Source of the DNA: Candidatus Infernicultor aquiphilus
GTDB lineage: Bacteria > Atribacterota > Phoenicimicrobiia > Phoenicimicrobiales > Phoenicimicrobiaceae
Length of the DNA stretch: 63,381 nucleotides
Direction of reading: 5' to 3'
NCBI GenBank assembly: GCA_002782675.1
Contig: PFIP01000051.1
Coordinates: 1-63,381, forward strand
Below the pieces are notes generated by a model. It was not told the origin of the DNA, did not search any database, and saw only the letters and a list, made by a program, of their open reading frames with translations. This document shows positions 1-63,381 of the stretch, in pieces (position 1 is the stretch's first letter; each line of letters starts with the position of its first letter). Made by a program: the position numbers and the translations under genes.

Positions 1-149
1 ACTTGCCCGAAGGGAAGATTGAACCCGATACTGATTTTGAGGCAATTTATAACCATAAAGTTTCTATAACTCCACTTTCTTTAGACTTAACTAATTACGA
101 TATTATGCCTAAAGTTAAAGATTGGGCAAAAAAATGGAATCTTAGATAA
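1..149 (+). CDS. surE: 5'/3'-nucleotidase SurE, C-terminal fragment
   Basis: This is an open frame entering from the window edge and ending at TAA 147-149, about 48 residues. The visible segment reads VSITPLSLDLTNYD and then a tryptophan-rich end. That is the usual C-terminus of the SurE survival protein, a metal-dependent nucleoside monophosphate phosphatase, where a VSITPL strand precedes the last helix. The catalytic N-terminal part lies outside the window. The pcm gene a few hundred bases downstream supports the call, because surE and pcm are classical neighbours. The identification rests on this short tail and on context. Confidence 0.75.
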   Translation, partial: LPEGKIEPDTDFEAIYNHKVSITPLSLDLTNYDIMPKVKDWAKKWNLR

Positions 150-154
150 AAAAT

Positions 155-364
155 ATGAATGATCAAATATATTTAATTTTAATATTGATTTTTATAATTA
201 TAGTGCTTTCCAGGTTTATAATTAGACTTTACCATACTAATCATCCGAAAACCAAAGCGGTTATTTTTTATTTCAGGATGTGTTTAGGTTTTTTAATTGC
301 TATGACTATTTATATTATAATAGAAGCAATTAGAGGGCATAATGTTTTAGAAAAATTTTTTTAA
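155..364 (+). CDS. Small two-helix membrane protein, unknown function
   Basis: This 69-residue ORF starts at ATG 155, five bases after the surE stop, and so is probably in the same transcript. It has two hydrophobic segments, about residues 5-24 and 41-60, separated by a short basic loop (RLYHTNHPKTK). I recognise no family. There is no clear Shine-Dalgarno sequence, so it may be translated by coupling to surE. Its position between surE and pcm is the only functional hint. It could be a real small membrane protein or a lineage-specific ORF. Confidence 0.5.
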   Translation: MNDQIYLILILIFIIIVLSRFIIRLYHTNHPKTKAVIFYFRMCLGFLIAMTIYIIIEAIRGHNVLEKFF

Positions 365-416
365 GGTTAATAGATTAGATATTGATATTAATAATTAGAA
401 ATTGAAGTGATTTTTT

Positions 417-1052
417 ATGGATTTCGAAAAAGCACGAGAAGAGATGATAAGATATCAGATAAAAGGAAGAGGTATCAAAGATAAAAGAGTTCTTTGGGCA
501 ATGAGTATGGTACCTCGAGAGAAATTTGTCTTGAAAGAAAATGAAAAGGAAGCATATCTGGATTGTCCCTTACCCCTAGGTATGGGGCAGACCATCTCCC
601 AGCCTTATATGGTCGCCTTAATGACTCAATGCCTTACTCTTGAAGGTTCAGAGTGTATTTTAGAAGTAGGAACTGGTTCAGGTTATCAAGCAGCCATTTT
701 GTCTAAATTGGCTAAGATGGTTTATACTGTTGAACGTCTTAAAAATCTAGCAGATAGAGCCGAAAAAATATTTAAAGAATTGGAAATAAAAAATGTTAAA
801 GTAGTAGGGGGAGATGGAACTAATGGTTTAAAAGAATATTCTCCTTACGATGGTATTATAGTTACCGCAGGTGCACCTGAAATACCCCAAAGTTTAATAA
901 GTCAGTTAAAAGAAAGGGGGAGAATAGTAATTCCAGTAGGTAATTCTTTTTCCCAGGATCTTTTATTGGGGAAGAAAGAGAAAGGTAAATTAAAAATACA
1001 AAATTATGGAGGTTGTATTTTTGTACCTTTACTGGGCAAATATGGTTGGTAA
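417..1052 (+). CDS. pcm: Protein-L-isoaspartate O-methyltransferase
   Basis: The gene encodes a 211-residue enzyme that methylates isoaspartyl residues in damaged proteins using S-adenosylmethionine, the first step of their repair in the cytoplasm. The substrate-side motif GQTISQPYMVA lies at about residues 57-67 and the SAM-binding glycine loop EVGTGSGYQ at about 83-91. Both are hallmarks of the PCMT family, and the length is normal. ATG 417 follows a weak AAGTGA ribosome site. It lies downstream of surE, a conserved pairing linked to stationary-phase survival. The convergent tRNA gene begins 12 bases after the stop codon. Confidence 0.93.
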   Translation: MDFEKAREEMIRYQIKGRGIKDKRVLWAMSMVPREKFVLKENEKEAYLDCPLPLGMGQTISQPYMVALMTQCLTLEGSECILEVGTGSGYQAAILSKLAKMVYTVERLKNLADRAEKIFKELEIKNVKVVGGDGTNGLKEYSPYDGIIVTAGAPEIPQSLISQLKERGRIVIPVGNSFSQDLLLGKKEKGKLKIQNYGGCIFVPLLGKYGW

Positions 1053-1064
1053 TAGACCAAACAA

Positions 1065-1140
1065 TGGAGCGGGAAACGGGGTTTGAACCCGCGACCTTTG
1101 GCTTGGGAAGCCAACGCTCTACCACCTGAGCTATTCCCGC
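1065..1140 (-). tRNA. tRNA-Gly (anticodon CCC), CCA encoded
   Basis: Read on the minus strand this folds into a full cloverleaf. The acceptor GCGGGAA pairs with TTCCCGC, followed by a D arm, the anticodon stem TTGGC/GCCAA with loop TTCCCAA, and a T arm with TTCAAAC loop. Anticodon CCC reads GGG glycine codons. The 3' CCA is encoded at 1067-1065, so CCA addition is needed only for repair. It is transcribed convergently to pcm, and a good promoter sits about 70 bases upstream. Confidence 0.95.
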
Positions 1141-1207
1141 TGGATAGAATAGTAAAAATTGTAAGAAAATAGTATTAATAAGTTGTTAAAATTATTTTAT
1201 TTAAGAT

Positions 1208-1236
1208 ATTATACCTAAATATTAATAAATTATCAA
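1208..1236 (-). promoter_or_regulatory. Sigma-70-type promoter for tRNA-Gly
   Basis: On the minus strand TTGATA (1236-1231) is separated by exactly 17 bases from a perfect TATAAT (1213-1208). The tRNA 5' end at 1140 lies about 68 bases beyond the -10 box. No other minus-strand gene follows in range. Confidence 0.6.
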
Positions 1237-1298
1237 CTTATACTCTTATCTAAAGTAAAAATATATAAGAAATAATAAAATGATGGGAGTACGATTTA

Positions 1299-2666
1299 TT
1301 GAAATATTATTCTAAGAAAAAAAAGAACAGCCAGAACAATAAGATAAGAAAAATTTTTTTATTTTTAGCGGCAATATTTGTTATAGTGAGTTTAGTAGAT
1401 ACTGTTGATTTATATATAAACAGAAATAATATATTCCCCGGAGTGTCTGCCTTTGGTATTCCATTGGGAGGATTAAAGAGGGAGGAAGTTCAAAAAACTC
1501 TTCAGCCCATTGCCTTGAAAATAATTGATTCTCCTCGTATATTATTATTTGAAGATAAAGAAATAAAATTTATTCCCCATACTGAGCTGGATGTTTCTAT
1601 TAATTTGCCTCAAGTAATCGAAGAAACTTATAGTATTGCTCGTACTGGTAATATTTTTAAACGGCTAAAAGATAAAATTATCCTTTGGAGAAAAGGATAT
1701 GAAGTGCCTTTTCAAGTTGAATTTAATCCACAAAAATTAGAAGATTTTCAAAATAAGATAAGTTCCTTAATAAATCGTATGCCTAATGATGCTTATATAG
1801 ATGGTAATAGGATTATTGAAAGTGGAGTAGGGGTAAAGCTTAATTTAGAAGAATTTAATAAAGAAATAATAAAAACATTAAAATGTTTAGACCAAGAAAA
1901 ATATATTTTCAGCCTGCCTGTGATTACTATTGCTCCCAAATATACTACCCAGAATGTATTAACAAAATTAGCCATTGATCAGGAATTAGGAACATATTCT
2001 ACCTCATTAGAAAATAAAGATGAGAATACTAGATTTAATATTAAATTAGCCTCTGAGATGATAAATGGTAGATTAGTAAATCCACAAGAGGTGTTTTCTT
2101 TTAATAAATATGTGGGTCCAGCAGAGAAAGTAGATGGCTTTAAAGAAGGTACTATAATTGCCAATGGCAAATTCGAAAACGGATATGGTGGTGGAGTATG
2201 CCAAGTAGCAAGTACTCTTTATAATGCAGCTCTTTTAGCTAATATACCAATTATAGAGAGATATAACCACACCATATATGGAGAGGCAAATAAATACGTT
2301 CCTTTAGGAAGGGATGCAGCAATATTCTATGGGTATAAAGATTTAAAATTTAAAAATAATTTAAATCATGAGATAGTGATTTTTGCGAAAATTTTAGGAG
2401 ACATATTACAATTTGATATTTTTGGCCAAAATGAAGATAAACCAGAAGTACAAATTATTAGTAAAGATCAAAAAGTAATTGATTACCAGATCATTAAAGA
2501 GAGAGATCCTAACTTAAAAGCTAATCAAGAAATAGTAGTACAAGAAGGATTACCTGGTTATCAGGTTAAAACTTATCGAATTATCAGGAAAGATGGGATA
2601 GAAAAGATAGAATTTTTAGCAGAAGATATTTATCAAAGCGTAAAGATGATAATTAGAGAAAATTAG
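1299..2666 (+). CDS. VanW-family protein with G5-like C-terminal domain
   Basis: This 455-residue protein has a very basic N-terminus, one membrane segment (about residues 18-36), a peptidoglycan-binding-like region (about 60-200) and a VanW domain. The VanW core is recognisable by FNKYVGP and the GGGVCQVASTLYNAA block near residue 300. The last 80 residues (VVQEGLPGYQVKTYRI and following) resemble a G5 domain. The VanW name comes from vancomycin-resistance clusters, but most relatives are extracytoplasmic cell-envelope proteins of unknown reaction. The start is TTG 1299, preceded by GGGAG. No resistance genes are nearby, so a general cell-wall role is more likely than resistance. Confidence 0.85.
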   Translation: MKYYSKKKKNSQNNKIRKIFLFLAAIFVIVSLVDTVDLYINRNNIFPGVSAFGIPLGGLKREEVQKTLQPIALKIIDSPRILLFEDKEIKFIPHTELDVSINLPQVIEETYSIARTGNIFKRLKDKIILWRKGYEVPFQVEFNPQKLEDFQNKISSLINRMPNDAYIDGNRIIESGVGVKLNLEEFNKEIIKTLKCLDQEKYIFSLPVITIAPKYTTQNVLTKLAIDQELGTYSTSLENKDENTRFNIKLASEMINGRLVNPQEVFSFNKYVGPAEKVDGFKEGTIIANGKFENGYGGGVCQVASTLYNAALLANIPIIERYNHTIYGEANKYVPLGRDAAIFYGYKDLKFKNNLNHEIVIFAKILGDILQFDIFGQNEDKPEVQIISKDQKVIDYQIIKERDPNLKANQEIVVQEGLPGYQVKTYRIIRKDGIEKIEFLAEDIYQSVKMIIREN

Positions 2667-2745
2667 CGTAGAAGCGTAGTGTATAGGAAAGAAGAAAGAA
2701 GTCAGGAGTTAGAATAAGATAGTATATAATAAAGGAAATAAAAAA

Positions 2746-2770
2746 TGTGACCAAGAACCGTCCCCTGACA
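2746..2770 (+). repeat. REP-like half element at the start of the M14-like gene
   Basis: The segment contains AAGAACCGTCCCCTGACAC. From memory this matches a widespread dispersed palindromic repeat, often met as GGGGACGGTTCT, that is associated with REP-type tyrosine transposases. Only one half is visible here and there is no matching inverted arm nearby. It covers the GTG start and the first eight codons of the downstream gene. The base composition is clearly richer in G and C than the surroundings. Confidence 0.5.
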
Positions 2771-3514
2771 CGAATACGAATATTTATAGTAGCAATATTG
2801 ATATTTATTTGTTTACCTCAGATTGTCTTACCACAAACAACTTCTGTCGAATATATCTGCACCGGAACAGATAACCAAACTCCTGTTTATATAATAAGGA
2901 CTCAGTTTGAAAAGCCGATTATAATGGTTTTAGCTGGTACACACGGAGATGAAATAGCCGGGATTAAAGCTACTCAATATTTGAAAGATAATCTAGATAT
3001 TGAAAAAGGAACTTTGATCATTATTCCAGAAGCAAACATTTTAGCCTGTAAGAAAGGATTAAGAAGTTTCCCTCAAGATATGAATCTTAATAGAGCTTAC
3101 CCTGGAGATCCTCAAGGTAATTCTGTAGAAAAATTAGCTTATGAAATATTTGGTTTAATAAAAAGTTATAAGGTTGACTTATTAATTGATTTACACGAAT
3201 CAATAGAGTTTTACAAGAAAAATTCAACCAATTATGGCCAAACCATGGTAATAGATTCCGATGATGATTATTTGTTTAAGTTAGATTCTTCTATTGTCGA
3301 AGAAATGAACAAAGGAATTATTGATAATAATATAGAGTATCAAGTTTTAGTAAAGCCAATTGAGGGTAGTTCTACCTATAACGCTTTTTTTAAACTTCAT
3401 ATTCCGGCTATTACCTTTGAAACTTGTAGAAAATTGCCTTTATCTCAACGAATAGAGGAACATATAAAATTTATAAAAATAATCTTATTTAAATACAATA
3501 TGTTAAGTATATAA
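2747..3514 (+). CDS. Secreted M14-like zinc peptidase / aspartoacylase-succinylglutamate desuccinylase family
   Basis: The 255-residue protein has an N-terminal hydrophobic signal (about residues 10-30). The metal-site motifs are GTHGDE (64-69, ligands His66 and Glu69) and IDLHE (third ligand His150). NLNR at 113-116 would bind the substrate carboxylate, and Glu225 in ITFETCR is the likely general base. This is the AstE/AspA/M14 fold, which cleaves amide bonds of small N-acyl amino acids or peptides. The signal suggests an extracytoplasmic cell-wall peptide or scavenging substrate, but the substrate cannot be read from sequence. The start is GTG 2747 after AAAGGA. The first codons coincide with a REP-like sequence, so the native start may have been altered. 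Confidence 0.75.
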   Translation: MTKNRPLTRIRIFIVAILIFICLPQIVLPQTTSVEYICTGTDNQTPVYIIRTQFEKPIIMVLAGTHGDEIAGIKATQYLKDNLDIEKGTLIIIPEANILACKKGLRSFPQDMNLNRAYPGDPQGNSVEKLAYEIFGLIKSYKVDLLIDLHESIEFYKKNSTNYGQTMVIDSDDDYLFKLDSSIVEEMNKGIIDNNIEYQVLVKPIEGSSTYNAFFKLHIPAITFETCRKLPLSQRIEEHIKFIKIILFKYNMLSI

Positions 3515-3644
3515 AGATAAGCAGTAGCAGTGTTGAACTAGTTAGAAAAGGAATATTTATTTTATTTCAGCAGTATCTTTAACCTGGTTATTATTGGTAG
3601 TTTCTTCTGGAGATAGCTCTTCTATAGATGTAGAGTTTGATGTT

Positions 3645-4703
3645 TCAGTTTGAATATTCTCTGGGGGAATCCGTAGTTGTAGAATTTGATGTTTGAGTCT
3701 CCTCCGGGGAAGATGAGGATGATTGGTTTTCGCTTTTAAAATCATATTTAATAATAATATTAGCATTAGCAGTTAAATTAGAAACTAAATTTTGGGTTGC
3801 TTCGATTTCTTTTTGATTCTTTAAAATATTATTTATATTCTCTTTTGCTTCCTCAAAAGTAGGATTGTGTGCTTCTTTTTTCTCTACTAATTTTATAATA
3901 TGATAACCAAATTCGGTCTTTACCACATTACTAATTTCACCTGGTTTTAAAGAAAAGGCAGCATCTTCAAATTCCTTGACCATCTGGCCTCTGGTAAAAA
4001 ATCCTAAATCTCCGCCATTTAGAGCAGAAGCATCTATCGATTTTTGCTTAGCTAATTCTGAAAAATCAATTATACCTTCTTTGAGTTTATTTAGAATATT
4101 ATTCGCTTCTTCTTCGGTGTTTACAATTATATGTAAAGCATGAACTTTTTCTGGTTCAAAAAAACTATCTTTATTTTTATTAAAATATTCTAATAATTCA
4201 TCATCTGTGATGGTTATTTTATTTTTAGCTTCACCTAAAACATAATTTATCATGAGCTGCTTTTTGATATCATCTTGAAGTTGATTAAGAGCAATGTTGT
4301 TTGCTTTTAAAGCATTATCAAACTCTTCAGGGGAAGAGAAGTTTTCTTTTATTTTGTCTATTTCTGAATCGATATCATTTTTAGAAATTTTAACTTTTTC
4401 TTTTTTAGCTTGTTGAAATAGCAGTTCTGAATTAATCATCTGTTGGAGAATATTATTTTTAAGGGAATTAATGGTGGATTGATCCATACTGGAAATAGTT
4501 TTATTATCATATCTTGATATGGTATTTTGAAAAGTAGCTTGCCATTGATTATAACTAATTCCTACTCCATTTATTTCTGCTATGTAGTATTTTGTTTTTT
4601 GAGAAGATCTATATTGTCCTAAGCCATAAAAAATAGATACTCCAAAGGCAGCAATTACTATAATTAATATAATTTTCATATATTTTCTTATTGTTCGCAT
4701 CAT
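3645..4703 (-). CDS. Membrane-anchored parvulin-type peptidyl-prolyl isomerase (SurA/PrsA-like)
   Basis: This 352-residue protein has an N-terminal membrane anchor (about residues 9-29), a SurA_N-like helical chaperone region (about 38-175) and one rotamase domain. The rotamase domain runs from HALHIIVNTEEEA through GGDLGFFTRGQM to FGYHIIKLVEKK (about 190-282). It should catalyse proline isomerisation and hold proteins emerging from the Sec machinery. The C-terminal 50 residues are a Ser/Thr/Gln-rich tail. That tail is cut short at a run of five G (plus-strand 3663-3667): a one-base change would continue it about 30 residues to a stop at 3557. AAAGGAG lies 14 bases before ATGATG, so start 4700 is equally possible. 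It is convergent with the M14-like gene. Confidence 0.85.
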   Translation of the reverse strand: MMRTIRKYMKIILIIVIAAFGVSIFYGLGQYRSSQKTKYYIAEINGVGISYNQWQATFQNTISRYDNKTISSMDQSTINSLKNNILQQMINSELLFQQAKKEKVKISKNDIDSEIDKIKENFSSPEEFDNALKANNIALNQLQDDIKKQLMINYVLGEAKNKITITDDELLEYFNKNKDSFFEPEKVHALHIIVNTEEEANNILNKLKEGIIDFSELAKQKSIDASALNGGDLGFFTRGQMVKEFEDAAFSLKPGEISNVVKTEFGYHIIKLVEKKEAHNPTFEEAKENINNILKNQKEIEATQNLVSNLTANANIIIKYDFKSENQSSSSSPEETQTSNSTTTDSPREYSN

Positions 4704-4744
4704 AATCTGTCTAAAATCTCCTTTAAAATTGTTTAATTGTATAT

Positions 4745-4773
4745 AATATAATATTATAGATATATTTTGTCAA
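4745..4773 (-). promoter_or_regulatory. Promoter for the parvulin gene
   Basis: On the minus strand a perfect TTGACA (4773-4768) is followed after 17 bases by TATATT (4750-4745), about 40 bases before the ATG of the parvulin gene. It stands back to back with the rpsU promoter. Confidence 0.6.
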
Positions 4774-4799
4774 ATAATTAATTTATTATGTGACATTCC

Positions 4800-4828
4800 T
4801 TGAAAATTTAATTGCAATATTATATAAT
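4800..4828 (+). promoter_or_regulatory. Promoter for rpsU
   Basis: TTGAAA (4800-4805) and a perfect TATAAT (4823-4828) are separated by exactly 17 bases. The rpsU start lies about 128 bases downstream, which leaves a leader of roughly 120 bases. I see no recognisable riboswitch in that leader. Confidence 0.6.
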
Positions 4829-4955
4829 GTAAAATAGTAATTAGAATTTAATAATTTATAATCTTACTTAATAAGCAGAATGATAATATTGAGATTTCAC
4901 CCATAACGCTATCATTTTGTTAAGCTATAATATGTACGAGATGGGAGGTGTAAAT

Positions 4956-5138
4956 ATGACTAAAATAAAAGTAAAAGACAATGAAGATCTTGATCACGCC
5001 CTTAGAAGGTTTAAAAAAGAATGCCAAAAAAGTGGAATAATATCTGAAATTCGGCGTCATGAATATTATGAGAGTCCAAGCGTTAGAAGGAAAAAAAAGT
5101 TACTTGCTGCTCAAAGAAAACAGAAAAGAAGATGGTAG
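4956..5138 (+). CDS. rpsU: 30S ribosomal protein S21
   Basis: This 60-residue very basic protein of the small subunit assists start-site selection near the 3' end of 16S rRNA. The sequence has the S21 signature (ALRRFKKECQKSGIISEIRRHEYYESPS) and ends in a lysine/arginine-rich helix. The open frame extends 13 codons further upstream. ATG 4956 is preferred because GGGAGGTG sits 8 bases before it and because family members begin with a similar short strand. The next gene, of the YqeY family, starts 7 bases after the stop, a common Firmicutes pairing. Confidence 0.95.
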   Translation: MTKIKVKDNEDLDHALRRFKKECQKSGIISEIRRHEYYESPSVRRKKKLLAAQRKQKRRW

Positions 5139-5145
5139 GTATTAA

Positions 5146-5616
5146 ATGTTAGAAAAATTATCTTCGTTAGAAGAAGTTATTTTTAATGATATGAAAAAGG
5201 CGTTAAAATGCCAAGAGAAATTAAGATTATCAACTTTAAGAATGATCAGAGCAGCAATTAAAAATGCTGAAATATCTAAAAGAGAAAAACTTAATGAAAA
5301 TGAAATAATTGCAATAATAGTTAGTAATTTAAAAAAAGTTGAAGAGTCTTTAGATATGTTTATTAAAGGTCAAAGACCAGATCTTGCTGATAAGGCAAAA
5401 AAAGAAATTGAAATAATAAAGGAATATCTTCCTGAACAATTATCTGAGGAAGAGATAAAAAAAGTAGCCAAAGGAATAATTTTAAAGTTTAATTTTAAAA
5501 ATTCCAAAGATATTGGTCTGGTTATGAGAGAAATTACGCCCCAATTAAAGGGAAAAGCAGATGGGAAATTAGTTAATAAAATAGTAAGGGATTTATTGAA
5601 CAATTTAGACAATTAA
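5146..5616 (+). CDS. GatB/YqeY domain protein
   Basis: This 156-residue all-helical protein matches the YqeY family, which shares the tail domain of the GatB amidotransferase subunit. Recognisable parts are the N-terminal KCQEKLRLSTLRMIRAAIKNAEI and the later EIEIIKEYLPEQLSEEEI. Related tail domains contact tRNA, but the role of free-standing YqeY is not established. It is co-transcribed with rpsU and followed by a strong intrinsic terminator at 5625-5677, so rpsU-yqeY forms a two-gene unit. Confidence 0.9.
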   Translation: MLEKLSSLEEVIFNDMKKALKCQEKLRLSTLRMIRAAIKNAEISKREKLNENEIIAIIVSNLKKVEESLDMFIKGQRPDLADKAKKEIEIIKEYLPEQLSEEEIKKVAKGIILKFNFKNSKDIGLVMREITPQLKGKADGKLVNKIVRDLLNNLDN

Positions 5617-5624
5617 GGTTAAGT

Positions 5625-5677
5625 AAGAAAGACTCAATTTAGCTCGAAAATATATTTTTGAGTCTTTCTTCGTTTTT
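5625..5677 (+). terminator. Intrinsic terminator after the yqeY-type gene
   Basis: A 13-bp perfect stem (AAGAAAGACTCAA at 5625-5637 with TTGAGTCTTTCTT at 5658-5670) encloses a 20-base loop and is followed by CGTTTTT. It ends the rpsU transcript. Confidence 0.85.
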
Positions 5678-5790
5678 ATAATTTTATAATTTAAATATAT
5701 ATCTCGATTCGTTGATTATTTAATTAGTTAATAAATTATTAGAATCAAACTATATCGTTTAATTAGTTTATTTTGTATATTGTATTTCAA

Positions 5791-5802
5791 ACTAACGACT
5801 AA
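5791..5802 (-). repeat. Dispersed TTAGTCGTTAG element, copy 1 (inverted)
   Basis: ACTAACGACTAA is the reverse complement of the word found at four other places (29402, 37751, 51136, 58153). Here it lies directly upstream of the CAGGAG ribosome site of nfeD. Confidence 0.55.
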
Positions 5803-5820
5803 CTCAGGAGTGTAAATTAT

Positions 5821-7152
5821 TTGATATTTAAAGAGAGTTTTAACAAAAATCGTAAGAAATTCATTATATTTATAACTCTATTTACCATTATTAGTTTTAT
5901 TATTCTAAATACCTCCGCAAACGGAACAGATGAAGTGTACTTGATCTCTATTAAAGGCACCATTGACTTAGGCTTATCTTCATATGTTCAAAGAGCTTTA
6001 GAGGAAGCGATATTAAATAAGGCGAAGGCGGTTATTTTAGAAGTTGATACATTTGGTGGAAGAGTTGATGCTGCTATCCAGATTAGAGATAAAATAATCA
6101 ACTTAAATATACCAAGTGTGGCCTATATTAAAAATAGAGCTTGGTCCGCAGGAGCTCTAATTGCTTTATCCGCAAAGTATATTCTAATGGATAAAGGTGC
6201 CAGTATCGGGGCTGCAGAACCACGACCGGCAGATGAAAAAAATATTTCGGCCTTAAGTGCTGAATTTGCTTCTACTGCCCAGAGTAGAGGGCGGCCAGAA
6301 AAGATAGCAGCTGCTATGGTAGATAAAGATATAGAAATTGAAAATATAATCGAAAAAGATAAAATATTAACTTTAAATACTGAACAAGCTATAAAATTAA
6401 ATTTTGTAGATGGTATTGCTTTAAACATTGAAGAAGTTTTAAATTTTCTAAATCTCCAAGATGTAAAAATAAAATATATTTCTCCTAATTGGGCAGAAAA
6501 TATCAGCCGTTTTGTTACTAACCCCGTAGTCAGTTCATTATTATTATCTATAGGTTTTTTAGGACTTATAATTGAATTTTGGACCTTAGGCTGGGGAATA
6601 GCCGGGAGCATAGGGATAATTTCTCTGTCTTTATTTTTTGGGGGGCATATAATTGTTGGCTTAGCTGGGTGGGAAGCAATTATCCTTTTTTTAGTTGGTT
6701 TTTTCTTACTTTTAGCAGAAATATTTTTAATTCCTGGGTTTGGTTTGACTGGAATAAGTGGAATTATTGCCATTTTAACCAGCATTTTCCTTACTTTTGG
6801 AAATATTATCCAGGCAACTTATTCTATCTTAATCGCTCTCGGTTTTACTATAGTGGGATTTTTCTTGTTAATTCGATATATTCCTGCTACTCGAACCTGG
6901 AGAAAATTTATTCTTTTTACTAAACAAGAAAAGGAATTAGGATATAGCGTAGGAATAAAAAACTCAAAACGATTAATAGGTAAAGAAGGTATAGCCATTA
7001 CACCTTTGCGTCCTTCTGGTATGGTAGAGGTAAACGGCGAGAAACTGAATGCCATTACTCGAGGAGAATACGTTGATTCTAATACTAAAATTAAAATAAT
7101 AAGTGTGGAAGGCAATAAGATAGTAGTAGAAGCAGTTGATGTCCCTGGATAG
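5821..7152 (+). CDS. nfeD: NfeD full-length membrane serine protease (ClpP-class domain plus OB domain)
   Basis: The 443-residue protein has an N-terminal membrane segment (about residues 13-30) and a ClpP-fold protease domain (about 38-215). A multi-helix membrane region follows (about 235-355), then a soluble OB-like NfeD domain (about 370-440). Aligning by eye with archaeal 1510-N, the catalytic serine is Ser109 in AWSAGALIALSA and the lysine is Lys140. These enzymes cleave membrane-associated proteins such as stomatins. The next gene, floA, encodes the bacterial flotillin, the typical partner. The start is TTG 5821 after CAGGAGTG. The inter-gene gap to floA is 33 bases. Confidence 0.92.
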   Translation: MIFKESFNKNRKKFIIFITLFTIISFIILNTSANGTDEVYLISIKGTIDLGLSSYVQRALEEAILNKAKAVILEVDTFGGRVDAAIQIRDKIINLNIPSVAYIKNRAWSAGALIALSAKYILMDKGASIGAAEPRPADEKNISALSAEFASTAQSRGRPEKIAAAMVDKDIEIENIIEKDKILTLNTEQAIKLNFVDGIALNIEEVLNFLNLQDVKIKYISPNWAENISRFVTNPVVSSLLLSIGFLGLIIEFWTLGWGIAGSIGIISLSLFFGGHIIVGLAGWEAIILFLVGFFLLLAEIFLIPGFGLTGISGIIAILTSIFLTFGNIIQATYSILIALGFTIVGFFLLIRYIPATRTWRKFILFTKQEKELGYSVGIKNSKRLIGKEGIAITPLRPSGMVEVNGEKLNAITRGEYVDSNTKIKIISVEGNKIVVEAVDVPG

Positions 7153-7185
7153 TTTAAATATTATTTTTAAAATAAGGAGGTAAAA

Positions 7186-8166
7186 ATGAGTAGTTTATTG
7201 ATTCCATTGATACCAATTATTGTAGTTCTTTTTATAATCTATATTTTCTTTCAATTTATACCAGTAGGATTATGGATTTCAGCTATGGCTGCTGGAGTAA
7301 AGGTGGGGATTTTTACTTTGGTGGGTATGAGACTTAGAAGGGTGCCTCCCCATCAGATTGTTAATGCTTTAATAAAGGCCACTAAAGCTGGTTTGACCAT
7401 TTCTATTGATAAATTAGAAGCACATTACTTGGCTGGAGGAAATGTTGATCGAGTGATTAATGCCTTGATTGCTGCAGCAAGAGCGGGCATTCCTTTATCT
7501 TTTGAAAAGGGTACTGCTATTGATTTAGCTGGAAGAGATGTCTTAGAGGCGGTACAAATGAGTGTAAACCCGAAAGTAATAAAAACACCGATAGTAGCAG
7601 CGGTAGCCAAAAATGGTATTCAAGTTATGGCCACTGCCAGAGTGACGGTAAGAGCAAATATTGAAAGATTAGTTGGAGGAGCTGGCGAGGAAACCATTAT
7701 AGCAAGAGTTGGAGAGGGAATTGTTACTACTATTGGTTCAGCAGAAACCCATAAAAATGTCTTAGAAAACCCAGATAATATTTCTAAGACTGTATTGAAA
7801 AAAGGTTTAGATGCGGGGACAGCTTTTGAAATATTATCCATAGACATTGCTGATGTAGATGTAGGTAAAAATATTGGTGCTATGTTGCAAACTGATCAGG
7901 CAGAAGCGGATAAGAAAATTGCTCAAGCCAAGGCCGAGCAAAGAAGGGCCTTAGCGGTAGCTCAGGAGCAAGAAATGAAAGCCAGAGTCCAAGAAATGAA
8001 GGCAAAGGTAGTGGAAGCAGAAGCAGAAGTTCCTAAGGCTATTGCAGAAGCACTAAGGACCGGAAAATTAGGAGTAATGGATTATTATAATTTAAAAAAT
8101 ATTGCTGCTGATACGGCTATGCGGGATAGCATCTCTGATATGTCAAAGAAGAAAGAAAGCAAATAA
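7186..8166 (+). CDS. floA: Flotillin-like protein FloA
   Basis: This 326-residue scaffold protein of functional membrane microdomains matches the FloA (YqfA) family throughout. It has a hydrophobic hairpin anchor (about residues 5-50), a PHB-like domain with [21 protein letters not shown], and an alanine/glutamate-rich coiled coil (about 230-285: [20 protein letters not shown]). AAGGAGG lies 6 bases before ATG 7186. It is the expected partner of NfeD just upstream. FloA organises membrane protein complexes and affects fluidity, which fits its place in this envelope cluster. Confidence 0.95.
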
Positions 8167-8184
8167 AAAGGGTAGGCATAAATA

Positions 8185-8619
8185 ATGTCCATAGGTTTGT
8201 TTATATTTATTTTTTATATTCTAATAATTTTATTTAGTTGGTTACAAAATCAAATAAAAAAGTCGAGTATTTTAAATCAGAAAAAAGATGAGACTATCGT
8301 TAACCAGGCTACGAATCAAGATAAGGTAAAATTACCAGAGTATAGTGATAATTATGAAAATATTAAGGATATAGAAGATAAAGATAAAATTATTATAGAT
8401 GACGAAGTTAAGGAATTTTATGAGCAACAAGAAATAAAACATTTAACCAATAAACCACTGGTAATAGACGAAGAAGATTTTATTTCTAACCAGAAAAATG
8501 AGTTAAGAGAATATTTATCTAATAATATATTTATTAATGGAATAATTTTATCAGAGATACTTGCTCCACCCAGAGCAGTAAAACCTTATAAATTTAAGAG
8601 AAAAAATAGATTTGTTTGA
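8185..8619 (+). CDS. Unrecognised single-pass membrane protein between floA and phoH
   Basis: This 144-residue protein begins with one membrane helix (about residues 3-20) followed by a charged, probably disordered linker rich in Asp, Glu, Lys and Asn (about 25-105). It ends with a basic tail preceded by ILSEILAPPRAVKPYKF. That tail looks constrained while the linker does not, which suggests a short binding motif. I do not recognise a named family, though similar ILSEIL-x-PPR tails may occur in other anaerobes. ATG 8185 follows AAAGGG. It starts 18 bases after floA and probably belongs to the nfeD-floA transcript, so a partner of FloA or NfeD is plausible but unproven. Confidence 0.7.
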   Translation: MSIGLFIFIFYILIILFSWLQNQIKKSSILNQKKDETIVNQATNQDKVKLPEYSDNYENIKDIEDKDKIIIDDEVKEFYEQQEIKHLTNKPLVIDEEDFISNQKNELREYLSNNIFINGIILSEILAPPRAVKPYKFKRKNRFV

Positions 8620-8700
8620 TGATAAAAAAATGTAAAATAAACCTTAAAGATGATTTATTTAAATAATTTTAATTATTTTTTATAAAAGTAGGGACCTACT

Positions 8701-9687
8701 ATAGAAGTAAAAGAGATTATTAAAAAAAATATATTTATTAATAGTAAGGACGAATTAAGAGAATTATTCGGAAAATATGATGAAAATATTAAACTTATTA
8801 GTGAATGTTTTTCCATAAAGATATCCACCCAAAATGATAGTAAGCTGGTAATTTCCGGAATAAAAAGTGAAGTAAATAAATCAACCAAAATTATTGAAGG
8901 ACTTCTTTCCATAATTAGAGAGGGACATTCTCTTTCTTTGTCAGAAGTAAAATATCATATTGAAATGTCTAAGAATAAGCAGCCTGTAGATTGGAAATTA
9001 TTATATAGTAATGTAATTGATGTTTTTAAAAAGGAGAAAGAAATTAGGCCAAAAACTTTAGGTCAAAAGAAATTTATTGACGCAGTACGAAAGAATGAAA
9101 TTGTCTTTGTTATTGGACCTGCCGGTACAGGGAAGACATATTTAGCTGTAGCGATTGCTCTTTCTGCTTTAAAAAGTAAAAGTGTGAATAGAATTATTTT
9201 AGTAAGACCAGCAGTAGAAGCTGGAGAAAGTTTAGGATATCTGCCTGGAGATTTATTGGAGAAGATAGAGCCTTATTTTCGCCCCTTATATGACGCAATT
9301 TATGAAATGATGCCTTCAGAAAAGTTCCAAAAGTATATGGAAAGAGGAATAATTGAAATAGCCCCTTTAGCTTATATGAGGGGAAGAACTTTAAATGATT
9401 CATTCATAATTTTAGATGATGCTCAGAATACTACTTTGGGACAGATGAAAATGTTTTTAACTCGCTTTGGTTTTGGCTCGAAAATTATAATTAATGGAGA
9501 TATTACTCAAATAGATTTACCTCGAAAAGATAATTCTGGATTAATTAAAATATCAAAAGTGCTTGAAAATATAAAAGGTATCGAATTTATTTATCTTAAT
9601 GATCAGGATGTAGTTAGACATAGATTAGTTCAAGAGATTATTCGAGCTTATGAAAGGGAAGATTTGCGCAACCAGGAGATGGAGTGA
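8701..9687 (+). CDS. phoH: PhoH-family ATPase (YbeZ), non-canonical start
   Basis: This cytoplasmic P-loop ATPase of the PhoH/YbeZ family works with YbeY in RNA maturation. Walker A is GPAGTGKT and Walker B is FIILDDAQN. The ORF with a canonical start begins only at TTG 8938. The same frame is open from 8692, however, and encodes the KH-like N-terminal domain conserved in the family (FGKYDENIKLISECFSIKIS). That domain restores the normal length of about 328 residues. No ATG, GTG or TTG exists in that part. I place the start at ATA 8701, with ATT 8716 as an alternative behind AAAAGAG. pgpH follows after 9 bases, then ybeY, a very conserved order. Confidence 0.88.
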   Translation: MEVKEIIKKNIFINSKDELRELFGKYDENIKLISECFSIKISTQNDSKLVISGIKSEVNKSTKIIEGLLSIIREGHSLSLSEVKYHIEMSKNKQPVDWKLLYSNVIDVFKKEKEIRPKTLGQKKFIDAVRKNEIVFVIGPAGTGKTYLAVAIALSALKSKSVNRIILVRPAVEAGESLGYLPGDLLEKIEPYFRPLYDAIYEMMPSEKFQKYMERGIIEIAPLAYMRGRTLNDSFIILDDAQNTTLGQMKMFLTRFGFGSKIIINGDITQIDLPRKDNSGLIKISKVLENIKGIEFIYLNDQDVVRHRLVQEIIRAYEREDLRNQEME

Positions 9688-9696
9688 TTTAATTTT

Positions 9697-11958
9697 ATGA
9701 AACTATCTGAAAAATGGAAGAGATGGAAAAATAAAGAGGAAATATTAGATAAAAATACCCCCAAGAAAAAATGGACCAACAAAAATTTAATACAGAAAAT
9801 AACCATATTTTTAATTTTATTAATTACCATTACCCTTATTTTATCTTTTAATTTTTTCCCAGATAAAATTCTTTTGAAGAAAGGACAAATTTGCTCTAAA
9901 GATATTTTATCACCGAAAACTTTTGAATTTATAGACTTAGAAGAAACCCAAAATTTGAAAGAGAAAGCCTCCAGATCTATAGAAGAGGTTTATGATTTAA
10001 ATTTGGTAAATATAGAAAACGTTGAAAAGCAAGTAGATAGCATTTTTTTAAAAATAAAAGAGTATAGAGAAAAATTAAATAATTCTTCAGAAAATAATAA
10101 GGTTAATTTAACGGTAAATGAGGAAAAATTAACCGATAATGATTTAAGAGAAATAGCCAAAGAAATCAAGGTTAATTTGGAATTGAATATGGATGAACAA
10201 ATTATAATAGATGGTCTTCAACTTGATGAGTTATCGTTAAATAAAATAAATAGAGACGTTAAAACTTCGGTAAGAAAAATTATGGAACAAGGAATTAAAG
10301 AAACTGATTTAGAAAATGCAAAAAAACAATTAGTAAGAGAAATTAGCGAGATTTCAATTAGTCATTATGATGCCTTAATTGCAAGTGAAATTGGAATTAT
10401 ATTAATTCGTCCAAGTTTATTTTTAAATGAAGAAGATACAGAAAAAAGACGTCAAGAAGCTATATCTTCAGTAAATAAAGTGGAAAGAACGATTCAAATA
10501 GGGCAAATAATTATAAGAAAAGGAGATATTGTAACTTCAGAAGATATTGCTATTCTTAATGCTTTAGGTTTACAAAATCCTAAAATAAATTTTTCTAACA
10601 TTATTGGGATAATACTAATTACTACCGTTTGCTTTTCATTACTAATTTTATATTTGAAATACTATTATCCTGATATTTATAAAGATATAAATAAATTAAT
10701 ATTATTGAGCATTATTTGTATTTTTATAGTTTTATTTGCCAAAATAACCCTTCAAGTATCAGGGTATTTAATACCTATTGCCTCTGCTTCAATGTTAATT
10801 GCAATATCTTTAAATTTTGAAATTGCTATATTAGTAACAGTGATACTGAGTTTTTTAATAAGTTTCATTCCTGGAGGAGAGATAAATTATACTATAGTGT
10901 TGATAGTTAGTGGAATTGTATCTCTATACAGTATTCGATCAGCGACTCAAAGGTCAAGTTTAACTCGTGCAGGATTGATGATCGCAGGGGTAAATATAGT
11001 TGCTATATCAGCTTTAGGTTTAATTAACAACGAAAATTATTATTTAATTTTAAAAGACAATTTATGGGGAATATTAAATGGTTTTTTAGCAGTCATTTTA
11101 ACTATTGGTATTTTACCTTTTTTAGAAAGTTTCTTTGATATTACCACTTCTTTTAAACTAATGGAATTGTCTAATCCTAACCAGCCTTTATTAAAAAAAT
11201 TGATAATAGAAGCACCTGGTACCTATCATCATAGTATAGTGGTAGGTAATCTATCCGAAACTGCTGCTGAAGAAATTGGAGGTAATGGATTATTAGCTCG
11301 GGTTGGTGCTCTGTATCACGACATAGGTAAAATAAAAAGACCTTACTTCTTTATTGAGAATCAAGAGGCATATAAAAATATTCACGATGATCTAGAACCT
11401 AGTTTAAGTGCTTTAGTGATTGCTTCTCATGTTAAAGAAGGAGTAGAATTAGCTAATAAAAATAAACTTCCCAAAGATATAATTAATATAATTACTCAAC
11501 ACCATGGGACTGGACTAATAACCTATTTCTTCCATAAGGCTTTACAAGAAAATGGAGCAAGTGTGGAAGAAGTTGCGGAAGAAAATTATCGTTATTCTGG
11601 ACCAAAACCTCAGACTAAAGAAACAGCGATTATTTTATTAGCTGATTCATTAGAAGCTGCTACCAGAACCTTAACTAATCCTACACCAAGTAGAATTAAA
11701 AATTTAGTAAAAGAGATCATTCAGAAAAATTTGGAAAATGGTCAATTGGAAGAATGTGATTTAACTTTAAAAGATTTAGATAAAATCGGTGATAGTTTTT
11801 CAAGGATACTTACCGGTATGTTTCATAGTAGGGTAGAATACCCTGATGATGATCTAATAAAAAAATTAAAAGAAGAGAAAAAAAATAATGGAAATTTTAA
11901 TAAAAAATCAACAGAAAATAGCCAAGATATATCGGCGAAGGATCAGGGAAATAATTAA
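9697..11958 (+). CDS. pgpH: Cyclic di-AMP phosphodiesterase PgpH (7TM-HD family)
   Basis: This 753-residue membrane protein has one N-terminal membrane helix (about residues 33-52) and a large extracytoplasmic 7TMR-HDED domain (about 55-300). Seven membrane helices follow (about 300-485), then a cytoplasmic HD domain. The HD metal motifs are visible as GTYHHSIVV (about 507-515), YHDIGK (about 540-545), SHVKEG and HHGT. It hydrolyses c-di-AMP to pApA and so tunes potassium and cell-wall homeostasis. ATG 9697 lies 9 bases after phoH. The last 71 bases overlap ybeY in another frame, so translation of the two is probably coupled. Confidence 0.93.
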   Translation: MKLSEKWKRWKNKEEILDKNTPKKKWTNKNLIQKITIFLILLITITLILSFNFFPDKILLKKGQICSKDILSPKTFEFIDLEETQNLKEKASRSIEEVYDLNLVNIENVEKQVDSIFLKIKEYREKLNNSSENNKVNLTVNEEKLTDNDLREIAKEIKVNLELNMDEQIIIDGLQLDELSLNKINRDVKTSVRKIMEQGIKETDLENAKKQLVREISEISISHYDALIASEIGIILIRPSLFLNEEDTEKRRQEAISSVNKVERTIQIGQIIIRKGDIVTSEDIAILNALGLQNPKINFSNIIGIILITTVCFSLLILYLKYYYPDIYKDINKLILLSIICIFIVLFAKITLQVSGYLIPIASASMLIAISLNFEIAILVTVILSFLISFIPGGEINYTIVLIVSGIVSLYSIRSATQRSSLTRAGLMIAGVNIVAISALGLINNENYYLILKDNLWGILNGFLAVILTIGILPFLESFFDITTSFKLMELSNPNQPLLKKLIIEAPGTYHHSIVVGNLSETAAEEIGGNGLLARVGALYHDIGKIKRPYFFIENQEAYKNIHDDLEPSLSALVIASHVKEGVELANKNKLPKDIINIITQHHGTGLITYFFHKALQENGASVEEVAEENYRYSGPKPQTKETAIILLADSLEAATRTLTNPTPSRIKNLVKEIIQKNLENGQLEECDLTLKDLDKIGDSFSRILTGMFHSRVEYPDDDLIKKLKEEKKNNGNFNKKSTENSQDISAKDQGNN

Positions 11959-12334
11959 AAATATTATTCAATATTTAAAGGTTGATGAGAAAACCGAAAT
12001 TAGTATTTTATTTACTGACGATAAATTTATAAAATCGTTAAATAAAAAATATCGAGGAATTAATAAATCTACCGATGTTTTGACTTTCAATCTAGAGGAA
12101 GGGGATTTAATATTTCCTGAAGTCGATAAAAATAAACTATTAGGTGATATAGTCGTTTCAGTAGAAACTGCACAAAGACAGGCAAATAATTTAAATCATA
12201 ATTTAGAAAAAGAGTTAGCGATATTGCTTATCCATGGTTTATTACATTTGATAGGTTATGATCATGAAGAAGATAGAGACAATAAAATTATGCAGGTAAA
12301 AGAAAATGAAATATTAGACACCTTTGATTTATAA
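11888..12334 (+). CDS. ybeY: Endoribonuclease YbeY (rRNA maturation factor)
   Basis: This 148-residue zinc metalloprotein takes part in 16S rRNA 3'-end processing and ribosome quality control. The zinc site is the H3xH5xH motif HGLLHLIGYDH with His116, His120 and His126. The strand LGDIVVSVETA also matches the family. ATG 11888 lies inside the pgpH reading frame. An A/G-rich stretch (AAAGAAGAG) encoded by the pgpH tail can serve as ribosome site. phoH-pgpH-ybeY is a widespread cluster, and PhoH is the known partner of YbeY. It is the last gene of the transcript. Confidence 0.93.
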   Translation: MEILIKNQQKIAKIYRRRIREIIKNIIQYLKVDEKTEISILFTDDKFIKSLNKKYRGINKSTDVLTFNLEEGDLIFPEVDKNKLLGDIVVSVETAQRQANNLNHNLEKELAILLIHGLLHLIGYDHEEDRDNKIMQVKENEILDTFDL

Positions 12335-12465
12335 TTTAGGTTATAATATAATATTGATGTTGATTATATTTATTTGATTATTATTTATAATTTTAAAAAA
12401 GATATATATATTTATATAGAAAAATACCCATCATAGATTTACCAAACCAAGAGAAATTAAAAATT

Positions 12466-12523
12466 GGGAGGTGATAGATTAATTAAAATAAAATATTTGC
12501 TTTTTAGAAATATAAATAAATAA
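12466..12523 (+). other. Strong ribosome site with a 13-codon leader frame before the TRAP operon
   Basis: GGGAGGTGAT at 12466-12475 is one of the best Shine-Dalgarno sequences in the window, yet no ATG, GTG or TTG follows at the right distance. A frame starting at TTA 12479 or ATT 12482 runs about 13 codons to TAA 12521-12523, just before the AAAGGGGG ribosome site of the TRAP gene. It could be a leader peptide with an unusual start, or a fossil of a lost gene start. Confidence 0.3.
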
Positions 12524-12539
12524 AAGGGGGATTTTTTAA

Positions 12540-13508
12540 ATGTTAAGAAATAAGACGACCTTAGTTTTAGTATTAGCAATTAGTTTGGTTGTGGGAATCT
12601 TTAGTTTTGGTTTTGCTGCTGAAAAACAATTTGTGGCCATTGCTACTGGTGGAACCGGCGGAACCTATTATCCTTTAGGTGGAGCCTTAGCTCAAATGCT
12701 TTCTAACAATGTCGAAGGATTAATAGTGACTGCAATGACCTCAAATGCATCAATAGAAAACTGTAATTTAATAGGTAGGGGTCAAATTGAAACAGCTTTT
12801 TCCCAGGCTAATACAACTTATTGGTGTTATACTGCCACAGGGATGTTAAAAGATACGCAACCTATCACTAACTTAAGGGGTATTGCTTCTTTATATCCAG
12901 AAACTATTCATATAGTTGCAACTAAGGCTTCCGGAATTAAAACTATAGAGGACTTAAAAGGGAAGAGAGTAGGAGTAGGTGCATCCAATAGTGGAACTGC
13001 CGCTGATGCTGAGATAATCTTAAAGGCCCATGGCCTTACTTTTGATGATGTGAAAGTAGAATATATTGATTTTAACGAAGTAGCACAAAGATTGATTGAT
13101 GGTCAGATAGATGCTGGTTTTACTACTGCTGGTTATCCTACTTCCAGTATTATTGATATTGCTACCAAGAGAGATATGGTGTTAGTACCTATTAGCGAGG
13201 AAAAGATTAAGGAATTAGTTGCTGAGATTCCATATTATGGAGCTACAGTTATTCCGGCTGGGATCTATAAAGGTGTAGATGAACCAGTTCCAGCCCTCGC
13301 TACTCCCGCTTTATGGATATGTGATGCTAAATTATCACCTACTGTAGTTTACAAAATGACTAAAGCACTATGGGAACATAGAGATATATTAGAAAAAGTG
13401 CATTCTCAAGGGAAAAATATTACTTTAGCAACTGCTCTTAATGGAATAGGTATACCCTTACATCCTGGTGCAGAATTGTATTATAAGGAAGTTGGATTAA
13501 TTAAATAA
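12540..13508 (+). CDS. TAXI-family TRAP transporter solute-binding protein
   Basis: This 322-residue periplasmic or extracytoplasmic binding protein has a signal peptide (about residues 1-26, cleavage near GFAAEKQ). The mature start ATGGTGGTYYPLGGALAQ is the signature of the TRAP-associated extracytoplasmic immunogenic (TAXI) family. Other typical blocks are DLKGKRVGVGASNSGTA and IDGQIDAGFTTAG. TAXI systems import small organic acids or amino acids such as glutamate; the substrate here is not readable. AAAGGGGG precedes ATG 12540. The permease genes follow, separated by a stable hairpin. Confidence 0.93.
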   Translation: MLRNKTTLVLVLAISLVVGIFSFGFAAEKQFVAIATGGTGGTYYPLGGALAQMLSNNVEGLIVTAMTSNASIENCNLIGRGQIETAFSQANTTYWCYTATGMLKDTQPITNLRGIASLYPETIHIVATKASGIKTIEDLKGKRVGVGASNSGTAADAEIILKAHGLTFDDVKVEYIDFNEVAQRLIDGQIDAGFTTAGYPTSSIIDIATKRDMVLVPISEEKIKELVAEIPYYGATVIPAGIYKGVDEPVPALATPALWICDAKLSPTVVYKMTKALWEHRDILEKVHSQGKNITLATALNGIGIPLHPGAELYYKEVGLIK

Positions 13509-13524
13509 ATTTTGAAAAGTAAAA

Positions 13525-13561
13525 CGGGTACCATATGGTTAATATTTCTTTATGGTACCCG
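13525..13561 (+). promoter_or_regulatory. Intercistronic hairpin in the TRAP operon
   Basis: An 11-bp perfect stem (CGGGTACCATA with TATGGTACCCG) encloses a 15-base loop. No T-run follows, so it is unlikely to be a full terminator. It sits between the binding-protein gene and the permease genes. There it could stabilise the 3' end of the upstream message and give excess binding protein. Confidence 0.6.
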
Positions 13562-13571
13562 ATATTAATTT

Positions 13572-14084
13572 ATGTTCAAGAAAAGTTTTACATCTATATT
13601 TATAGGATTAGCAATAATTATAATTTTCATTATTATATTTTTTTCTTTATCAGTATATACCCTGGAACTCAGGTCTTTTTCTGATAGTAAGCTGATATTT
13701 CAGCAAACCATTCAACCAGACGATCAATTTACTTTGAAATATACTCACTCTGTTTCTCTTACCCCGGTATGGGAAATCTTTATTATTGATAATAAATATA
13801 AGGTTATATTAGTAGAGACAGATTTTATGGACCAGGGAGCAGGTATGCCTTATGCTGCTTTTGGTCAAGAAAAATTTATAAATGAAGAAGGTAAATTTAA
13901 GATAAAAAATATGCATAGAGTTATGCCTAATCCAATTTATTATAGGATTGGGGCAATAAGAGAAAATTATTTTTATTTTAAAGATAAAGAAATTAATCTA
14001 TCTACTCTGGTGGGGGATAAATTATTGACTATTGGTGTTTATAAAAGAAATTTATATAATTATTACTGGGGAGGAAAGTTATAA
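13572..14084 (+). CDS. DUF1850 protein, TRAP accessory
   Basis: This 170-residue protein has one N-terminal membrane helix (about residues 8-29) and an extracytoplasmic domain. The domain carries the DUF1850 features FTLKYTHSV and ETDFMDQGAGMP. DUF1850 genes are typically found between or beside the TAXI binding protein and the fused permease, so it is likely an accessory of this transporter. Its molecular role is unknown. The permease gene starts at the base following its stop codon. The GGGGAGGAAAG ribosome site for the permease lies within the last codons, so the two are probably translationally coupled. Confidence 0.85.
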   Translation: MFKKSFTSIFIGLAIIIIFIIIFFSLSVYTLELRSFSDSKLIFQQTIQPDDQFTLKYTHSVSLTPVWEIFIIDNKYKVILVETDFMDQGAGMPYAAFGQEKFINEEGKFKIKNMHRVMPNPIYYRIGAIRENYFYFKDKEINLSTLVGDKLLTIGVYKRNLYNYYWGGKL

Positions 14085-16043
14085 ATGGCTAAAGATGTTA
14101 AATGCGAAAATAAAGAAATAGATGTTCAAAAACTTATGGAACAATATGATTCAGAATCAAGAATAAGAAAGCCATTAGGACTTATGGCGATAATTATTTC
14201 TATTATTGCTATATCCTTTTCGGTTTTCCAGTTTTATACCGCAGGATTCGGTTTGCTTTTAGGCCTAAAACAAAGAGCGGTCCATCTGGCTTTTGCTCTA
14301 TCCCTAATCTTTCTTATTTATCCACGCTCTAAAAAGGAATTCTTAAAATATAAAACTAAAATTCCTTTTTATGATCTAGTTCTGTCTATTTTAGGAGCAG
14401 GGGTATGTTTGTATTTAATAATATTTTATAATGATATGGTAGTTCGTTCCGGTTTACCTACTAATTTAGATTTAATAATGGGGGGAATAGCAATTTTATT
14501 AGTATTAGAAGCCACGAGAAGAATTACTGGTTCAGCACTTCCTATAGTAGCAATTATATTTTTAATATTTTCCTATTTTGGGCAGATTATGCCAGGATTC
14601 TTTGCTCATAGGGGATATTCTTTAGGGAGAATTATCGAACATTTATATACCGGAACGGAAGGGATATTTGGTATACCCTTAGGAGTATCTGCTTCTTTTG
14701 TATTCCTATTTATTCTTTTTGGGGCAGTATTGAGTAAAACTGGAATGAGTAAGTTCTTTATTGATGTAGCTATGGCAATCGCCGGTCATACCACCGGTGG
14801 ACCGGCTAAGGTTGCGGTTATCGCCAGTGGATTTTTTGGTTCCATTAGCGGAAGTTCAGTGGCTAACGTAGTAGGCACCGGTACTTTTACTATTCCCTTA
14901 ATGAAAAGTATAGGTTATAGAAAAGATTTTGCGGGGGCAGTAGAAGCTGCAGCTTCTACTGGAGGGCAGATAATGCCACCGGTAATGGGAGCAGCTGCCT
15001 TTATAATGGCTGAATTTTTAGGGATTCCCTATATTAAGATTGCCATTGCAGCAGCTATTCCTGCTATAATATATTATATCGCTGTGGGCACCATGGTTCA
15101 CCTGGAAGCTTGCAAATATGGCTTAAAAGGTTTGTCCAAGGAACAACTTCCTAAATTAGGTAAGGTGTTAAAGCAGAGAGGTCATTTAATTATCCCTATA
15201 ATCGGTTTAGTATATTTATTAGTAAGAGGATATAGTCCTCTTTTTTCCGCCTTCTGGGCTATTGTAATGTGTTTAGTCATAAGTATGGTAAGACCCGATA
15301 CGCGTTTAAATATTAAAAAATTAGGCGAAGCCTTTGAAGATGGAGCAAAGATGGCTTTAGGAGTGGCAGCAGCCTGTGCCTGTGCCGGAATGGTAGTAGG
15401 AGCAACCACCCTTACTGGCTTAGGATTAAAAATTGCCAATGGACTGGTGATTTTAGGTCACGGAAATTTAATGTTAACTCTTTTCTTTACTATGATTGCC
15501 TCTCTTATCCTGGGAATGGGGCTCCCTACCACTGCCAAATATATAGTTTTATCTATTATGGCTGCACCCGCTTTGATCGATTTAGGGGTACATCCTATGG
15601 CTGCCCATCTCTTCGTCCTTTATTTTGGAGTAATTGCCGATCTTACCCCCCCAGTTGCTTTAGCAGCATATGCGGGAGCAGGAATTTCTGGTGGTAATGC
15701 TATGAAGACCGGTTTTATTGCAACTAGATTAGCAGTTGCCGGATTTGCGGTTCCTTATGTATTTTGCCTTGATTCGGGATTAATGTTTTTAGGTGGTTCA
15801 ATTGGCCATAATTTAATACTAATTGTAACCACCTTAGTCGGCGTATTAGCATTGGGGGCAGCAACTAGTGGATATCTATTAGATCATACTAAAATATATG
15901 AAAGAGTTATATTACTTATTAGTGCACTTGCTCTAATAAAACCTGGATTATTAACTGATGGAATAGGTATCGTCTTATTAGTAGTGGTAATAATCTTACA
16001 AAAGCTAAGGATGTTATCTAAAGCTAAAGCTAAATTGGCTTAA
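14085..16043 (+). CDS. TRAP transporter fused permease subunit (TAXI type, 4TM plus 12TM)
   Basis: This 652-residue protein fuses the small (DctQ-like) and large (DctM-like) membrane subunits. The N-terminal four helices (about residues 25-165) are followed by the DctM-like region. Conserved loops are GFFGSISGSSVANVVGTGTF, AAASTGGQIMPPVMGAAAF and GMGLPTTAKYIV. TRAP transporters use the sodium gradient to drive uptake of the ligand delivered by the binding protein. That agrees with a sodium-type pyrophosphatase encoded in the same window. ATG 14085 directly abuts the DUF1850 stop. Confidence 0.94.
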   Translation: MAKDVKCENKEIDVQKLMEQYDSESRIRKPLGLMAIIISIIAISFSVFQFYTAGFGLLLGLKQRAVHLAFALSLIFLIYPRSKKEFLKYKTKIPFYDLVLSILGAGVCLYLIIFYNDMVVRSGLPTNLDLIMGGIAILLVLEATRRITGSALPIVAIIFLIFSYFGQIMPGFFAHRGYSLGRIIEHLYTGTEGIFGIPLGVSASFVFLFILFGAVLSKTGMSKFFIDVAMAIAGHTTGGPAKVAVIASGFFGSISGSSVANVVGTGTFTIPLMKSIGYRKDFAGAVEAAASTGGQIMPPVMGAAAFIMAEFLGIPYIKIAIAAAIPAIIYYIAVGTMVHLEACKYGLKGLSKEQLPKLGKVLKQRGHLIIPIIGLVYLLVRGYSPLFSAFWAIVMCLVISMVRPDTRLNIKKLGEAFEDGAKMALGVAAACACAGMVVGATTLTGLGLKIANGLVILGHGNLMLTLFFTMIASLILGMGLPTTAKYIVLSIMAAPALIDLGVHPMAAHLFVLYFGVIADLTPPVALAAYAGAGISGGNAMKTGFIATRLAVAGFAVPYVFCLDSGLMFLGGSIGHNLILIVTTLVGVLALGAATSGYLLDHTKIYERVILLISALALIKPGLLTDGIGIVLLVVVIILQKLRMLSKAKAKLA

Positions 16044-16093
16044 TTTTATGATGTGCTATTTGATGGTTCTTTATAAAGTTATGGTGATTATAT

Positions 16094-17398
16094 TTGGATA
16101 ACCCTGATAATTTTATTATTTTGATTATTGAAGCTGTCTGCTTATTAGGTTTTTTGATTTTATCAGCTTTTTTTTCAGGCTCAGAGACTGCTTTATTCTC
16201 TCTTAATAAGCTGCAATTAAAAAAAATGCAAAAAGAAGAAAGTGGTTGGCGAGTAAATTCAATCATTAAACTTCTCGATGATCCACAAAAAACATTGATT
16301 ACAATTTTAACTGGAAATACGTTCGTTAATATCGCAGCCTCCTCGTTAGCTACTTATTTAGCTATAAAACTTTTTGGAAATGTAGGTATTGGTATAGCCG
16401 GTGGAATAATGATTTTTATGATACTTGTTTTTGGAGAAATTGTTCCTAAATCATTAGCTATTTCTAATGCCGAAACAATTGCTAAAAAAATCGCCAGACC
16501 AGTAGAAATTATTTCATCTTTTTTATTCCCTCTGATATTATTTTTTAAAATAATAATTAATGCTTTATATTACTTTTATGATAAAAAAAGGGTTAAAGAG
16601 AAAAAAGAAATCACCGAAGAAGATTTGATAACTTTAATAAATGTAGGTAAAGATGAGGGAGTAATTGAAGAAGAAGAGAAAAAGATGATTAGAAATATAT
16701 TTGAATTTGGTGATACTATGGTAAAAGAAGTAATGGTTCCTCGCGTAGATATGGCCTGCATCTCTTCTAATGCTAAATTAGATTCAATATTAAATTTGAT
16801 TAAGAAAATCGGACATTCAAGAACTCCAGTGTATAAGGAGACCATTGATAACATTATTGGAATATTATACACCAAAGACCTCTTAGCAGTTTATGAGCAA
16901 TGGTATAAATCAAAAGAAAAGTTTGATTTAAAAAAAATAATAAGAAGAGCCTATTTTGTTCCGGAAAATAAAAAAATAGATGATCTATTAGATATTTTTC
17001 AAAGGGATAAAATTCAAATTGCTATAGCCATTGATGAATATGGGGGGACAGCAGGGCTGGTTACCATGGAAGATGTGGTAGAAGAGATTGTAGGTGAAAT
17101 AATTGATGAATACGATAAGGAAACTAAATTATACGAAATAATTGATAATAATACTGTAATTGCTGATGGAATAATAAGCATTGACAAGATTAATGAACTT
17201 TTAAATATTGAAATACCAGAAAATGATTTTGAGACCTTGGGTGGTTTCATTTATGATTTAATAGGTAGGGTGCCTAATAAAAATGAAACAATAGCATATA
17301 AAAATATTCAAATAACCATAGAACAGGTGGTAAAGAATAGAATAATAAGAGTAATAATTAAAAAATTTCCAGGGCTCCAAAGAAATAATAAAGGATAA
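16094..17398 (+). CDS. CNNM/CorC-type protein (DUF21, CBS pair, CorC_HlyC)
   Basis: This 434-residue membrane protein has a DUF21/CNNM transmembrane domain (about residues 1-190, with FFSGSETALFSLNKLQLKKM) and a CBS pair (about 205-335, MVPRVDMACIS and YGGTAGLVTMEDVVEEIVGEI). It ends with a CorC_HlyC FAD-like domain (about 350-425). These proteins were once called hemolysins; relatives are magnesium or cobalt efflux regulators or transporters. TTG 16094 is the first usable start, and the ribosome site is weak. A shorter paralogue follows 25 bases downstream, so the two could form a heterodimer. Confidence 0.9.
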   Translation: MDNPDNFIILIIEAVCLLGFLILSAFFSGSETALFSLNKLQLKKMQKEESGWRVNSIIKLLDDPQKTLITILTGNTFVNIAASSLATYLAIKLFGNVGIGIAGGIMIFMILVFGEIVPKSLAISNAETIAKKIARPVEIISSFLFPLILFFKIIINALYYFYDKKRVKEKKEITEEDLITLINVGKDEGVIEEEEKKMIRNIFEFGDTMVKEVMVPRVDMACISSNAKLDSILNLIKKIGHSRTPVYKETIDNIIGILYTKDLLAVYEQWYKSKEKFDLKKIIRRAYFVPENKKIDDLLDIFQRDKIQIAIAIDEYGGTAGLVTMEDVVEEIVGEIIDEYDKETKLYEIIDNNTVIADGIISIDKINELLNIEIPENDFETLGGFIYDLIGRVPNKNETIAYKNIQITIEQVVKNRIIRVIIKKFPGLQRNNKG

Positions 17399-17422
17399 AT
17401 TCTAAGGGGGGGTAACATAATT

Positions 17423-18442
17423 TTGACAGAATGGTGGATTAAAATTAGTCCTTTTATATTGTTTATATGTTTATTGGTGGCTGCTTTCTTTTCTGGAGTA
17501 GAAACTGCAGTTATATCTACTAGTAGATTACATCTTAAATATTTAGCAAAAAATGGGAATAAAAAAGCTTTAATAATATCTGATTTAACCCGAAAACCTG
17601 ACCAATTTTTAAGAGTAGTTTTGATTGGTACTAATATTGCGGTAATTCTTTCTTCTGCCATTTCATCTTCTTTAGCCCTATATTTCTGGGGGAATAAAGG
17701 GGTTTCTATCTCGGTCATATTAACTACCCTGATAGTTTTAATTTTTTGTGAAGTAATTCCTAAAACTATTGCCCAAAGTAATGCTGAAAAGTTTTCAATT
17801 AATACAGCTTACTATATAAAAATTGCCTCTTCTATACTTTCTCCCCTTGAAATATTTTTTAGTTGGATATCAAATTTTATTATTAGAATTCTAACTGGTA
17901 AAAAATATATACCCTTAAATGTTTTTTTTACCAAAAAAGACTTAAAATTATTTTTTGAGGTTGGAGAGAGAGAAGGGGCATTAGAAAAAAAAGAAAAAAG
18001 TATGATTGAAAGAATATTGAATTTGAATGAAACTTATGTTAAAGATGTGATGAGACCTCAAAAATATATTGTAGCCATTGAAGTATCTACTTCCGTTGAA
18101 GATGCTATGAAATTGATGAATAAAGAAGGATTTTCCAGAATCCCAGTTTATAAGAATAATCTAAATAATATTATTGGCTTTATTTATGCTAAAGACTTTC
18201 TTATGGGAGATTTAAAGAAAAAATTATACCATAATTTAAATCTATCAAATTTAATTCATCCTCCTTACTTTGTTTCAGAAAATAAAAGAGTTACTTATCT
18301 TCTAAAAGAATTTCAAAGAAAGAAGGTTCATATTGCTGTAGTAATAAGCAAAGATAAAAATATTTCTGGGGTAGTTACCATAGAAGATCTATTAGAGGAG
18401 ATTTTTGGAGAGATAGAAGACGAATTTGATAAAACTAAATAA
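17423..18442 (+). CDS. CNNM/CBS-domain membrane protein lacking the CorC_HlyC domain
   Basis: This 339-residue paralogue of the preceding gene has a DUF21 domain (about residues 1-190, FFSGVETAVISTSRLHLKYL) and a CBS pair (about 205-330, VTIEDLLEEIFGEIEDEFDKTK). It stops right after the CBS region. About 90 residues of the CorC_HlyC domain present in its neighbour are missing, and no frameshifted remainder is seen in the 155 bases that follow. TTG 17423 has a run of seven G as ribosome site. Tandem CNNM pairs with one short member are common in Clostridia. Confidence 0.88.
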   Translation: MTEWWIKISPFILFICLLVAAFFSGVETAVISTSRLHLKYLAKNGNKKALIISDLTRKPDQFLRVVLIGTNIAVILSSAISSSLALYFWGNKGVSISVILTTLIVLIFCEVIPKTIAQSNAEKFSINTAYYIKIASSILSPLEIFFSWISNFIIRILTGKKYIPLNVFFTKKDLKLFFEVGEREGALEKKEKSMIERILNLNETYVKDVMRPQKYIVAIEVSTSVEDAMKLMNKEGFSRIPVYKNNLNNIIGFIYAKDFLMGDLKKKLYHNLNLSNLIHPPYFVSENKRVTYLLKEFQRKKVHIAVVISKDKNISGVVTIEDLLEEIFGEIEDEFDKTK

Positions 18443-18598
18443 TTATTATGGGGAAAATCTAATTAGCCAGATCAGTAATAGGATAATTACTTCAATAGAA
18501 AAACTTTCAGATATAATTATAAATAATGAATAAAACTTGATAGGTAAATTAAAAAAATAATATAGAAATAAATTAAGAAATTAGAAAGAGGATAAGTT

Positions 18599-19534
18599 AT
18601 GAAGAAAGGAATATTTAAAAAATTATTTTTTTACAGGTTAATACTAATATTTTTTATTATGTTTATTTATTTTACTGTAAATAATAGTATATATGCAAAT
18701 ACGGTAAGGCCTTTAGCAATAATGGTTGGTAATTCATTTGAGGAGGTAGTTTATCAAACTGGTTTAAATAATGCAGAGGTAATTTATGAAGTAAATGTAG
18801 AACATCCTTATACTAGATTAATGGGTATATTCATTAATAATGATTCAACAATAGTAGGGCCTATTAGAAGCAGTAGATATTATTTTTCGAAATTAGCTGC
18901 TGAATGGTCTCCGATCTTTGCTCATTGTGGAGGACAAAGTTTAAAAGACGAAAAAGTTATTAATTTAGACCAGATGCGTTATCCTTCTCCTTATTGGCGT
19001 GATGAAAAAATTGGAGGATGGATTAATCTTTTTACTAATACCAACAATTTAAGAGAGAAGTGTAGAAAATTAGGTTTTCAAGATGAGGTGAATTTAAGCG
19101 AAGGTTTACTTAATCTGAGAACCCTTAATTTATCAGGAGGGGATATTTCTAAAATTTCCATTAAATATAACCAAAAATATTCCATATCTTATGAATATAA
19201 ACCAAATAGTAATACTTATTTAAGGTATATAAACTCTAAGCCTCATCAAGACAGCAAGACTCTTGAAAATTTAATTACTTCAAATATAATTATTCAATAT
19301 GTCCCTATTGAAAAAATTTTTGATGATAAAGAAGGTAGATTGGAGGTTAAGGTCATTGGAGAAGGTATTGCTAAAGTATTTTATGGAGGGCATTATTTTG
19401 TATCGAAATGGGTTAAAAAATCTAAAGACCAACCAACGTTGTATTACGATAGCCAGGGAAAACTTTTAAATTTGAATCAAGGGAAAATATGGATTCAAAT
19501 AGTATCTAATGATACGATAGTTTGGTTTAAATAA
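18599..19534 (+). CDS. DUF3048 (YerB-like) exported protein
   Basis: The 311-residue protein has a signal or anchor (about residues 10-34) and the DUF3048 core. Recognisable parts are RPLAIMVGNSFEE, AEVIYEVNVEHPYTRLMGIF, GPIRSSRYYFSKLAAEW and AHCGGQ. The B. subtilis relative YerB is a lipoprotein; here I see no lipobox cysteine, so the protein may be membrane-anchored or secreted. Function is unknown, possibly envelope-related. ATG 18599 follows AGAGGATAAG. The 156-base gap upstream holds no other gene. Confidence 0.85.
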   Translation: MKKGIFKKLFFYRLILIFFIMFIYFTVNNSIYANTVRPLAIMVGNSFEEVVYQTGLNNAEVIYEVNVEHPYTRLMGIFINNDSTIVGPIRSSRYYFSKLAAEWSPIFAHCGGQSLKDEKVINLDQMRYPSPYWRDEKIGGWINLFTNTNNLREKCRKLGFQDEVNLSEGLLNLRTLNLSGGDISKISIKYNQKYSISYEYKPNSNTYLRYINSKPHQDSKTLENLITSNIIIQYVPIEKIFDDKEGRLEVKVIGEGIAKVFYGGHYFVSKWVKKSKDQPTLYYDSQGKLLNLNQGKIWIQIVSNDTIVWFK

Positions 19535-19558
19535 GAAGTTAAAGAAGGTGAATAAGTT

Positions 19559-19957
19559 GTGAATGAAAAATATAAAAAATTAATTGGGGAAGCAGAACAG
19601 GCAAGAAAAAAAGCATATACCCCTTATTCTAAATTTAAAGTTGGTGCAGCAATACTTACCTCTGAGGGCAGAATTTTTTCTGGTTGTAATATTGAAAATG
19701 CGTCTTTTGGTTTGACTATATGCGCAGAAAGAGTAGCAGTATTTAAAGCCATCTCGGAGGGTTTTAAAAAATTTGAGGCAATTGCAATTATAGCTGATAC
19801 AATAAGACCTTGTTATCCCTGTGGTGCTTGTCGACAAGTAATATTAGAATTTGGTGAGGATATTACCTTGATTATGGCAAATTTAAAAGGAGATATTAAG
19901 ATTAATAAAATAAAGGAATTGCTCCCCGAGGCGTTTAATAAAAATGATCTTTTGTAG
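19559..19957 (+). CDS. cdd: Cytidine deaminase
   Basis: This 132-residue zinc enzyme deaminates cytidine and deoxycytidine to uridine and deoxyuridine in pyrimidine salvage. The active-site motif CAE (residues 55-57, Cys55 and Glu57) and PCGAC (87-91, Cys88 and Cys91) give the three zinc ligands and catalytic glutamate of the short homotetrameric class. GTG 19559 follows AGAAGGTG; an internal ATG one codon further is also possible. recO starts 19 bases after the stop. The pyrimidine phosphorylase at 29591 would act on the product. Confidence 0.94.
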   Translation: MNEKYKKLIGEAEQARKKAYTPYSKFKVGAAILTSEGRIFSGCNIENASFGLTICAERVAVFKAISEGFKKFEAIAIIADTIRPCYPCGACRQVILEFGEDITLIMANLKGDIKINKIKELLPEAFNKNDLL

Positions 19958-19975
19958 TGGAGATTATGTAATAGT

Positions 19976-20728
19976 ATGTTATATAAAACAGAAGGTATAG
20001 TATTAAAAAGCATAGAATATGAGGAGGCTGACAAGATTGTCACTATATACAGCAAAAATTTCGGTAAAATTCAAGCTATTGCCAAAGGAGTCCGCAAAAC
20101 AAAAAGTAAATTTGGAAGTAGTTTAGAAATTTTAACTTATGCTATTTTTTTAATTTACAAAGGGAGAAATGTGGATATTATAAGTCAAACCGAAATATTA
20201 GAATCTTTCTTCTCGACGAGCAGAGAAGTGGTTAAATTTGCTTTTGCTGCTAATTGCGTAGAAATAGTTGATAAATTAACTGAGGAGAGGGAAACAAATA
20301 TCGGTCTATTTAATTTATTAAAAGAAGTTTTACATTACTTGAGGAAAACTAATGATCCAAAACTACTCACTCTATCGTTTAGATGGCAAGTTATGTCAAT
20401 TTTAGGCTATAAGCCATCTCTTCATCATTGTTGCAGATGCGATAAAACAATAAATGATCAGAAAGAAGTGTATTTTAATATAAAAGAAGGTGGAGTGATA
20501 TGCCATAATTGTATATCTAAAAATAAAGAAGGTTGTATTCAGATTTCTCTTTATTTTTTAAAATTAAGTAGGAAATTATTAATAACTCCTTTATCAGTTA
20601 TATCTAAAGCCACTATTCCAGACATAAGAATAAAGGAGTTAGAAAAAATTACCAATTTATTTCTAACTTATTATTCTGAAAAGAGATTTAAAACAGAAAC
20701 TTTTTTAAAATCACTAAAAAAAGATTAA
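19976..20728 (+). CDS. recO: DNA repair protein RecO
   Basis: This 250-residue recombination mediator helps load RecA with RecF and RecR. It begins with the OB-fold segment TEGIVLKSIEYEEADKIVTI. A C4 zinc cluster is made by HHCCRCDK and VICHNC around residues 145-175. The helical C-terminal domain follows. The position upstream of glyQ and glyS, and downstream of cdd, matches the cdd-era-recO-glyQS order of Firmicutes, with era absent here. ATG 19976 is the clear start. Confidence 0.93.
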   Translation: MLYKTEGIVLKSIEYEEADKIVTIYSKNFGKIQAIAKGVRKTKSKFGSSLEILTYAIFLIYKGRNVDIISQTEILESFFSTSREVVKFAFAANCVEIVDKLTEERETNIGLFNLLKEVLHYLRKTNDPKLLTLSFRWQVMSILGYKPSLHHCCRCDKTINDQKEVYFNIKEGGVICHNCISKNKEGCIQISLYFLKLSRKLLITPLSVISKATIPDIRIKELEKITNLFLTYYSEKRFKTETFLKSLKKD

Positions 20729-20803
20729 GTAAGTTTTTTAACTAATATTCGCTTTTCGTTGACAACTAAGCATGATTTTGATATATTAACAAAGAAAATG
20801 CAA

Positions 20804-20858
20804 TCCCTCTCTCTAACAGTTAATATGGTGATAAATAATCTAAAAGAGAGGGAATTTT
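20804..20858 (+). promoter_or_regulatory. Leader hairpin upstream of glyQS
   Basis: TCCCTCTCT (20804-20812) pairs perfectly with AGAGAGGGA (20845-20853) over a 32-base loop and is followed by ATTTTATTTAT. This resembles an attenuator or weak terminator in the leader of the glycyl-tRNA synthetase genes. No T-box sequence is visible, so a standard T-box is not supported. It lies in the open frame upstream of the preferred glyQ start, which argues that this frame is not translated. Confidence 0.45.
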
Positions 20859-20887
20859 ATTTATATTTAAGAGGAAGAGATACTAAT

Positions 20888-21754
20888 TTGGATTTTCAAG
20901 AAATAATTTTTAATTTGCAAAAATATTGGGGAGAACAAGGTTGTACCATTCAACAGCCTTATGATATAGAAGTCGGTGCGGGTACCATGAATCCAGCTAC
21001 TTTTTTAAGAGTATTAGGTCCTGAACCATGGAAAGCAGCTTATGTCGAACCATCCCGAAGACCTGCCGATGGACGTTATGGAGAAAACCCTAATAGAGTC
21101 CAACAACATTACCAATTTCAGGTTATATTAAAACCTTCTTTTGAAAATGTGCAAGATATTTATATTGCAAGTTTAGAGAGATTAGGAATTTCAAGAAGAG
21201 AACATGACCTAAGACTTATTGAGGGTGATTGGGAAGCTCCTACTTTAGGTGCTTGGGGATTAGGTTGGGAAATTTTGCTAGATGGATTAGAAATAACTCA
21301 ATTTACTTATTTTCAACAAGCTGGTGGTCTTGATTTAAAAATTATTCCAGTTGAAATAACCTATGGCTTAGAAAGGTTAGGTATGGTTATTCAAGAAATA
21401 GATAATGTCTTTGATTTAAAATGGAGCAATGGTATTACCTATGGAGATATTCGTCATCAAGCAGAAGTCGAACAATCTAAATATAACTTTGAAGAAGCAG
21501 ATGTATCCATATTGTTTAAGATATTTAATATTTATGAAAAAGAAGCCAGAAGATTAATAAAAAAAGAACTGACCTTACCAGCTTATGATTATATCTTAAA
21601 ATGTTCACATACTTTTAACTTATTAGATGCTCGAGGAGCAATTAGTGTTTCAGAAAGAACCGGATATATTTCTCGAGTAAGAAATTTAGCGCACTTATGT
21701 GCAGAAGAATACGTTAGACAAAGGGAGAAATTGGGATTCCCTTTAATTAAATAA
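20888..21754 (+). CDS. glyQ: Glycyl-tRNA synthetase alpha chain
   Basis: This catalytic subunit of the bacterial alpha2-beta2 glycyl-tRNA synthetase activates glycine and is typical of Firmicutes and Proteobacteria. Signature blocks are [31 protein letters not shown] and [17 protein letters not shown]. The frame is open from TTG 20759, which would add 43 residues with no counterpart in the family and would run through a hairpin. TTG 20888 gives the usual length (288 residues) and lies behind AGAGGAAGAG. glyS follows after 28 bases. Confidence 0.94.
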
Positions 21755-21782
21755 AAAAGATTAGACCAAAGTGAGAATTTTA

Positions 21783-23885
21783 ATGAGTGAAGTAATATTA
21801 GAAATTGGTACTGAAGAAATACCTGCTCAGTATATAGAGAATGCCTTAAAAAATTTACAACAATTAGCGCAAAAATATTTAAAAGAAGCAAGGATAAACT
21901 ATAAAGAAATTAAGGTTTATGCTACTCCCCGAAGATTAATATTATTCATATCACATATTCACGAAAAACAGGAAGACATTTTTCAAAAAATTAAGGGGCC
22001 GGCCTATTCAATTGCTTATAATAAAGATTTGCAACCACAAAAACCGGCTTTAAAATTTGCTCAAAGTCAAGGAATAAACGTTGAAAATTTAATTATTGAA
22101 GATACAAAAAGGGGGAAATATGTTTTTGCTTCAAAATCTAAAATAGGTCAGCCTTCTATTGATATTTTATCTCAGATGTTTCCTAAAATAATAAGAAGTA
22201 TACAATTTCCTAAATCAATGCGTTGGGAAGATAAAAATTTACGATTTATCCGTCCCATAAGATGGGTATTGGCGTTATACGATGGAAAAATAATTAGATT
22301 CAATTTAGAGGGCTTAAATTCTGGAAACGTAACTTATGGACATAGACTTTTAGCACCTCAAAAAATAAAGATATCTTTTACTAAAGAGTATTTAAAGGAG
22401 TTAGAAAAAAATTATGTAATAATTGATCCCAAAATTAGGGAAAATGTAATTAAAACTGAGATAAAACAGATAATTAAATTAATTGGTGGCCAAGAAATAA
22501 TAAATGAAAAGCTATTAAAAGAAACAGTCTATTTGGTAGAATATCCTTATGCAGTATTAGGAAAATATGATCCCAAATATTTAGAATTACCTCTAGAAGT
22601 CTTAACTATAGTTATGGAAAAACATCAAAAGTATTTCCCGGTTTTTGAAAAGAAACATAAATTACTGCCTTTATTTATCGTAGTGATTAATAATTCTAAA
22701 GAGTATGCCGATAAAATTATAAAAGGCAATGAAAATGTACTTAGAGCCAGATTAGAAGATGCAAAATTTTTCTATCAAGAAGATCAGAAAATTCCTTTAG
22801 AAAAGAGAGTTACTAAATTAAAAAGTGTTATTTTCCATGAAAATTTGGGGAATCTCTTTGATAAAACGAAGAGGCTAAAGTTATTAGGTAAATATATTGC
22901 AGATTGTCTACAGGTTGAACCACAAGTTAAAAAAGATCTTTTAAGGTCTGCTTATTTATGCAAGGCAGATTTAGTTACTGAAATGGTAAAAGAATTTCCA
23001 GAATTGCAAGGGATAATGGGCAAAGAATATGCCATTTTTTCTAATGAAAAGAGAGAAATAGCGGAAGCTATTTCTGAACATTATCTTCCTCGTTTTTTCG
23101 GTGATATATTACCTAAAACTAAAAATGGGATTATTTTAGGAATTGCTGATAAGGTTGACAATATTGTAGGTTGTTTTACCAGGGGTCTTGCTCCCACTGG
23201 TTCCCAAGATCCTTATGGTTTAAGAAGACAAGCTTTGGGAATAATTAAGATAGTCTTAGAAAAAAATCTGGAAATATCCTTAAAGGATGTCATTTGTAAA
23301 TCTTTATGTTTTTATAAAAAAAATGTATTTTTTAAATTAGAAAAAGAAAAAAATGAAATAACTTCTCAGATATTGTATTTTTTTCAACAAAGGATAAAAA
23401 ATATCTTTTTAGAAGAAGGGATATATTATGATATAATCGATGCGGTTTTAACAGTTGATAATAAAGGAGATTTATTTGATATTAAACGTAGGATAGAGGT
23501 TATTAATGAGTTATATAATCAGCCAATTTTTAAAAAAATACTTAACTCATCAAATAGAGTATTAAATTTATCCAAGAATGATAAAGAAATTGAGGTCGAT
23601 AAATCATTATTAAAGGAAAAAGCAGAATATAATTTATATTATAATTATGAAAATATTGTTCCCAGAGTAAAGGAATATATTTTTAACAAAGAATATAAAA
23701 GAGTATTTGATTTATTAGAAGATTTATGTGAACCGGTAGAAGAATTTTTTGAAAAAGTGCTGGTAATGACCAAAGAGGCAAATATTAGAAGAAATAGGAT
23801 TGCCATTATAAAGAAAATTAGTATATTATTTAATCAAATAGCCGATTTATCTAAGATTGTTTCTATTAAAGAGAAAGGAGAATAA
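21783..23885 (+). CDS. glyS: Glycyl-tRNA synthetase beta chain
   Basis: This 700-residue beta subunit binds tRNA-Gly and carries the HD-like and anticodon-binding domains. The N-terminus LEIGTEEIPAQYIENAL and the segment GPAYSIAYNKDLQPQKPALKF are characteristic. Further on, SMRWEDKNLRFIRPIRWV and DKVDNIVGCFTRGLAPTGSQ are strongly conserved. ATG 21783 is preferred over GTG 21771 because family members begin MxxxLLEIGTEE. It is co-transcribed with glyQ and followed after two bases by ppsR, which probably belongs to the same transcript. Confidence 0.95.
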   Translation: MSEVILEIGTEEIPAQYIENALKNLQQLAQKYLKEARINYKEIKVYATPRRLILFISHIHEKQEDIFQKIKGPAYSIAYNKDLQPQKPALKFAQSQGINVENLIIEDTKRGKYVFASKSKIGQPSIDILSQMFPKIIRSIQFPKSMRWEDKNLRFIRPIRWVLALYDGKIIRFNLEGLNSGNVTYGHRLLAPQKIKISFTKEYLKELEKNYVIIDPKIRENVIKTEIKQIIKLIGGQEIINEKLLKETVYLVEYPYAVLGKYDPKYLELPLEVLTIVMEKHQKYFPVFEKKHKLLPLFIVVINNSKEYADKIIKGNENVLRARLEDAKFFYQEDQKIPLEKRVTKLKSVIFHENLGNLFDKTKRLKLLGKYIADCLQVEPQVKKDLLRSAYLCKADLVTEMVKEFPELQGIMGKEYAIFSNEKREIAEAISEHYLPRFFGDILPKTKNGIILGIADKVDNIVGCFTRGLAPTGSQDPYGLRRQALGIIKIVLEKNLEISLKDVICKSLCFYKKNVFFKLEKEKNEITSQILYFFQQRIKNIFLEEGIYYDIIDAVLTVDNKGDLFDIKRRIEVINELYNQPIFKKILNSSNRVLNLSKNDKEIEVDKSLLKEKAEYNLYYNYENIVPRVKEYIFNKEYKRVFDLLEDLCEPVEEFFEKVLVMTKEANIRRNRIAIIKKISILFNQIADLSKIVSIKEKGE

Positions 23886-23887
23886 AC

Positions 23888-24706
23888 ATGAAAAATATTG
23901 AAGATAAACCTACGATATATATAATTTCTGATTCTACCGGTGAAACTGCTCAAACAGTAGTATATGCTGCAATTAGTCAATTTAATTCTGAGGATATTAA
24001 ATTAAAATTATTTGCTCATATTGAATCTATCAAGGATATCAAAGGTATAATTGATAAAATTAGCAAAGAGAAGAGTTTTATAATTTATACTGTAGTTAAA
24101 CCAGAGTTAAGGTTATTTTTAAAAGAGGAAGGTAAGAAGCAATCTATTATTTCTTTTGATCTACTTGGACCAATTATTGAAAATATCGAAAAAATAAGTG
24201 GGATTGCACCTAAATTAGAACCAGGAATTATCAGAAAATTAGATAAAGAATATTTTAAAAGAATGGAAGCAATAGAATTTGCAGTGAAATATGATGCTTG
24301 TCAAAGGGAATTAAATTTATCCAAAGCTGACTTAGTAATATTAGGGGTTTCTAGGACTTCAAAAACACCACTTAGTATGTATCTTGCCCATAAAGGATTA
24401 AAAATAGCCAACATAATTTTAGATTTTGAATTCGATCCACCACCAGAAATATTTAATTTACCTCTGCTGAAAGTAGTTGGTTTAACCATAGACCCTGATA
24501 AATTAATTGAAATAAGAAGTGAACGATTAAAAGCATTAGGATTATCCGAAAAGAGTATATATACTAATAAAGAAAGAGTGGTTAAAGAATTAAAATATGC
24601 GGATAATATTTATAGAAAGATCGGATGTCCAATAATTAATATAACCAATATGGCAATAGAAGATATTGCAACTAAAATACTTAAATTAATAAAGGAAGGA
24701 AAATAA
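23888..24706 (+). CDS. ppsR: PPDK regulatory protein (bifunctional kinase/pyrophosphorylase, DUF299)
   Basis: This 272-residue protein of the PSRP family reversibly phosphorylates a threonine of pyruvate phosphate dikinase using ADP, and removes that phosphate by Pi-dependent pyrophosphorolysis. The N-terminus IYIISDSTGETAQTV and the P-loop-like GVSRTSKTPLSMYLA (about residues 152-166) are diagnostic. In other bacteria the family regulates PEP synthase instead. The target here must be PPDK, because ppdK begins two bases after its stop. ATG 23888 follows AAAGGAG. Confidence 0.94.
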   Translation: MKNIEDKPTIYIISDSTGETAQTVVYAAISQFNSEDIKLKLFAHIESIKDIKGIIDKISKEKSFIIYTVVKPELRLFLKEEGKKQSIISFDLLGPIIENIEKISGIAPKLEPGIIRKLDKEYFKRMEAIEFAVKYDACQRELNLSKADLVILGVSRTSKTPLSMYLAHKGLKIANIILDFEFDPPPEIFNLPLLKVVGLTIDPDKLIEIRSERLKALGLSEKSIYTNKERVVKELKYADNIYRKIGCPIINITNMAIEDIATKILKLIKEGK

Positions 24707-24708
24707 TT

Positions 24709-27369
24709 ATGAAAAAATATGTCTATTTTTTTAATGAAGGAAAAGCTAATATGAAAACAATTTTAGGAGGGAAAGGTGCAGGATTAGCTGAAATGACCCG
24801 AATTGGTCTTCCCGTACCTCAAGGATTTACTATAAGTACAGAAGCCTGTATTGAATATTATAGAAACGGTACCAGATATCCTGAAGGATTAGAAGAACAG
24901 ATAAAAGATAAACTACAACAATTGGAAAAAATATCTAAAAAGAAATTGGGAGATCCAAAAAATCCTTTATTGGTTTCAGTGCGATCAGGTGCAGCAATTT
25001 CTATGCCCGGTATGATGGATACGGTTTTAAATTTAGGATTAAATAATTTTACTATTCAGGGAATTATCGAGATAACCAAAAATGAGCGTTTTGCTTATGA
25101 CAGTTACCGTCGTTTCATTCAGATGTTTGGGAATGTAGTTTTAGGCATTGAACATGATAAATTTGAAATAATTTTGGAAGAAGTTAAAAAAGAACTTAAA
25201 GTAAAATTAGACCCAGAAATCGAAGGTGAAGGGCTGAAAAAATTATTAGAAAGATATAAAAAGCTAATTAAAAAAGAGATCGGAAAAGATTTCCCTCAAG
25301 ACCCTGAATTACAATTAAAAATGGCCATAGATGCCGTATTTAATTCTTGGAATAATAAAAGAGCAATAACTTATCGAAAGATCAATAAAATACCTGACGA
25401 TCTAGGTACAGCGGTAAGCGTTCAAGAAATGGTATTTGGTAATATGGGAGATAATTCTGGAACGGGAGTTGGATTTACCAGAAATCCTTCTACCGGGGAA
25501 AAAGAGTATTACGGAGAATATCTACTAAATGCCCAAGGAGAAGACGTGGTGGCAGGCATTAGAACACCTATGCCATTATCAAATTTAAAAAATGATTTAC
25601 CTAAATTATATCAAGAACTTATTAAAGTAATCCAACTTTTAGAAAAGAATTACCAAGATGTCCAGGATTTTGAATTTACCATAGAAAAGGGGAAACTTTA
25701 TTTACTACAAACTCGAACCGCTAAAAGAACCGCCCAGGCTGCAGTTAAAATTGCCGTAGATATGGTGGAAGAAAAGATAATAAGTAAAGAGGAAGCAATT
25801 TTGAGGGTAGAACCTAATCAGTTAAATCAATTATTACATAAAAGAATAGATCCAAACGCAAAGATTAAAGTGATTGCTAAAGGACTACCCGCTTCTCCTG
25901 GTGCAGCTTATGGAAAAGTTATTTTTACCGCAGATGAAGCAGAACAATTAGGGAAAGAAAAAGAACCAGTAATATTAGTAAGAACAGAAACAACTCCTGA
26001 TGATATTCATGGAATGGTAGAAGCACAAGGTGTTCTTACTAGTAGGGGTGGTATGACTAGCCACGCTGCAGTAGTAGCACGAGGAATGGGAAAAGCTTGT
26101 GTAGCAGGTTGCAGTGTTTTGAGTATTAACGCAAAAAAAGAAACCATTAGTGTTAATAATATTACCATAAAAAAAGGTGAATTTATTACCATAGATGGTG
26201 GGAGTGGAGAAGTATTTTTAGGAAAAGTTCCTACCATTGATCCAGAAATGAGTGAAGAGTTTAAAATATTATTATCTTGGTCTAATGAAAAAAAACGCTT
26301 AGGCGTATACGCAAATGCTGATACACCTGAAGATGCTCTAAAGGCAAGAGAATTAGGGGCAGAAGGTATAGGACTAACTAGAACTGAGCATATGTTTATG
26401 GCTCAGGATCGATTACCTATTGTACAGGAAATGATTATGGCCGATAATAAAAAAAATAGAGAAGAAGCTTTAAAAAAATTGTTACCCATACAAAAAGGTG
26501 ATTTTATAGGAATTTTTAAAGCGATGGAAGGTCTGCCGGTAATTATTAGACTTTTAGATCCACCACTTCATGAATTTCTACCTAATTTAGAGGATATTTT
26601 AATAGAAGTAACCACTTTACGATTAAAAGAAAAGGATATTAAAGAACTTAATGAAAAAGAAAAATTGTTAGAAAAAGTAACATCTTTACACGAAATAAAT
26701 CCAATGTTGGGACTTAGAGGATGCAGGTTAGGATTATTGTATCCTGAAATATATAATATGCAAGTCCAGGCCATTATAGAAGCAGCAATAGAATTAACTA
26801 AGAAAGGAATAAAAGTTAAACCCGAAATAATGATTCCTCTGATCAGCCATATAAACGAATTAAAACCAATATGTAGAGATGTAAGAAAAATTGCCGATGA
26901 AAAGATAAAATTGGCAGGAATAAAATTAAACTATAAAGTTGGAACTATGATTGAATTACCTCGAGCTGCACTAACTGCTGATAAGATAGCAGAAGAAGCT
27001 GAATTCTTTTCCTTTGGTACCAACGATTTAACCCAAACAACTTTTGGAATAAGCCGGGATGATGCAGAAGGTAAATTCTTATTAAAATATGTGGATGATC
27101 ATATTTTAGAGGATAATCCTTTTGAAGTTTTGGATCAAGAAGGAGTAGGGAAATTAGTAGAGTTAGGAACTAGTTTAGGCAGAAAAACTCGACCTGATTT
27201 AGAAGTAGGTATTTGCGGGGAACATGGTGGAGAGCCTCGATCTGTAGAATTTTGTCATTCTGTAGGATTAAATTATGTTAGTTGTTCTCCTTTCCGAGTT
27301 CCTATTGCTCGATTAGCAGCTGCCCAAGCAGCAATAAAGGAAAAAAATTTAAAGTGTGGGAAGAAATAA
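24709..27369 (+). CDS. ppdK: Pyruvate, phosphate dikinase
   Basis: This 886-residue enzyme interconverts PEP + AMP + PPi with pyruvate + ATP + Pi. An ATP-grasp nucleotide domain (GGKGAGLAEMTRIGLPVPQGFTI) leads to the swivelling phosphohistidine domain (GGMTSHAAVVARG, catalytic His452, regulatory Thr450). The TIM-barrel PEP domain follows (GIGLTRTEHMF, GTNDLTQTTFG, and the C-terminal SCSPFRVPIARLAAAQAA). The length matches the bacterial family. Adjacency to ppsR gives its regulator. In anaerobes it often works glycolytically, making ATP from PPi. The hppA gene 71 bases downstream also uses PPi. Confidence 0.96.
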   Translation: MKKYVYFFNEGKANMKTILGGKGAGLAEMTRIGLPVPQGFTISTEACIEYYRNGTRYPEGLEEQIKDKLQQLEKISKKKLGDPKNPLLVSVRSGAAISMPGMMDTVLNLGLNNFTIQGIIEITKNERFAYDSYRRFIQMFGNVVLGIEHDKFEIILEEVKKELKVKLDPEIEGEGLKKLLERYKKLIKKEIGKDFPQDPELQLKMAIDAVFNSWNNKRAITYRKINKIPDDLGTAVSVQEMVFGNMGDNSGTGVGFTRNPSTGEKEYYGEYLLNAQGEDVVAGIRTPMPLSNLKNDLPKLYQELIKVIQLLEKNYQDVQDFEFTIEKGKLYLLQTRTAKRTAQAAVKIAVDMVEEKIISKEEAILRVEPNQLNQLLHKRIDPNAKIKVIAKGLPASPGAAYGKVIFTADEAEQLGKEKEPVILVRTETTPDDIHGMVEAQGVLTSRGGMTSHAAVVARGMGKACVAGCSVLSINAKKETISVNNITIKKGEFITIDGGSGEVFLGKVPTIDPEMSEEFKILLSWSNEKKRLGVYANADTPEDALKARELGAEGIGLTRTEHMFMAQDRLPIVQEMIMADNKKNREEALKKLLPIQKGDFIGIFKAMEGLPVIIRLLDPPLHEFLPNLEDILIEVTTLRLKEKDIKELNEKEKLLEKVTSLHEINPMLGLRGCRLGLLYPEIYNMQVQAIIEAAIELTKKGIKVKPEIMIPLISHINELKPICRDVRKIADEKIKLAGIKLNYKVGTMIELPRAALTADKIAEEAEFFSFGTNDLTQTTFGISRDDAEGKFLLKYVDDHILEDNPFEVLDQEGVGKLVELGTSLGRKTRPDLEVGICGEHGGEPRSVEFCHSVGLNYVSCSPFRVPIARLAAAQAAIKEKNLKCGKK

Positions 27370-27440
27370 AACTGAAAATAAATTAATTTTAATATTAAGA
27401 GATCTATAAAATGTAATATAAAATAGAAAGGATAAAAAAA

Positions 27441-29405
27441 ATGCAAATTGAATTATTAATTCCTTTAAGTGGTCTAATTGCCTTGGCCTTTGCCTTATTT
27501 CTTTCTATAATGGTAATTAGAGAAAAACCAGGAAACCAAACCATGCAAGACATCGCAAAATTAATTGAACAGGGAGCTATGGCTTTTTTAAAAAGAGAAT
27601 ATAGCGTATTAGTTTTTTTCATTATCATAGTGAGTATTATTTTGAATTGGGTAAGGGGTCCTATTACAAGTTATGCTTTTATATTGGGGGCTATTTGTTC
27701 CATATCAGCTGGTTTTTTCGGAATGAAAGTAGCTTCTAAAGCAAATGTTAGAACTACCAATGCTGCTAAAGAAGAAGGAATAGGGAAGGCTTTAAGAATA
27801 GCTTTTTCTGGTGGTTCAGTTAGTGGCATGGCTGTAGCTGGTTTTGGCCTTTTTGGGATAGGTATTTTTTACTATTTTATGAGAGATGCAAGTTTAATTG
27901 ATGGATTTTCTTTAGGAGCAAGCTCTGTTGCTTTATTTGCCAGAGTAGGTGGAGGAATATTTACCAAAGCTGCAGACGTAGGAGCTGATCTAGTAGGAAA
28001 AATTGAAGCAGGAATTCCTGAGGATGACCCTCGTAATCCGGCAGTTATTGCCGATAATGTAGGTGATAATGTAGGTGATATAGCCGGAATGGGTGCCGAT
28101 CTATTTGAATCTTATGCAGGTGCAATAATTTCCACTATGATTTTAGGGCAAATATTATTTAAAACAACTAATGCAGTGATATTTCCTTTGTTGTTATCTG
28201 CTTGTGGAGTAATTTCATCTATTATAGGATCTTTTTTTGTAAAAACTAATAACCCTAAAAACATAAACAATGCTTTAACCAAAGGAACTATGGTTAGTGG
28301 TTTTTTATTAATTGTATCTTCTGTTTTTCTTTCATATTCTATGTTTAAAAATTTAGATATATTTTATGTAACTGCCGCTGGATTAATTGCCGGAATACTT
28401 ATTGGTTTCATTACCGAGCGCTATACTTCCTTTAGTTATTCTCCCGTAAAATCAATTGCTCAATCAACAACTACTGGAGCTGCAACTACAATTATTTCAG
28501 GATTAGCTGTCGGAATGGAAAGTACTTGTCTTCCTTTAATTATATTAGCTATTACTATTTTGATAGCCAATAAATTTGCCGGATTATATGGTATTGCCAT
28601 CTCAGGGGTAGGAATGCTTTCTATAATTGGAAATACAGTTTCTGTTGATTGTTATGGACCTATTGCTGATAACTCAGGAGGAATCGCTGAGATGTCAGGA
28701 TTAGATCCTAAGGTAAGAGAAATTACTGACTCTTTAGATGCAGTTGGTAATACTACTGCTGCTATGGGAAAAGGCTTTGCTATCGGTTCAGCCGCATTAA
28801 CTGCTTTAGCTTTATTTGCTGCTTATTGTAGTTCTGTAGGGTTAAAAGTTATAAGCATAACCAATCCAGTAGTTGTTGCCGGTATGTTTATTGGTGGCCT
28901 TTTGCCCTTTCTTTTTTCTGCTTTAGCTATAAAGGCAGTTGGGAAAACAGCTTCCTTAATCATAGAGGAGGTCCGTAGGCAATTTAGAGAAATAGTTGGT
29001 TTAAAAGAAGGGAAAGCAAAACCAGATTCTGCTAAATGTGTGGATATTAGTACTAAAGGAGCTTTAAGAGAAATGATTCTGCCAGGTCTATTAGCTGTAG
29101 TAGCTCCCATCGCTGTTGGAATATTACTTGGTCCGGAAGCTTTAGGAGGTTTATTAATTGGAGCAGTATTAGTAGGAGTATTATTAGCTATTATGATGGC
29201 TAATGCTGGAGGTGCCTGGGATAATGCCAAAAAATATATTGAAATGGGAAATTATGGAGGTAAAGGAACCAAATCTCATGAAGCAGCCATTACCGGTGAT
29301 ACTGTAGGTGATCCCCTGAAAGATACCGCTGGTCCTTCCATGAATATATTAATTAAAGTTATGTGTATAGTTTCTTTAGTTTTTGTACCTCTATTTATAC
29401 ATTAG
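27441..29405 (+). CDS. hppA: Membrane-bound pyrophosphatase, K+-dependent, probably Na+-pumping
   Basis: This 654-residue integral membrane pump is driven by PPi hydrolysis, with about 16 helices. The substrate site shows DVGADLVGKIEAGIPEDDPR and DNVGDNVGDIAGMGADLFES, and near the end GDTVGDPLKDTAGPS. Ala440 in GNTTAAMGKG replaces the lysine of K+-independent enzymes, so K+ dependence is expected. Glu223 in DLFESYAG occupies the position reported for sodium-pumping members, with glycine where plant proton pumps carry their glutamate. That makes a Na+ pump likely. ATG 27441 follows GAAAGGA. The stop codon lies within a dispersed TTAGTCGTTAG element. Confidence 0.95.
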   Translation: MQIELLIPLSGLIALAFALFLSIMVIREKPGNQTMQDIAKLIEQGAMAFLKREYSVLVFFIIIVSIILNWVRGPITSYAFILGAICSISAGFFGMKVASKANVRTTNAAKEEGIGKALRIAFSGGSVSGMAVAGFGLFGIGIFYYFMRDASLIDGFSLGASSVALFARVGGGIFTKAADVGADLVGKIEAGIPEDDPRNPAVIADNVGDNVGDIAGMGADLFESYAGAIISTMILGQILFKTTNAVIFPLLLSACGVISSIIGSFFVKTNNPKNINNALTKGTMVSGFLLIVSSVFLSYSMFKNLDIFYVTAAGLIAGILIGFITERYTSFSYSPVKSIAQSTTTGAATTIISGLAVGMESTCLPLIILAITILIANKFAGLYGIAISGVGMLSIIGNTVSVDCYGPIADNSGGIAEMSGLDPKVREITDSLDAVGNTTAAMGKGFAIGSAALTALALFAAYCSSVGLKVISITNPVVVAGMFIGGLLPFLFSALAIKAVGKTASLIIEEVRRQFREIVGLKEGKAKPDSAKCVDISTKGALREMILPGLLAVVAPIAVGILLGPEALGGLLIGAVLVGVLLAIMMANAGGAWDNAKKYIEMGNYGGKGTKSHEAAITGDTVGDPLKDTAGPSMNILIKVMCIVSLVFVPLFIH

Positions 29406-29571
29406 TCGTTAGTGAATAAATAGTTTGTATCGCGTGAAGATGGGTAGCCGGTTAGCCAGTTTACCCGTTACTAAATAAACTTGCATCTTGCCTCTCACAA
29501 CTAATAACCTGTATTTAATACTAACCACAAATTCAATTGGTAGATTGGTAGATTGGTAGATTGGTAGATTG
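29402..29571 (+). repeat. Intergenic repeat tract: TTAGTCGTTAG copy 2 and an 8-bp tandem repeat
   Basis: TTAGTCGTTAGT at 29402-29413 includes the hppA stop codon. Further on, ATTGGTAG is repeated 4.5 times (29536-29571), ending 20 bases before the start of the nucleoside phosphorylase gene. Between them lies non-coding sequence with GGTTAGCCAGTTTACCCG and similar short repeats. No gene is seen. Confidence 0.6.
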
Positions 29572-29590
29572 AATTAAGGAGAAATTATAA

Positions 29591-30919
29591 TTGAGATTTA
29601 GTGATTTAATTATAAAAAAAAGAAATGGTTTAAAATTAACTGAAAACGATATAATATTTATGATTGAAGAATATAATGGGGGCAAAATACCAGATTATCA
29701 AATGTCTGCAATGTTAATGGCTATCTACTTTAAAGGAATGAACAACAGCGAAATAAGATATTTAACCAAGGCTATGATTGATTCTGGAAAAATAATAGAT
29801 TTAAGTTCTATCCCCGGGATTAAAGTTGATAAGCATAGTACTGGTGGAGTGGGCGATACTACTACTCTCGCTTTAGCTCCCATGGTAGCAGCTGCGGGTG
29901 TCAAGGTGGCTAAGATGTCAGGACGAGGTTTAGGTCATACCGGTGGTACAATTGATAAATTAGAATCAATTGAGGGATTTAAAACAGAATTAAGTCTAAA
30001 TAAATTTATAAAAATTGTTAAAAAGGTTGGGGTATCAATTATTAGCTCTACTTCAGATTTAGTTCCAGCAGATAAGAAATTATATGCCTTAAGGGATGTA
30101 ACTGGAACAGTAGATAGTATTCCTTTAATTGTAAGCAGTATTATGAGTAAAAAACTAGCTGCTGGTGCTGATGCGATAGTATTAGATATTACTACGGGAA
30201 GTGGAGCTTTTATGAGAGAGTATAAGGACGCTTTGAAGTTAGGGAAAATTATGGTGGATATAGGATTGGAATTTAAGAAAGAGATTATTGGGGTAGTTTC
30301 AAATATGGATGAACCTTTAGGTTTTGCTATAGGTAATTCGTTAGAAGTGAAAGAAGCTATTGAAATTTTAAAAGATAAAGGACCAGAAGATTTACGTAGA
30401 CTTTGTCTTGTCCTTGGTTCTTATATGCTAAAATTAGGTAGAGTAACCAAAACTTACCAAGAAGGAAAAAATAAATTAGAAAAAATACTAAAAAGCGGGG
30501 TGGCCCTTAATAAATTTAAAGAGATGATAATTGCTCAAGGTGGGAATTCAGGTATTATCGATAATCCAGAATTATTACCTTTAGCAAAACATTGTACTAA
30601 AATTAAGGCTAATAAAAGTGGATATATACAGAAAATAGATTCTAGATTAGTGGGAGAAAGTGCCATGCTTTTAGGAGCAGGTAGAGAGGAAAAAGAATCT
30701 AAAATTGATTTATCCGTTGGGATTGTTTTAAAAAAGAAAGTGGGTAACAGAATTAATATTAATGAAGACTTAGCTGAGGTGCATTATAATGATTCAGAAA
30801 AATTAAAAGAAGCAAAGAAAAAATTATTATCCTCATTTATTATAGGAATTAAAAAACCAGTAAAATTACCATTAATTTTAGCTACTATTAGTAGACAAGG
30901 CATTAAAGAATTTAGATGA
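29591..30919 (+). CDS. pdp: Pyrimidine-nucleoside phosphorylase
   Basis: This 442-residue enzyme cleaves thymidine, uridine or deoxyuridine with phosphate to the free base and (deoxy)ribose-1-phosphate. The phosphate-binding loop KHSTGGVGDTTTLALAP and the strongly conserved GRGLGHTGGTIDKLESI are present. The C-terminal barrel-sandwich domain (about residues 345-420) gives the normal length. TTG 29591 follows AAGGAGA. Whether it prefers thymidine (DeoA) or is broad (Pdp) cannot be decided by eye; the Firmicutes-like sequence favours Pdp. Together with cdd it forms a pyrimidine salvage route. Confidence 0.92.
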   Translation: MRFSDLIIKKRNGLKLTENDIIFMIEEYNGGKIPDYQMSAMLMAIYFKGMNNSEIRYLTKAMIDSGKIIDLSSIPGIKVDKHSTGGVGDTTTLALAPMVAAAGVKVAKMSGRGLGHTGGTIDKLESIEGFKTELSLNKFIKIVKKVGVSIISSTSDLVPADKKLYALRDVTGTVDSIPLIVSSIMSKKLAAGADAIVLDITTGSGAFMREYKDALKLGKIMVDIGLEFKKEIIGVVSNMDEPLGFAIGNSLEVKEAIEILKDKGPEDLRRLCLVLGSYMLKLGRVTKTYQEGKNKLEKILKSGVALNKFKEMIIAQGGNSGIIDNPELLPLAKHCTKIKANKSGYIQKIDSRLVGESAMLLGAGREEKESKIDLSVGIVLKKKVGNRININEDLAEVHYNDSEKLKEAKKKLLSSFIIGIKKPVKLPLILATISRQGIKEFR

Positions 30920-31239
30920 ACAGTATCAAGCATTGAGTATCGAGTATCGAGTGAAGGAAATCGGTTTTCAGTTATCGGTTTATAGTTTTTAAATAAAGAG
31001 ATAAAAAGAATCGGATTCTGTATTCTGACTTCTTTTTAAATGCTAAACGCTATATACTAGTTTGTATGAGATACGATTTACGAATTTCTCTACTGAATTC
31101 TTCTCTCTCTCTCTAATTTTTCTTACTATATGCTATATACTCGATACTATATACTAAATATACTCTACGCTAAACGCTATACGTATACTATCTTTTGTTT
31201 TTTTATGCTATAATTTTAAATAAAAAAGAAGGTAATTTA
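30920..31239. other. Gene-free 320-bp interval with degenerate short repeats
   Basis: No plausible gene is present. The interval is built from short AT-rich words: GAGTATCGAGTATCGAGTG near 30938, a CTCTCTCTCTC run, and ACTATATACTAA-like strings. A 13-base direct repeat GCTAAACGCTATA occurs at 31042 and 31169. The ribosome site of the next gene (AGAAGG) ends about 7 bases before 31240. The same vocabulary is seen before cmk and rnc. Confidence 0.6.
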
Positions 31240-33885
31240 TTGGAAGTAATTATTAGTCATCAAAGTACAGATTTTGATTCCTTAGCCTCTATGGTAGCCG
31301 CTAAAAAGATATATAAAGATGCTCTCTTAGTATTTCCTGGAGCTGTCGAGAAAAATGTAAGAAAATTTATATCCCTATATAGAGAGTTAATTGAGATAAC
31401 TCCACTTAAAAACATTAAAATACAAGAAATTACTAAGCTGATAATAGTTGATACTCGGATAAAAAGAAGAATTGGTTCATTTGCTAATGTATTAAAGAAG
31501 AAAGATATAGAAATTCATATTTATGATCACCACCCTTCTACTGGGGACGATATCAAGGGAGATCTCAATGTAATAGAAGAAGTAGGGGCGACTACTACCA
31601 TACTTTTAAAAAAATTAAAACAGATGAACTTAGAAATTACTCCTATGGAAGCAACTCTTTTTGCTTTAGGAGTGTATGAAGATACTGGTTCTCTAACTTT
31701 TTCAACTACTACAGTTGATGATGTAAACAGTATTTCTTATCTATTTGATAAAGGAATAAAATTAAAAGCGGTAGCTAATTTTATTAATATTGGTTTAAAC
31801 TCAACCCAAAAAAAATTATTGAACCAATTACTCAATTCTTCTAAAGAAATATTTTGTAAGAGTGTATGTATTAATATAGCGAAAGCGGAGATAAAAAATT
31901 ATACAGAAGGGTTAGCCCTGCTTACCCATAAACTAATAGAAATTGAAAATAGTGATGTTTTTTTTACCCTAGTAAAAATGGGAGAAAGAATATATATAGT
32001 CGGAAGAAGCAGAACAAATTCTGTTGATGTAGATGAGATTCTAAGAGAATTAGGAGGTGGAGGTCACTTCCAAGCAGCTTCCGCAGTAGTTAAAGATCTC
32101 TCCTTAAATGAATTAGAGAAAAAACTTTTGAAAGTCTTAGAAAGAAAAGTAAAGGTAGGAATTGTGGCAAAAGATATTATGTCTTCATCGGTAAAAACTG
32201 TTAATATTAAAACTTCTATTGAAGAGACTGGAAAAATATTATTAAGGTACGGACATACCGGAATCCCAGTAATAGAAGAGGGGAAATTAATGGGGATTAT
32301 TACCAGGTCGGAAGTAAATAAGGCTGAGCGTCATGGATTTGGAAAAGAACCAGTAGATAAATATATGTCTAATCAGATTATTAGTGTAACTCTCGATACA
32401 CCTTTAAATGAAATTCAAGAATTAATGATTAATCATGATATTGGAAGAATATTAGTACTTAGTAATGATAATAAGTTAAGAGGAATTGTCACCAGGACTG
32501 ATTTAATAAGAAATTTATATGGTATAAATAATATTCCTAAAAAAACATTTTCCACCTATATTGAGAGTGAAAATAAAATAGAAAGAAAAAAACAAATAGA
32601 TTTAATAGAAAAAGTATTTTCTAAAAAAATTCAAGATATCTTGTATAAAGTTGGAAAGATAGGTGATAGGTTAAAATTTTCAGTTTTTATGGTAGGAGGA
32701 GTAGTAAGAGATCTTTTTTTAAAAATTAAAAATTATGATCTGGATATTGTTGTGGAAGGGGAAGGAATAAAATTTGCTCAAGATTTAAGTAAAGAATTAG
32801 GAGGGAGAATTAAAAGTCATGAAAAATATGGTACCGCAGTAGTAATTTTACCAGATGGTTTTAAAATAGATGTGGCGACTGCTAGACGAGAATTTTACGA
32901 ATACCCAGCAGCTCTCCCTCAAGTTGAGTTAAGTTCAATAAAAAAAGATTTATATAGGAGAGATTTTACTATAAATGCTATGGCTATCCAGTTAAACCAA
33001 AAACATTATGGAAAATTAATTGACTTTTTTGGAGGACAGAAAGATTTACATTTTGGCCTAGTCAGAGTTTTATATAATTTAAGTTTTGTTGAAGATCCAG
33101 CACGTATTATACGTGCAATAAGATTTGAACAAAGATATAATTTTAAGATGGATAAGTCCACTGAAGATTTTCTTAAAAAAGCTATTGACGATAAGTTGCT
33201 CTCTAAATTAAGGAAGAATAGAATTGTGGAAGAATTGATCTTAATATTACAAGAAGAGAATCCAGAAAAAATATTAAAAAGAATGGAAGAATTAGGAGCT
33301 TTAAAATATATTCTACCAGGAGTAGAATTAAATTCAGATACAACTGAAAAATTCAACAGAGCGAAAGAAAATTATAATTTTTGGAAATATAATATCCCTG
33401 AAGAAAAAATAGAACTATGGCTGATAAATTATTATTGTTTATTTAAAAAATTTAAAAATAATAAAATGCAGGTGATTACTAATAAGTTAATGTTTGATCA
33501 AAAAATATTAAGAAAGATAAATCATATTAACTCAAATATAAATCAAATTATAAAATTTATAGCTCAAAAAAATAAAATATTACCAAGTATTATTTACTTA
33601 AAATTAAAAAATTTACCCAATGAAATATTATTTTTAGTTATGATGGAAAATAATTCCCATATTGCAAAAGAAAGAATAGTTAAATTTTTAAAAGAATATA
33701 AAAAAGTAAGTTTATATATTTCGGGGAAAGAACTAAAAGAATTGCATCTAAAACCTGGCCCTATATATTCACAAATTTTAAATAAATTACTTTATGCTAA
33801 ACTAAATGGAGAAGTAAAAAATCAAAAGGATGAAATTAGATTGGTAAATAATATTTTACAAGAAAAAGAAAGGAATAAGAAATAA
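31240..33885 (+). CDS. DHH phosphoesterase / CBS pair / tRNA nucleotidyltransferase (polyA polymerase) fusion
   Basis: This 881-residue multidomain protein begins with a DHH domain (about residues 1-160: HQSTDFDSLAS, IYDHHPSTGDD). A DHHA1 domain follows (GGGGHFQAASAVV near 275), then two CBS domains (about 310-430), the class II nucleotidyltransferase head (about 480-620) and an RNA-binding C-terminus. The head shows GGVVRDLFL, DLDIVVEGEG and RRDFTINAMA. Similar fusions combine RNA-end phosphoesterase and A- or CCA-adding activities with nucleotide sensing. Which activity dominates is unknown. TTG 31240 is preferred (ribosome site AGAAGG) over TTG 31195. The M50 gene follows after 4 bases. 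Confidence 0.9.
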   Translation: MEVIISHQSTDFDSLASMVAAKKIYKDALLVFPGAVEKNVRKFISLYRELIEITPLKNIKIQEITKLIIVDTRIKRRIGSFANVLKKKDIEIHIYDHHPSTGDDIKGDLNVIEEVGATTTILLKKLKQMNLEITPMEATLFALGVYEDTGSLTFSTTTVDDVNSISYLFDKGIKLKAVANFINIGLNSTQKKLLNQLLNSSKEIFCKSVCINIAKAEIKNYTEGLALLTHKLIEIENSDVFFTLVKMGERIYIVGRSRTNSVDVDEILRELGGGGHFQAASAVVKDLSLNELEKKLLKVLERKVKVGIVAKDIMSSSVKTVNIKTSIEETGKILLRYGHTGIPVIEEGKLMGIITRSEVNKAERHGFGKEPVDKYMSNQIISVTLDTPLNEIQELMINHDIGRILVLSNDNKLRGIVTRTDLIRNLYGINNIPKKTFSTYIESENKIERKKQIDLIEKVFSKKIQDILYKVGKIGDRLKFSVFMVGGVVRDLFLKIKNYDLDIVVEGEGIKFAQDLSKELGGRIKSHEKYGTAVVILPDGFKIDVATARREFYEYPAALPQVELSSIKKDLYRRDFTINAMAIQLNQKHYGKLIDFFGGQKDLHFGLVRVLYNLSFVEDPARIIRAIRFEQRYNFKMDKSTEDFLKKAIDDKLLSKLRKNRIVEELILILQEENPEKILKRMEELGALKYILPGVELNSDTTEKFNRAKENYNFWKYNIPEEKIELWLINYYCLFKKFKNNKMQVITNKLMFDQKILRKINHINSNINQIIKFIAQKNKILPSIIYLKLKNLPNEILFLVMMENNSHIAKERIVKFLKEYKKVSLYISGKELKELHLKPGPIYSQILNKLLYAKLNGEVKNQKDEIRLVNNILQEKERNKK

Positions 33886-33889
33886 ATAA

Positions 33890-34537
33890 ATGTTGAATAA
33901 TATATTCGAAATTGTTTGGAGTATACCTGCAGTTTTAATTGCTATCACTATTCATGAATATTGGCATGGTAGAATTGCGTATAAATTAGGTGACCCAACA
34001 GCAGCAGAAGCAGGAAGGCTTACTTTAAATCCTTTAGCTCACCTCGACCCAATAGGAACTTTAATGTTGATTTTATTTCGCTTTGGTTGGGCAAAACCAG
34101 TACCAGTAAATTTTAATAATTTAAACCATCCCAAAAGAGATATGATATATGTTTCTTTAGCTGGACCTGTGGCTAATATATTAACTGCTATTATATTTGC
34201 TTTAACGTTGAGATTAAGTTATTATTTCTTCTTTCGAATTACAGTAGTACAAAATAATGTTTTTTTAAAATTAATTATAACTTTAATTAAAGGGTGGCTA
34301 CTTTTTTTGCAAACTGGAGTGATAATAAATTTAGCTCTAGCAATATTTAATTTAATTCCTGTTCCACCCTTAGATGGGTCAAAAATATTATTGGGATTTT
34401 TACCTAATTCAACAGCTTATAGATATGCTAAGTTAGAATCTTATGGGCCAATTATCTTATTAATACTTGTATTAAGTGGTATAATTGGAAAGATATTATT
34501 TCCGGTAGTATTTTTTTTGTTTAATTTATTAGTATAA
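33890..34537 (+). CDS. M50-family membrane zinc metalloprotease (site-2 protease-like)
   Basis: This 215-residue membrane protein of the small, PDZ-less rhomboid-sized M50B class shows the zinc motif HEYWHG (HExxH) near residue 23. The second conserved motif NLIPVPPLDGSKIL carries the aspartate ligand near residue 163. GWAKPVPVN is also typical. It should cleave substrates within the membrane; targets are unknown. The neighbours (the fusion protein before it, trpS and scpAB after it) form an order also common in other anaerobic lineages. No strong ribosome site precedes ATG 33890, so coupling to the upstream gene is likely. Confidence 0.9.
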   Translation: MLNNIFEIVWSIPAVLIAITIHEYWHGRIAYKLGDPTAAEAGRLTLNPLAHLDPIGTLMLILFRFGWAKPVPVNFNNLNHPKRDMIYVSLAGPVANILTAIIFALTLRLSYYFFFRITVVQNNVFLKLIITLIKGWLLFLQTGVIINLALAIFNLIPVPPLDGSKILLGFLPNSTAYRYAKLESYGPIILLILVLSGIIGKILFPVVFFLFNLLV

Positions 34538-34591
34538 ATATAGAAGATTTAATAAATATTTTATAATAAAATCAAGGAAGGAGCACTTCGG

Positions 34592-35578
34592 ATGAAAGGA
34601 ATAATTTTTAGTGGGATGCGCCCTACTGGAAAGCTACACTTAGGGAATTATTTAGGAGCTTTAGAAAATTGGGTAAAACTTCAAAAAGAATATAGCTGTT
34701 TTTTTGGGGTGGTAGATTTACATGCCTTAACTACTGGATATAATCATACTGAAGAATTAAAAGAAAATATTAAAGAAATGCTTATTGATTGGTTTAGCGC
34801 AGGTATTGATCCTGAAAAAAGTACTGTATTGATACAATCTTATGTTCCAGAACATGCAGAACTACATTTACTTTTTTCTATGATTACCCCCTTATCTTGG
34901 TTAGAAAGAAATCCAGTTTTAAAAGAACAGATACGTGATTTAGGATTAAAAGAAAATATTGATTATGGTCTTTTGGGATATCCAGTTCTAATGGCTTCAG
35001 ACATTTTAATCTATAAATCAAATGCTGTACCAGTGGGAGAAGATCAGGTACATCATATAGAAATAGCTCGAGAAATTGCCAGAAGATTTAATAGTCTTTA
35101 TAAAAATATTTTTCCTTTACCCGAAGCAAAGCTAACCAGGATATCTCGTGTTCCCGGGATTGATGGAAAAAGGATGAGTAAAAGTTTAAAAAATACTATT
35201 TCCATTTCTGATCCTCCCAAAATAATGGAACAAGAAATTAAATCAATGATAACTGATACTCAAAAAATAAAATTAAATGATCCAGGACATCCTGATATTT
35301 GTATTGTATTTACATATCAAAATATATTTAATCCAGATCAATCTCGAGAAATATCTGCAGGATGCCAATCAGGAAAATTGGGATGTGTAGAATGTAAAAA
35401 AATATTAGCTAAAATTTTAATAAATAAATTTGATGGATTTAGAGAGAAAAGAAAATATTTCGAAAAAAATCCTAAAATAGTTCAAGAAATTGTTATTGAA
35501 GGAAGCAAAAAGGCAAGGAAAATAGCTAAAAAAACACTTGAAGAAGCAAAAAAAGCTATGAATATGAATTATGAATAA
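34592..35578 (+). CDS. trpS: Tryptophanyl-tRNA synthetase
   Basis: This 328-residue class I synthetase charges tRNA-Trp. The N-terminus GMRPTGKLHLGNYLGAL contains the HIGH-equivalent HLGN (about residues 16-19), and KRMSKSLKN is the KMSKS loop (about 193-201). The length is that of the bacterial short form. AAGGAGG precedes ATG 34592. Its last 8 bases overlap the scpA start (ATG 35571), so scpA translation is coupled to it. Confidence 0.95.
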   Translation: MKGIIFSGMRPTGKLHLGNYLGALENWVKLQKEYSCFFGVVDLHALTTGYNHTEELKENIKEMLIDWFSAGIDPEKSTVLIQSYVPEHAELHLLFSMITPLSWLERNPVLKEQIRDLGLKENIDYGLLGYPVLMASDILIYKSNAVPVGEDQVHHIEIAREIARRFNSLYKNIFPLPEAKLTRISRVPGIDGKRMSKSLKNTISISDPPKIMEQEIKSMITDTQKIKLNDPGHPDICIVFTYQNIFNPDQSREISAGCQSGKLGCVECKKILAKILINKFDGFREKRKYFEKNPKIVQEIVIEGSKKARKIAKKTLEEAKKAMNMNYE

Positions 35579-36296
35579 TATATTCGAAGCTTCCACCAAT
35601 GAATTACTAAAAAAGATAAAAGAAAATATAATAGATATTGATCTCGTCTCTATTACAGAGATAATAAATCAATATTTGCAATATGTTATTAAAAATAGGA
35701 ATATTATTGATTTAAATAACGCCGGTAAAATAATAAACAATATGGTGATGATATTGAAAATAAAGTCAGAGTATCTTCTTCCTAAATTGGAAATTAAAAA
35801 TAACGAAAAGGAAGATAATGAAGATAATGATTTTGCAACTTCAAAAGAAAAGGAATCATATATTCAAGAATATAATAAATTTCAAAAAGTAGTTGAATAT
35901 TTAAAGGAAAAAGAAGGAGATCAGAATAATATATATTTCCCAATGATGGAAAGTAGAATAAAGAAAGATAATATAGAAATCCAAAAAGTTGATTTGGCAG
36001 ACCTTTTAGTCTGTTTAGAAAAAGTTCTATTAAGTAATAAAAAGAAAGAATTTATACCTATTAAAAAGAGAATTTTTACTATCAATACTAAGATGAAAGA
36101 AATACTCAATTTATTGAAAAATAGTAAAGAAGGATTTTCTTTCGAGTATTTTATGGAAAGAACTCAAAGTAAGCTAGAAATTATTGTTATTTTTCTTGCC
36201 TTATTAGAACTTATATATTTAAAGAAAATCAATTGTTTTCAAAATAAAAGTTTTGATAAAATCATATTTAATATGAAGGGGGATGCTTTAAATTAA
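35571..36296 (+). CDS. scpA: Segregation and condensation protein ScpA (kleisin)
   Basis: This 241-residue kleisin subunit bridges the Smc heads together with ScpB. The sequence is divergent, but the N-terminal helix, QYLQYVIKNRNIIDLNNAGK and the following ILKIKSEYLLPK follow the ScpA pattern. The C-terminal winged helix, about residues 175-241, is also recognisable. The usual GPLDLLL motif is replaced by ASTNELLKKI, so the Smc-neck-binding region has drifted. It overlaps trpS by 8 bases, and scpB begins within its stop codon. smc itself is encoded at 52235 in this window. Confidence 0.85.
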   Translation: MNNIFEASTNELLKKIKENIIDIDLVSITEIINQYLQYVIKNRNIIDLNNAGKIINNMVMILKIKSEYLLPKLEIKNNEKEDNEDNDFATSKEKESYIQEYNKFQKVVEYLKEKEGDQNNIYFPMMESRIKKDNIEIQKVDLADLLVCLEKVLLSNKKKEFIPIKKRIFTINTKMKEILNLLKNSKEGFSFEYFMERTQSKLEIIVIFLALLELIYLKKINCFQNKSFDKIIFNMKGDALN

Positions 36297-36829
36297 AAGA
36301 AGAATTAGATAATTATTCTGAATGGAAAAATGTAATAGAATGTTTATTGTTTGTTTCAAATGACCCTTTGACGGTCAAAAAAATAAATGAAATTACTGGC
36401 CTTGAAAAAAATAGAATTAAAAAAATTATTAATGAATTAATTTCTAATTATAAAGGTGATAATAGACCATTTAAAATATATGAAATCGCTGGAGGATATA
36501 AATTAGGTACTAAACCGGGGTATTCTAGATGGGTAAAAAAGATTTCAGAAAATATAAAAAAGCACCAAATTTCAAAAGCTGCTTTAGAAACATTGGCTAT
36601 TATTGCCTACAATCAACCGATAACCCGTTTAGAAATTGAAAAAATACGTGGGGTAAATTGTTCAGGCGTTTTGATGAATTTATTAAAGCATAAATTTATA
36701 AAAATTAGTGGAAGGAAAAAAGTAGCCGGAAATCCCATACTCTATAAGGTTACAGATGCATTTTTAATACATTTTGGCCTAAAAAGAATATCTGATTTGC
36801 CTAAAATATCAGAAATAGGTATTAATTAA
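36293..36829 (+). CDS. scpB: Segregation and condensation protein ScpB, non-canonical start
   Basis: This 178-residue winged-helix partner of ScpA in the Smc complex shows QISKAALETLAIIAYNQPI and EIEKIRGVNCSGVL, its most conserved blocks. The first canonical start (TTG 36347) would remove the conserved first helix (WKNVIECLLFVSN). The frame is open further upstream. A very good ribosome site AAGGGGGA ends at 36283, and the codon at correct spacing is TTA 36293, overlapping the scpA stop. I therefore place the start there, with a single-base variant of TTG as the simplest explanation. rluB follows after one base. Confidence 0.88.
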   Translation, partial: LKEELDNYSEWKNVIECLLFVSNDPLTVKKINEITGLEKNRIKKIINELISNYKGDNRPFKIYEIAGGYKLGTKPGYSRWVKKISENIKKHQISKAALETLAIIAYNQPITRLEIEKIRGVNCSGVLMNLLKHKFIKISGRKKVAGNPILYKVTDAFLIHFGLKRISDLPKISEIGIN

Positions 36830-36830
36830 T

Positions 36831-37556
36831 ATGCGCGAAAGGTTACAAAAATATTTAGCAAGAGTAGGGATTGATTCTAGAAGAAAGTGCGAAGAACTAA
36901 TTCTTGGAGGTAAGGTGCGAGTAAATAATTTGATAGTTACTAAATTAGGAACAAAAATTAATCCCCAAGAAGATATTATAGAGGTAAAAGGTAAATTAAT
37001 AAAATATAAAGAAAAAAAGGATTACATTTATATTTTATTAAATAAGCCTCAAGGATATTTAACTTCTTTATATGACCCTTATCATAGGCCAACTATTTTG
37101 GACTTACTAAAAGGCATAACCGAAAGAATTTATCCTGTTGGGCGTCTGGATTTTAATTCAGAAGGATTATTAATTCTAACCAATGATGGCGAGCTAACTT
37201 ATGGTTTAACCCATCCTTCAAAAAAGATTGAAAAGACTTATATTGTTAAAGTAAAAGGAATTCCTTCTTTAAAAAAATTAAATATTTTATCCAAAGGAAT
37301 TATTTTAGAAAATAATTATAAAATATTACCTTGTAATATTCATACCTTGAAAACTATAAGTGGTAATGCGATATTAAAAATAAAGCTAAGAGAAGGTAAA
37401 AAAAGACAAATTAGGAAGATGGGTGAATATATTGGACACCCGGTTTTAAAATTAAGAAGAATTCAGATAGATTCCATTCGCTTAAAAGGTGTAAAACCAG
37501 GAGAATATAGGCATTTAAATAAGCAAGAAATTAGAAGTTTGAAGAAAACGATATAG
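36831..37556 (+). CDS. rluB: Ribosomal large-subunit pseudouridine synthase (RluB/RsuA family)
   Basis: This 241-residue enzyme has an N-terminal S4 RNA-binding domain (about residues 2-60) and a pseudouridine synthase domain. The catalytic aspartate lies in GRLDFNSEGLLILTNDGEL (about residue 104). It probably modifies 23S rRNA near position 2605, as RluB does; RsuA-like specificity cannot be excluded. It sits one base after scpB in the conserved scpA-scpB-rluB-cmk order. The stop is followed by a 220-base repeat-rich gap. Confidence 0.92.
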   Translation: MRERLQKYLARVGIDSRRKCEELILGGKVRVNNLIVTKLGTKINPQEDIIEVKGKLIKYKEKKDYIYILLNKPQGYLTSLYDPYHRPTILDLLKGITERIYPVGRLDFNSEGLLILTNDGELTYGLTHPSKKIEKTYIVKVKGIPSLKKLNILSKGIILENNYKILPCNIHTLKTISGNAILKIKLREGKKRQIRKMGEYIGHPVLKLRRIQIDSIRLKGVKPGEYRHLNKQEIRSLKKTI

Positions 37557-37776
37557 CACTATATGGTATCGAGTATATAGTGTTGAGTATATAGTATGTA
37601 GTATATAGTGAAAGATAAAAGTTGCAGGAATTAGTAATCAGAAGTAAAGAAAAAGTAGGGGCGTATTACATACGCAAGGTAAAAAATTACGGAATCTTTA
37701 CTCAATACTCAATACTCAATACTCAATACTATATACTAATTATGCTATTCACTAACGACTAATTTGAGGTGAATTA
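37557..37776. repeat. Repeat-rich gap before cmk (tandem ACTCAAT, GTAGGGGC element, TTAGTCGTTAG copy 3)
   Basis: The gap starts with GTATCGAGTATATAGTG-like strings. GTAGGGGCG at 37655-37663 leads into the short inverted repeat GCGTA/TACGC (37661-37675). ACTCAAT is repeated 4.4 times at 37700-37730. ACTAACGACTAA at 37751-37762 is an inverted copy of the TTAGTCGTTAG element and directly precedes the GAGGTG ribosome site of cmk. No gene is seen. Confidence 0.6.
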
Positions 37777-38481
37777 ATGAGCAAAAAGGGGTTGATAATT
37801 GCTATAGATGGACCCGCTGCGGTGGGCAAAAGTACCATTGGCAAATTAATTGCCCAGAAATTAGGTTTTTTATACATTGATACAGGAGCAATTTATAGAG
37901 CTATAACCTGGAAAGTTTTAAAAAATAACCTTAGTGTAAATAATGAAGATTTAATTTCAATGCTAGTTTCAAAGACTCAAATAAAAATAAATAGAGTAAG
38001 TAGTAATAGTTTAAAAGATTATTATCATATCTTTATTGATGGGAAAGATGTAACTGAGGAAATACGAGATCCAAAAATTGATCAAAATGTTTCTCAAATA
38101 GCTAAATTACCCAAAATTAGGAAACAATTAATTTCTCTTCAGAAAAAATTAGCTAAAGAGGGAAATATTATAATGGAGGGTCGAGATATCGGATCGGTAA
38201 TTTTACCGTATGCAGATATAAAATTATATTTTATTGCTTCCGAAGAAGAAAGGACTAAAAGGAGATATAAAGAACTTACCGCTAAAGGTTATAAAATAGA
38301 TTATAAAGAAGTTAAAAAACAGATAATGAAAAGAGATGAAATTGATAGCCAGAGAAAATATGCTCCTTTAACTAAAGCAGAAAATGCTGTTCTAATCGAT
38401 TCTACAGAAAAAACCATTGAGGAAGTAAAAAATGAGATTTTAAAAATAATAAAAAAATATAAAGAGAATGGAAAAAAGTAA
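37777..38481 (+). CDS. cmk: Cytidylate kinase
   Basis: This 234-residue P-loop kinase phosphorylates CMP and dCMP. The P-loop is IDGPAAVGKSTIGKLIA (about residues 8-22), followed by YIDTGAIYRAITW. The motif EGRDIGSVILPYADIKLYF and the basic lid SEEERTKRRYKEL complete the family pattern. ATG 37777 follows GAGGTG. Its last 14 bases overlap ispH, a frequent arrangement since cmk and ispH are neighbours in many Firmicutes. Confidence 0.95.
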   Translation: MSKKGLIIAIDGPAAVGKSTIGKLIAQKLGFLYIDTGAIYRAITWKVLKNNLSVNNEDLISMLVSKTQIKINRVSSNSLKDYYHIFIDGKDVTEEIRDPKIDQNVSQIAKLPKIRKQLISLQKKLAKEGNIIMEGRDIGSVILPYADIKLYFIASEEERTKRRYKELTAKGYKIDYKEVKKQIMKRDEIDSQRKYAPLTKAENAVLIDSTEKTIEEVKNEILKIIKKYKENGKK

Positions 38482-39325
38482 ATTGAAAATAATATTATCC
38501 CCCAAAATGGGTTTTTGCTTCGGGGTTAAAAAATCAGTAAACTTAGCAAAAGATACTATAAAAAAAAGAAAAAATGACGTATATATGTTAGGCTCAATAA
38601 TAAATAACCCTCAAGTTATAGAATATTTTAAAAAAAGGGGAGCAAAGATTGTAAATAATTTAGGTGAAGTTCCAGAAGAAAGTGTAATTATAACCAGGGC
38701 TCATGGAATATCTCCTTTGTTACTACATCAAGCTTACCAGAAAAGATTATCTGTAATTGATACTACTTGTCCATATGTTAAAAAAGTACAAGAGATAGCT
38801 GGTTATTTATATAAAAATGGCTATTTTATAGTTATCTTTGGAGACAAAAAACATCCTGAAATATTAAGTGTATTAGATTTAATCCAAAATAATGCTTTAG
38901 TAGTTAGTTCTTTTTATGAAATAGAAAAGATAAAACAACAGAAAAAAATTGGTTTTATTTCTCAAACCACAAAAAATATTTATGATTTTAAAAAGTTATT
39001 ACCTGCTTTGTTAAATAAAACTGAAGAATTAAGAATTTTTAATACTATATGTAAAGCTACCATAGAAAGACAAAAGAGTACCCTTGAATTAGCAAAAAAA
39101 GTTGATGTAATGATTGTAATTGGAGGGAAAGAAAGTGCCAATACATCTCGATTAGCAGAAATATGTAAAAAACAAGGAGTAAAAACCTACCATATTGAAA
39201 CTGAAAACCAAATAAAATACGAATGGTTTCACCCAGATGATAGAATTGGGATTACCAGTGGAGCCTCTACTCCTAATTGGGTAACTAATAAAGTTATAAA
39301 TAAACTTAAAAAAGAATATTTTTAA
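38468..39325 (+). CDS. ispH: 4-hydroxy-3-methylbut-2-enyl diphosphate reductase
   Basis: This 285-residue iron-sulfur enzyme catalyses the last step of the MEP pathway, making isopentenyl and dimethylallyl diphosphate. The three cluster cysteines are visible in GFCFGVKKSV, DTTCPYVKKVQ and NTICKATIERQ. TRAHGIS, IGGKESANTSRL and GITSGASTP are substrate-site motifs. It overlaps cmk at the 5' end. Its stop overlaps the stop of the convergent rpmB by four bases. No S1-domain fusion is present, so this is the plain form. Confidence 0.95.
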   Translation: MEKSKLKIILSPKMGFCFGVKKSVNLAKDTIKKRKNDVYMLGSIINNPQVIEYFKKRGAKIVNNLGEVPEESVIITRAHGISPLLLHQAYQKRLSVIDTTCPYVKKVQEIAGYLYKNGYFIVIFGDKKHPEILSVLDLIQNNALVVSSFYEIEKIKQQKKIGFISQTTKNIYDFKKLLPALLNKTEELRIFNTICKATIERQKSTLELAKKVDVMIVIGGKESANTSRLAEICKKQGVKTYHIETENQIKYEWFHPDDRIGITSGASTPNWVTNKVINKLKKEYF

Positions 39326-39510
39326 GATACTTTTTCTACTTTACCTGCTTTTAAACATTTAGTACAAATATTAATTCTTTTAATGCTATTATTAATTTTT
39401 ACTTTGGCTTTTTGAATATTGGGAGACCAGGTTCTATTAGTTACTCTATGAGAATGACTAATTTGTTTCCCAAATTGTAGCCCTTTGCCACAGATGTCGC
39501 ATTTTGCCAT
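39322..39510 (-). CDS. rpmB: 50S ribosomal protein L28, zinc-binding form
   Basis: This 62-residue ribosomal protein shows SHSHRVTNRTWSPNIQKA, the L28 core. Two CxxC pairs (CDIC at 4-7 and CTKC near 51-54) form a zinc ribbon, the C+ paralogue type that is not induced by zinc starvation. The gene is alone on the minus strand with GGGAGGA before ATG 39510, and is convergent and stop-overlapping with ispH. The promoter candidate lies about 55 bases upstream. Confidence 0.96.
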   Translation of the reverse strand: MAKCDICGKGLQFGKQISHSHRVTNRTWSPNIQKAKVKINNSIKRINICTKCLKAGKVEKVS

Positions 39511-39558
39511 TTTTTATATTTCCTCCCCATCTATTATAGAAAATAATCAGTATTTTAA

Positions 39559-39588
39559 ATTCTATCATATTATATAGAGCCTTGGCAA
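39559..39588 (-). promoter_or_regulatory. Putative promoter of rpmB
   Basis: On the minus strand TTGCCA (39588-39583) is followed after 18 bases by TAGAAT (39564-39559), about 50 bases before the rpmB start. Confidence 0.4.
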
Positions 39589-39669
39589 GTAATAATTCAT
39601 AGTTTGTAATATTTATATTTAAAAAAGTAAATATTTAGACAGATAGAATTCAGAAATAGAGATAGCATC

Positions 39670-39699
39670 TTGTATTTTATGAATCATATCTGGTATATT
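39670..39699 (+). promoter_or_regulatory. Putative extended -10 promoter for rsmD-coaD
   Basis: TTGTAT (39670-39675) and TATATT (39694-39699) are 18 bases apart. The -10 is preceded by TGG, giving the extended TGn form. The rsmD start is 55 bases downstream. Confidence 0.4.
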
Positions 39700-39754
39700 A
39701 TAAGCAAATAGAGATTAGCATATAATACATAAAAAAAATGATTAAGAGTAAAAT

Positions 39755-40312
39755 ATGAAAATTGTTGCGGGAAAAAACAGAGGTAATAAATTAAAATCTC
39801 TAAAGGGTTTATCCATTCGCCCCACTTCTCAAAAAGTAAGAGAAGCATTATTTGATATTTTAGGAATATCCATCGAAGGAACTTATTTTTTAGATTTATT
39901 TGCCGGCACTGGAGCAATAGGAATCGAAGCACTAAGTAGAGGAGCACAGAAAGTAATCTTTATTGAAAAAGAAATAAAATGTATAAAAATTATAAAAGAA
40001 AATTTAAAAAAAACTAAAAATAACCAAAATTCCCTGGTTTTTAAAATTGATTTTTTGTCTGGTATAAAATTATTAGCTAAAAAAAATTATTTATTGGATT
40101 GTATCTTTCTTGATCCACCTTATAATATGGGTTTAGTAAATATTTCTTTATTAGAAATATCAAAATTACCTATACTTAAAAAAAATAGTGTAGTAATTGT
40201 TCAGCATTATAAAAAAGAAAAAGTTGAGGAAAATATAAATAACTTAAAATTATTTGATCAAAGAAAATATGGAGAGTCCTATTTGTCTTTTTTTAGTAAT
40301 ACCAATACATAA
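39755..40312 (+). CDS. rsmD: 16S rRNA (guanine966-N2)-methyltransferase RsmD
   Basis: This 185-residue SAM-dependent methyltransferase acts on the assembled 30S subunit. The family start MKIVAGKNRGNKLKSLKG and RPTSQKVREALFDIL are present. Motif I is LDLFAGTGAIGIEALSRGA (about residues 47-65) and the catalytic motif IV is DPPY. The conserved neighbour coaD follows after 46 bases, with its own strong ribosome site. The length is normal. Confidence 0.94.
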   Translation: MKIVAGKNRGNKLKSLKGLSIRPTSQKVREALFDILGISIEGTYFLDLFAGTGAIGIEALSRGAQKVIFIEKEIKCIKIIKENLKKTKNNQNSLVFKIDFLSGIKLLAKKNYLLDCIFLDPPYNMGLVNISLLEISKLPILKKNSVVIVQHYKKEKVEENINNLKLFDQRKYGESYLSFFSNTNT

Positions 40313-40358
40313 AATTTATAATTAGAAAATCTGTATAATCGTTTTAGAGGAGGGAAAA

Positions 40359-40847
40359 ATGAGAATAGCGGTCTATCCTGGAAGTTTTGATCCAATTACT
40401 AATGGCCACCTTAATATTATTGAAAGAGCTACAAATATTTTTGATAAAATAATAGTAGGCGTGGCAAATAATCCTAAAAAATCAACTTTATTTTCTGCAC
40501 CAGAGAGAATAGATATGATAAAAGAAGTAACCAAAAATTTAGAAAAGGTAAAAATACAGTCATTTTCTGGGTTATTAATTGACTTTATGAAAAGTAATAA
40601 GGCAAATATTATCATCAGGGGGATGAGGGCTATCTCTGATTTTGAGCATGAGTCGCAATTGGCTTTAATGAATAAAAGACTTGCTCCAGAAATCGAAACA
40701 ATTTTTATGGTTACTTGTTCCAAATACTCTTACTTAGATTCAAGTATAGTTAAGGAAATTGCAAGTTTAAATGGTTGCATAAATCAATTAGTTCCTGAAA
40801 TTGTAGAGAAAAAATTAAGAGAAAAACTTTTTAATAAAAATATTTAG
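40359..40847 (+). CDS. coaD: Phosphopantetheine adenylyltransferase
   Basis: This 162-residue enzyme of coenzyme A synthesis transfers AMP from ATP to 4'-phosphopantetheine. The nucleotidyltransferase motif is YPGSFDPITNGHL, with the TxGH signature at residues 12-15. RGMRAISDFEHESQLALMN and YSYLDSSIVKEIA complete the family pattern. GAGGAGGG lies 6 bases before ATG 40359. The rsmD-coaD pair is widely conserved, and CoA supply fits with pta and the fatty-acid genes downstream. Confidence 0.96.
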   Translation: MRIAVYPGSFDPITNGHLNIIERATNIFDKIIVGVANNPKKSTLFSAPERIDMIKEVTKNLEKVKIQSFSGLLIDFMKSNKANIIIRGMRAISDFEHESQLALMNKRLAPEIETIFMVTCSKYSYLDSSIVKEIASLNGCINQLVPEIVEKKLREKLFNKNI

Positions 40848-40937
40848 TAGAATTATATTACTTTATTTTTTAAGTTATAAATTTAAAAATTTATTACTAA
40901 GTTAAAAAAATCTGTCTATATAATAAAAAAATAAATA

Positions 40938-41930
40938 ATGTCATATATTAAAAAATATTTTTTAATTATTATAATTATAATTTTAATTCTAATTAATTTA
41001 ATTACAACTCCTTATTATCTTGTAGTTCCTGGACAGTGTGTCAATTTAAGTCAAAATATTACAGTAGAAAATGGTGAAAAAGATGCCAAAGGAAAATTTC
41101 TTCTTACTTCGACTACAATTATAAAAGCAAATTTATTGCTATATTTATATAATTTTTTTGATACTAATGTTGATTTGAAAAATTATAATAAAGAAAATTT
41201 GGTAAATTTAAATCAAAAAGAATATATAAATGTAATGGATAAATTGATGCAAGAGAGCCAAATGATTGCTAAAATTGTAGCTTTAAAGAAAGTAGGGTAT
41301 TTACCAGAAATTTCAGGGGAAGGAGTATTAGTTAATAAGATATTAGATCATAGTTCAGCAAAAGATAAATTATTACCAGGTGACGTAATTGTAAAGGTAA
41401 ACGATCAGCCTATTAATACTAGAGAAGAATTTTCAAAGATGGTTCAAAGTTATATTTCGACCCAAGTTATTAAGATTACCTTTTTAAGAAATAATCATAC
41501 TTATTCAGCGTTAATTCCTATTATTGAACTTCCTAATGCAGATAATAAAATAGAAAGTTTAGGTATTGGGATTTATGCTACTAATAAAGATATTGAATGT
41601 AAGTTCCCTTTAAAAATAGAAATCTTTTTAGATAAAATAAAGGGACCTTCTGCAGGGCTAATGATTGCTTTAGAAATATTAAATCAATTAACTGAAAATG
41701 ATTTAAGCCATGGTTTAATAATTGCTGGAACAGGTAATTTAGAAATCGATGGAAAAATATATGAAGTTGATGATATTAAACAAAAGATTATTTCTGCTAA
41801 AAAGCAAAAAGCTGATATATTTTTAGTGCCTCAAAATAATTACCAAGAAGCTCTTAAATTTAATCAAGATATAAAAATCATACCAGTTATAGATTTTGAT
41901 GATGCGATAATGAAATTAATAAAATTATAA
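40938..41930 (+). CDS. PDZ and Lon-type protease domain membrane protein (YlbL/SepM-like)
   Basis: The 330-residue protein has one N-terminal membrane helix (about residues 7-27) and a PDZ domain (about 115-205: [21 protein letters not shown]). A C-terminal Lon-like protease domain follows. The serine lies in [15 protein letters not shown] (about Ser237) and the lysine in [11 protein letters not shown] (about Lys281), forming the Ser-Lys dyad. YlbL/SepM proteins process small secreted peptides such as competence pheromones in streptococci; the substrate here is unknown. The position after coaD matches B. subtilis ylbL. Confidence 0.9.
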
Positions 41931-42080
41931 AAGTATAAAATTGCTAATAATTATAAAAAAAGAATCAATGCAAGCAAAATCATTAGCAACTTGATTAGTT
42001 GTTTCTCTTGCTTTCGAAAGATGATAAAGATGGCCACTATGGAAAGGATTGTATTCGGTGATAATATCTAATATTTTCAT
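41925..42080 (-). pseudogene. Truncated tmcAL (ylbM), tRNA(Met) cytidine acetate ligase remnant
   Basis: On the minus strand ATG 42080 opens a 51-codon frame starting [20 protein letters not shown] followed by [10 protein letters not shown]. This is the very characteristic N-terminus of YlbM/TmcAL, with the nucleotidyltransferase HxGH motif, an enzyme of about 400 residues that uses acetate and ATP to make N4-acetylcytidine in elongator tRNA-Met. Similarity fades after about 30 residues and the frame stops at 41925. The rest of the gene is absent. In Bacillus, ylbM lies on the opposite strand right after ylbL, exactly as here, so this is a syntenic relic. Confidence 0.8.
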
Positions 42081-42108
42081 AAAATTTCTCGATTTAAAAA
42101 ATATTTTA

Positions 42109-42117
42109 TGGTATAAT
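42109..42117 (+). promoter_or_regulatory. Putative extended -10 promoter of pta-ackA
   Basis: TGG followed directly by a perfect TATAAT (42112-42117) forms an extended -10. The -35 region (TCGATT at 42089) is poor, as allowed for this class. The pta start is 53 bases downstream. Confidence 0.4.
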
Positions 42118-42169
42118 TATACGAAATTTATAAAAAAAATGATAGTAAATTATTAAAGGGAGAATTAAA

Positions 42170-43180
42170 ATGAAAATATCTCAAATAATTCGAGAAAAAG
42201 CCAAAAAAAATCCTAAGAATATCGTTCTTCCGGAAGGAGAAGAACCGCGAATGATTAAAGCAGCAGAAATAATTACTAAAGAGGGATTTGCAGATTTAAT
42301 ATTATTAGGGAAAAAAGAGAATATTAAATTCAAAGCGCAGGAGTTAGGAATTGAATTTCCAAACAAAATAAAAATTATAAATCCTAAAGAGTCCGACAAA
42401 TTAAAAAAATATGCGGAATCTTATTACCAACTTCGTAAAAATAAAGGATTGAGTTTGGATGAGGCTTATCAATTACTAGAAGACCCTCTTTATTTTGGTG
42501 CATTAATGGTTTATCATAATGATGCAGATGGTTTGGTTGCCGGTTCAATTAATGCTACGGGAGATGTTTTTAGACCTGCTTTGCAGACCATTAAGACTGC
42601 CCCTAATATAAATATTGTTTCAAGTTCTTTTATAATGGTTATACCTGATTGTCCCTATGGAGAAAATGGAGTTGTTGTATTTGCAGATTGTGCTATAAAT
42701 CCGGAACCTAATGCTGAACAGCTTGCTGATATTGCTATCGCCAGTGCTGAAACTGCAAAGGTTTTAGTGGGTATTGAACCAAGAGTGGCTATGTTGTCGT
42801 TTTCCACCAAAGGTAGTGCCAAACATTCTATGGTTGACAAAGTAGTGGAAGCTACAAAAATTGCTCAAAAAAAGAGGCCAAATTTGCTTATTGATGGAGA
42901 ATTACAAGCTGATGCAGCATTAATTCCCTCGATTGGGGAACGAAAGGCTCCAAATAGTAAAATTGCGGGAAAAGCTAATGTTTTAATATTCCCTGATCTA
43001 CAATCTGGGAATATTGCTTATAAGTTAGTAGAAAGATTAGCTAAGGCTGAGGCTATAGGTCCAATTTCTCAGGGGATGAGAAAACCAGTCAATGATCTTT
43101 CTCGAGGTTGTAGCGCAGAAGATATTGTTAATGTAGTAGCTATTACTGTATTGCAAGCAGGTCAAGCAGGTAAGATATAA
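42170..43180 (+). CDS. pta: Phosphate acetyltransferase
   Basis: This 336-residue single-domain Pta converts acetyl-CoA and phosphate into acetyl-phosphate and CoA. The family pattern includes IVLPEGEEPRMIKAAEI near the start, DGLVAGSINATGDVFRPALQ and the late GKANVLIFPDLQSGNIAYKL. It lacks the N-terminal DRTGG regulatory domain of enteric Pta, as in Clostridia. GGGAG precedes ATG 42170. With ackA it forms the acetate branch that yields ATP from acetyl-CoA. Confidence 0.95.
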   Translation: MKISQIIREKAKKNPKNIVLPEGEEPRMIKAAEIITKEGFADLILLGKKENIKFKAQELGIEFPNKIKIINPKESDKLKKYAESYYQLRKNKGLSLDEAYQLLEDPLYFGALMVYHNDADGLVAGSINATGDVFRPALQTIKTAPNINIVSSSFIMVIPDCPYGENGVVVFADCAINPEPNAEQLADIAIASAETAKVLVGIEPRVAMLSFSTKGSAKHSMVDKVVEATKIAQKKRPNLLIDGELQADAALIPSIGERKAPNSKIAGKANVLIFPDLQSGNIAYKLVERLAKAEAIGPISQGMRKPVNDLSRGCSAEDIVNVVAITVLQAGQAGKI

Positions 43181-43271
43181 AGATACAAATTATATTATAG
43201 ACTTATAATACTTTAAAAAATAATGAGTAAGCATGGATAGAATAAAAAACAAAAGAGGAAGGAAAGATTTT

Positions 43272-44621
43272 ATGATTATATTATCTTTTAATTGTGGTAG
43301 TTCTTCAGTAAAATATCAACTTTATAATTGGTCTAAAAAAGAAATAATTGCCAAGGGTATAGTAGAAAGAGTTACTATCGGAAATTCTTTTTGTGTTCAT
43401 GAAGTTAACCATAAAGAAAAAGTTACTATAAAACATGATTGTATTACTCATAAAGAAGCTATAAAATTAATAATTGATAGTCTCATTCACCCTGAGTATG
43501 GAGCTATCAAAGATTTATCTGATATTACGGCTGTAGGTCATAGAGTGGTCCATGGTGGTGAAAAATTTTCTAAATCAGTAATTATAAACCAAGAAGTCAT
43601 CAAAACTTTTAAAGAACTTGCTGGATTAGCACCTTTACATAACCCACCTAATATCATGGGTATTGAAGCAGCTATGGAGCTTTTACCCCATATTCCTCAT
43701 ATGGCTATTATGGATACTGCCTGGCATCAGACTATGCCTGATTATGTCTATACCTATGCTGTACCTTACCAATGGTATGAAAAATATGGCATAAGAAGAT
43801 ATGGTTTTCACGGTACTTCATTACTATATGTAGCCAAAAGAGCAGCTGTTCTCTTAGGGAAAGATCCTTTTACCTGTAATTTAATAAGTTGTCATATTGG
43901 GAATGGGGTAAGTATCAATGCAGTAAAGAACGGTCTTTCTTATGATACCAGTATGGGATTTACACCCTTAGAAGGAGCCATTATGGGTACCAGAGCGGGA
44001 GATCATGATGCTGCTTTAGATTTATATTTAATGCAGAAAGAAGGTTTTTCCCCTGAAGAAATGGATACATTTTTGAACAAGAAAAGTGGAATATTAGGTA
44101 TAACCGAAAAATATGTGGATAGAAGAGATGTAGTAAAAGCAGCAACTGAAGGGGATAAAAGAGCCAAATTGGCGATTGAAATGGAAGCCTACAGACTGAA
44201 GAAATATATTGGTGCTTATACCGCTGTCTTAGGAAGATTAGATGCTTTAATCTTTACTGCTGGAGTAGGGGAAATGAGCAGTGTTATAAGAGCTAAGGTA
44301 TTAGAAGGATTGGATATATTGGGGATTAAATATGATCCAGAAAAGAATAGATTAGCTAAAACCAGAAATGTAGAATCTGATATTTCTGCCCTTGACTCCA
44401 GGGTAAAAATATTTATTATTCCTACTGATGAAGAATTAGTCTTTGTGGAAGATGTAATCGCTCTATTGGAAGGTACTTATGACTTACACACTAATTTTAA
44501 ATATACTTTTCAAGATCCAAATTATAAAAATTTAATGAGAGAGAAAGCTTTTGAAAAAGAATGTAAAAAAAATCCAGAATTATCTAGAATTAAGCATATT
44601 AGGACTAATATAATAAATTAA
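43272..44621 (+). CDS. ackA: Acetate kinase (with C-terminal extension)
   Basis: This 449-residue ASKHA-fold kinase makes ATP and acetate from acetyl-phosphate and ADP. Catalytic elements are present: NCGSSSVKYQL, HRVVHGGEKF, APLHNPPN, MDTAWHQTMP (the aspartate), RRYGFHGTS, CHIGNG, GTRAGD (the arginine) and TAGVGE (the glutamate). About 45 residues follow the normal end of the family. The loop after GTR reads AGDHDAALD instead of the usual SGDIDPAI. ATG 43272 behind AGAGGAAGG is preferred to the ATG 39 bases upstream. The gene is followed by a 129-base gap where DUF177 is normally found. Confidence 0.92.
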   Translation: MIILSFNCGSSSVKYQLYNWSKKEIIAKGIVERVTIGNSFCVHEVNHKEKVTIKHDCITHKEAIKLIIDSLIHPEYGAIKDLSDITAVGHRVVHGGEKFSKSVIINQEVIKTFKELAGLAPLHNPPNIMGIEAAMELLPHIPHMAIMDTAWHQTMPDYVYTYAVPYQWYEKYGIRRYGFHGTSLLYVAKRAAVLLGKDPFTCNLISCHIGNGVSINAVKNGLSYDTSMGFTPLEGAIMGTRAGDHDAALDLYLMQKEGFSPEEMDTFLNKKSGILGITEKYVDRRDVVKAATEGDKRAKLAIEMEAYRLKKYIGAYTAVLGRLDALIFTAGVGEMSSVIRAKVLEGLDILGIKYDPEKNRLAKTRNVESDISALDSRVKIFIIPTDEELVFVEDVIALLEGTYDLHTNFKYTFQDPNYKNLMREKAFEKECKKNPELSRIKHIRTNIIN

Positions 44622-44669
44622 AAAATAAATTAAATAAAAATAAATTATTTTACATTTATTAAAAATAAT

Positions 44670-44698
44670 TTGCATTTTTTATTAAGAAATAATATACT
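44670..44698 (+). promoter_or_regulatory. Promoter for rpmF
   Basis: TTGCAT (44670-44675) and TATACT (44693-44698) are separated by exactly 17 bases. The rpmF start is 53 bases downstream. Confidence 0.5.
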
Positions 44699-44750
44699 TT
44701 TAAAGTTATTAAAATATTAAATTATATCCTGGCAAAAGGAGGTAGACATT

Positions 44751-44948
44751 GTGCCCTGCCCAAAAAGAAGAACATCTAAATCAAGAAAAAATAAAAGAAG
44801 AACACACTGGAATTTAAATGAAAAAATTTTTGTTGAATGTCCAAGATGTCATGAGATGAAATTACCTCATAGAGCATGCCTTGAATGTGGTTATTATAAT
44901 GGAAAACCAGTTATATCTTCTTTATTAAAAAAAGAAAAAAATAAATAA
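44751..44948 (+). CDS. rpmF: 50S ribosomal protein L32, zinc-binding form
   Basis: This 65-residue protein begins PCPKRRTSKSRKNKRRTHW, the L32 signature. It has a C4 zinc ribbon (VECPRCHEM and ACLECGYY). GTG 44751 is preceded by AAAAGGAGGT. The DUF177/YceD gene that normally precedes rpmF is absent. A strong intrinsic terminator at 44978-45017 separates rpmF from fapR, so the fatty-acid operon is independently transcribed. Confidence 0.96.
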   Translation: MPCPKRRTSKSRKNKRRTHWNLNEKIFVECPRCHEMKLPHRACLECGYYNGKPVISSLLKKEKNK

Positions 44949-44977
44949 ATTTTAATATTTTTAAATATTAAATATAG

Positions 44978-45017
44978 AAAATGTCATAATCTAATTTTTA
45001 AATTATGACATTTTTTT
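44978..45017 (+). terminator. Intrinsic terminator after rpmF
   Basis: A 13-bp stem (AAAATGTCATAAT at 44978-44990 with ATTATGACATTTT at 45002-45014) with an 11-base loop runs into a T-tract (through 45017). Confidence 0.85.
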
Positions 45018-45034
45018 ATGGTTAAAAAATTCGC

Positions 45035-45063
45035 TTGATTTTTATAAATTGTTAATGTATACT
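45035..45063 (+). promoter_or_regulatory. Promoter of the fapR-plsX-fab operon
   Basis: TTGATT (45035-45040) and TATACT (45058-45063) are separated by 17 bases, just downstream of the rpmF terminator. The candidate FapR site lies immediately downstream, where it could block transcription. Confidence 0.55.
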
Positions 45064-45075
45064 AACAATTAATAG

Positions 45076-45098
45076 TTACTAATAATAGGTACTATTAA
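45076..45098 (+). promoter_or_regulatory. Candidate FapR operator
   Basis: TTACTAATAATAGGTACTAT lies about 13-30 bases after the -10 box. Its reverse complement contains ATAGTACCTATTATTAGTAA, similar to the TTAGTACCT...TACTAA pattern I recall for FapR sites in Bacillus. The match is imperfect. It is supported mainly by the fapR gene starting 27 bases later. Confidence 0.4.
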
Positions 45099-45124
45099 AG
45101 ATTAATAAAATAGGTGACTGAAAA

Positions 45125-45715
45125 ATGATGATTCAGAATTTAAATAAAATAGAAAGACAAAGAAGGATAAAAGAATATATTTTAAGAGATCCATTTTTGT
45201 CTGATAAGAAACTTGCTGAATTATTTAATTTTAGTGTGCAAACTATTCGATTAGATCGATTGGAAATGGGAATTCCCGAAATGAGAAAACGTATAATTAA
45301 AGTTGCTAAAGAAACTTCTTTAGCTGATCAAGTAAAGTCTTTAAAAAGAGATGAAATAATCGGAGAATTAATAGATATAGAGTTAGGGAAGAGTGGTATT
45401 GCCATTTTAAAAACTGTAAAAAGTATGGCCTTTAATAGAACGGGAATAATTAGAAGCCATTATATATTTTCTTTAGCTGATTCATTAGCAATTTCAATTA
45501 TTGATGCGAAAGTAGCCTTAACCGGTATTGCTCGTTTAAGATATAAAATACCTGTATATACTGGGCAAACTTTAGTTGCCAAGGCAAGGGTTGCTCAAAA
45601 AAAAGGAAATAAGTATTTAGTATCGGTTCATGTAAAATCTAATCATGAAGAAGTGTTTACAGGGAAATTAGTAATTTTTTCATTTAACGATAAGGTAAAA
45701 AAGAAGGAGGTCTAA
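45125..45715 (+). CDS. fapR: Transcription factor FapR (fatty-acid/phospholipid synthesis regulator)
   Basis: This 196-residue repressor has an N-terminal DeoR-like helix-turn-helix (about residues 8-50: RQRRIKEYILRDPFLSDKKL, then LAELFNFSVQTIRLDR) and a C-terminal hotdog domain (about 95-190: HYIFSLADSLAISIID). It binds malonyl-CoA or malonyl-ACP, which releases it from DNA. plsX begins at the base after its stop. It should repress this operon and so match lipid synthesis to malonyl supply. FapR is a mainly Firmicutes protein. Confidence 0.94.
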   Translation: MMIQNLNKIERQRRIKEYILRDPFLSDKKLAELFNFSVQTIRLDRLEMGIPEMRKRIIKVAKETSLADQVKSLKRDEIIGELIDIELGKSGIAILKTVKSMAFNRTGIIRSHYIFSLADSLAISIIDAKVALTGIARLRYKIPVYTGQTLVAKARVAQKKGNKYLVSVHVKSNHEEVFTGKLVIFSFNDKVKKKEV

Positions 45716-46693
45716 ATGAAAATAGCTATTGATGCTATGGGAGGAGATTATGCTCCTGAAGAAATAGTAAAAGGTTCAATTTCATCTTTGAAAGAACGAA
45801 ATTTAGAGATTATTTTATTAGGTGAGGAAAAAAGAATTTATGAAGAATTAAAAAAATATAATTTTAAAAATAATAATTTATCCATTATAAACTGCAAAGA
45901 TACAATTACCACCGGAGAATTTCCCCTAAGTGCTTTACGCACCAAAAAAGAATCTTCTATTCTAGTAGGGATAGATCTATTAAAAACTGGTGCAGCTGAT
46001 GCCTTTATTTCTGCTGGAAATAGCGGAGCGGTTATGGCTGCTGCCTTATTAAAGTTAGGATGCATTTCTAAAATACGTCGTCCTGCTATTGTTACTGTTT
46101 TACCTGCAATAAAAGGAAAAGTAGTAATATTAGATGTTGGTGCAAATGTGGATTGTAAGCCAGAACATCTACTTCAATTTGCTTTCATAGGAAGTAAATA
46201 TGCTAAATATCTTTTAAACATAAAAGATCCAAAAATCGGCTTGCTAAATATAGGTGAAGAAGAAAGTAAAGGGAATAAATTTGCTCAAAGTGCTTATAAA
46301 ATAATGAATAATGCTAATATCAATTTTATAGGGAATATTGAAGGTAAAGATGTTTTTGAGGGGGTTGTCGATGTAGTAGTTTGTGACGGATTTACCGGTA
46401 ATATTCTATTAAAATTTTCTGAAGGATTAGCCAAGATGCTTTTAATAGAAATCAATAAGAAAGTTATTAGCCAACTCCCGCAAAATCAAGAAATGGATCA
46501 ACTAAAGCAAAAATTTATGGAATTGGTAAAAAGGACTGATTATACAGAATATGGAGGATTACCACTATTAGGAGTAAATGGGTTGTGCTTTATATGCCAC
46601 GGCCGATCTAAATCAAAGGCAATCTCCAATGCAATAATTAATGCTGGTAAATTTGTAGATTCTAATATACTTGAGCACCTGAAAGAGACCTAG
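45716..46693 (+). CDS. plsX: Phosphate acyltransferase PlsX
   Basis: This 325-residue enzyme converts acyl-ACP and phosphate into acyl-phosphate for phospholipid synthesis. The N-terminus IAIDAMGGDYAPEEIVKGS is diagnostic, as are SAGNSGAVMAAALLKLG and VVCDGFTGNILLKFSEG. The ribosome site AAGGAGG lies inside the end of fapR. It is the second gene of the FapR operon, followed by fabH after 46 bases. Confidence 0.96.
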   Translation: MKIAIDAMGGDYAPEEIVKGSISSLKERNLEIILLGEEKRIYEELKKYNFKNNNLSIINCKDTITTGEFPLSALRTKKESSILVGIDLLKTGAADAFISAGNSGAVMAAALLKLGCISKIRRPAIVTVLPAIKGKVVILDVGANVDCKPEHLLQFAFIGSKYAKYLLNIKDPKIGLLNIGEEESKGNKFAQSAYKIMNNANINFIGNIEGKDVFEGVVDVVVCDGFTGNILLKFSEGLAKMLLIEINKKVISQLPQNQEMDQLKQKFMELVKRTDYTEYGGLPLLGVNGLCFICHGRSKSKAISNAIINAGKFVDSNILEHLKET

Positions 46694-46739
46694 ATACAAA
46701 AATATACTGTTGATTAAATAAAAGAGGAGAATATAATAA

Positions 46740-47735
46740 TTGATTAAAAATTGTAGAAATGTAAAAATAATTGGTACAGGTTCTTATATTCCAAAAAAAG
46801 TCTTGACTAATGATGATTTAGAAAAAATAGTAGATACAAGTAATGAATGGATTATCGCTCGTACTGGTATCTCTGAGCGTCATTTAGCTGAAGATAATGA
46901 AACTACCTCAGACTTATCTTCTAAAGCGGCTTTAAAAGCCTTAAAAGATGCAAATATTGAGCCTAAGGAAATTGATTTAATTATTGTAGCTACTAACTCA
47001 CCAGATATGGTTTTCCCAGCTACTGCTTGTTTAGTACAAGAGAAAATCAAAGCTGTAAATGCTGCAACTTTTGATCTGCAAGCAGGTTGCACTGGTTTTG
47101 TTTATGCTTTAATTGTCGCTTGGCAATTCATTTCTGCCGGTTTTTATAATAATGCCCTAATAATCGGGGCAGAAACACTATCCAAATTTGTGGATTGGAC
47201 GGATAGAAATACTTGCGTGCTTTTTGGCGATGGAGCAGGAGCAGTTATTTTAAAAGCTAAGGAAGAAAAAGGAATTCTTTCGGGTTATTTAGGAGGAGAT
47301 GGTTCAAAAGCAGATATGATTATGTTGCCAGCAGGGCTTTCTAAAAATCCTGCTTCCCACGAGACTATAGAAAAGAGAATGCATTATGTTAAAATGAAAG
47401 GAAATGAAGTATTTAAAAATGCAGTTAAAAGTATGAAAAGGTCAACTATAAAAGCCTTAGAAAAATGCAATCTTTCAGTGAAAGATGTGGATTGCTTCAT
47501 TCCACATCAAGCTAATATTAGGATTATTTTGGTTGTTTTAAAAGTTTTAGGAATAAAAAAAGATAAAGTTTTTATAAATTTAGATAAATACGGAAATACT
47601 TCTGCTGCATCTGTAGCCATAGCTCTTGATGAGGCAGTTAAAGAAGGCAAAATAAAAAATAACAATATTGTGGTATTAACTTCATTTGGCGCAGGTCTTA
47701 CTTATGGATCTATTGTTTTTAGATGGAATAAATAA
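46740..47735 (+). CDS. fabH: Beta-ketoacyl-ACP synthase III
   Basis: This 331-residue condensing enzyme starts fatty-acid chains from acetyl-CoA (or a branched acyl-CoA) and malonyl-ACP. The catalytic cysteine is in QAGCTGFVYAL (about residue 118). The histidine is in PHQANIRI and the asparagine in YGNTSAASV. TTG 46740 is preceded by AGAGGAGA. It is in the usual place between plsX and fabD. Primer preference cannot be told by eye. Confidence 0.95.
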   Translation: MIKNCRNVKIIGTGSYIPKKVLTNDDLEKIVDTSNEWIIARTGISERHLAEDNETTSDLSSKAALKALKDANIEPKEIDLIIVATNSPDMVFPATACLVQEKIKAVNAATFDLQAGCTGFVYALIVAWQFISAGFYNNALIIGAETLSKFVDWTDRNTCVLFGDGAGAVILKAKEEKGILSGYLGGDGSKADMIMLPAGLSKNPASHETIEKRMHYVKMKGNEVFKNAVKSMKRSTIKALEKCNLSVKDVDCFIPHQANIRIILVVLKVLGIKKDKVFINLDKYGNTSAASVAIALDEAVKEGKIKNNNIVVLTSFGAGLTYGSIVFRWNK

Positions 47736-47788
47736 AATTTATTGAAGATTAAAAATATTTTCCCTAATATATATTCAAGGAGAAAACA

Positions 47789-48736
47789 ATGGAAAAGATT
47801 GCTTTTGTTTTTCCAGGCCAAGGCTCTCAAAAAGTAGGAATGGGGAAAGATTTAATAGAAAATTATGAAGAAGCAAAAATATTTTTTAAAGAAGCTAATT
47901 TAGCTTTAAAAGAGGAAGAGGTTAACATTAGTAAATTATGTTTCGAAGGACCAGAAGAAGAATTAAAAAATACTATTAATGCTCAACCAGCAATTTTAAC
48001 TGTTAGTACAATATTATTCGAATTACTAAAAAAATATGATATTAAACCTTCTGTAGTCGCAGGACATAGTTTGGGAGAATATACAGCCTTAGTAGCTAAT
48101 CGTTCTATTAAGTTTAAAGAGGCAGTGAAATTAGTGAGAAAAAGAGGCGAATATATGCAGAGTGCCACTCCAATAGGAACTGGTTCAATGTTAGCTATTC
48201 TTGGCTTAAAGGAAGAGGAGATAAGTAAATTATTTAAAGAAATAAGTAATTTAGGAATAGTAGAAATTACCAATTATAATTCTCCAACTCAAATTGTAGT
48301 TTCGGGTGAAATTAAACCATTAGAAAAATTATCCCTATTAGTTAAGCAAAAAGGGGCAAAAGCAATACCTCTAAAAGTGAGTGCTCCTTTTCATTCATCG
48401 TTAATGAAATTGGCAAAAGTAAATTTAGCAAAATATTTGGAAAGGATAGATATCCAAAATCCTCAAATACCGATAATTTGTAATGTTAATGCAGAGTATG
48501 CCAGAAAAAAAGAAGAAATTAAACTATCTTTAATTGAGCAAATGGATCATCCGGTAAGGTGGGTTGATTCCATAAAAAAAATGAATTCCGAAGGTATTAA
48601 TTATTTTATAGAGGTAGGCCCAGGTAAAGTTTTAAAAGAATTAATTAAGCAAATTATTCCAGAAGCCAAAATATTTAATGTATTTGATTCAAATTCATTA
48701 AAAAATGTAGTTGAAAAAATGAAGGAGGTCATATAA
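47789..48736 (+). CDS. fabD: Malonyl-CoA:ACP transacylase
   Basis: This 315-residue enzyme loads malonyl units on ACP. The oxyanion motif FPGQGSQKVGMGKDL opens the protein. The nucleophile serine is in GHSLGEYTALV (about residue 93), and the catalytic histidine is in SAPFHSSLM (about residue 201). AAGGAGAA precedes ATG 47789. fabG follows after one base, with the ribosome site AAGGAGG inside the fabD end, so the two are tightly coupled. Confidence 0.96.
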   Translation: MEKIAFVFPGQGSQKVGMGKDLIENYEEAKIFFKEANLALKEEEVNISKLCFEGPEEELKNTINAQPAILTVSTILFELLKKYDIKPSVVAGHSLGEYTALVANRSIKFKEAVKLVRKRGEYMQSATPIGTGSMLAILGLKEEEISKLFKEISNLGIVEITNYNSPTQIVVSGEIKPLEKLSLLVKQKGAKAIPLKVSAPFHSSLMKLAKVNLAKYLERIDIQNPQIPIICNVNAEYARKKEEIKLSLIEQMDHPVRWVDSIKKMNSEGINYFIEVGPGKVLKELIKQIIPEAKIFNVFDSNSLKNVVEKMKEVI

Positions 48737-48737
48737 A

Positions 48738-49484
48738 ATGGAGCTATTCGGGAAGGTTGCTTTGATTACTGGATCAGCTCGGGGAATAGGGAAGGCCATT
48801 GCTTTAGAATTGGCCAATCACGGAGCGAAAATAGTTATTAATGATATTTTACCAAAAAATGAAATTGATAAAACTTTAGAGGAAATCAGAAAAAGTGGTG
48901 ATCAGGCAATTGGGATAAGAGCCGATATAACTATATTTAAAGAAGTTGAGAGTATGGTAAAAGAGATTATAAATAAATTCGGGAAGATAGATATTTTAGT
49001 AAACAACGCTGGTATTATCCGCGACTCTCTCTTGATAAGAATGAAAGAAGAGGACTGGGATACGGTAATAAATATCAATCTAAAAGGTACTTTTAATTGT
49101 TCCAAGACGGTGGCAAAATATATGCTGAGACAAAAGAGCGGCGGTAAAATTGTAAATATATCATCAGTTATTGGATTGGTGGGAAATATTGGACAGGCTA
49201 ATTATGCCGCTTCAAAAGCGGGAATAATAGGGCTTACTAAATCAATAGCCAAAGAACTTGCTTTAAGAAATATAAATGTAAATGCTATTGCTCCTGGATT
49301 TATTGAGACAGATATGACTAAAAGATTATCTGAAAAAGTTATAAAAGATCTTCAACAACAAATTCCTTTAAAAAGATTGGGTACTGTTAAAGACATTGCT
49401 AAAGTGGTATATTTTTTAGTTTCTGATAACGCAAATTATATTACAGGGCAAGTTATTAATGTCGATGGCGGTATGGTAATGTGA
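48738..49484 (+). CDS. fabG: 3-oxoacyl-ACP reductase
   Basis: This 248-residue short-chain dehydrogenase reduces beta-ketoacyl-ACP with NADPH. The cofactor loop is [12 protein letters not shown] (about residues 10-21), NNAG is at about 88-91, and the catalytic Ser-Tyr-Lys are in NISSVIG and ANYAASKAG. The C-terminal [12 protein letters not shown] is typical. acpP follows; its ribosome site GAGAGGAGGTG begins over the fabG stop codon. Confidence 0.95.
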
Positions 49485-49504
49485 GAGGAGGTGAAAAATT
49501 TAAA

Positions 49505-49729
49505 ATGGAAGTTATAGACAGAGTAAAAAAAATTATTATTGATCAATTAGGAATCGATGCCAGCAAAATTACTGAAGAGTCTTCCTTTGTTGATGATCTG
49601 GGAGCAGATTCCTTAGATATAGTTGAGTTGATAATGGCTTTTGAAGAAGAATTTGATGTTGAAATTCCAGATGAAGATGCGGAAAAAATTAAGACCGTTG
49701 GAGATGCAACAAAATACTTAAATAAATAA
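49505..49729 (+). CDS. acpP: Acyl carrier protein
   Basis: This 74-residue acidic four-helix protein carries the growing acyl chain. The phosphopantetheine serine is in [10 protein letters not shown] (Ser36 or nearby). The open frame extends 8 codons upstream, but those codons are the ribosome site of ATG 49505, so the shorter start is correct. coaD in this window supplies the CoA from which the prosthetic group is transferred. A very stable hairpin follows at 49803-49846. Confidence 0.97.
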
Positions 49730-49788
49730 TATGATTGTAACCCAAAAAGTAAACAAACCTGTCCTCGACCTGATCGGGGAATGGTAAT

Positions 49789-49846
49789 GTAGGGGCACAT
49801 TGTTTTTTAAATAAGGGTCGGTTTATCCCGACCCTTATTTAAAAAA
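49789..49846 (+). promoter_or_regulatory. GTAGGGGC element and 19-bp perfect hairpin between acpP and fabF
   Basis: GTAGGGGCACATTG at 49789 belongs to the same word family as 37655 and 58233. Then TTTTTTAAATAAGGGTCGG (49803-49821) pairs perfectly with CCGACCCTTATTTAAAAAA (49828-49846) over a 6-base loop. Flanking T and A runs would make it a terminator in both directions. It may lower fabF expression relative to acpP, or fabF may have its own promoter. Confidence 0.6.
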
Positions 49847-49887
49847 TACATTTTGATTAAAATTTTAAGGAAGGTAAATAATTTACG

Positions 49888-51135
49888 ATGAATAGAGTAG
49901 TAATTACAGGCTTAGGTTTGGTTACACCTATAGGAATTGGGAAAGAAGAATTTTGGCAATCATTAATCCAGGGAAAATCCGGAATTACCAAGATAAGTTA
50001 TTTTGATACCTCAGAGTATCCTACTAAAATAGCTGGAGAAATTAAAAATTTTGATCCTACAGGTTATATTTCCCAAAAAGAAGTAAATAGAATGGATAAA
50101 AGTACTCAATTTTCAATTGTTGCTACTAGGTTAGCTCTAGAAGACTCTAAATTAAAAATTACTGAAGAAAATCCTTATTTAATAGGAGTTATAATAGGTT
50201 CAGGTATAGGCGGTATAGAAACTTTTGAAGAGCAACATAAAATATTATTAGAAAAAGGACCCAAAAGAGTGAGCCCTTTCTTTATACCTATGATGATTTC
50301 TAGTATTTCTGCAGGTGAAATAGCTATAAAAATTGGAGCAAAAGGACCTAATGGAGTTATTACTACTGCTTGTGCCTCTGCAACTCATGCTCTTGGAATA
50401 GCCTTTAAGCTTTTACAACAAGGAAATGCTCAGGTAATTATTAGTGGAGGTACAGAAGCTGCAATTACACCAATGTCCTTAGCTGGATTTTGCAAAATGA
50501 GAGCATTATCTACTCAAAATGATCACCCAAATTATTCTTCTAAGCCTTTTGATAAAGAGAGAGATGGCTTCGTCATAGCAGAAGGTTCAGGAATTTTAGT
50601 CTTAGAAACTCTACAACATGCAAAAGAGAGAAATGCTAACATCTATGCTGAAATATTAGGTATTGGCATGACTGCTGATGCTTATCACATTACTGCTCCT
50701 GCACCTGATGCTGAAGGAGCTGCTAAGGCAATGGAAATTGCCTTAGCAGATGCAAAAATAGAGCCTTCCCAGATTGACTATATTAATGCTCATGGAACTT
50801 CAACACCATTAAATGATAAATTAGAAACATTAGCTATTAAAAAAGTATTTGGTAACCATGCTTATAACTTAAAAATTAGCTCTAATAAATCAATGATTGG
50901 TCATTTATTAGGAGCAAGTGGAGGAGTAGAAGCAATTGCTACTGCCCTTACTATAAAAGAGGATATTATTCCTCCCACCATAAATTATAACTCTCCAGAT
51001 CCAGAATGTGACTTAGATTATGTTCCCAATAAGAGTGAAAGGAAAATTGTTAATTATGCTATCTCCAATTCATTTGGATTTGGTGGGCATAATGGTGTAA
51101 TTGTTTTAGGCAAATATAAAAATAATATGCCATAA
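49888..51135 (+). CDS. fabF: Beta-ketoacyl-ACP synthase II
   Basis: This 415-residue elongating condensing enzyme has the catalytic cysteine in TTACASATHALGIA (about residue 163). The two histidines are in NAHGTSTPLNDKLE and SMIGHLLGASGGVE. The N-terminus RVVITGLGLVTPIGIG and the ending NSFGFGGHNG match the family. AAGGAAGGTAA precedes ATG 49888. It is the last gene of the fatty-acid cluster. The stop codon abuts a TTAGTCGTTA element. Confidence 0.96.
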   Translation: MNRVVITGLGLVTPIGIGKEEFWQSLIQGKSGITKISYFDTSEYPTKIAGEIKNFDPTGYISQKEVNRMDKSTQFSIVATRLALEDSKLKITEENPYLIGVIIGSGIGGIETFEEQHKILLEKGPKRVSPFFIPMMISSISAGEIAIKIGAKGPNGVITTACASATHALGIAFKLLQQGNAQVIISGGTEAAITPMSLAGFCKMRALSTQNDHPNYSSKPFDKERDGFVIAEGSGILVLETLQHAKERNANIYAEILGIGMTADAYHITAPAPDAEGAAKAMEIALADAKIEPSQIDYINAHGTSTPLNDKLETLAIKKVFGNHAYNLKISSNKSMIGHLLGASGGVEAIATALTIKEDIIPPTINYNSPDPECDLDYVPNKSERKIVNYAISNSFGFGGHNGVIVLGKYKNNMP

Positions 51136-51514
51136 TTAGTCGTTAAGGAATAGTGAATAGTATATAGCGAAAAACGAAAAGCGTAAAATGTAAAACCATA
51201 GCTTAAAAATTAAAATTTAAATATGTAGTATCATATATTAAGTTTCATCTATCTTATCTCGCATGCTATATTGCAAAAATGAAAAACTAAAGAAGTAAAA
51301 AAACAGAGCTTAGAATCTAATGCTGAGAAAAAAGTTTTGAGTTTTGAATTATAGTTTTTCGCTTTTAGCTTTAAGCTTTTAGCTGTATAGCGATAATTAA
51401 AACCAATAACTAAAAACTATTAACTCCAATAAACTATCACAGGTTTTGAGTGTTGAGTTACTATTAGATAGACGGATATCCAATTAATTATAGTTAAAAG
51501 GTAGTATAGTAATA
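51136..51514. repeat. Gene-free 379-bp interval with degenerate repeats (TTAGTCGTTAG copy 4)
   Basis: TTAGTCGTTA begins at the first base after the fabF stop and is followed by GAATAGTGAATAG. Later comes a stretch of nested words, CGCTTTTAGC, TTTAAGC and TTTTAGCTG (about 51359-51387), with internal inverted symmetry. TTTTGAGTGTTGAGT follows near 51441. I see no gene, terminator with a clean T-tract, or RNA structure that I recognise. Confidence 0.55.
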
Positions 51515-52225
51515 TTGAAAAAAGAAAAAGATTCTTTATTAACAGATTTTAAAAACAAATTAAGTTATAAATTTAAAAAGAAAACCATTCTTAAAGAAGC
51601 ATTAACTCATTCTTCATTTAATAATAATAATTTAAATGATAAAATAACAAATAATGAAAGATTAGAATTTTTAGGTGATTCTGTTTTAGAATTAATTGTT
51701 ACTGAATATCTTTATTTAAAATTATTATCTTTTTCGGAAGGTAAACTAACTAAAATTAAATCAATCATTGTAAGTAAGCCTACCCTGGCTAAGTGGGCTA
51801 ATAGTATTTCTTTAGGAAAATATATTATCTTGGGAAAAGGGGAAGATTTAACTGGGGGAAGAAAGAAATCATCTATTCTTTCAAGTTGCTTTGAAGCTCT
51901 ATTAGGAGCAATATTTTTAGATAGTGGCTTTAAAAAAGTTAAAAAATATATTTTATCATTTTTAAATGAAGAAATAAAAACTATTGAAAGTGGTAATTAT
52001 ATAGAAGATTACAAAACTTTATTACAAGAAATTTCTCAAAAAGAGATGAAGTGTTTACCCGAATACTACTTACTTAAAGAAAAAGGACCAGACCATAAGA
52101 AAAAATTTTGTATTGAAGTAAGGTTAAAGGAAATAGCTTATGGAATTGGTTTGGGTGATAATAAAAAAGAAGCAGAACAACAAGCAGCACAGAATGCTTT
52201 GAAAAAATTAAAGATAATGGATTAA
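51515..52225 (+). CDS. rnc: Ribonuclease III
   Basis: This 236-residue double-strand-specific RNase processes rRNA precursors and mRNAs. The signature NERLEFLGDSVLELIVTEYL (about residues 48-67) and EALLGAIFLDSG supply the metal-binding acidic residues. A double-stranded RNA-binding domain occupies about 160-232 (YKTLLQEISQKEMKCLPEYY and KKEAEQQAAQNALKKL). TTG 51515 is preceded by AAAAGG. The neighbours acpP-fabF-rnc-smc are in the standard Firmicutes order. Confidence 0.95.
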   Translation: MKKEKDSLLTDFKNKLSYKFKKKTILKEALTHSSFNNNNLNDKITNNERLEFLGDSVLELIVTEYLYLKLLSFSEGKLTKIKSIIVSKPTLAKWANSISLGKYIILGKGEDLTGGRKKSSILSSCFEALLGAIFLDSGFKKVKKYILSFLNEEIKTIESGNYIEDYKTLLQEISQKEMKCLPEYYLLKEKGPDHKKKFCIEVRLKEIAYGIGLGDNKKEAEQQAAQNALKKLKIMD

Positions 52226-52234
52226 GGAGAAAAA

Positions 52235-55200
52235 TTGTTTCTTAAAGAACTTGAAATTTATGGATTTAAATCTTTTGCAAAAAGAACAAAATTATCATTT
52301 AATTCTGGTATCACAGCAATAGTTGGCCCAAATGGATGTGGAAAGAGCAATATTACCGATGCAATTAGATGGGTATTAGGTGAGCAAAATATTAGGTCTT
52401 TACGAGGAAAGCAGTTAATAGATATTGTTTTTTCGGGAAACCATAAAGAAAAACCTTTAAATATGGCAGAAGTTTCTTTAACTTTAAATAATTCAGAAAA
52501 GATTCTTCCGGTGGTTTGGGAAGAAATAAATATTAAAAGAAGGATTTATCGTTCTGGTGAAACTGAAAATTTTATAAATGGATTTCCTTGTAAATTAAAA
52601 GATATTCAAGAAATATTTATGAACACCGGGTTAAGTAAAAATGCTTATTCTATTGTTGCTCAAGGAGAAATTGATTTTATTTTAAGTGCAAAACCATCTG
52701 ATCGAGGTTATTTATTTGAAGAAGCTGCGTCTATTTCCAAATACAAATATGAGAAGGAAAAAATATTAAAAAATATTGAGGAAATTCATAACAATTTGGA
52801 TAAAGTTTTTAATATAATTTCAGAAATTAAAAATCAATTAGTAATTTTAGAAGAGGAAGCGAAACATTTAAAAAACTATAAAATAGGTCAAGAAAAGATT
52901 AGAGATTTAGAACTTTTTTTAATCTATCAAAAATATGATTTATATAGAACAAATCTATCCAAAATTAATAAAATAATAGAGAAATACAAACAAGATAAAT
53001 GTGAAATTATAAAGAAAATTGAAGAAAAAGAATTAGCGATTAATGCCTTAAATATAGATTTAATGAAATTAAATAGAGAACAAGAAAAGTATAAAGATGA
53101 AAATTATGAAATAAATAATAGAAACAAATTATATCAAAATAAATTAGATTTAATAGCTCAAAAAAAGATTGATCTTGAAAAAAGATTAATATATTTAAAG
53201 AAAGAAGTTAAAAATATTAGCCAAAAAATATCTACTAGTAATCAAAATAAAGAAAAAGTAAATTTAAGTGTTTTGGAAATAAACCAAAAATTAGAAGATT
53301 TTAATAATAAATTAAATTATTTAAATAGAGAATATATAAAGAAAACGAAATTTATTAATTCAATTAATTTATTAAATAACAATTTTAAAAAAATATTAAA
53401 AAATTTATCTGAAAAAGAATCATTTTTAAAGGAAAAAAAAATAAAATATGAAACTACTTTAAAGGTTATAAATATAAATTTAGAAAAAATTAAGGAAAAA
53501 AAGAAATTTTTAGAAAACCAATTAAAAGTTCTAATAATGAAGGAAAATGATTTTAGAAATGTAACCATAAAGAAAAGTAGAAATATAAAGGGAATTCAAC
53601 AGAAATTAAACGAGGATAAAATAAAAGAAATTGAAAATAATTTAAAAAAAATACAATTAGATCTGGAAAAGGATAAACAATCTGTTAAATTAAAAGAAGA
53701 AAGAAGGGATATTTTAAAAAAAATACTGGATAATAATATATTAAAAAATGATAATAAAATTGAAATGTTTTGTTTCAAATACAGTCAAGAATATCCAAAT
53801 AATATTTGTAAGAAACTTATAAAAATTATTGATCAGATACCCTCTAAATACGAGAAAGTAATAGAGATTGCTTTAAAGGAGAGCTTAAACTCTATTGTAG
53901 TAAGTAATATATCTACAGCCCTTAATATTATCAGTTTATTATCCAAAAATGAATTAAATGAAATTAAGCTAATTTCATTAGATTTAATAAAAAAGACAAA
54001 AATATTTTCTAATAACCAAATAAAAATTAGCGATGAAAATATTTATGGTTTTGCTGATCAAATAATAACTTATTCTCAAGAATATCAAGAACTATTTAAA
54101 GTTTTATTAGGCCACGTTTTAATAGTTAAAGATATCCAGAGCGCTCTTAATTTTTCTAAAGAATATTTAGGGATTTATAAAATAATTTCCTTAGACGGTA
54201 TGGTAATAGATTTGGATGGATCAGTAAGTATTTACTTAAATTCGATGAATGGTCAAGAAAATATTTTCTATCTAGAAAAAGAGATCAAAAAATTAGATGA
54301 AGAGATAGAAGATCTCCATACTCAAATTATAAAAAATAAAAATTATATAGAAAAATATAATAATATTTATAATTCTTGGTTAGAAGAAAATAATAAAATT
54401 AAAAAGTTATTACAACAAAATGAAAAAGAAAATGCTGATAGTATAAACAATTTGAATGAAATAGTATTGGCTATCCATAAATTGAAAGATAATTTAAAAG
54501 ATATTTTAAATGAGGAAAAAAATATTTTAGAAGAAAAAAGAAATATTCTTAAGAAGTGTTATACCTTTAAAAAAGATCATAATACTATTTCTGAATATAA
54601 AATAAATATTAAAAATGTGATGCAAAATATTAGTATAATTATTAATAAAAGAGATAATCATATAAACAATATTATAAAAAATATTAATGATGTAAAAAGC
54701 CTTATTTTAATAAATAAAGAAAAATTAATTAACCTAAGTGAAAAAAAAGAAGATGTTTCTTCTTATAAGAATGAATATCTACTCGAATTGGAAGAAAAGA
54801 AAAATCTTATAGAAGAATATACCAAAAACCTAATTAAAATGTCAAAAAATATAGAAGAATTTAGTGTACAAATAGATAATCAAAGCAAAAGTAATACTTT
54901 AAGTCTAAAAAAAATAGAACAGATAAAAATAACCGTACAAAATAAATCTAATTTATTAAAAAGTACCTTACCAGAAAAAAATAACCAACAGAAACTGAAT
55001 GAACTAATTAAGGATAAACAGCATAAAGAAGAAATATTAAAAGTTCAATATCAAGAAAAATACGATAATCTAGAAAAAGAAGTAAATAAAAATTACAATT
55101 TACCCCTGGAAAAATTGCAATTCTATAAAAATGTATCCACTTCCCAAAAAGAAGCTAACCAACAGGTAGATATTTTAAGGGAAGATATATTAAAAATGGG

Positions 55201-55789
55201 TCAAATAAATTTTGATGCCGAAAGTAAATATAATAATCAATTGCAGCGCTATAATTTGTTAGGTGAAAAATATAACAAAATAGGTGAGGCAAAAAAATAT
55301 TTGAAAATATTAATTTCAGAAATAGACCAAATTGCTATGGAAAGATTTAAAGAAACATTCAATAGAGTAAGATTATATTTTAATGAAATATTCAAGAAAA
55401 TATTTTCTGGCGGAGAAGGAGATTTAATTCTTAATTTCAATAAAAATATTTTACAATCAGAGATAGATATAATTGCTCATCCTCCGGAGAAGAAAATGCA
55501 AAATATTGAATTACTATCTTCTGGCGAAAAAGCATTAACTGCTATAGCACTTTTATTTGCCTTATGGAAAGTAAATCCTAGTCCTTTTTGCTTTTTTGAT
55601 GAAATAGATACATCCTTAGACGAAATAAATGCTGAAAAACTTGCCTCTCTGTTAAAAGGAGAGGATTTAAATAAGTCGCAATTGATTATTATTACTCATC
55701 AGAAAAGTACAATGGAAGCAGCGGATACATTATATGGTATAACGATGGAAGAATCAGGTATTTCCAAATTAGTTTCAGTGAAATTTTAA
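52235..55789 (+). CDS. smc: Chromosome segregation ATPase Smc
   Basis: This 1184-residue structural-maintenance-of-chromosomes protein has the N-terminal head with Walker A GPNGCGKSNITDAIRWVLGE (about residues 32-51). Two long lysine/asparagine/glutamate-rich coiled coils flank a hinge at about residues 515-675. The C-terminal head shows the signature LLSSGEKALTAIALLFALW and the Walker B FCFFDEIDTSLDEINAEKL. The signature has SSGE where SGGE is usual. With ScpA and ScpB (35571-36829) it forms bacterial condensin. TTG 52235 is behind AAGGAGA. ftsY follows. Confidence 0.95.
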   Translation: MFLKELEIYGFKSFAKRTKLSFNSGITAIVGPNGCGKSNITDAIRWVLGEQNIRSLRGKQLIDIVFSGNHKEKPLNMAEVSLTLNNSEKILPVVWEEINIKRRIYRSGETENFINGFPCKLKDIQEIFMNTGLSKNAYSIVAQGEIDFILSAKPSDRGYLFEEAASISKYKYEKEKILKNIEEIHNNLDKVFNIISEIKNQLVILEEEAKHLKNYKIGQEKIRDLELFLIYQKYDLYRTNLSKINKIIEKYKQDKCEIIKKIEEKELAINALNIDLMKLNREQEKYKDENYEINNRNKLYQNKLDLIAQKKIDLEKRLIYLKKEVKNISQKISTSNQNKEKVNLSVLEINQKLEDFNNKLNYLNREYIKKTKFINSINLLNNNFKKILKNLSEKESFLKEKKIKYETTLKVININLEKIKEKKKFLENQLKVLIMKENDFRNVTIKKSRNIKGIQQKLNEDKIKEIENNLKKIQLDLEKDKQSVKLKEERRDILKKILDNNILKNDNKIEMFCFKYSQEYPNNICKKLIKIIDQIPSKYEKVIEIALKESLNSIVVSNISTALNIISLLSKNELNEIKLISLDLIKKTKIFSNNQIKISDENIYGFADQIITYSQEYQELFKVLLGHVLIVKDIQSALNFSKEYLGIYKIISLDGMVIDLDGSVSIYLNSMNGQENIFYLEKEIKKLDEEIEDLHTQIIKNKNYIEKYNNIYNSWLEENNKIKKLLQQNEKENADSINNLNEIVLAIHKLKDNLKDILNEEKNILEEKRNILKKCYTFKKDHNTISEYKINIKNVMQNISIIINKRDNHINNIIKNINDVKSLILINKEKLINLSEKKEDVSSYKNEYLLELEEKKNLIEEYTKNLIKMSKNIEEFSVQIDNQSKSNTLSLKKIEQIKITVQNKSNLLKSTLPEKNNQQKLNELIKDKQHKEEILKVQYQEKYDNLEKEVNKNYNLPLEKLQFYKNVSTSQKEANQQVDILREDILKMGQINFDAESKYNNQLQRYNLLGEKYNKIGEAKKYLKILISEIDQIAMERFKETFNRVRLYFNEIFKKIFSGGEGDLILNFNKNILQSEIDIIAHPPEKKMQNIELLSSGEKALTAIALLFALWKVNPSPFCFFDEIDTSLDEINAEKLASLLKGEDLNKSQLIIITHQKSTMEAADTLYGITMEESGISKLVSVKF

Positions 55790-55817
55790 AATAAATAAAA
55801 GGAAATGTCGAAAAATA

Positions 55818-56738
55818 ATGAATTTTAGTAATATATTGTATCAATTTAAAAAAGGACTAAGTAAATCGAGAGAAGAATTAGTTAATAAATTAAATTTTAT
55901 ATTTAGCCATTCACAAAATAAATTAGATTTTTTAGAGAGATTAGAGGAATTATTAATTTTATCTGATTTAGGGACCTCTGCTACCTTAGAGATAATAAGT
56001 AAATTTAATAAAATTGATTTGAGAGAATACCAAGAAAATGACTTTATTTTTTTTAAAGAAAAACTAAAATATTTCTTGATAAATATTTTAAATTCACCCC
56101 CTTCAGAAATTAATATTATAAAAAATGGATTAAATATAATAATGATAGTGGGAGTAAATGGTTCAGGAAAAACTTCGGTAACGGGAAAGATTGCTTATAG
56201 ACTAAAAAATAAAAATGAAAATATTTTATTAGTTCCTGCAGATACATTTAGGGCAGCAGCAATACAGCAACTGAAGATTTTAGCTGATCAAGCAGGAGTG
56301 GAGATGATAAATACCAAAGAAGGTGCTGATCCAGCTTCCGTAGTATATGATGGTATCAATGCAGCTAAGGCCAGGGGGAAAAATATAATTCTCATTGATA
56401 CTGCTGGTCGACTTCATACCAAAATAAATTTAATGAATGAATTAGAAAAAGTAAAAAGAGTAATTCAAAAAGAGGCCGATAATTTTTCTTTAGAGATATT
56501 GCAAACAATAGATGCTACGATGGGGCAAAATACTATAGAACAAGCAAAATCTTTTAAAAAATTTTTAGGGGTAACCGGAATTGTTCTTACTAAAATGGAT
56601 GGAACAGCCAAAGGGGGGATAGTAATTGCCATAAAGAAAGAATTAAATATCCCGGTTAAACTAATTAGTTGGGGAGAAAAATTAAATAATTTATACGATT
56701 TTGAGACGAATAAATTTATTGAAGCTCTTCTTGATTGA
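55818..56738 (+). CDS. ftsY: Signal recognition particle receptor FtsY
   Basis: This 306-residue SRP receptor GTPase of the short type lacks the acidic A domain. The N domain occupies about residues 1-105. The G domain has GVNGSGKTSVTGKIAYRL (G1), PADTFRAAAIQQL, DTAGRLHTKINLMNEL (G3) and TKMDGTAKGG (G4). It docks ribosome-SRP complexes to the membrane Sec translocon together with Ffh, encoded next. The ylxM gene found between ftsY and ffh in Bacillus is missing. Confidence 0.96.
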   Translation: MNFSNILYQFKKGLSKSREELVNKLNFIFSHSQNKLDFLERLEELLILSDLGTSATLEIISKFNKIDLREYQENDFIFFKEKLKYFLINILNSPPSEINIIKNGLNIIMIVGVNGSGKTSVTGKIAYRLKNKNENILLVPADTFRAAAIQQLKILADQAGVEMINTKEGADPASVVYDGINAAKARGKNIILIDTAGRLHTKINLMNELEKVKRVIQKEADNFSLEILQTIDATMGQNTIEQAKSFKKFLGVTGIVLTKMDGTAKGGIVIAIKKELNIPVKLISWGEKLNNLYDFETNKFIEALLD

Positions 56739-56828
56739 CACTAAAGATGATTTTCTATATACTTATAAAGGCATTTTAACCGAATAGATATGAATAGATG
56801 AACTACTAATATTAAGAGGAGTTTTTTT

Positions 56829-58151
56829 ATGTTTGTTAATTTAACTAATAAATTTCAAACCATATTTAATAAAATCAGAAATAAGGGAAAATTAAATGAA
56901 AATGATATAAAAAATTGTCTTCATGATATTCGTATTGCCTTACTAGAAGCTGATGTAAATTATAAAGTAGTAAAAGAATTTATGGATAGTTTATATAATG
57001 AGATACAACAGGAAAAAATATCCGAAAGTTTAACACCTACTCAACAAATTATAAAAATTGTAAATAAAGAGATAACCAAAATATTAGGTTCTACGCAAAG
57101 TGATATAAAAATAAATTCTATCCCTCCTACCATAATATTGTTAGTAGGATTACAGGGGAGTGGTAAAACAAGTACAAGTGTAAAATTAGCTTATTATTTA
57201 AGGGAAAAGGGCCACCAGCCACTTTTAATAGCAACTGATGTATATAGACCCGCAGCTGTTGAACAATTGCAAGCATTAAGTGAAAAATGTAATCTACCAG
57301 TTTTTTCTATGGGAAAAACTGAAAATGCAGTAAATATTATTCAAGCAGCAATAAAGTATTCATTAAAAATGAATTACGATATATTAATTGTTGATACAGC
57401 TGGAAGATTGCATCTAGATGAAAAATTGATGAATGAATTACAAGAAATTAATAAAAGTATTCTCCTTCAAGAAAAACTATTAATAGTTGATGCGATGTCT
57501 GGACAAGATGCCATAAATTCAGCTAAAGTATTTTGTGATAAAATCAAAGTAAATGGTATTGTTTTAACTAAATTGGATGGTGATGCTCGAGGAGGAGTTG
57601 CCTTATCTTTAAAAAAAGTATTAGGAGTACCTATTAAATTTATTGGAATAGGTGAAAAGGTTAACAATTTTCAAGTTTTTTACCCAGAAAGAATGGCTTC
57701 CCGGATATTAGGAATGGGTGATGTATTAACTCTAATAGAAAAAGTCGAAAACGTTTATAATGAAAATGAATTAAAAAAAATAGATAAAAAAATAAAGAAT
57801 CATAATTATGATTTAAATGATTTTTATTTTCAATTAAAAAAAATGAAAAATATTGGTTCCATAAATCAGATTATGGATATGATTCCAGGATTTAGTAATA
57901 TAAAAAATAATATAAATCTTGAAAAATTAGAAAATAAAGATAGTGAATTAATAAAAATTGAAGCCATTATAAGTTCTATGACTATTGAAGAAAGAGAAAA
58001 CCCTTATCTAATTAACGGAAGTAGAAGGAAAAGAATAGCTAGAGGGAGTGGAACACAAATATTTGAAGTAAATAGATTGTTAAAACAGTTTTATCAAATA
58101 AAAGAGGTATTTAAAAAAGGCTCAAAAATAAAAAATTTATCTTTTAATTAA
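56829..58151 (+). CDS. ffh: Signal recognition particle protein Ffh
   Basis: This 440-residue SRP54 GTPase has an N domain (about residues 1-90) and a G domain with LQGSGKTSTSVKLAYYL, DVYRPAAVEQL, DTAGRLHLDEKLMNEL and TKLDGDARGGVALS. The C-terminal M domain (about 325-440) carries SRRKRIARGSGT, which binds SRP RNA. It recognises signal peptides as they leave the ribosome. The M-domain methionine content is modest. ATG 56829 follows AGAGGAG. No SRP RNA gene is visible in this window. Confidence 0.96.
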   Translation: MFVNLTNKFQTIFNKIRNKGKLNENDIKNCLHDIRIALLEADVNYKVVKEFMDSLYNEIQQEKISESLTPTQQIIKIVNKEITKILGSTQSDIKINSIPPTIILLVGLQGSGKTSTSVKLAYYLREKGHQPLLIATDVYRPAAVEQLQALSEKCNLPVFSMGKTENAVNIIQAAIKYSLKMNYDILIVDTAGRLHLDEKLMNELQEINKSILLQEKLLIVDAMSGQDAINSAKVFCDKIKVNGIVLTKLDGDARGGVALSLKKVLGVPIKFIGIGEKVNNFQVFYPERMASRILGMGDVLTLIEKVENVYNENELKKIDKKIKNHNYDLNDFYFQLKKMKNIGSINQIMDMIPGFSNIKNNINLEKLENKDSELIKIEAIISSMTIEERENPYLINGSRRKRIARGSGTQIFEVNRLLKQFYQIKEVFKKGSKIKNLSFN

Positions 58152-58152
58152 A

Positions 58153-58256
58153 TTAGTCGTTAGCGAATAGTGAATAGTCATTAGCATTGTGTAAAGAAAA
58201 AAGAATACAAAGTATAATTATAAAAAAATGAAGTAGGGGCACGATGCATCGTGCCC
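58153..58256 (+). repeat. TTAGTCGTTAG copy 5 and a 20-bp palindrome before rpsP
   Basis: TTAGTCGTTAG (58153-58163) followed by GAATAGTGAATAG starts just after the ffh stop. GTAGGGGC at 58233 runs into a perfect 20-bp palindrome (58237-58256, GGGCACGATG and its complement). It lies in the leader of rpsP. This is the cleanest member of the GTAGGGGC family in the window. Confidence 0.65.
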
Positions 58257-58306
58257 ACAAAAGATAAGGAATAAAAAATGTAAATAATAGAATGGAGGAA
58301 AAACAA

Positions 58307-58555
58307 ATGTCAGTAAAAATTAAACTTAGAAGAGAAGGTGGTAAGAAGAAACCTTCCTACAAAGTAGTAGTAATTGATTCGAGGAAGCCCCGTGATGGAA
58401 GATTTATTGAACAGTTAGGATATTACCAACCAATTTCTGACCCGTATATTTTTAAAGTTGATAAAGAAGCAAGTTTAAAATGGATTGAAAAAGGTGCTCA
58501 ACTTTCAGAGACGGTTAAAAATTTATTTAAGAAAGAAGGAATATCAAAAAAATAG
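58307..58555 (+). CDS. rpsP: 30S ribosomal protein S16
   Basis: This 82-residue small-subunit assembly protein reads [20 protein letters not shown] and [12 protein letters not shown], the S16 signature. The frame opens at ATG 58292, but GGAGG sits just before ATG 58307, which gives the family-standard start. It opens the rpsP-khpA-rimM-trmD-rplS ribosome-maturation operon. The stop is 22 bases before khpA. Confidence 0.96.
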
Positions 58556-58577
58556 ATAAAATTATTAGGAGATAACC

Positions 58578-58808
58578 TTGAAAGAACTTATTGAATTAAT
58601 AATAAAAGGTATAGTAGATAAACCAGATAAAATAGAGATAAGCCAAGTTGTTGGTGAAAAGACATTGATATTTGAAGTAAAAGTTGACCCTGATGATCTA
58701 GGCAAGGTAATTGGAAGGCAAGGTAGAAATATAAAATCAATTAGAACTATTATAAATGCAGCAGCACAAAAAGATAATAAGCGAGTAATTATCGAAATTA
58801 TTAATTAA
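58578..58808 (+). CDS. khpA: KH-domain RNA-binding protein KhpA
   Basis: This 76-residue single KH domain has GKVIGRQGRNIKSIRTII, the GxxG RNA-binding loop. KhpA (YlqC) pairs with KhpB in Firmicutes to bind many RNAs and affects cell-wall growth. TTG 58578 is preceded by AGGAGATAA. The position between rpsP and rimM is highly conserved. The 29-base spacing to rimM contains a good ribosome site. Confidence 0.93.
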   Translation: MKELIELIIKGIVDKPDKIEISQVVGEKTLIFEVKVDPDDLGKVIGRQGRNIKSIRTIINAAAQKDNKRVIIEIIN

Positions 58809-58837
58809 ATTTTTTTATACCTAAGGGAGTAATTTTA

Positions 58838-59347
58838 TTGAATGAGGAATTTATTATAATTGGTAAGGTGATTTCTACCCAAGGAAATAAAGGAGAAATA
58901 AAAGTTATTCCTTTTACTAATTCAGCCAATAGATTTAAGGAATTAAACAGTGTTTTTATAAGAAAGGGTAATAATAGAAAAATATTAAAAATAAATAAAC
59001 TAAGGATTAATAAAAATACCATTATTTTAAAATTAGCAGAAATAGAAAGTATTGAAAAAGCCAAAATGATAGTGGGTTCTTTTCTGGAAGTTGAAAAAAT
59101 AAATGCTATAAAATTATCAAAAGATACTTATTTTATATTTGAAATAATTGGTCTCGAAGTATACACTGATAAAGATGATTTTCTAGGAAAAGTAGAAAAT
59201 ATAATAAGCACCGGAAGTAATGATGTATATATAGTTAAAAATAAGGATAAAAGAGAACTATTTATACCAGCTATTCGAGAAGTGGTAAAGAATATTGATT
59301 TACAAAAAAAGAGAATTACTATAAAGGTATTGGATGGATTAATATGA
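58838..59347 (+). CDS. rimM: Ribosome maturation factor RimM
   Basis: This 169-residue 16S processing factor binds S19 during 30S head assembly. The N-terminal RimM domain (about residues 5-85) shows IIGKVISTQGNKGEIKVIPF. The C-terminal PRC-barrel (about 95-168) shows GLEVYTDKDDFLGKVENII and FIPAIREVVKNID. TTG 58838 follows GGGAG. Its end overlaps the trmD start by four bases (ATGA type). Confidence 0.94.
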   Translation: MNEEFIIIGKVISTQGNKGEIKVIPFTNSANRFKELNSVFIRKGNNRKILKINKLRINKNTIILKLAEIESIEKAKMIVGSFLEVEKINAIKLSKDTYFIFEIIGLEVYTDKDDFLGKVENIISTGSNDVYIVKNKDKRELFIPAIREVVKNIDLQKKRITIKVLDGLI

Positions 59348-60108
59348 CCAATAATTATTTAGAAATTAATATATTAACTATTTTTCCGAATATGTTTATA
59401 GGTCCTTTTTCCGAAAGTATATTAAAGAGAGCTCAAGAAAAAGGTTTAATAAAAATAAATCTAATTGACCTTAGGGATTTTGCCATAGATAAACATAAAA
59501 CTGTAGATGATTACTCTTATGGTGGAGGACCTGGCATGGTTTTAAAACCTCAACCAATTTGTGATGCTGTGGAAATGATAAAAAAAAATAATGAACTTTC
59601 TTTACCTTTAAAGATTATAATTACTTCTGCACAAGGAAAGATATTTAACCAAGAAATGGCTAAAAAATTATCGAAAGAAAAAAGATTATTAATTATTTGT
59701 GGTCGATATGAAGGTATAGATGAACGAATACCTCAGTTTCTAAAGTCAGAAGAAATATCCATTGGTAATTTTGTGGTTACTGGGGGAGAATTACCAGCTA
59801 TGTTGATGGTAGATGTAATATCTAGAATGATTCCTGGAGTTTTAGGGAAAGAAGAATCTATGATTAATGATTCTTTTTATAATGGATCCCTTGATTTTCC
59901 ACATTATACTAGACCAGATCAGTATAAAGGATTAAAAGTTCCCGAAATATTACTCTCAGGAAACCACAAAGAAATTGAGAAATGGAGAGAAAAGCAGTCT
60001 TTTTTAAGAACTTTAATTAGAAGGCCTGAAATTTTTGTAAATAAAAAATTGTCTAAAGCTGAAATAGGTTTACTCAAAGAAATAGAGAATAATTTAAAAG
60101 AAGATTAG
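59344..60108 (+). CDS. trmD: tRNA (guanine37-N1)-methyltransferase TrmD
   Basis: This 254-residue SPOUT-class methyltransferase prevents frameshifting by modifying G37. The conserved YGGGPGMVLKPQPI, IICGRYEGIDERI and the knot region SIGNFVVTGGELPAMLMVD are all present. The catalytic aspartate-bearing loop and the C-terminal DNA-binding-like domain complete a normal length. It overlaps rimM by four bases. A 166-base leader with two large hairpins separates it from rplS. Confidence 0.96.
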   Translation: MTNNYLEINILTIFPNMFIGPFSESILKRAQEKGLIKINLIDLRDFAIDKHKTVDDYSYGGGPGMVLKPQPICDAVEMIKKNNELSLPLKIIITSAQGKIFNQEMAKKLSKEKRLLIICGRYEGIDERIPQFLKSEEISIGNFVVTGGELPAMLMVDVISRMIPGVLGKEESMINDSFYNGSLDFPHYTRPDQYKGLKVPEILLSGNHKEIEKWREKQSFLRTLIRRPEIFVNKKLSKAEIGLLKEIENNLKED

Positions 60109-60130
60109 TACTTATATGGAAAGTATAATT

Positions 60131-60171
60131 ATTTAAGGTATAGGAATTTTAATAATTCCTATACCTTAAAT
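60131..60171 (+). repeat. Duplicated hairpin element, copy A (rplS leader)
   Basis: An 18-bp perfect stem (60131-60148 with 60154-60171; core AAGGTATAGGAATT) with a 5-base loop is followed by AAGGAATATGATTTATTATT. Almost the same stem and flank recur at 63315-63381. It lies 23 bases after the trmD stop. No T-run follows on the plus strand. Confidence 0.75.
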
Positions 60172-60208
60172 AAGGAATATGATTTATTATTATGAAGAAT
60201 ATTAAAGA

Positions 60209-60247
60209 CAAGATATTCAAGGGGAAGAATTCCCCTTGAATATCTTG
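60209..60247 (+). promoter_or_regulatory. Second large hairpin in the rplS leader
   Basis: An 18-bp perfect stem (60209-60226 with 60230-60247; core CAAGATATTCAAGGGGAA) with a 3-base GAA loop ends 28 bases before the rplS start. It could be a processing site, a protein-binding leader, or part of the repeated element beside it. Confidence 0.6.
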
Positions 60248-60274
60248 AAAAATAACTAGGAAGGAAGATATGAT

Positions 60275-60622
60275 ATGCCAGATTACATTAAACAATTGGA
60301 AGAAGAACAGTTAAAAAAAGAAAATAGCGTATTTGCACCTGGTGATACAGTAGAAATATATCAAAAAATTATTGAAGGTACAAAAGAACGTGTACAGATT
60401 TTTAAAGGAATAGTAATAGCTAAAAAACATAGTGGAAGTAAGGAAACATTTACAGTAAGAAAAGTATCTAAAGGTGTTGGGGTAGAAAAAATATTTCAAC
60501 TACATTCACCAAATATTGCAAAAATAGTAGTTTTAAAAAAAGGAAAAACCAGAAGAGCAAAATTATATTACCTGAGAAATAGAGTCGGAAAGAGCAGCAC
60601 AGTTAAAGAAAAAAGATCATGA
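60275..60622 (+). CDS. rplS: 50S ribosomal protein L19
   Basis: This 115-residue protein at the 30S-50S interface shows FAPGDTVEIYQKIIEG, RVQIFKGIVIAKKHSG, TFTVRKVSKGVGVEKIFQLH and the basic ending. Each block is typical of L19. AGGAAGG precedes ATG 60275. Its stop codon overlaps an ATG (ATGA) that is the likely original start of rnhB. The preceding leader has two 18-bp hairpins. Confidence 0.96.
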   Translation: MPDYIKQLEEEQLKKENSVFAPGDTVEIYQKIIEGTKERVQIFKGIVIAKKHSGSKETFTVRKVSKGVGVEKIFQLHSPNIAKIVVLKKGKTRRAKLYYLRNRVGKSSTVKEKRS

Positions 60623-61328
60623 AATATAATTCAAGACAAAGAAGAATAGAACAATAAAAAGAACAGAATCAATTATTTATAATTACCAGAAGAAAATAGA
60701 AAAACTATATTCAGAGATAATAAGGGTTTATAATCTTTATAGCTATGAAAATAGATTAATAAATAAAGGTTATTCTCTGATTGCTGGTATAGATGAAGCA
60801 GGCAGAGGTTCATTAGCTGGACCAGTAGTTGCTGCTGCAGTAATTTTGCCCAGTCAATTATTTATTCCTTATATCAAGGATTCTAAAAAATTAACTTCGA
60901 AAAAAAGAACCGAATTATATTATTCTATCTTAAATAAAGCGAAAGATATAGGGATTGGAATTGTAGAAGCTGAAATCATTGATAGAATAAATATTGCTCA
61001 AGCTTCTTTCTTGGCAATGAAAAAAGCTGTTTTAAATTTGAGAAAAGTGCCTGATTATTTATTAGTAGATGGCTTTAAAATTCCTCATCTAAAAATTTTC
61101 CAATTACCACTGATTAAAGGAGAAGATAAAAGTATATCAATTGCTGCTGCTTCCATAATTGCTAAGGTTTATAGAGACAATATAATGATTAAATACGACC
61201 AAAAATATCCCCAATATTATTTTAAAAAAAATAAAGGTTATGGAACAGAAGAACATATAAAAGCATTAAAAAAATATGGTTTTGTAGAAATACATAGAAA
61301 ATCTTATAATCGGGTAATTACGATATAG
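60619..61328 (+). CDS. rnhB: Ribonuclease HII, start region frameshifted or non-canonical
   Basis: RNase HII removes ribonucleotides from DNA and RNA from hybrids. The catalytic DEDD set is visible: GIDEAGRG, KDSKKLTSKKR, VDGFKIP and SIAAASIIAKVYRD. The first canonical in-frame start, TTG 60846, would delete GIDEAGRG. The frame is open from 60630, with no ATG, GTG or TTG, and encodes the Firmicutes-type N-terminal extension ending NKGYSLIAGIDEAG. ATG 60619 (ATGA overlap with rplS) begins 12 codons in another frame and stops at 60655. One added base near 60650 would join both into about 237 residues. Confidence 0.82.
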
Positions 61329-61372
61329 CTATAATGATAGATTAGAAATGGGTTAGGATTTATTATTTAAAA

Positions 61373-61753
61373 ATGAGCAATATAGGGAAAATCGGTGAAG
61401 AAGCAGCTTCTAAATATTTAAAAGCAAAGGGATATAGAATTAGAGAAATAAACTACCGTACTTTTTTAGGTGAAATAGATATTATTAGTGAATACAAGAA
61501 TAATATTATCTTTGTTGAAGTTAAAACTAGATGCTCTGACAAATTTGGCTATCCTGAAGAAGCAGTAAATTTTATTAAGCAAAAAAAAATAATTAAAAAT
61601 GCTTTAAATTATTTAGCTAAATACCATCTTGGGCAAATAAATTCTCGATTTGATGTAATATTGATTAAGATCTCTAAACCTAAAACCATAAAAGATATAA
61701 AACATATTAAGAATGCCTTCTATCTGGATAGTAATAATAATCCTTTTAATTAA
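61373..61753 (+). CDS. yraN: UPF0102 protein YraN, nuclease-like
   Basis: This 126-residue protein of the UPF0102 family has a restriction-endonuclease-like fold. The start [19 protein letters not shown] and the motif [21 protein letters not shown], resembling a PD-ExK metal site, are characteristic. The function is not settled. The rnhB-yraN-comM order is widely conserved. There is no strong ribosome site before ATG 61373. comM follows after 29 bases. Confidence 0.9.
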
Positions 61754-61782
61754 TAATATATACGATAAAAGTAGGTGTTTTT

Positions 61783-63318
61783 TTGTTATCTAAACTATAC
61801 AGTGCGACCATATTTGGAGTAGATGCTTTTATAGTAGAAGTCGAGGTTGATATTCATCCAGGATTACCTTTATTCAATATTGTAGGATTACCTGATACAG
61901 CAGTTCAAGAATCTCGAGAAAGAGTTCGTTCTGCTATAAAAAATTCTGAATTTGAATTTCCTTTACAAAGAATCACCGTAAATCTTGCTCCAGCAGATAT
62001 CAAAAAAGAGGGTCCTGTTTTTGATTTACCCATTGCTTTAGGTATCTTAGCTGCCAGTGGACAAATTAATTCAAATCTATTAGATAATTATCTAATTATA
62101 GGTGAATTATCTTTAGATGGAAGCATTAAACCAGTGAGTGGAGTACTTCCTATTGCCTTAACGGCTAAAAAATTAGGTAAAAAGAAATTAATAGTCCCAC
62201 CAGCAAATGCAAAAGAGGCAGGAATCATTAAACAATTAGATGTATTCACTACTGGCTCACTTTACGAGGTAGTTGAATTTTTAAATGGAAAAATTTCTCT
62301 AGAACCAGTATTAGTTAACACCGACGATATCTTTACCCATAATAATGATAACCAAATAGATTTTGCTGAGGTCAAAGGTCAGGAACATGCCAAAAGGGCT
62401 TTAGAAGTAGCAGCAGCTGGGGGTCATAATGTTATAATGATCGGTCCACCAGGTTCCGGAAAAACCATGTTAGCGCGTAGACTTCCAACTATCCTCCCTT
62501 CTTTAACTTTAGAAGAATCAATAGAAATTACCAAAATATACAGTATAGCAAATTTATTGCCCCCAGATATGCCTTTGATTATAGATCGACCTTTTAGGGC
62601 GCCACATCATACCATCAGTAACTCTGGCTTAATTGGTGGAGGTAGGATTCCTAAACCAGGAGAAATCAGTTTGTCTCACCATGGAGTATTGTTCTTGGAT
62701 GAATTACCTGAGTTTTCTCGAAGAGCTTTGGAGTCTATGCGTCAACCTTTAGAAGATGGTATGGTCACTATTTCACGTTCTCTTAATTCTGTTACTTACA
62801 ATTCTTCTTTTATGCTGGTAGCATCTTTAAATCCTTGTCCTTGCGGTTTTTTTGGCGATCCGGTTAAGACCTGTACTTGTAGTTCCTCTCAGATTATTAA
62901 CTATCGTTCAAAAATATCAGGACCTCTACTAGATCGAATAGATATTCATATTGAAGTTCCTCGTATAAATTGTCGCGAGGTTATGGAAAAAAATTCCATA
63001 GAAAATTCCTTTACTATAAGACAAAGAGTAGAAAGGGCAAGAATAATTCAGAGGGAAAGATTTGGTGGGGGTTTTATTTTTTGTAATGCTCAAATGTCAA
63101 AAAAACAGATTGAAAAATATTGTAAGATTAATGATAATGCTAAAAATTTACTTTACAAAGCAATAGATAAGTTAAATTTAAGTGCGCGAGCTTATGATCG
63201 CATATTAAAAGTTGCTCGAACAATAGCTGATTTAGAACAATCAGAGAAGATAGAGATTTCTCATTTATCCGAAGCTATTCAATATCGGAGTCTTGATCGT
63301 AAATTATGGTTATATTAA
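61783..63318 (+). CDS. comM: ComM/YifB family Mg-chelatase-like AAA+ ATPase
   Basis: This 511-residue hexameric helicase-like ATPase promotes branch migration in natural transformation. The N-terminal Lon-like (ChlI) domain (about residues 1-165) shows [20 protein letters not shown]. Walker A is [19 protein letters not shown] (about 217-235) and Walker B is [21 protein letters not shown] zinc-like [17 protein letters not shown] and a C-terminal lid follow. TTG 61783 follows GTAGGTG. The stop codon lies in the stem of repeat copy B, so the hairpin begins at the gene end. Confidence 0.93.
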
Positions 63319-63381
63319 GGTATAGGAATTTCAATAATTCCTATACCTTAAATAAAGGAATATGATTTATTATTATGAAGA
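63315..63381 (+). repeat. Duplicated hairpin element, copy B (3' end of comM)
   Basis: A 16-bp perfect stem (63315-63330 with 63336-63351) with loop TCAAT is followed by AAGGAATATGATTTATTATT and ATGAAGA, then cut by the window end. Stem and flank match copy A at 60131 except for a loop base and an extra A. It overlaps the comM stop codon. Confidence 0.75.

Follow-up and report, generated by a model that had tools for sequence, protein, structure and literature searches.

A 5′ remnant of tmcAL next to pta and the probable loss of its enzyme in Candidatus Infernicultor aquiphilus

In the genome of Candidatus Infernicultor aquiphilus, a short minus-strand remnant of tmcAL (ylbM) lies between a PDZ/Lon-type protease gene and pta, at the place where relatives carry the intact gene, and neither a second copy nor a gene for TmcA is found in the assembly. 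We consider it very likely that this feature is a pseudogene, i.e., the 5′ end of tmcAL that remained after about 1.2 kb had been deleted, and that the enzyme is gone with no TmcA to replace it. The remnant shows that the absence of TmcAL here is a loss and not an ancestral lack, and it suggests that this loss was fairly recent.

The listing of open reading frames (ORFs) for the window, i.e., the whole 63,381-nt stretch of DNA analyzed, confirmed a 51-aa minus-strand ORF at 41925–42080. Residues 1–30 of this ORF matched positions 1–30 of the 402 positions of PF05636 (HIGH_NTase1) with 47.2 bits (E 2.6e-12), above the curated gathering cut-off of 27 for this family, and the codons for these first 30 TmcAL-family positions occupy 41991–42080 on the minus strand. 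The same residues matched positions 1–30 of NCBIfam PRK13670 (43.3 bits, E 2.8e-11), far under a curated cut-off of 360 that is set for the whole protein. A full-length TmcAL would cover about 390–400 profile positions, and the ORF covers only the first 30. At the nucleotide level, tmcAL sequences of 10 family relatives were used to build a DNA profile, which matched exactly nt 1–84 of the gene (nhmmer, 57.1 bits, E 5.9e-18), and past nt 84 of the remnant this profile had no match at all. Since both the PF05636 and the DNA-profile matches are confined to the 5′ end, the similarity ends at codon 28–30, as the preliminary description had stated when it reported a loss of similarity after about 30 residues. 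Judged from the sequence, the remnant proper would thus extend over 41991/41997–42080, the remaining 60–66 nt before the ylbL stop codon not being demonstrably tmcAL; we delimit it at 41997–42080 (minus strand), comprising the start codon and codons 1–28 with the HxGH motif (here HSGH). The remnant therefore shares with TmcAL (YlbM; PF05636, COG1323; tRNA(Met) cytidine acetate ligase) the first 28–30 residues, including both the HxGH motif and the EYNPFH signature, as well as the locus of the intact gene in relatives, but it lacks about 410 of 440 residues and cannot be a functional member of the family.

To place the remnant in its phylogenetic context, we used a comparison set of 41 genomes, made up of the genome studied here and 40 related genomes, none of them a second representative of the genus. 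Profile search identified (near) full-length tmcAL in 16 of the 40 related genomes, 15 of which matched from profile position 1 or 2 to 392–395, the last one (G021) matching positions 1–357. These genes were found in 10 of 13 genomes of the same family and 6 of 10 of the sister family, with no TmcAL match in the 17 genomes from other families of the phylum or in sister-family genomes G019, G020, G022, and G023. The three same-family genomes without TmcAL (G002, G011, and G013) do not contradict a conserved place for the gene, because full-length pta is missing from their assemblies as well (in G013, pta is present only as a C-terminal fragment at the end of a contig). Across the 16 loci, pta adjoins tmcAL in 15, and in the sixteenth (L006) the contig stops at this point. 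Toward the other side, ylbL was found in 8 of the 10 same-family loci; the contig of L009 is cut before it, and no ylbL was found between coaD and tmcAL in L011 (G001) or in any of the six sister-family loci (L012–L017). In these same seven loci, coaD lies near the 3′ end of tmcAL. In relatives, tmcAL and pta are transcribed divergently, and tmcAL is oriented toward ylbL in the loci that have this gene; the remnant sits in the same place with an identical orientation. A comparable gene order presumably exists in Bacillus, with ylbM on the opposite strand directly after ylbL.

The genes flanking the remnant were readily annotated. The convergent neighbor (40938–41930, plus strand) encodes a PDZ/Lon-type membrane protease similar to YlbL/SepM (SepM_fam_S16, PF13180, PF05362), with an E-value of 1.5e-45 to SepM_fam_S16 that is yet under the cut-off of this model. 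On the other side are pta, encoding phosphate acetyltransferase (42170–43180, plus strand; TIGR00651, 403.7 bits), and the acetate kinase gene ackA (43272–44621 as scanned, plus strand, the longest ORF starting at 43233; TIGR00016, 489.4 bits). The remnant and pta share a divergent intergenic region (42081–42169) which includes the palindrome TATAATTATA and a TCGAG motif directly before the remnant start codon, and which is nearly identical in family relatives, although the spacer to pta is 89 nt here vs 98 to 424 nt in relatives. Four relatives with short 3′ gaps have 1351, 1355, 1363, and 1365 nt between the start codon and the ylbL stop codon, and the other four relatives measured have 1480–1897 nt, compared to 150 nt here. 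With a span of 150 nt instead of about 1,350 nt and the promoter region kept, we conclude that about 1.2 kb was deleted.

The remnant match does include the HxGH motif, and the generic cytidylyltransferase model TIGR00125 was weakly matched (19.3 bits, under its cut-off of 27.7), as would be expected if the ORF merely resembled a nucleotidyltransferase HIGH motif by chance. Nevertheless, PF05636 was matched above its curated cut-off over 30 residues, conservation extends to the upstream DNA, and both place and orientation are those of the gene in relatives; chance resemblance, to which we attribute a negligible probability, is already refuted by synteny combined with conservation at the DNA level. 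Taken together, the PF05636 match and the synteny with relatives bear out the original proposal of a tmcAL fossil between the protease gene and pta, and the comparison of the region across relatives that had been suggested alongside it yielded a full tmcAL at the same place with only the 5′ end in the genome studied here.

The enzyme could in principle be encoded elsewhere. The remnant was the sole PF05636 match in the assembly (1,671,248 bases in 173 contigs, 92.2% complete), and TmcA, searched through its GNAT acetyltransferase domain (PF13718), was detected in none of the 41 genomes, the one studied here included, with positive controls in E. coli and two archaea. TmcA, the acetyl-CoA-dependent enzyme (COG1444), is responsible for the identical ac4C34 modification in E. 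coli, and TmcAL takes its place in B. subtilis (PMC7408541). Its absence from this genome and 40 relatives thus leaves no replacement here, and both exceptions raised in the preliminary description, i.e., another copy or TmcA, came back negative in this assembly.

The case is drawn from one metagenome assembly that lacks about 8% of the genome and has one demonstrated gap. This leaves some room for an artefact of assembly or strain, whereby tmcAL would be intact in the population but bridged over by the assembler, or a minor deletion variant would have been assembled instead, a reading in keeping with a metagenome-like assembly of 173 contigs and a comparison set without a genome from the same genus. 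We regard this as improbable, given that the site sits within a 63-kb contig, that the 66-nt tail of the locus is not a plain piece of the relatives’ tmcAL, and that the remnant itself is altered at two residues showing little or no variation among 15 relatives. Specifically, D5 and S15 of the remnant were seen in none of the 15 tmcAL loci compared (out of 16, L014 falling outside the count as it was not picked up by the motif): position 5 is G in all 15, and position 15 is N in 14 and Q in one. T27 is likewise found in none of the 15, at a position that is variable. Over the 28 codons, the remnant differs from L005 by 8 silent and 5 replacement changes, compared to 6 and 3 between L003 and L005, and no clear relaxation of constraint is visible in these counts from a very short stretch. 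The latter, along with the retention of a promoter region, a start codon, and a 51-codon open frame, would also fit a functional small protein or leader peptide derived from the old 5′ end. Such a product is nonetheless very unlikely, as residues 31–51 match no family, a nucleotidyltransferase fold would be impossible from 28 residues, and a form as short as this 51-aa ORF is absent from all 16 relatives with a match.

The remnant is separated from the ylbL stop by a 66-nt tail (41931–41996, minus strand) which was not matched by the tmcAL DNA profile (nhmmer) and for which a 15-bp AT-rich hairpin is predicted on the minus strand (−12.5 kcal/mol; 6 of 200 shuffles were as good), while for the plus strand the corresponding figure is 96 of 200. 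For comparison, the convergent intergenic gap is 30–34 nt in four relatives, and a strong 12-bp hairpin lies between the convergent stops in G003 (L002; 0 of 200 shuffles as good). Additional tmcAL pieces were considered as the origin of the tail, with 21–23 nt aligning locally to codons 76–83 in 3 of 15 relatives (L002, L003, and L013). For the 10 family relatives, the best score was matched by 29 of 1000 dinucleotide shuffles and the summed score reached by 57 of 1000, and 70 of 1296 unrelated 66-mers from the window attained the best score; we thus treat this origin as unproven. A mobile repeat was also rejected: the best match off the locus in the same genome was a gapped 74% stretch on contig C135 (E 4e-4), apparently within the coding sequence of another gene as read from its flanks, with no repeat family. 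Most simply, the tail would be the former intergenic region between the convergent genes, the rest having been lost in one deletion, although it may correspond to this region or its terminator, or to scrambled tmcAL, and two or more steps may also have been involved.

Under the pseudogene reading, the ancestor would have had a functional tmcAL that faced ylbL and was transcribed away from pta, and some 1.2 kb, between approximately codon 29 and the approximate position of the stop codon, would then have been deleted, most simply in a single event. The survivors would be the divergent promoter region, which pta would still need, the ribosome-binding region, and 28 codons, the 5′ end having perhaps been kept since it adjoins the pta promoter. 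A break within tmcAL was also observed in G021 (L017, about 2589–2789), where the gene stops at codon 362 and the last 36 or so residues lie about 90 nt further on in another frame (tblastn with four relatives), which could be the same loss at an earlier stage, or else a sequencing error.

The lost enzyme would have used acetate and ATP to acetylate C34 of elongator tRNA-Met. According to PMC12514573, TmcAL uses these two substrates on this base, recognizes tRNA bases 32 and 38, and works together with TilS in the faithful decoding of AUA, keeping methionine out of AUA codons. With TmcAL lost and no TmcA, this lineage therefore probably has no ac4C34 on its elongator tRNA-Met, and one of the marks separating AUA from AUG has probably been lost in this bacterium. 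The preliminary description had held that the loss would remove this mark unless another copy or TmcA exists: neither was found in the assembly, and the absence of the mark itself stands as a probable consequence. Discrimination between AUA and AUG would then be left to TilS/lysidine and the ribosome. Across the 49 window ORFs that have 150 codons or more, AUA represents 907 of 18,132 codons (50 per 1000), more than AUG (371).

Among 37 tRNA matches in the assembly studied here (G000), one has a CAT anticodon, and its acceptor and loop are of the class taken for tRNA-Ile2; elongator tRNA-Met was assigned by the acceptor ggcggtg and C38, which we take as class markers after B. subtilis sequences. 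No TilS was found over the cut-off in this assembly either, its block falling in a contig gap. A joint loss of TmcAL, elongator tRNA-Met, and TilS was considered and rejected. In G003 (L166, 1709–8444), the block reads eno, tRNA-Leu(UAA), two tRNA-Met, tilS, hpt, and ftsH, where tilS was identified by search and eno, hpt, and ftsH were named by inspection of the sequence, and in G007 initiator and elongator tRNA-Met are likewise grouped with tRNA-Leu(UAA). The eno contig of G000 (3,482 nt) ends 124 nt past the match, at the near edge of the tRNA/tilS block, and initiator tRNA-Met and tRNA-Leu(UAA) are missing too, so that the missing block reflects a gap and is uninformative on the biology. 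Two further features of the G003 block were recorded: one tRNA-Met gene lies immediately before tilS, and a dispersed repeat of about 60–120 nt, with >30 matches in G000, is located between hpt and ftsH (about 3786–3910).

We also compared base 32 in 32 elongator tRNA-Met genes (among loci L134–L202), out of 71 CAT tRNAs obtained by pattern match from 38 of the 41 genomes. U32 was found in 16 of 18 genes from the two TmcAL-bearing families (the exceptions, G014 and G022, have C32), and C32 in 13 of 14 genes from families without a TmcAL match (the exception, G028, has U32). That G014 combines TmcAL with C32 speaks against a strict base-32 rule, and we consider this pattern as a lead, since it largely corresponds to one split of the tree and is not evidence of repeated co-evolution. 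Whether Atribacterota lost the wobble acetylation of elongator tRNA-Met several times despite AUA being common, with base 32 following the enzyme across families, is a tentative and rather doubtful proposition.

Searches of the literature on the distribution of TmcAL, ac4C, and TmcA retrieved no account of tmcAL loss in Atribacterota, and those on Atribacter and tRNA modification retrieved nothing. The remnant itself represents ordinary gene decay and is of mild interest because AUA is common here. If the repeated losses across the phylum were real, AUA/AUG discrimination would depend solely on lysidine and on the tRNA or ribosome, where its importance should be greatest. An AUA-rich lineage dropping TmcAL without TmcA would constitute a natural test of what the acetyl mark is worth.
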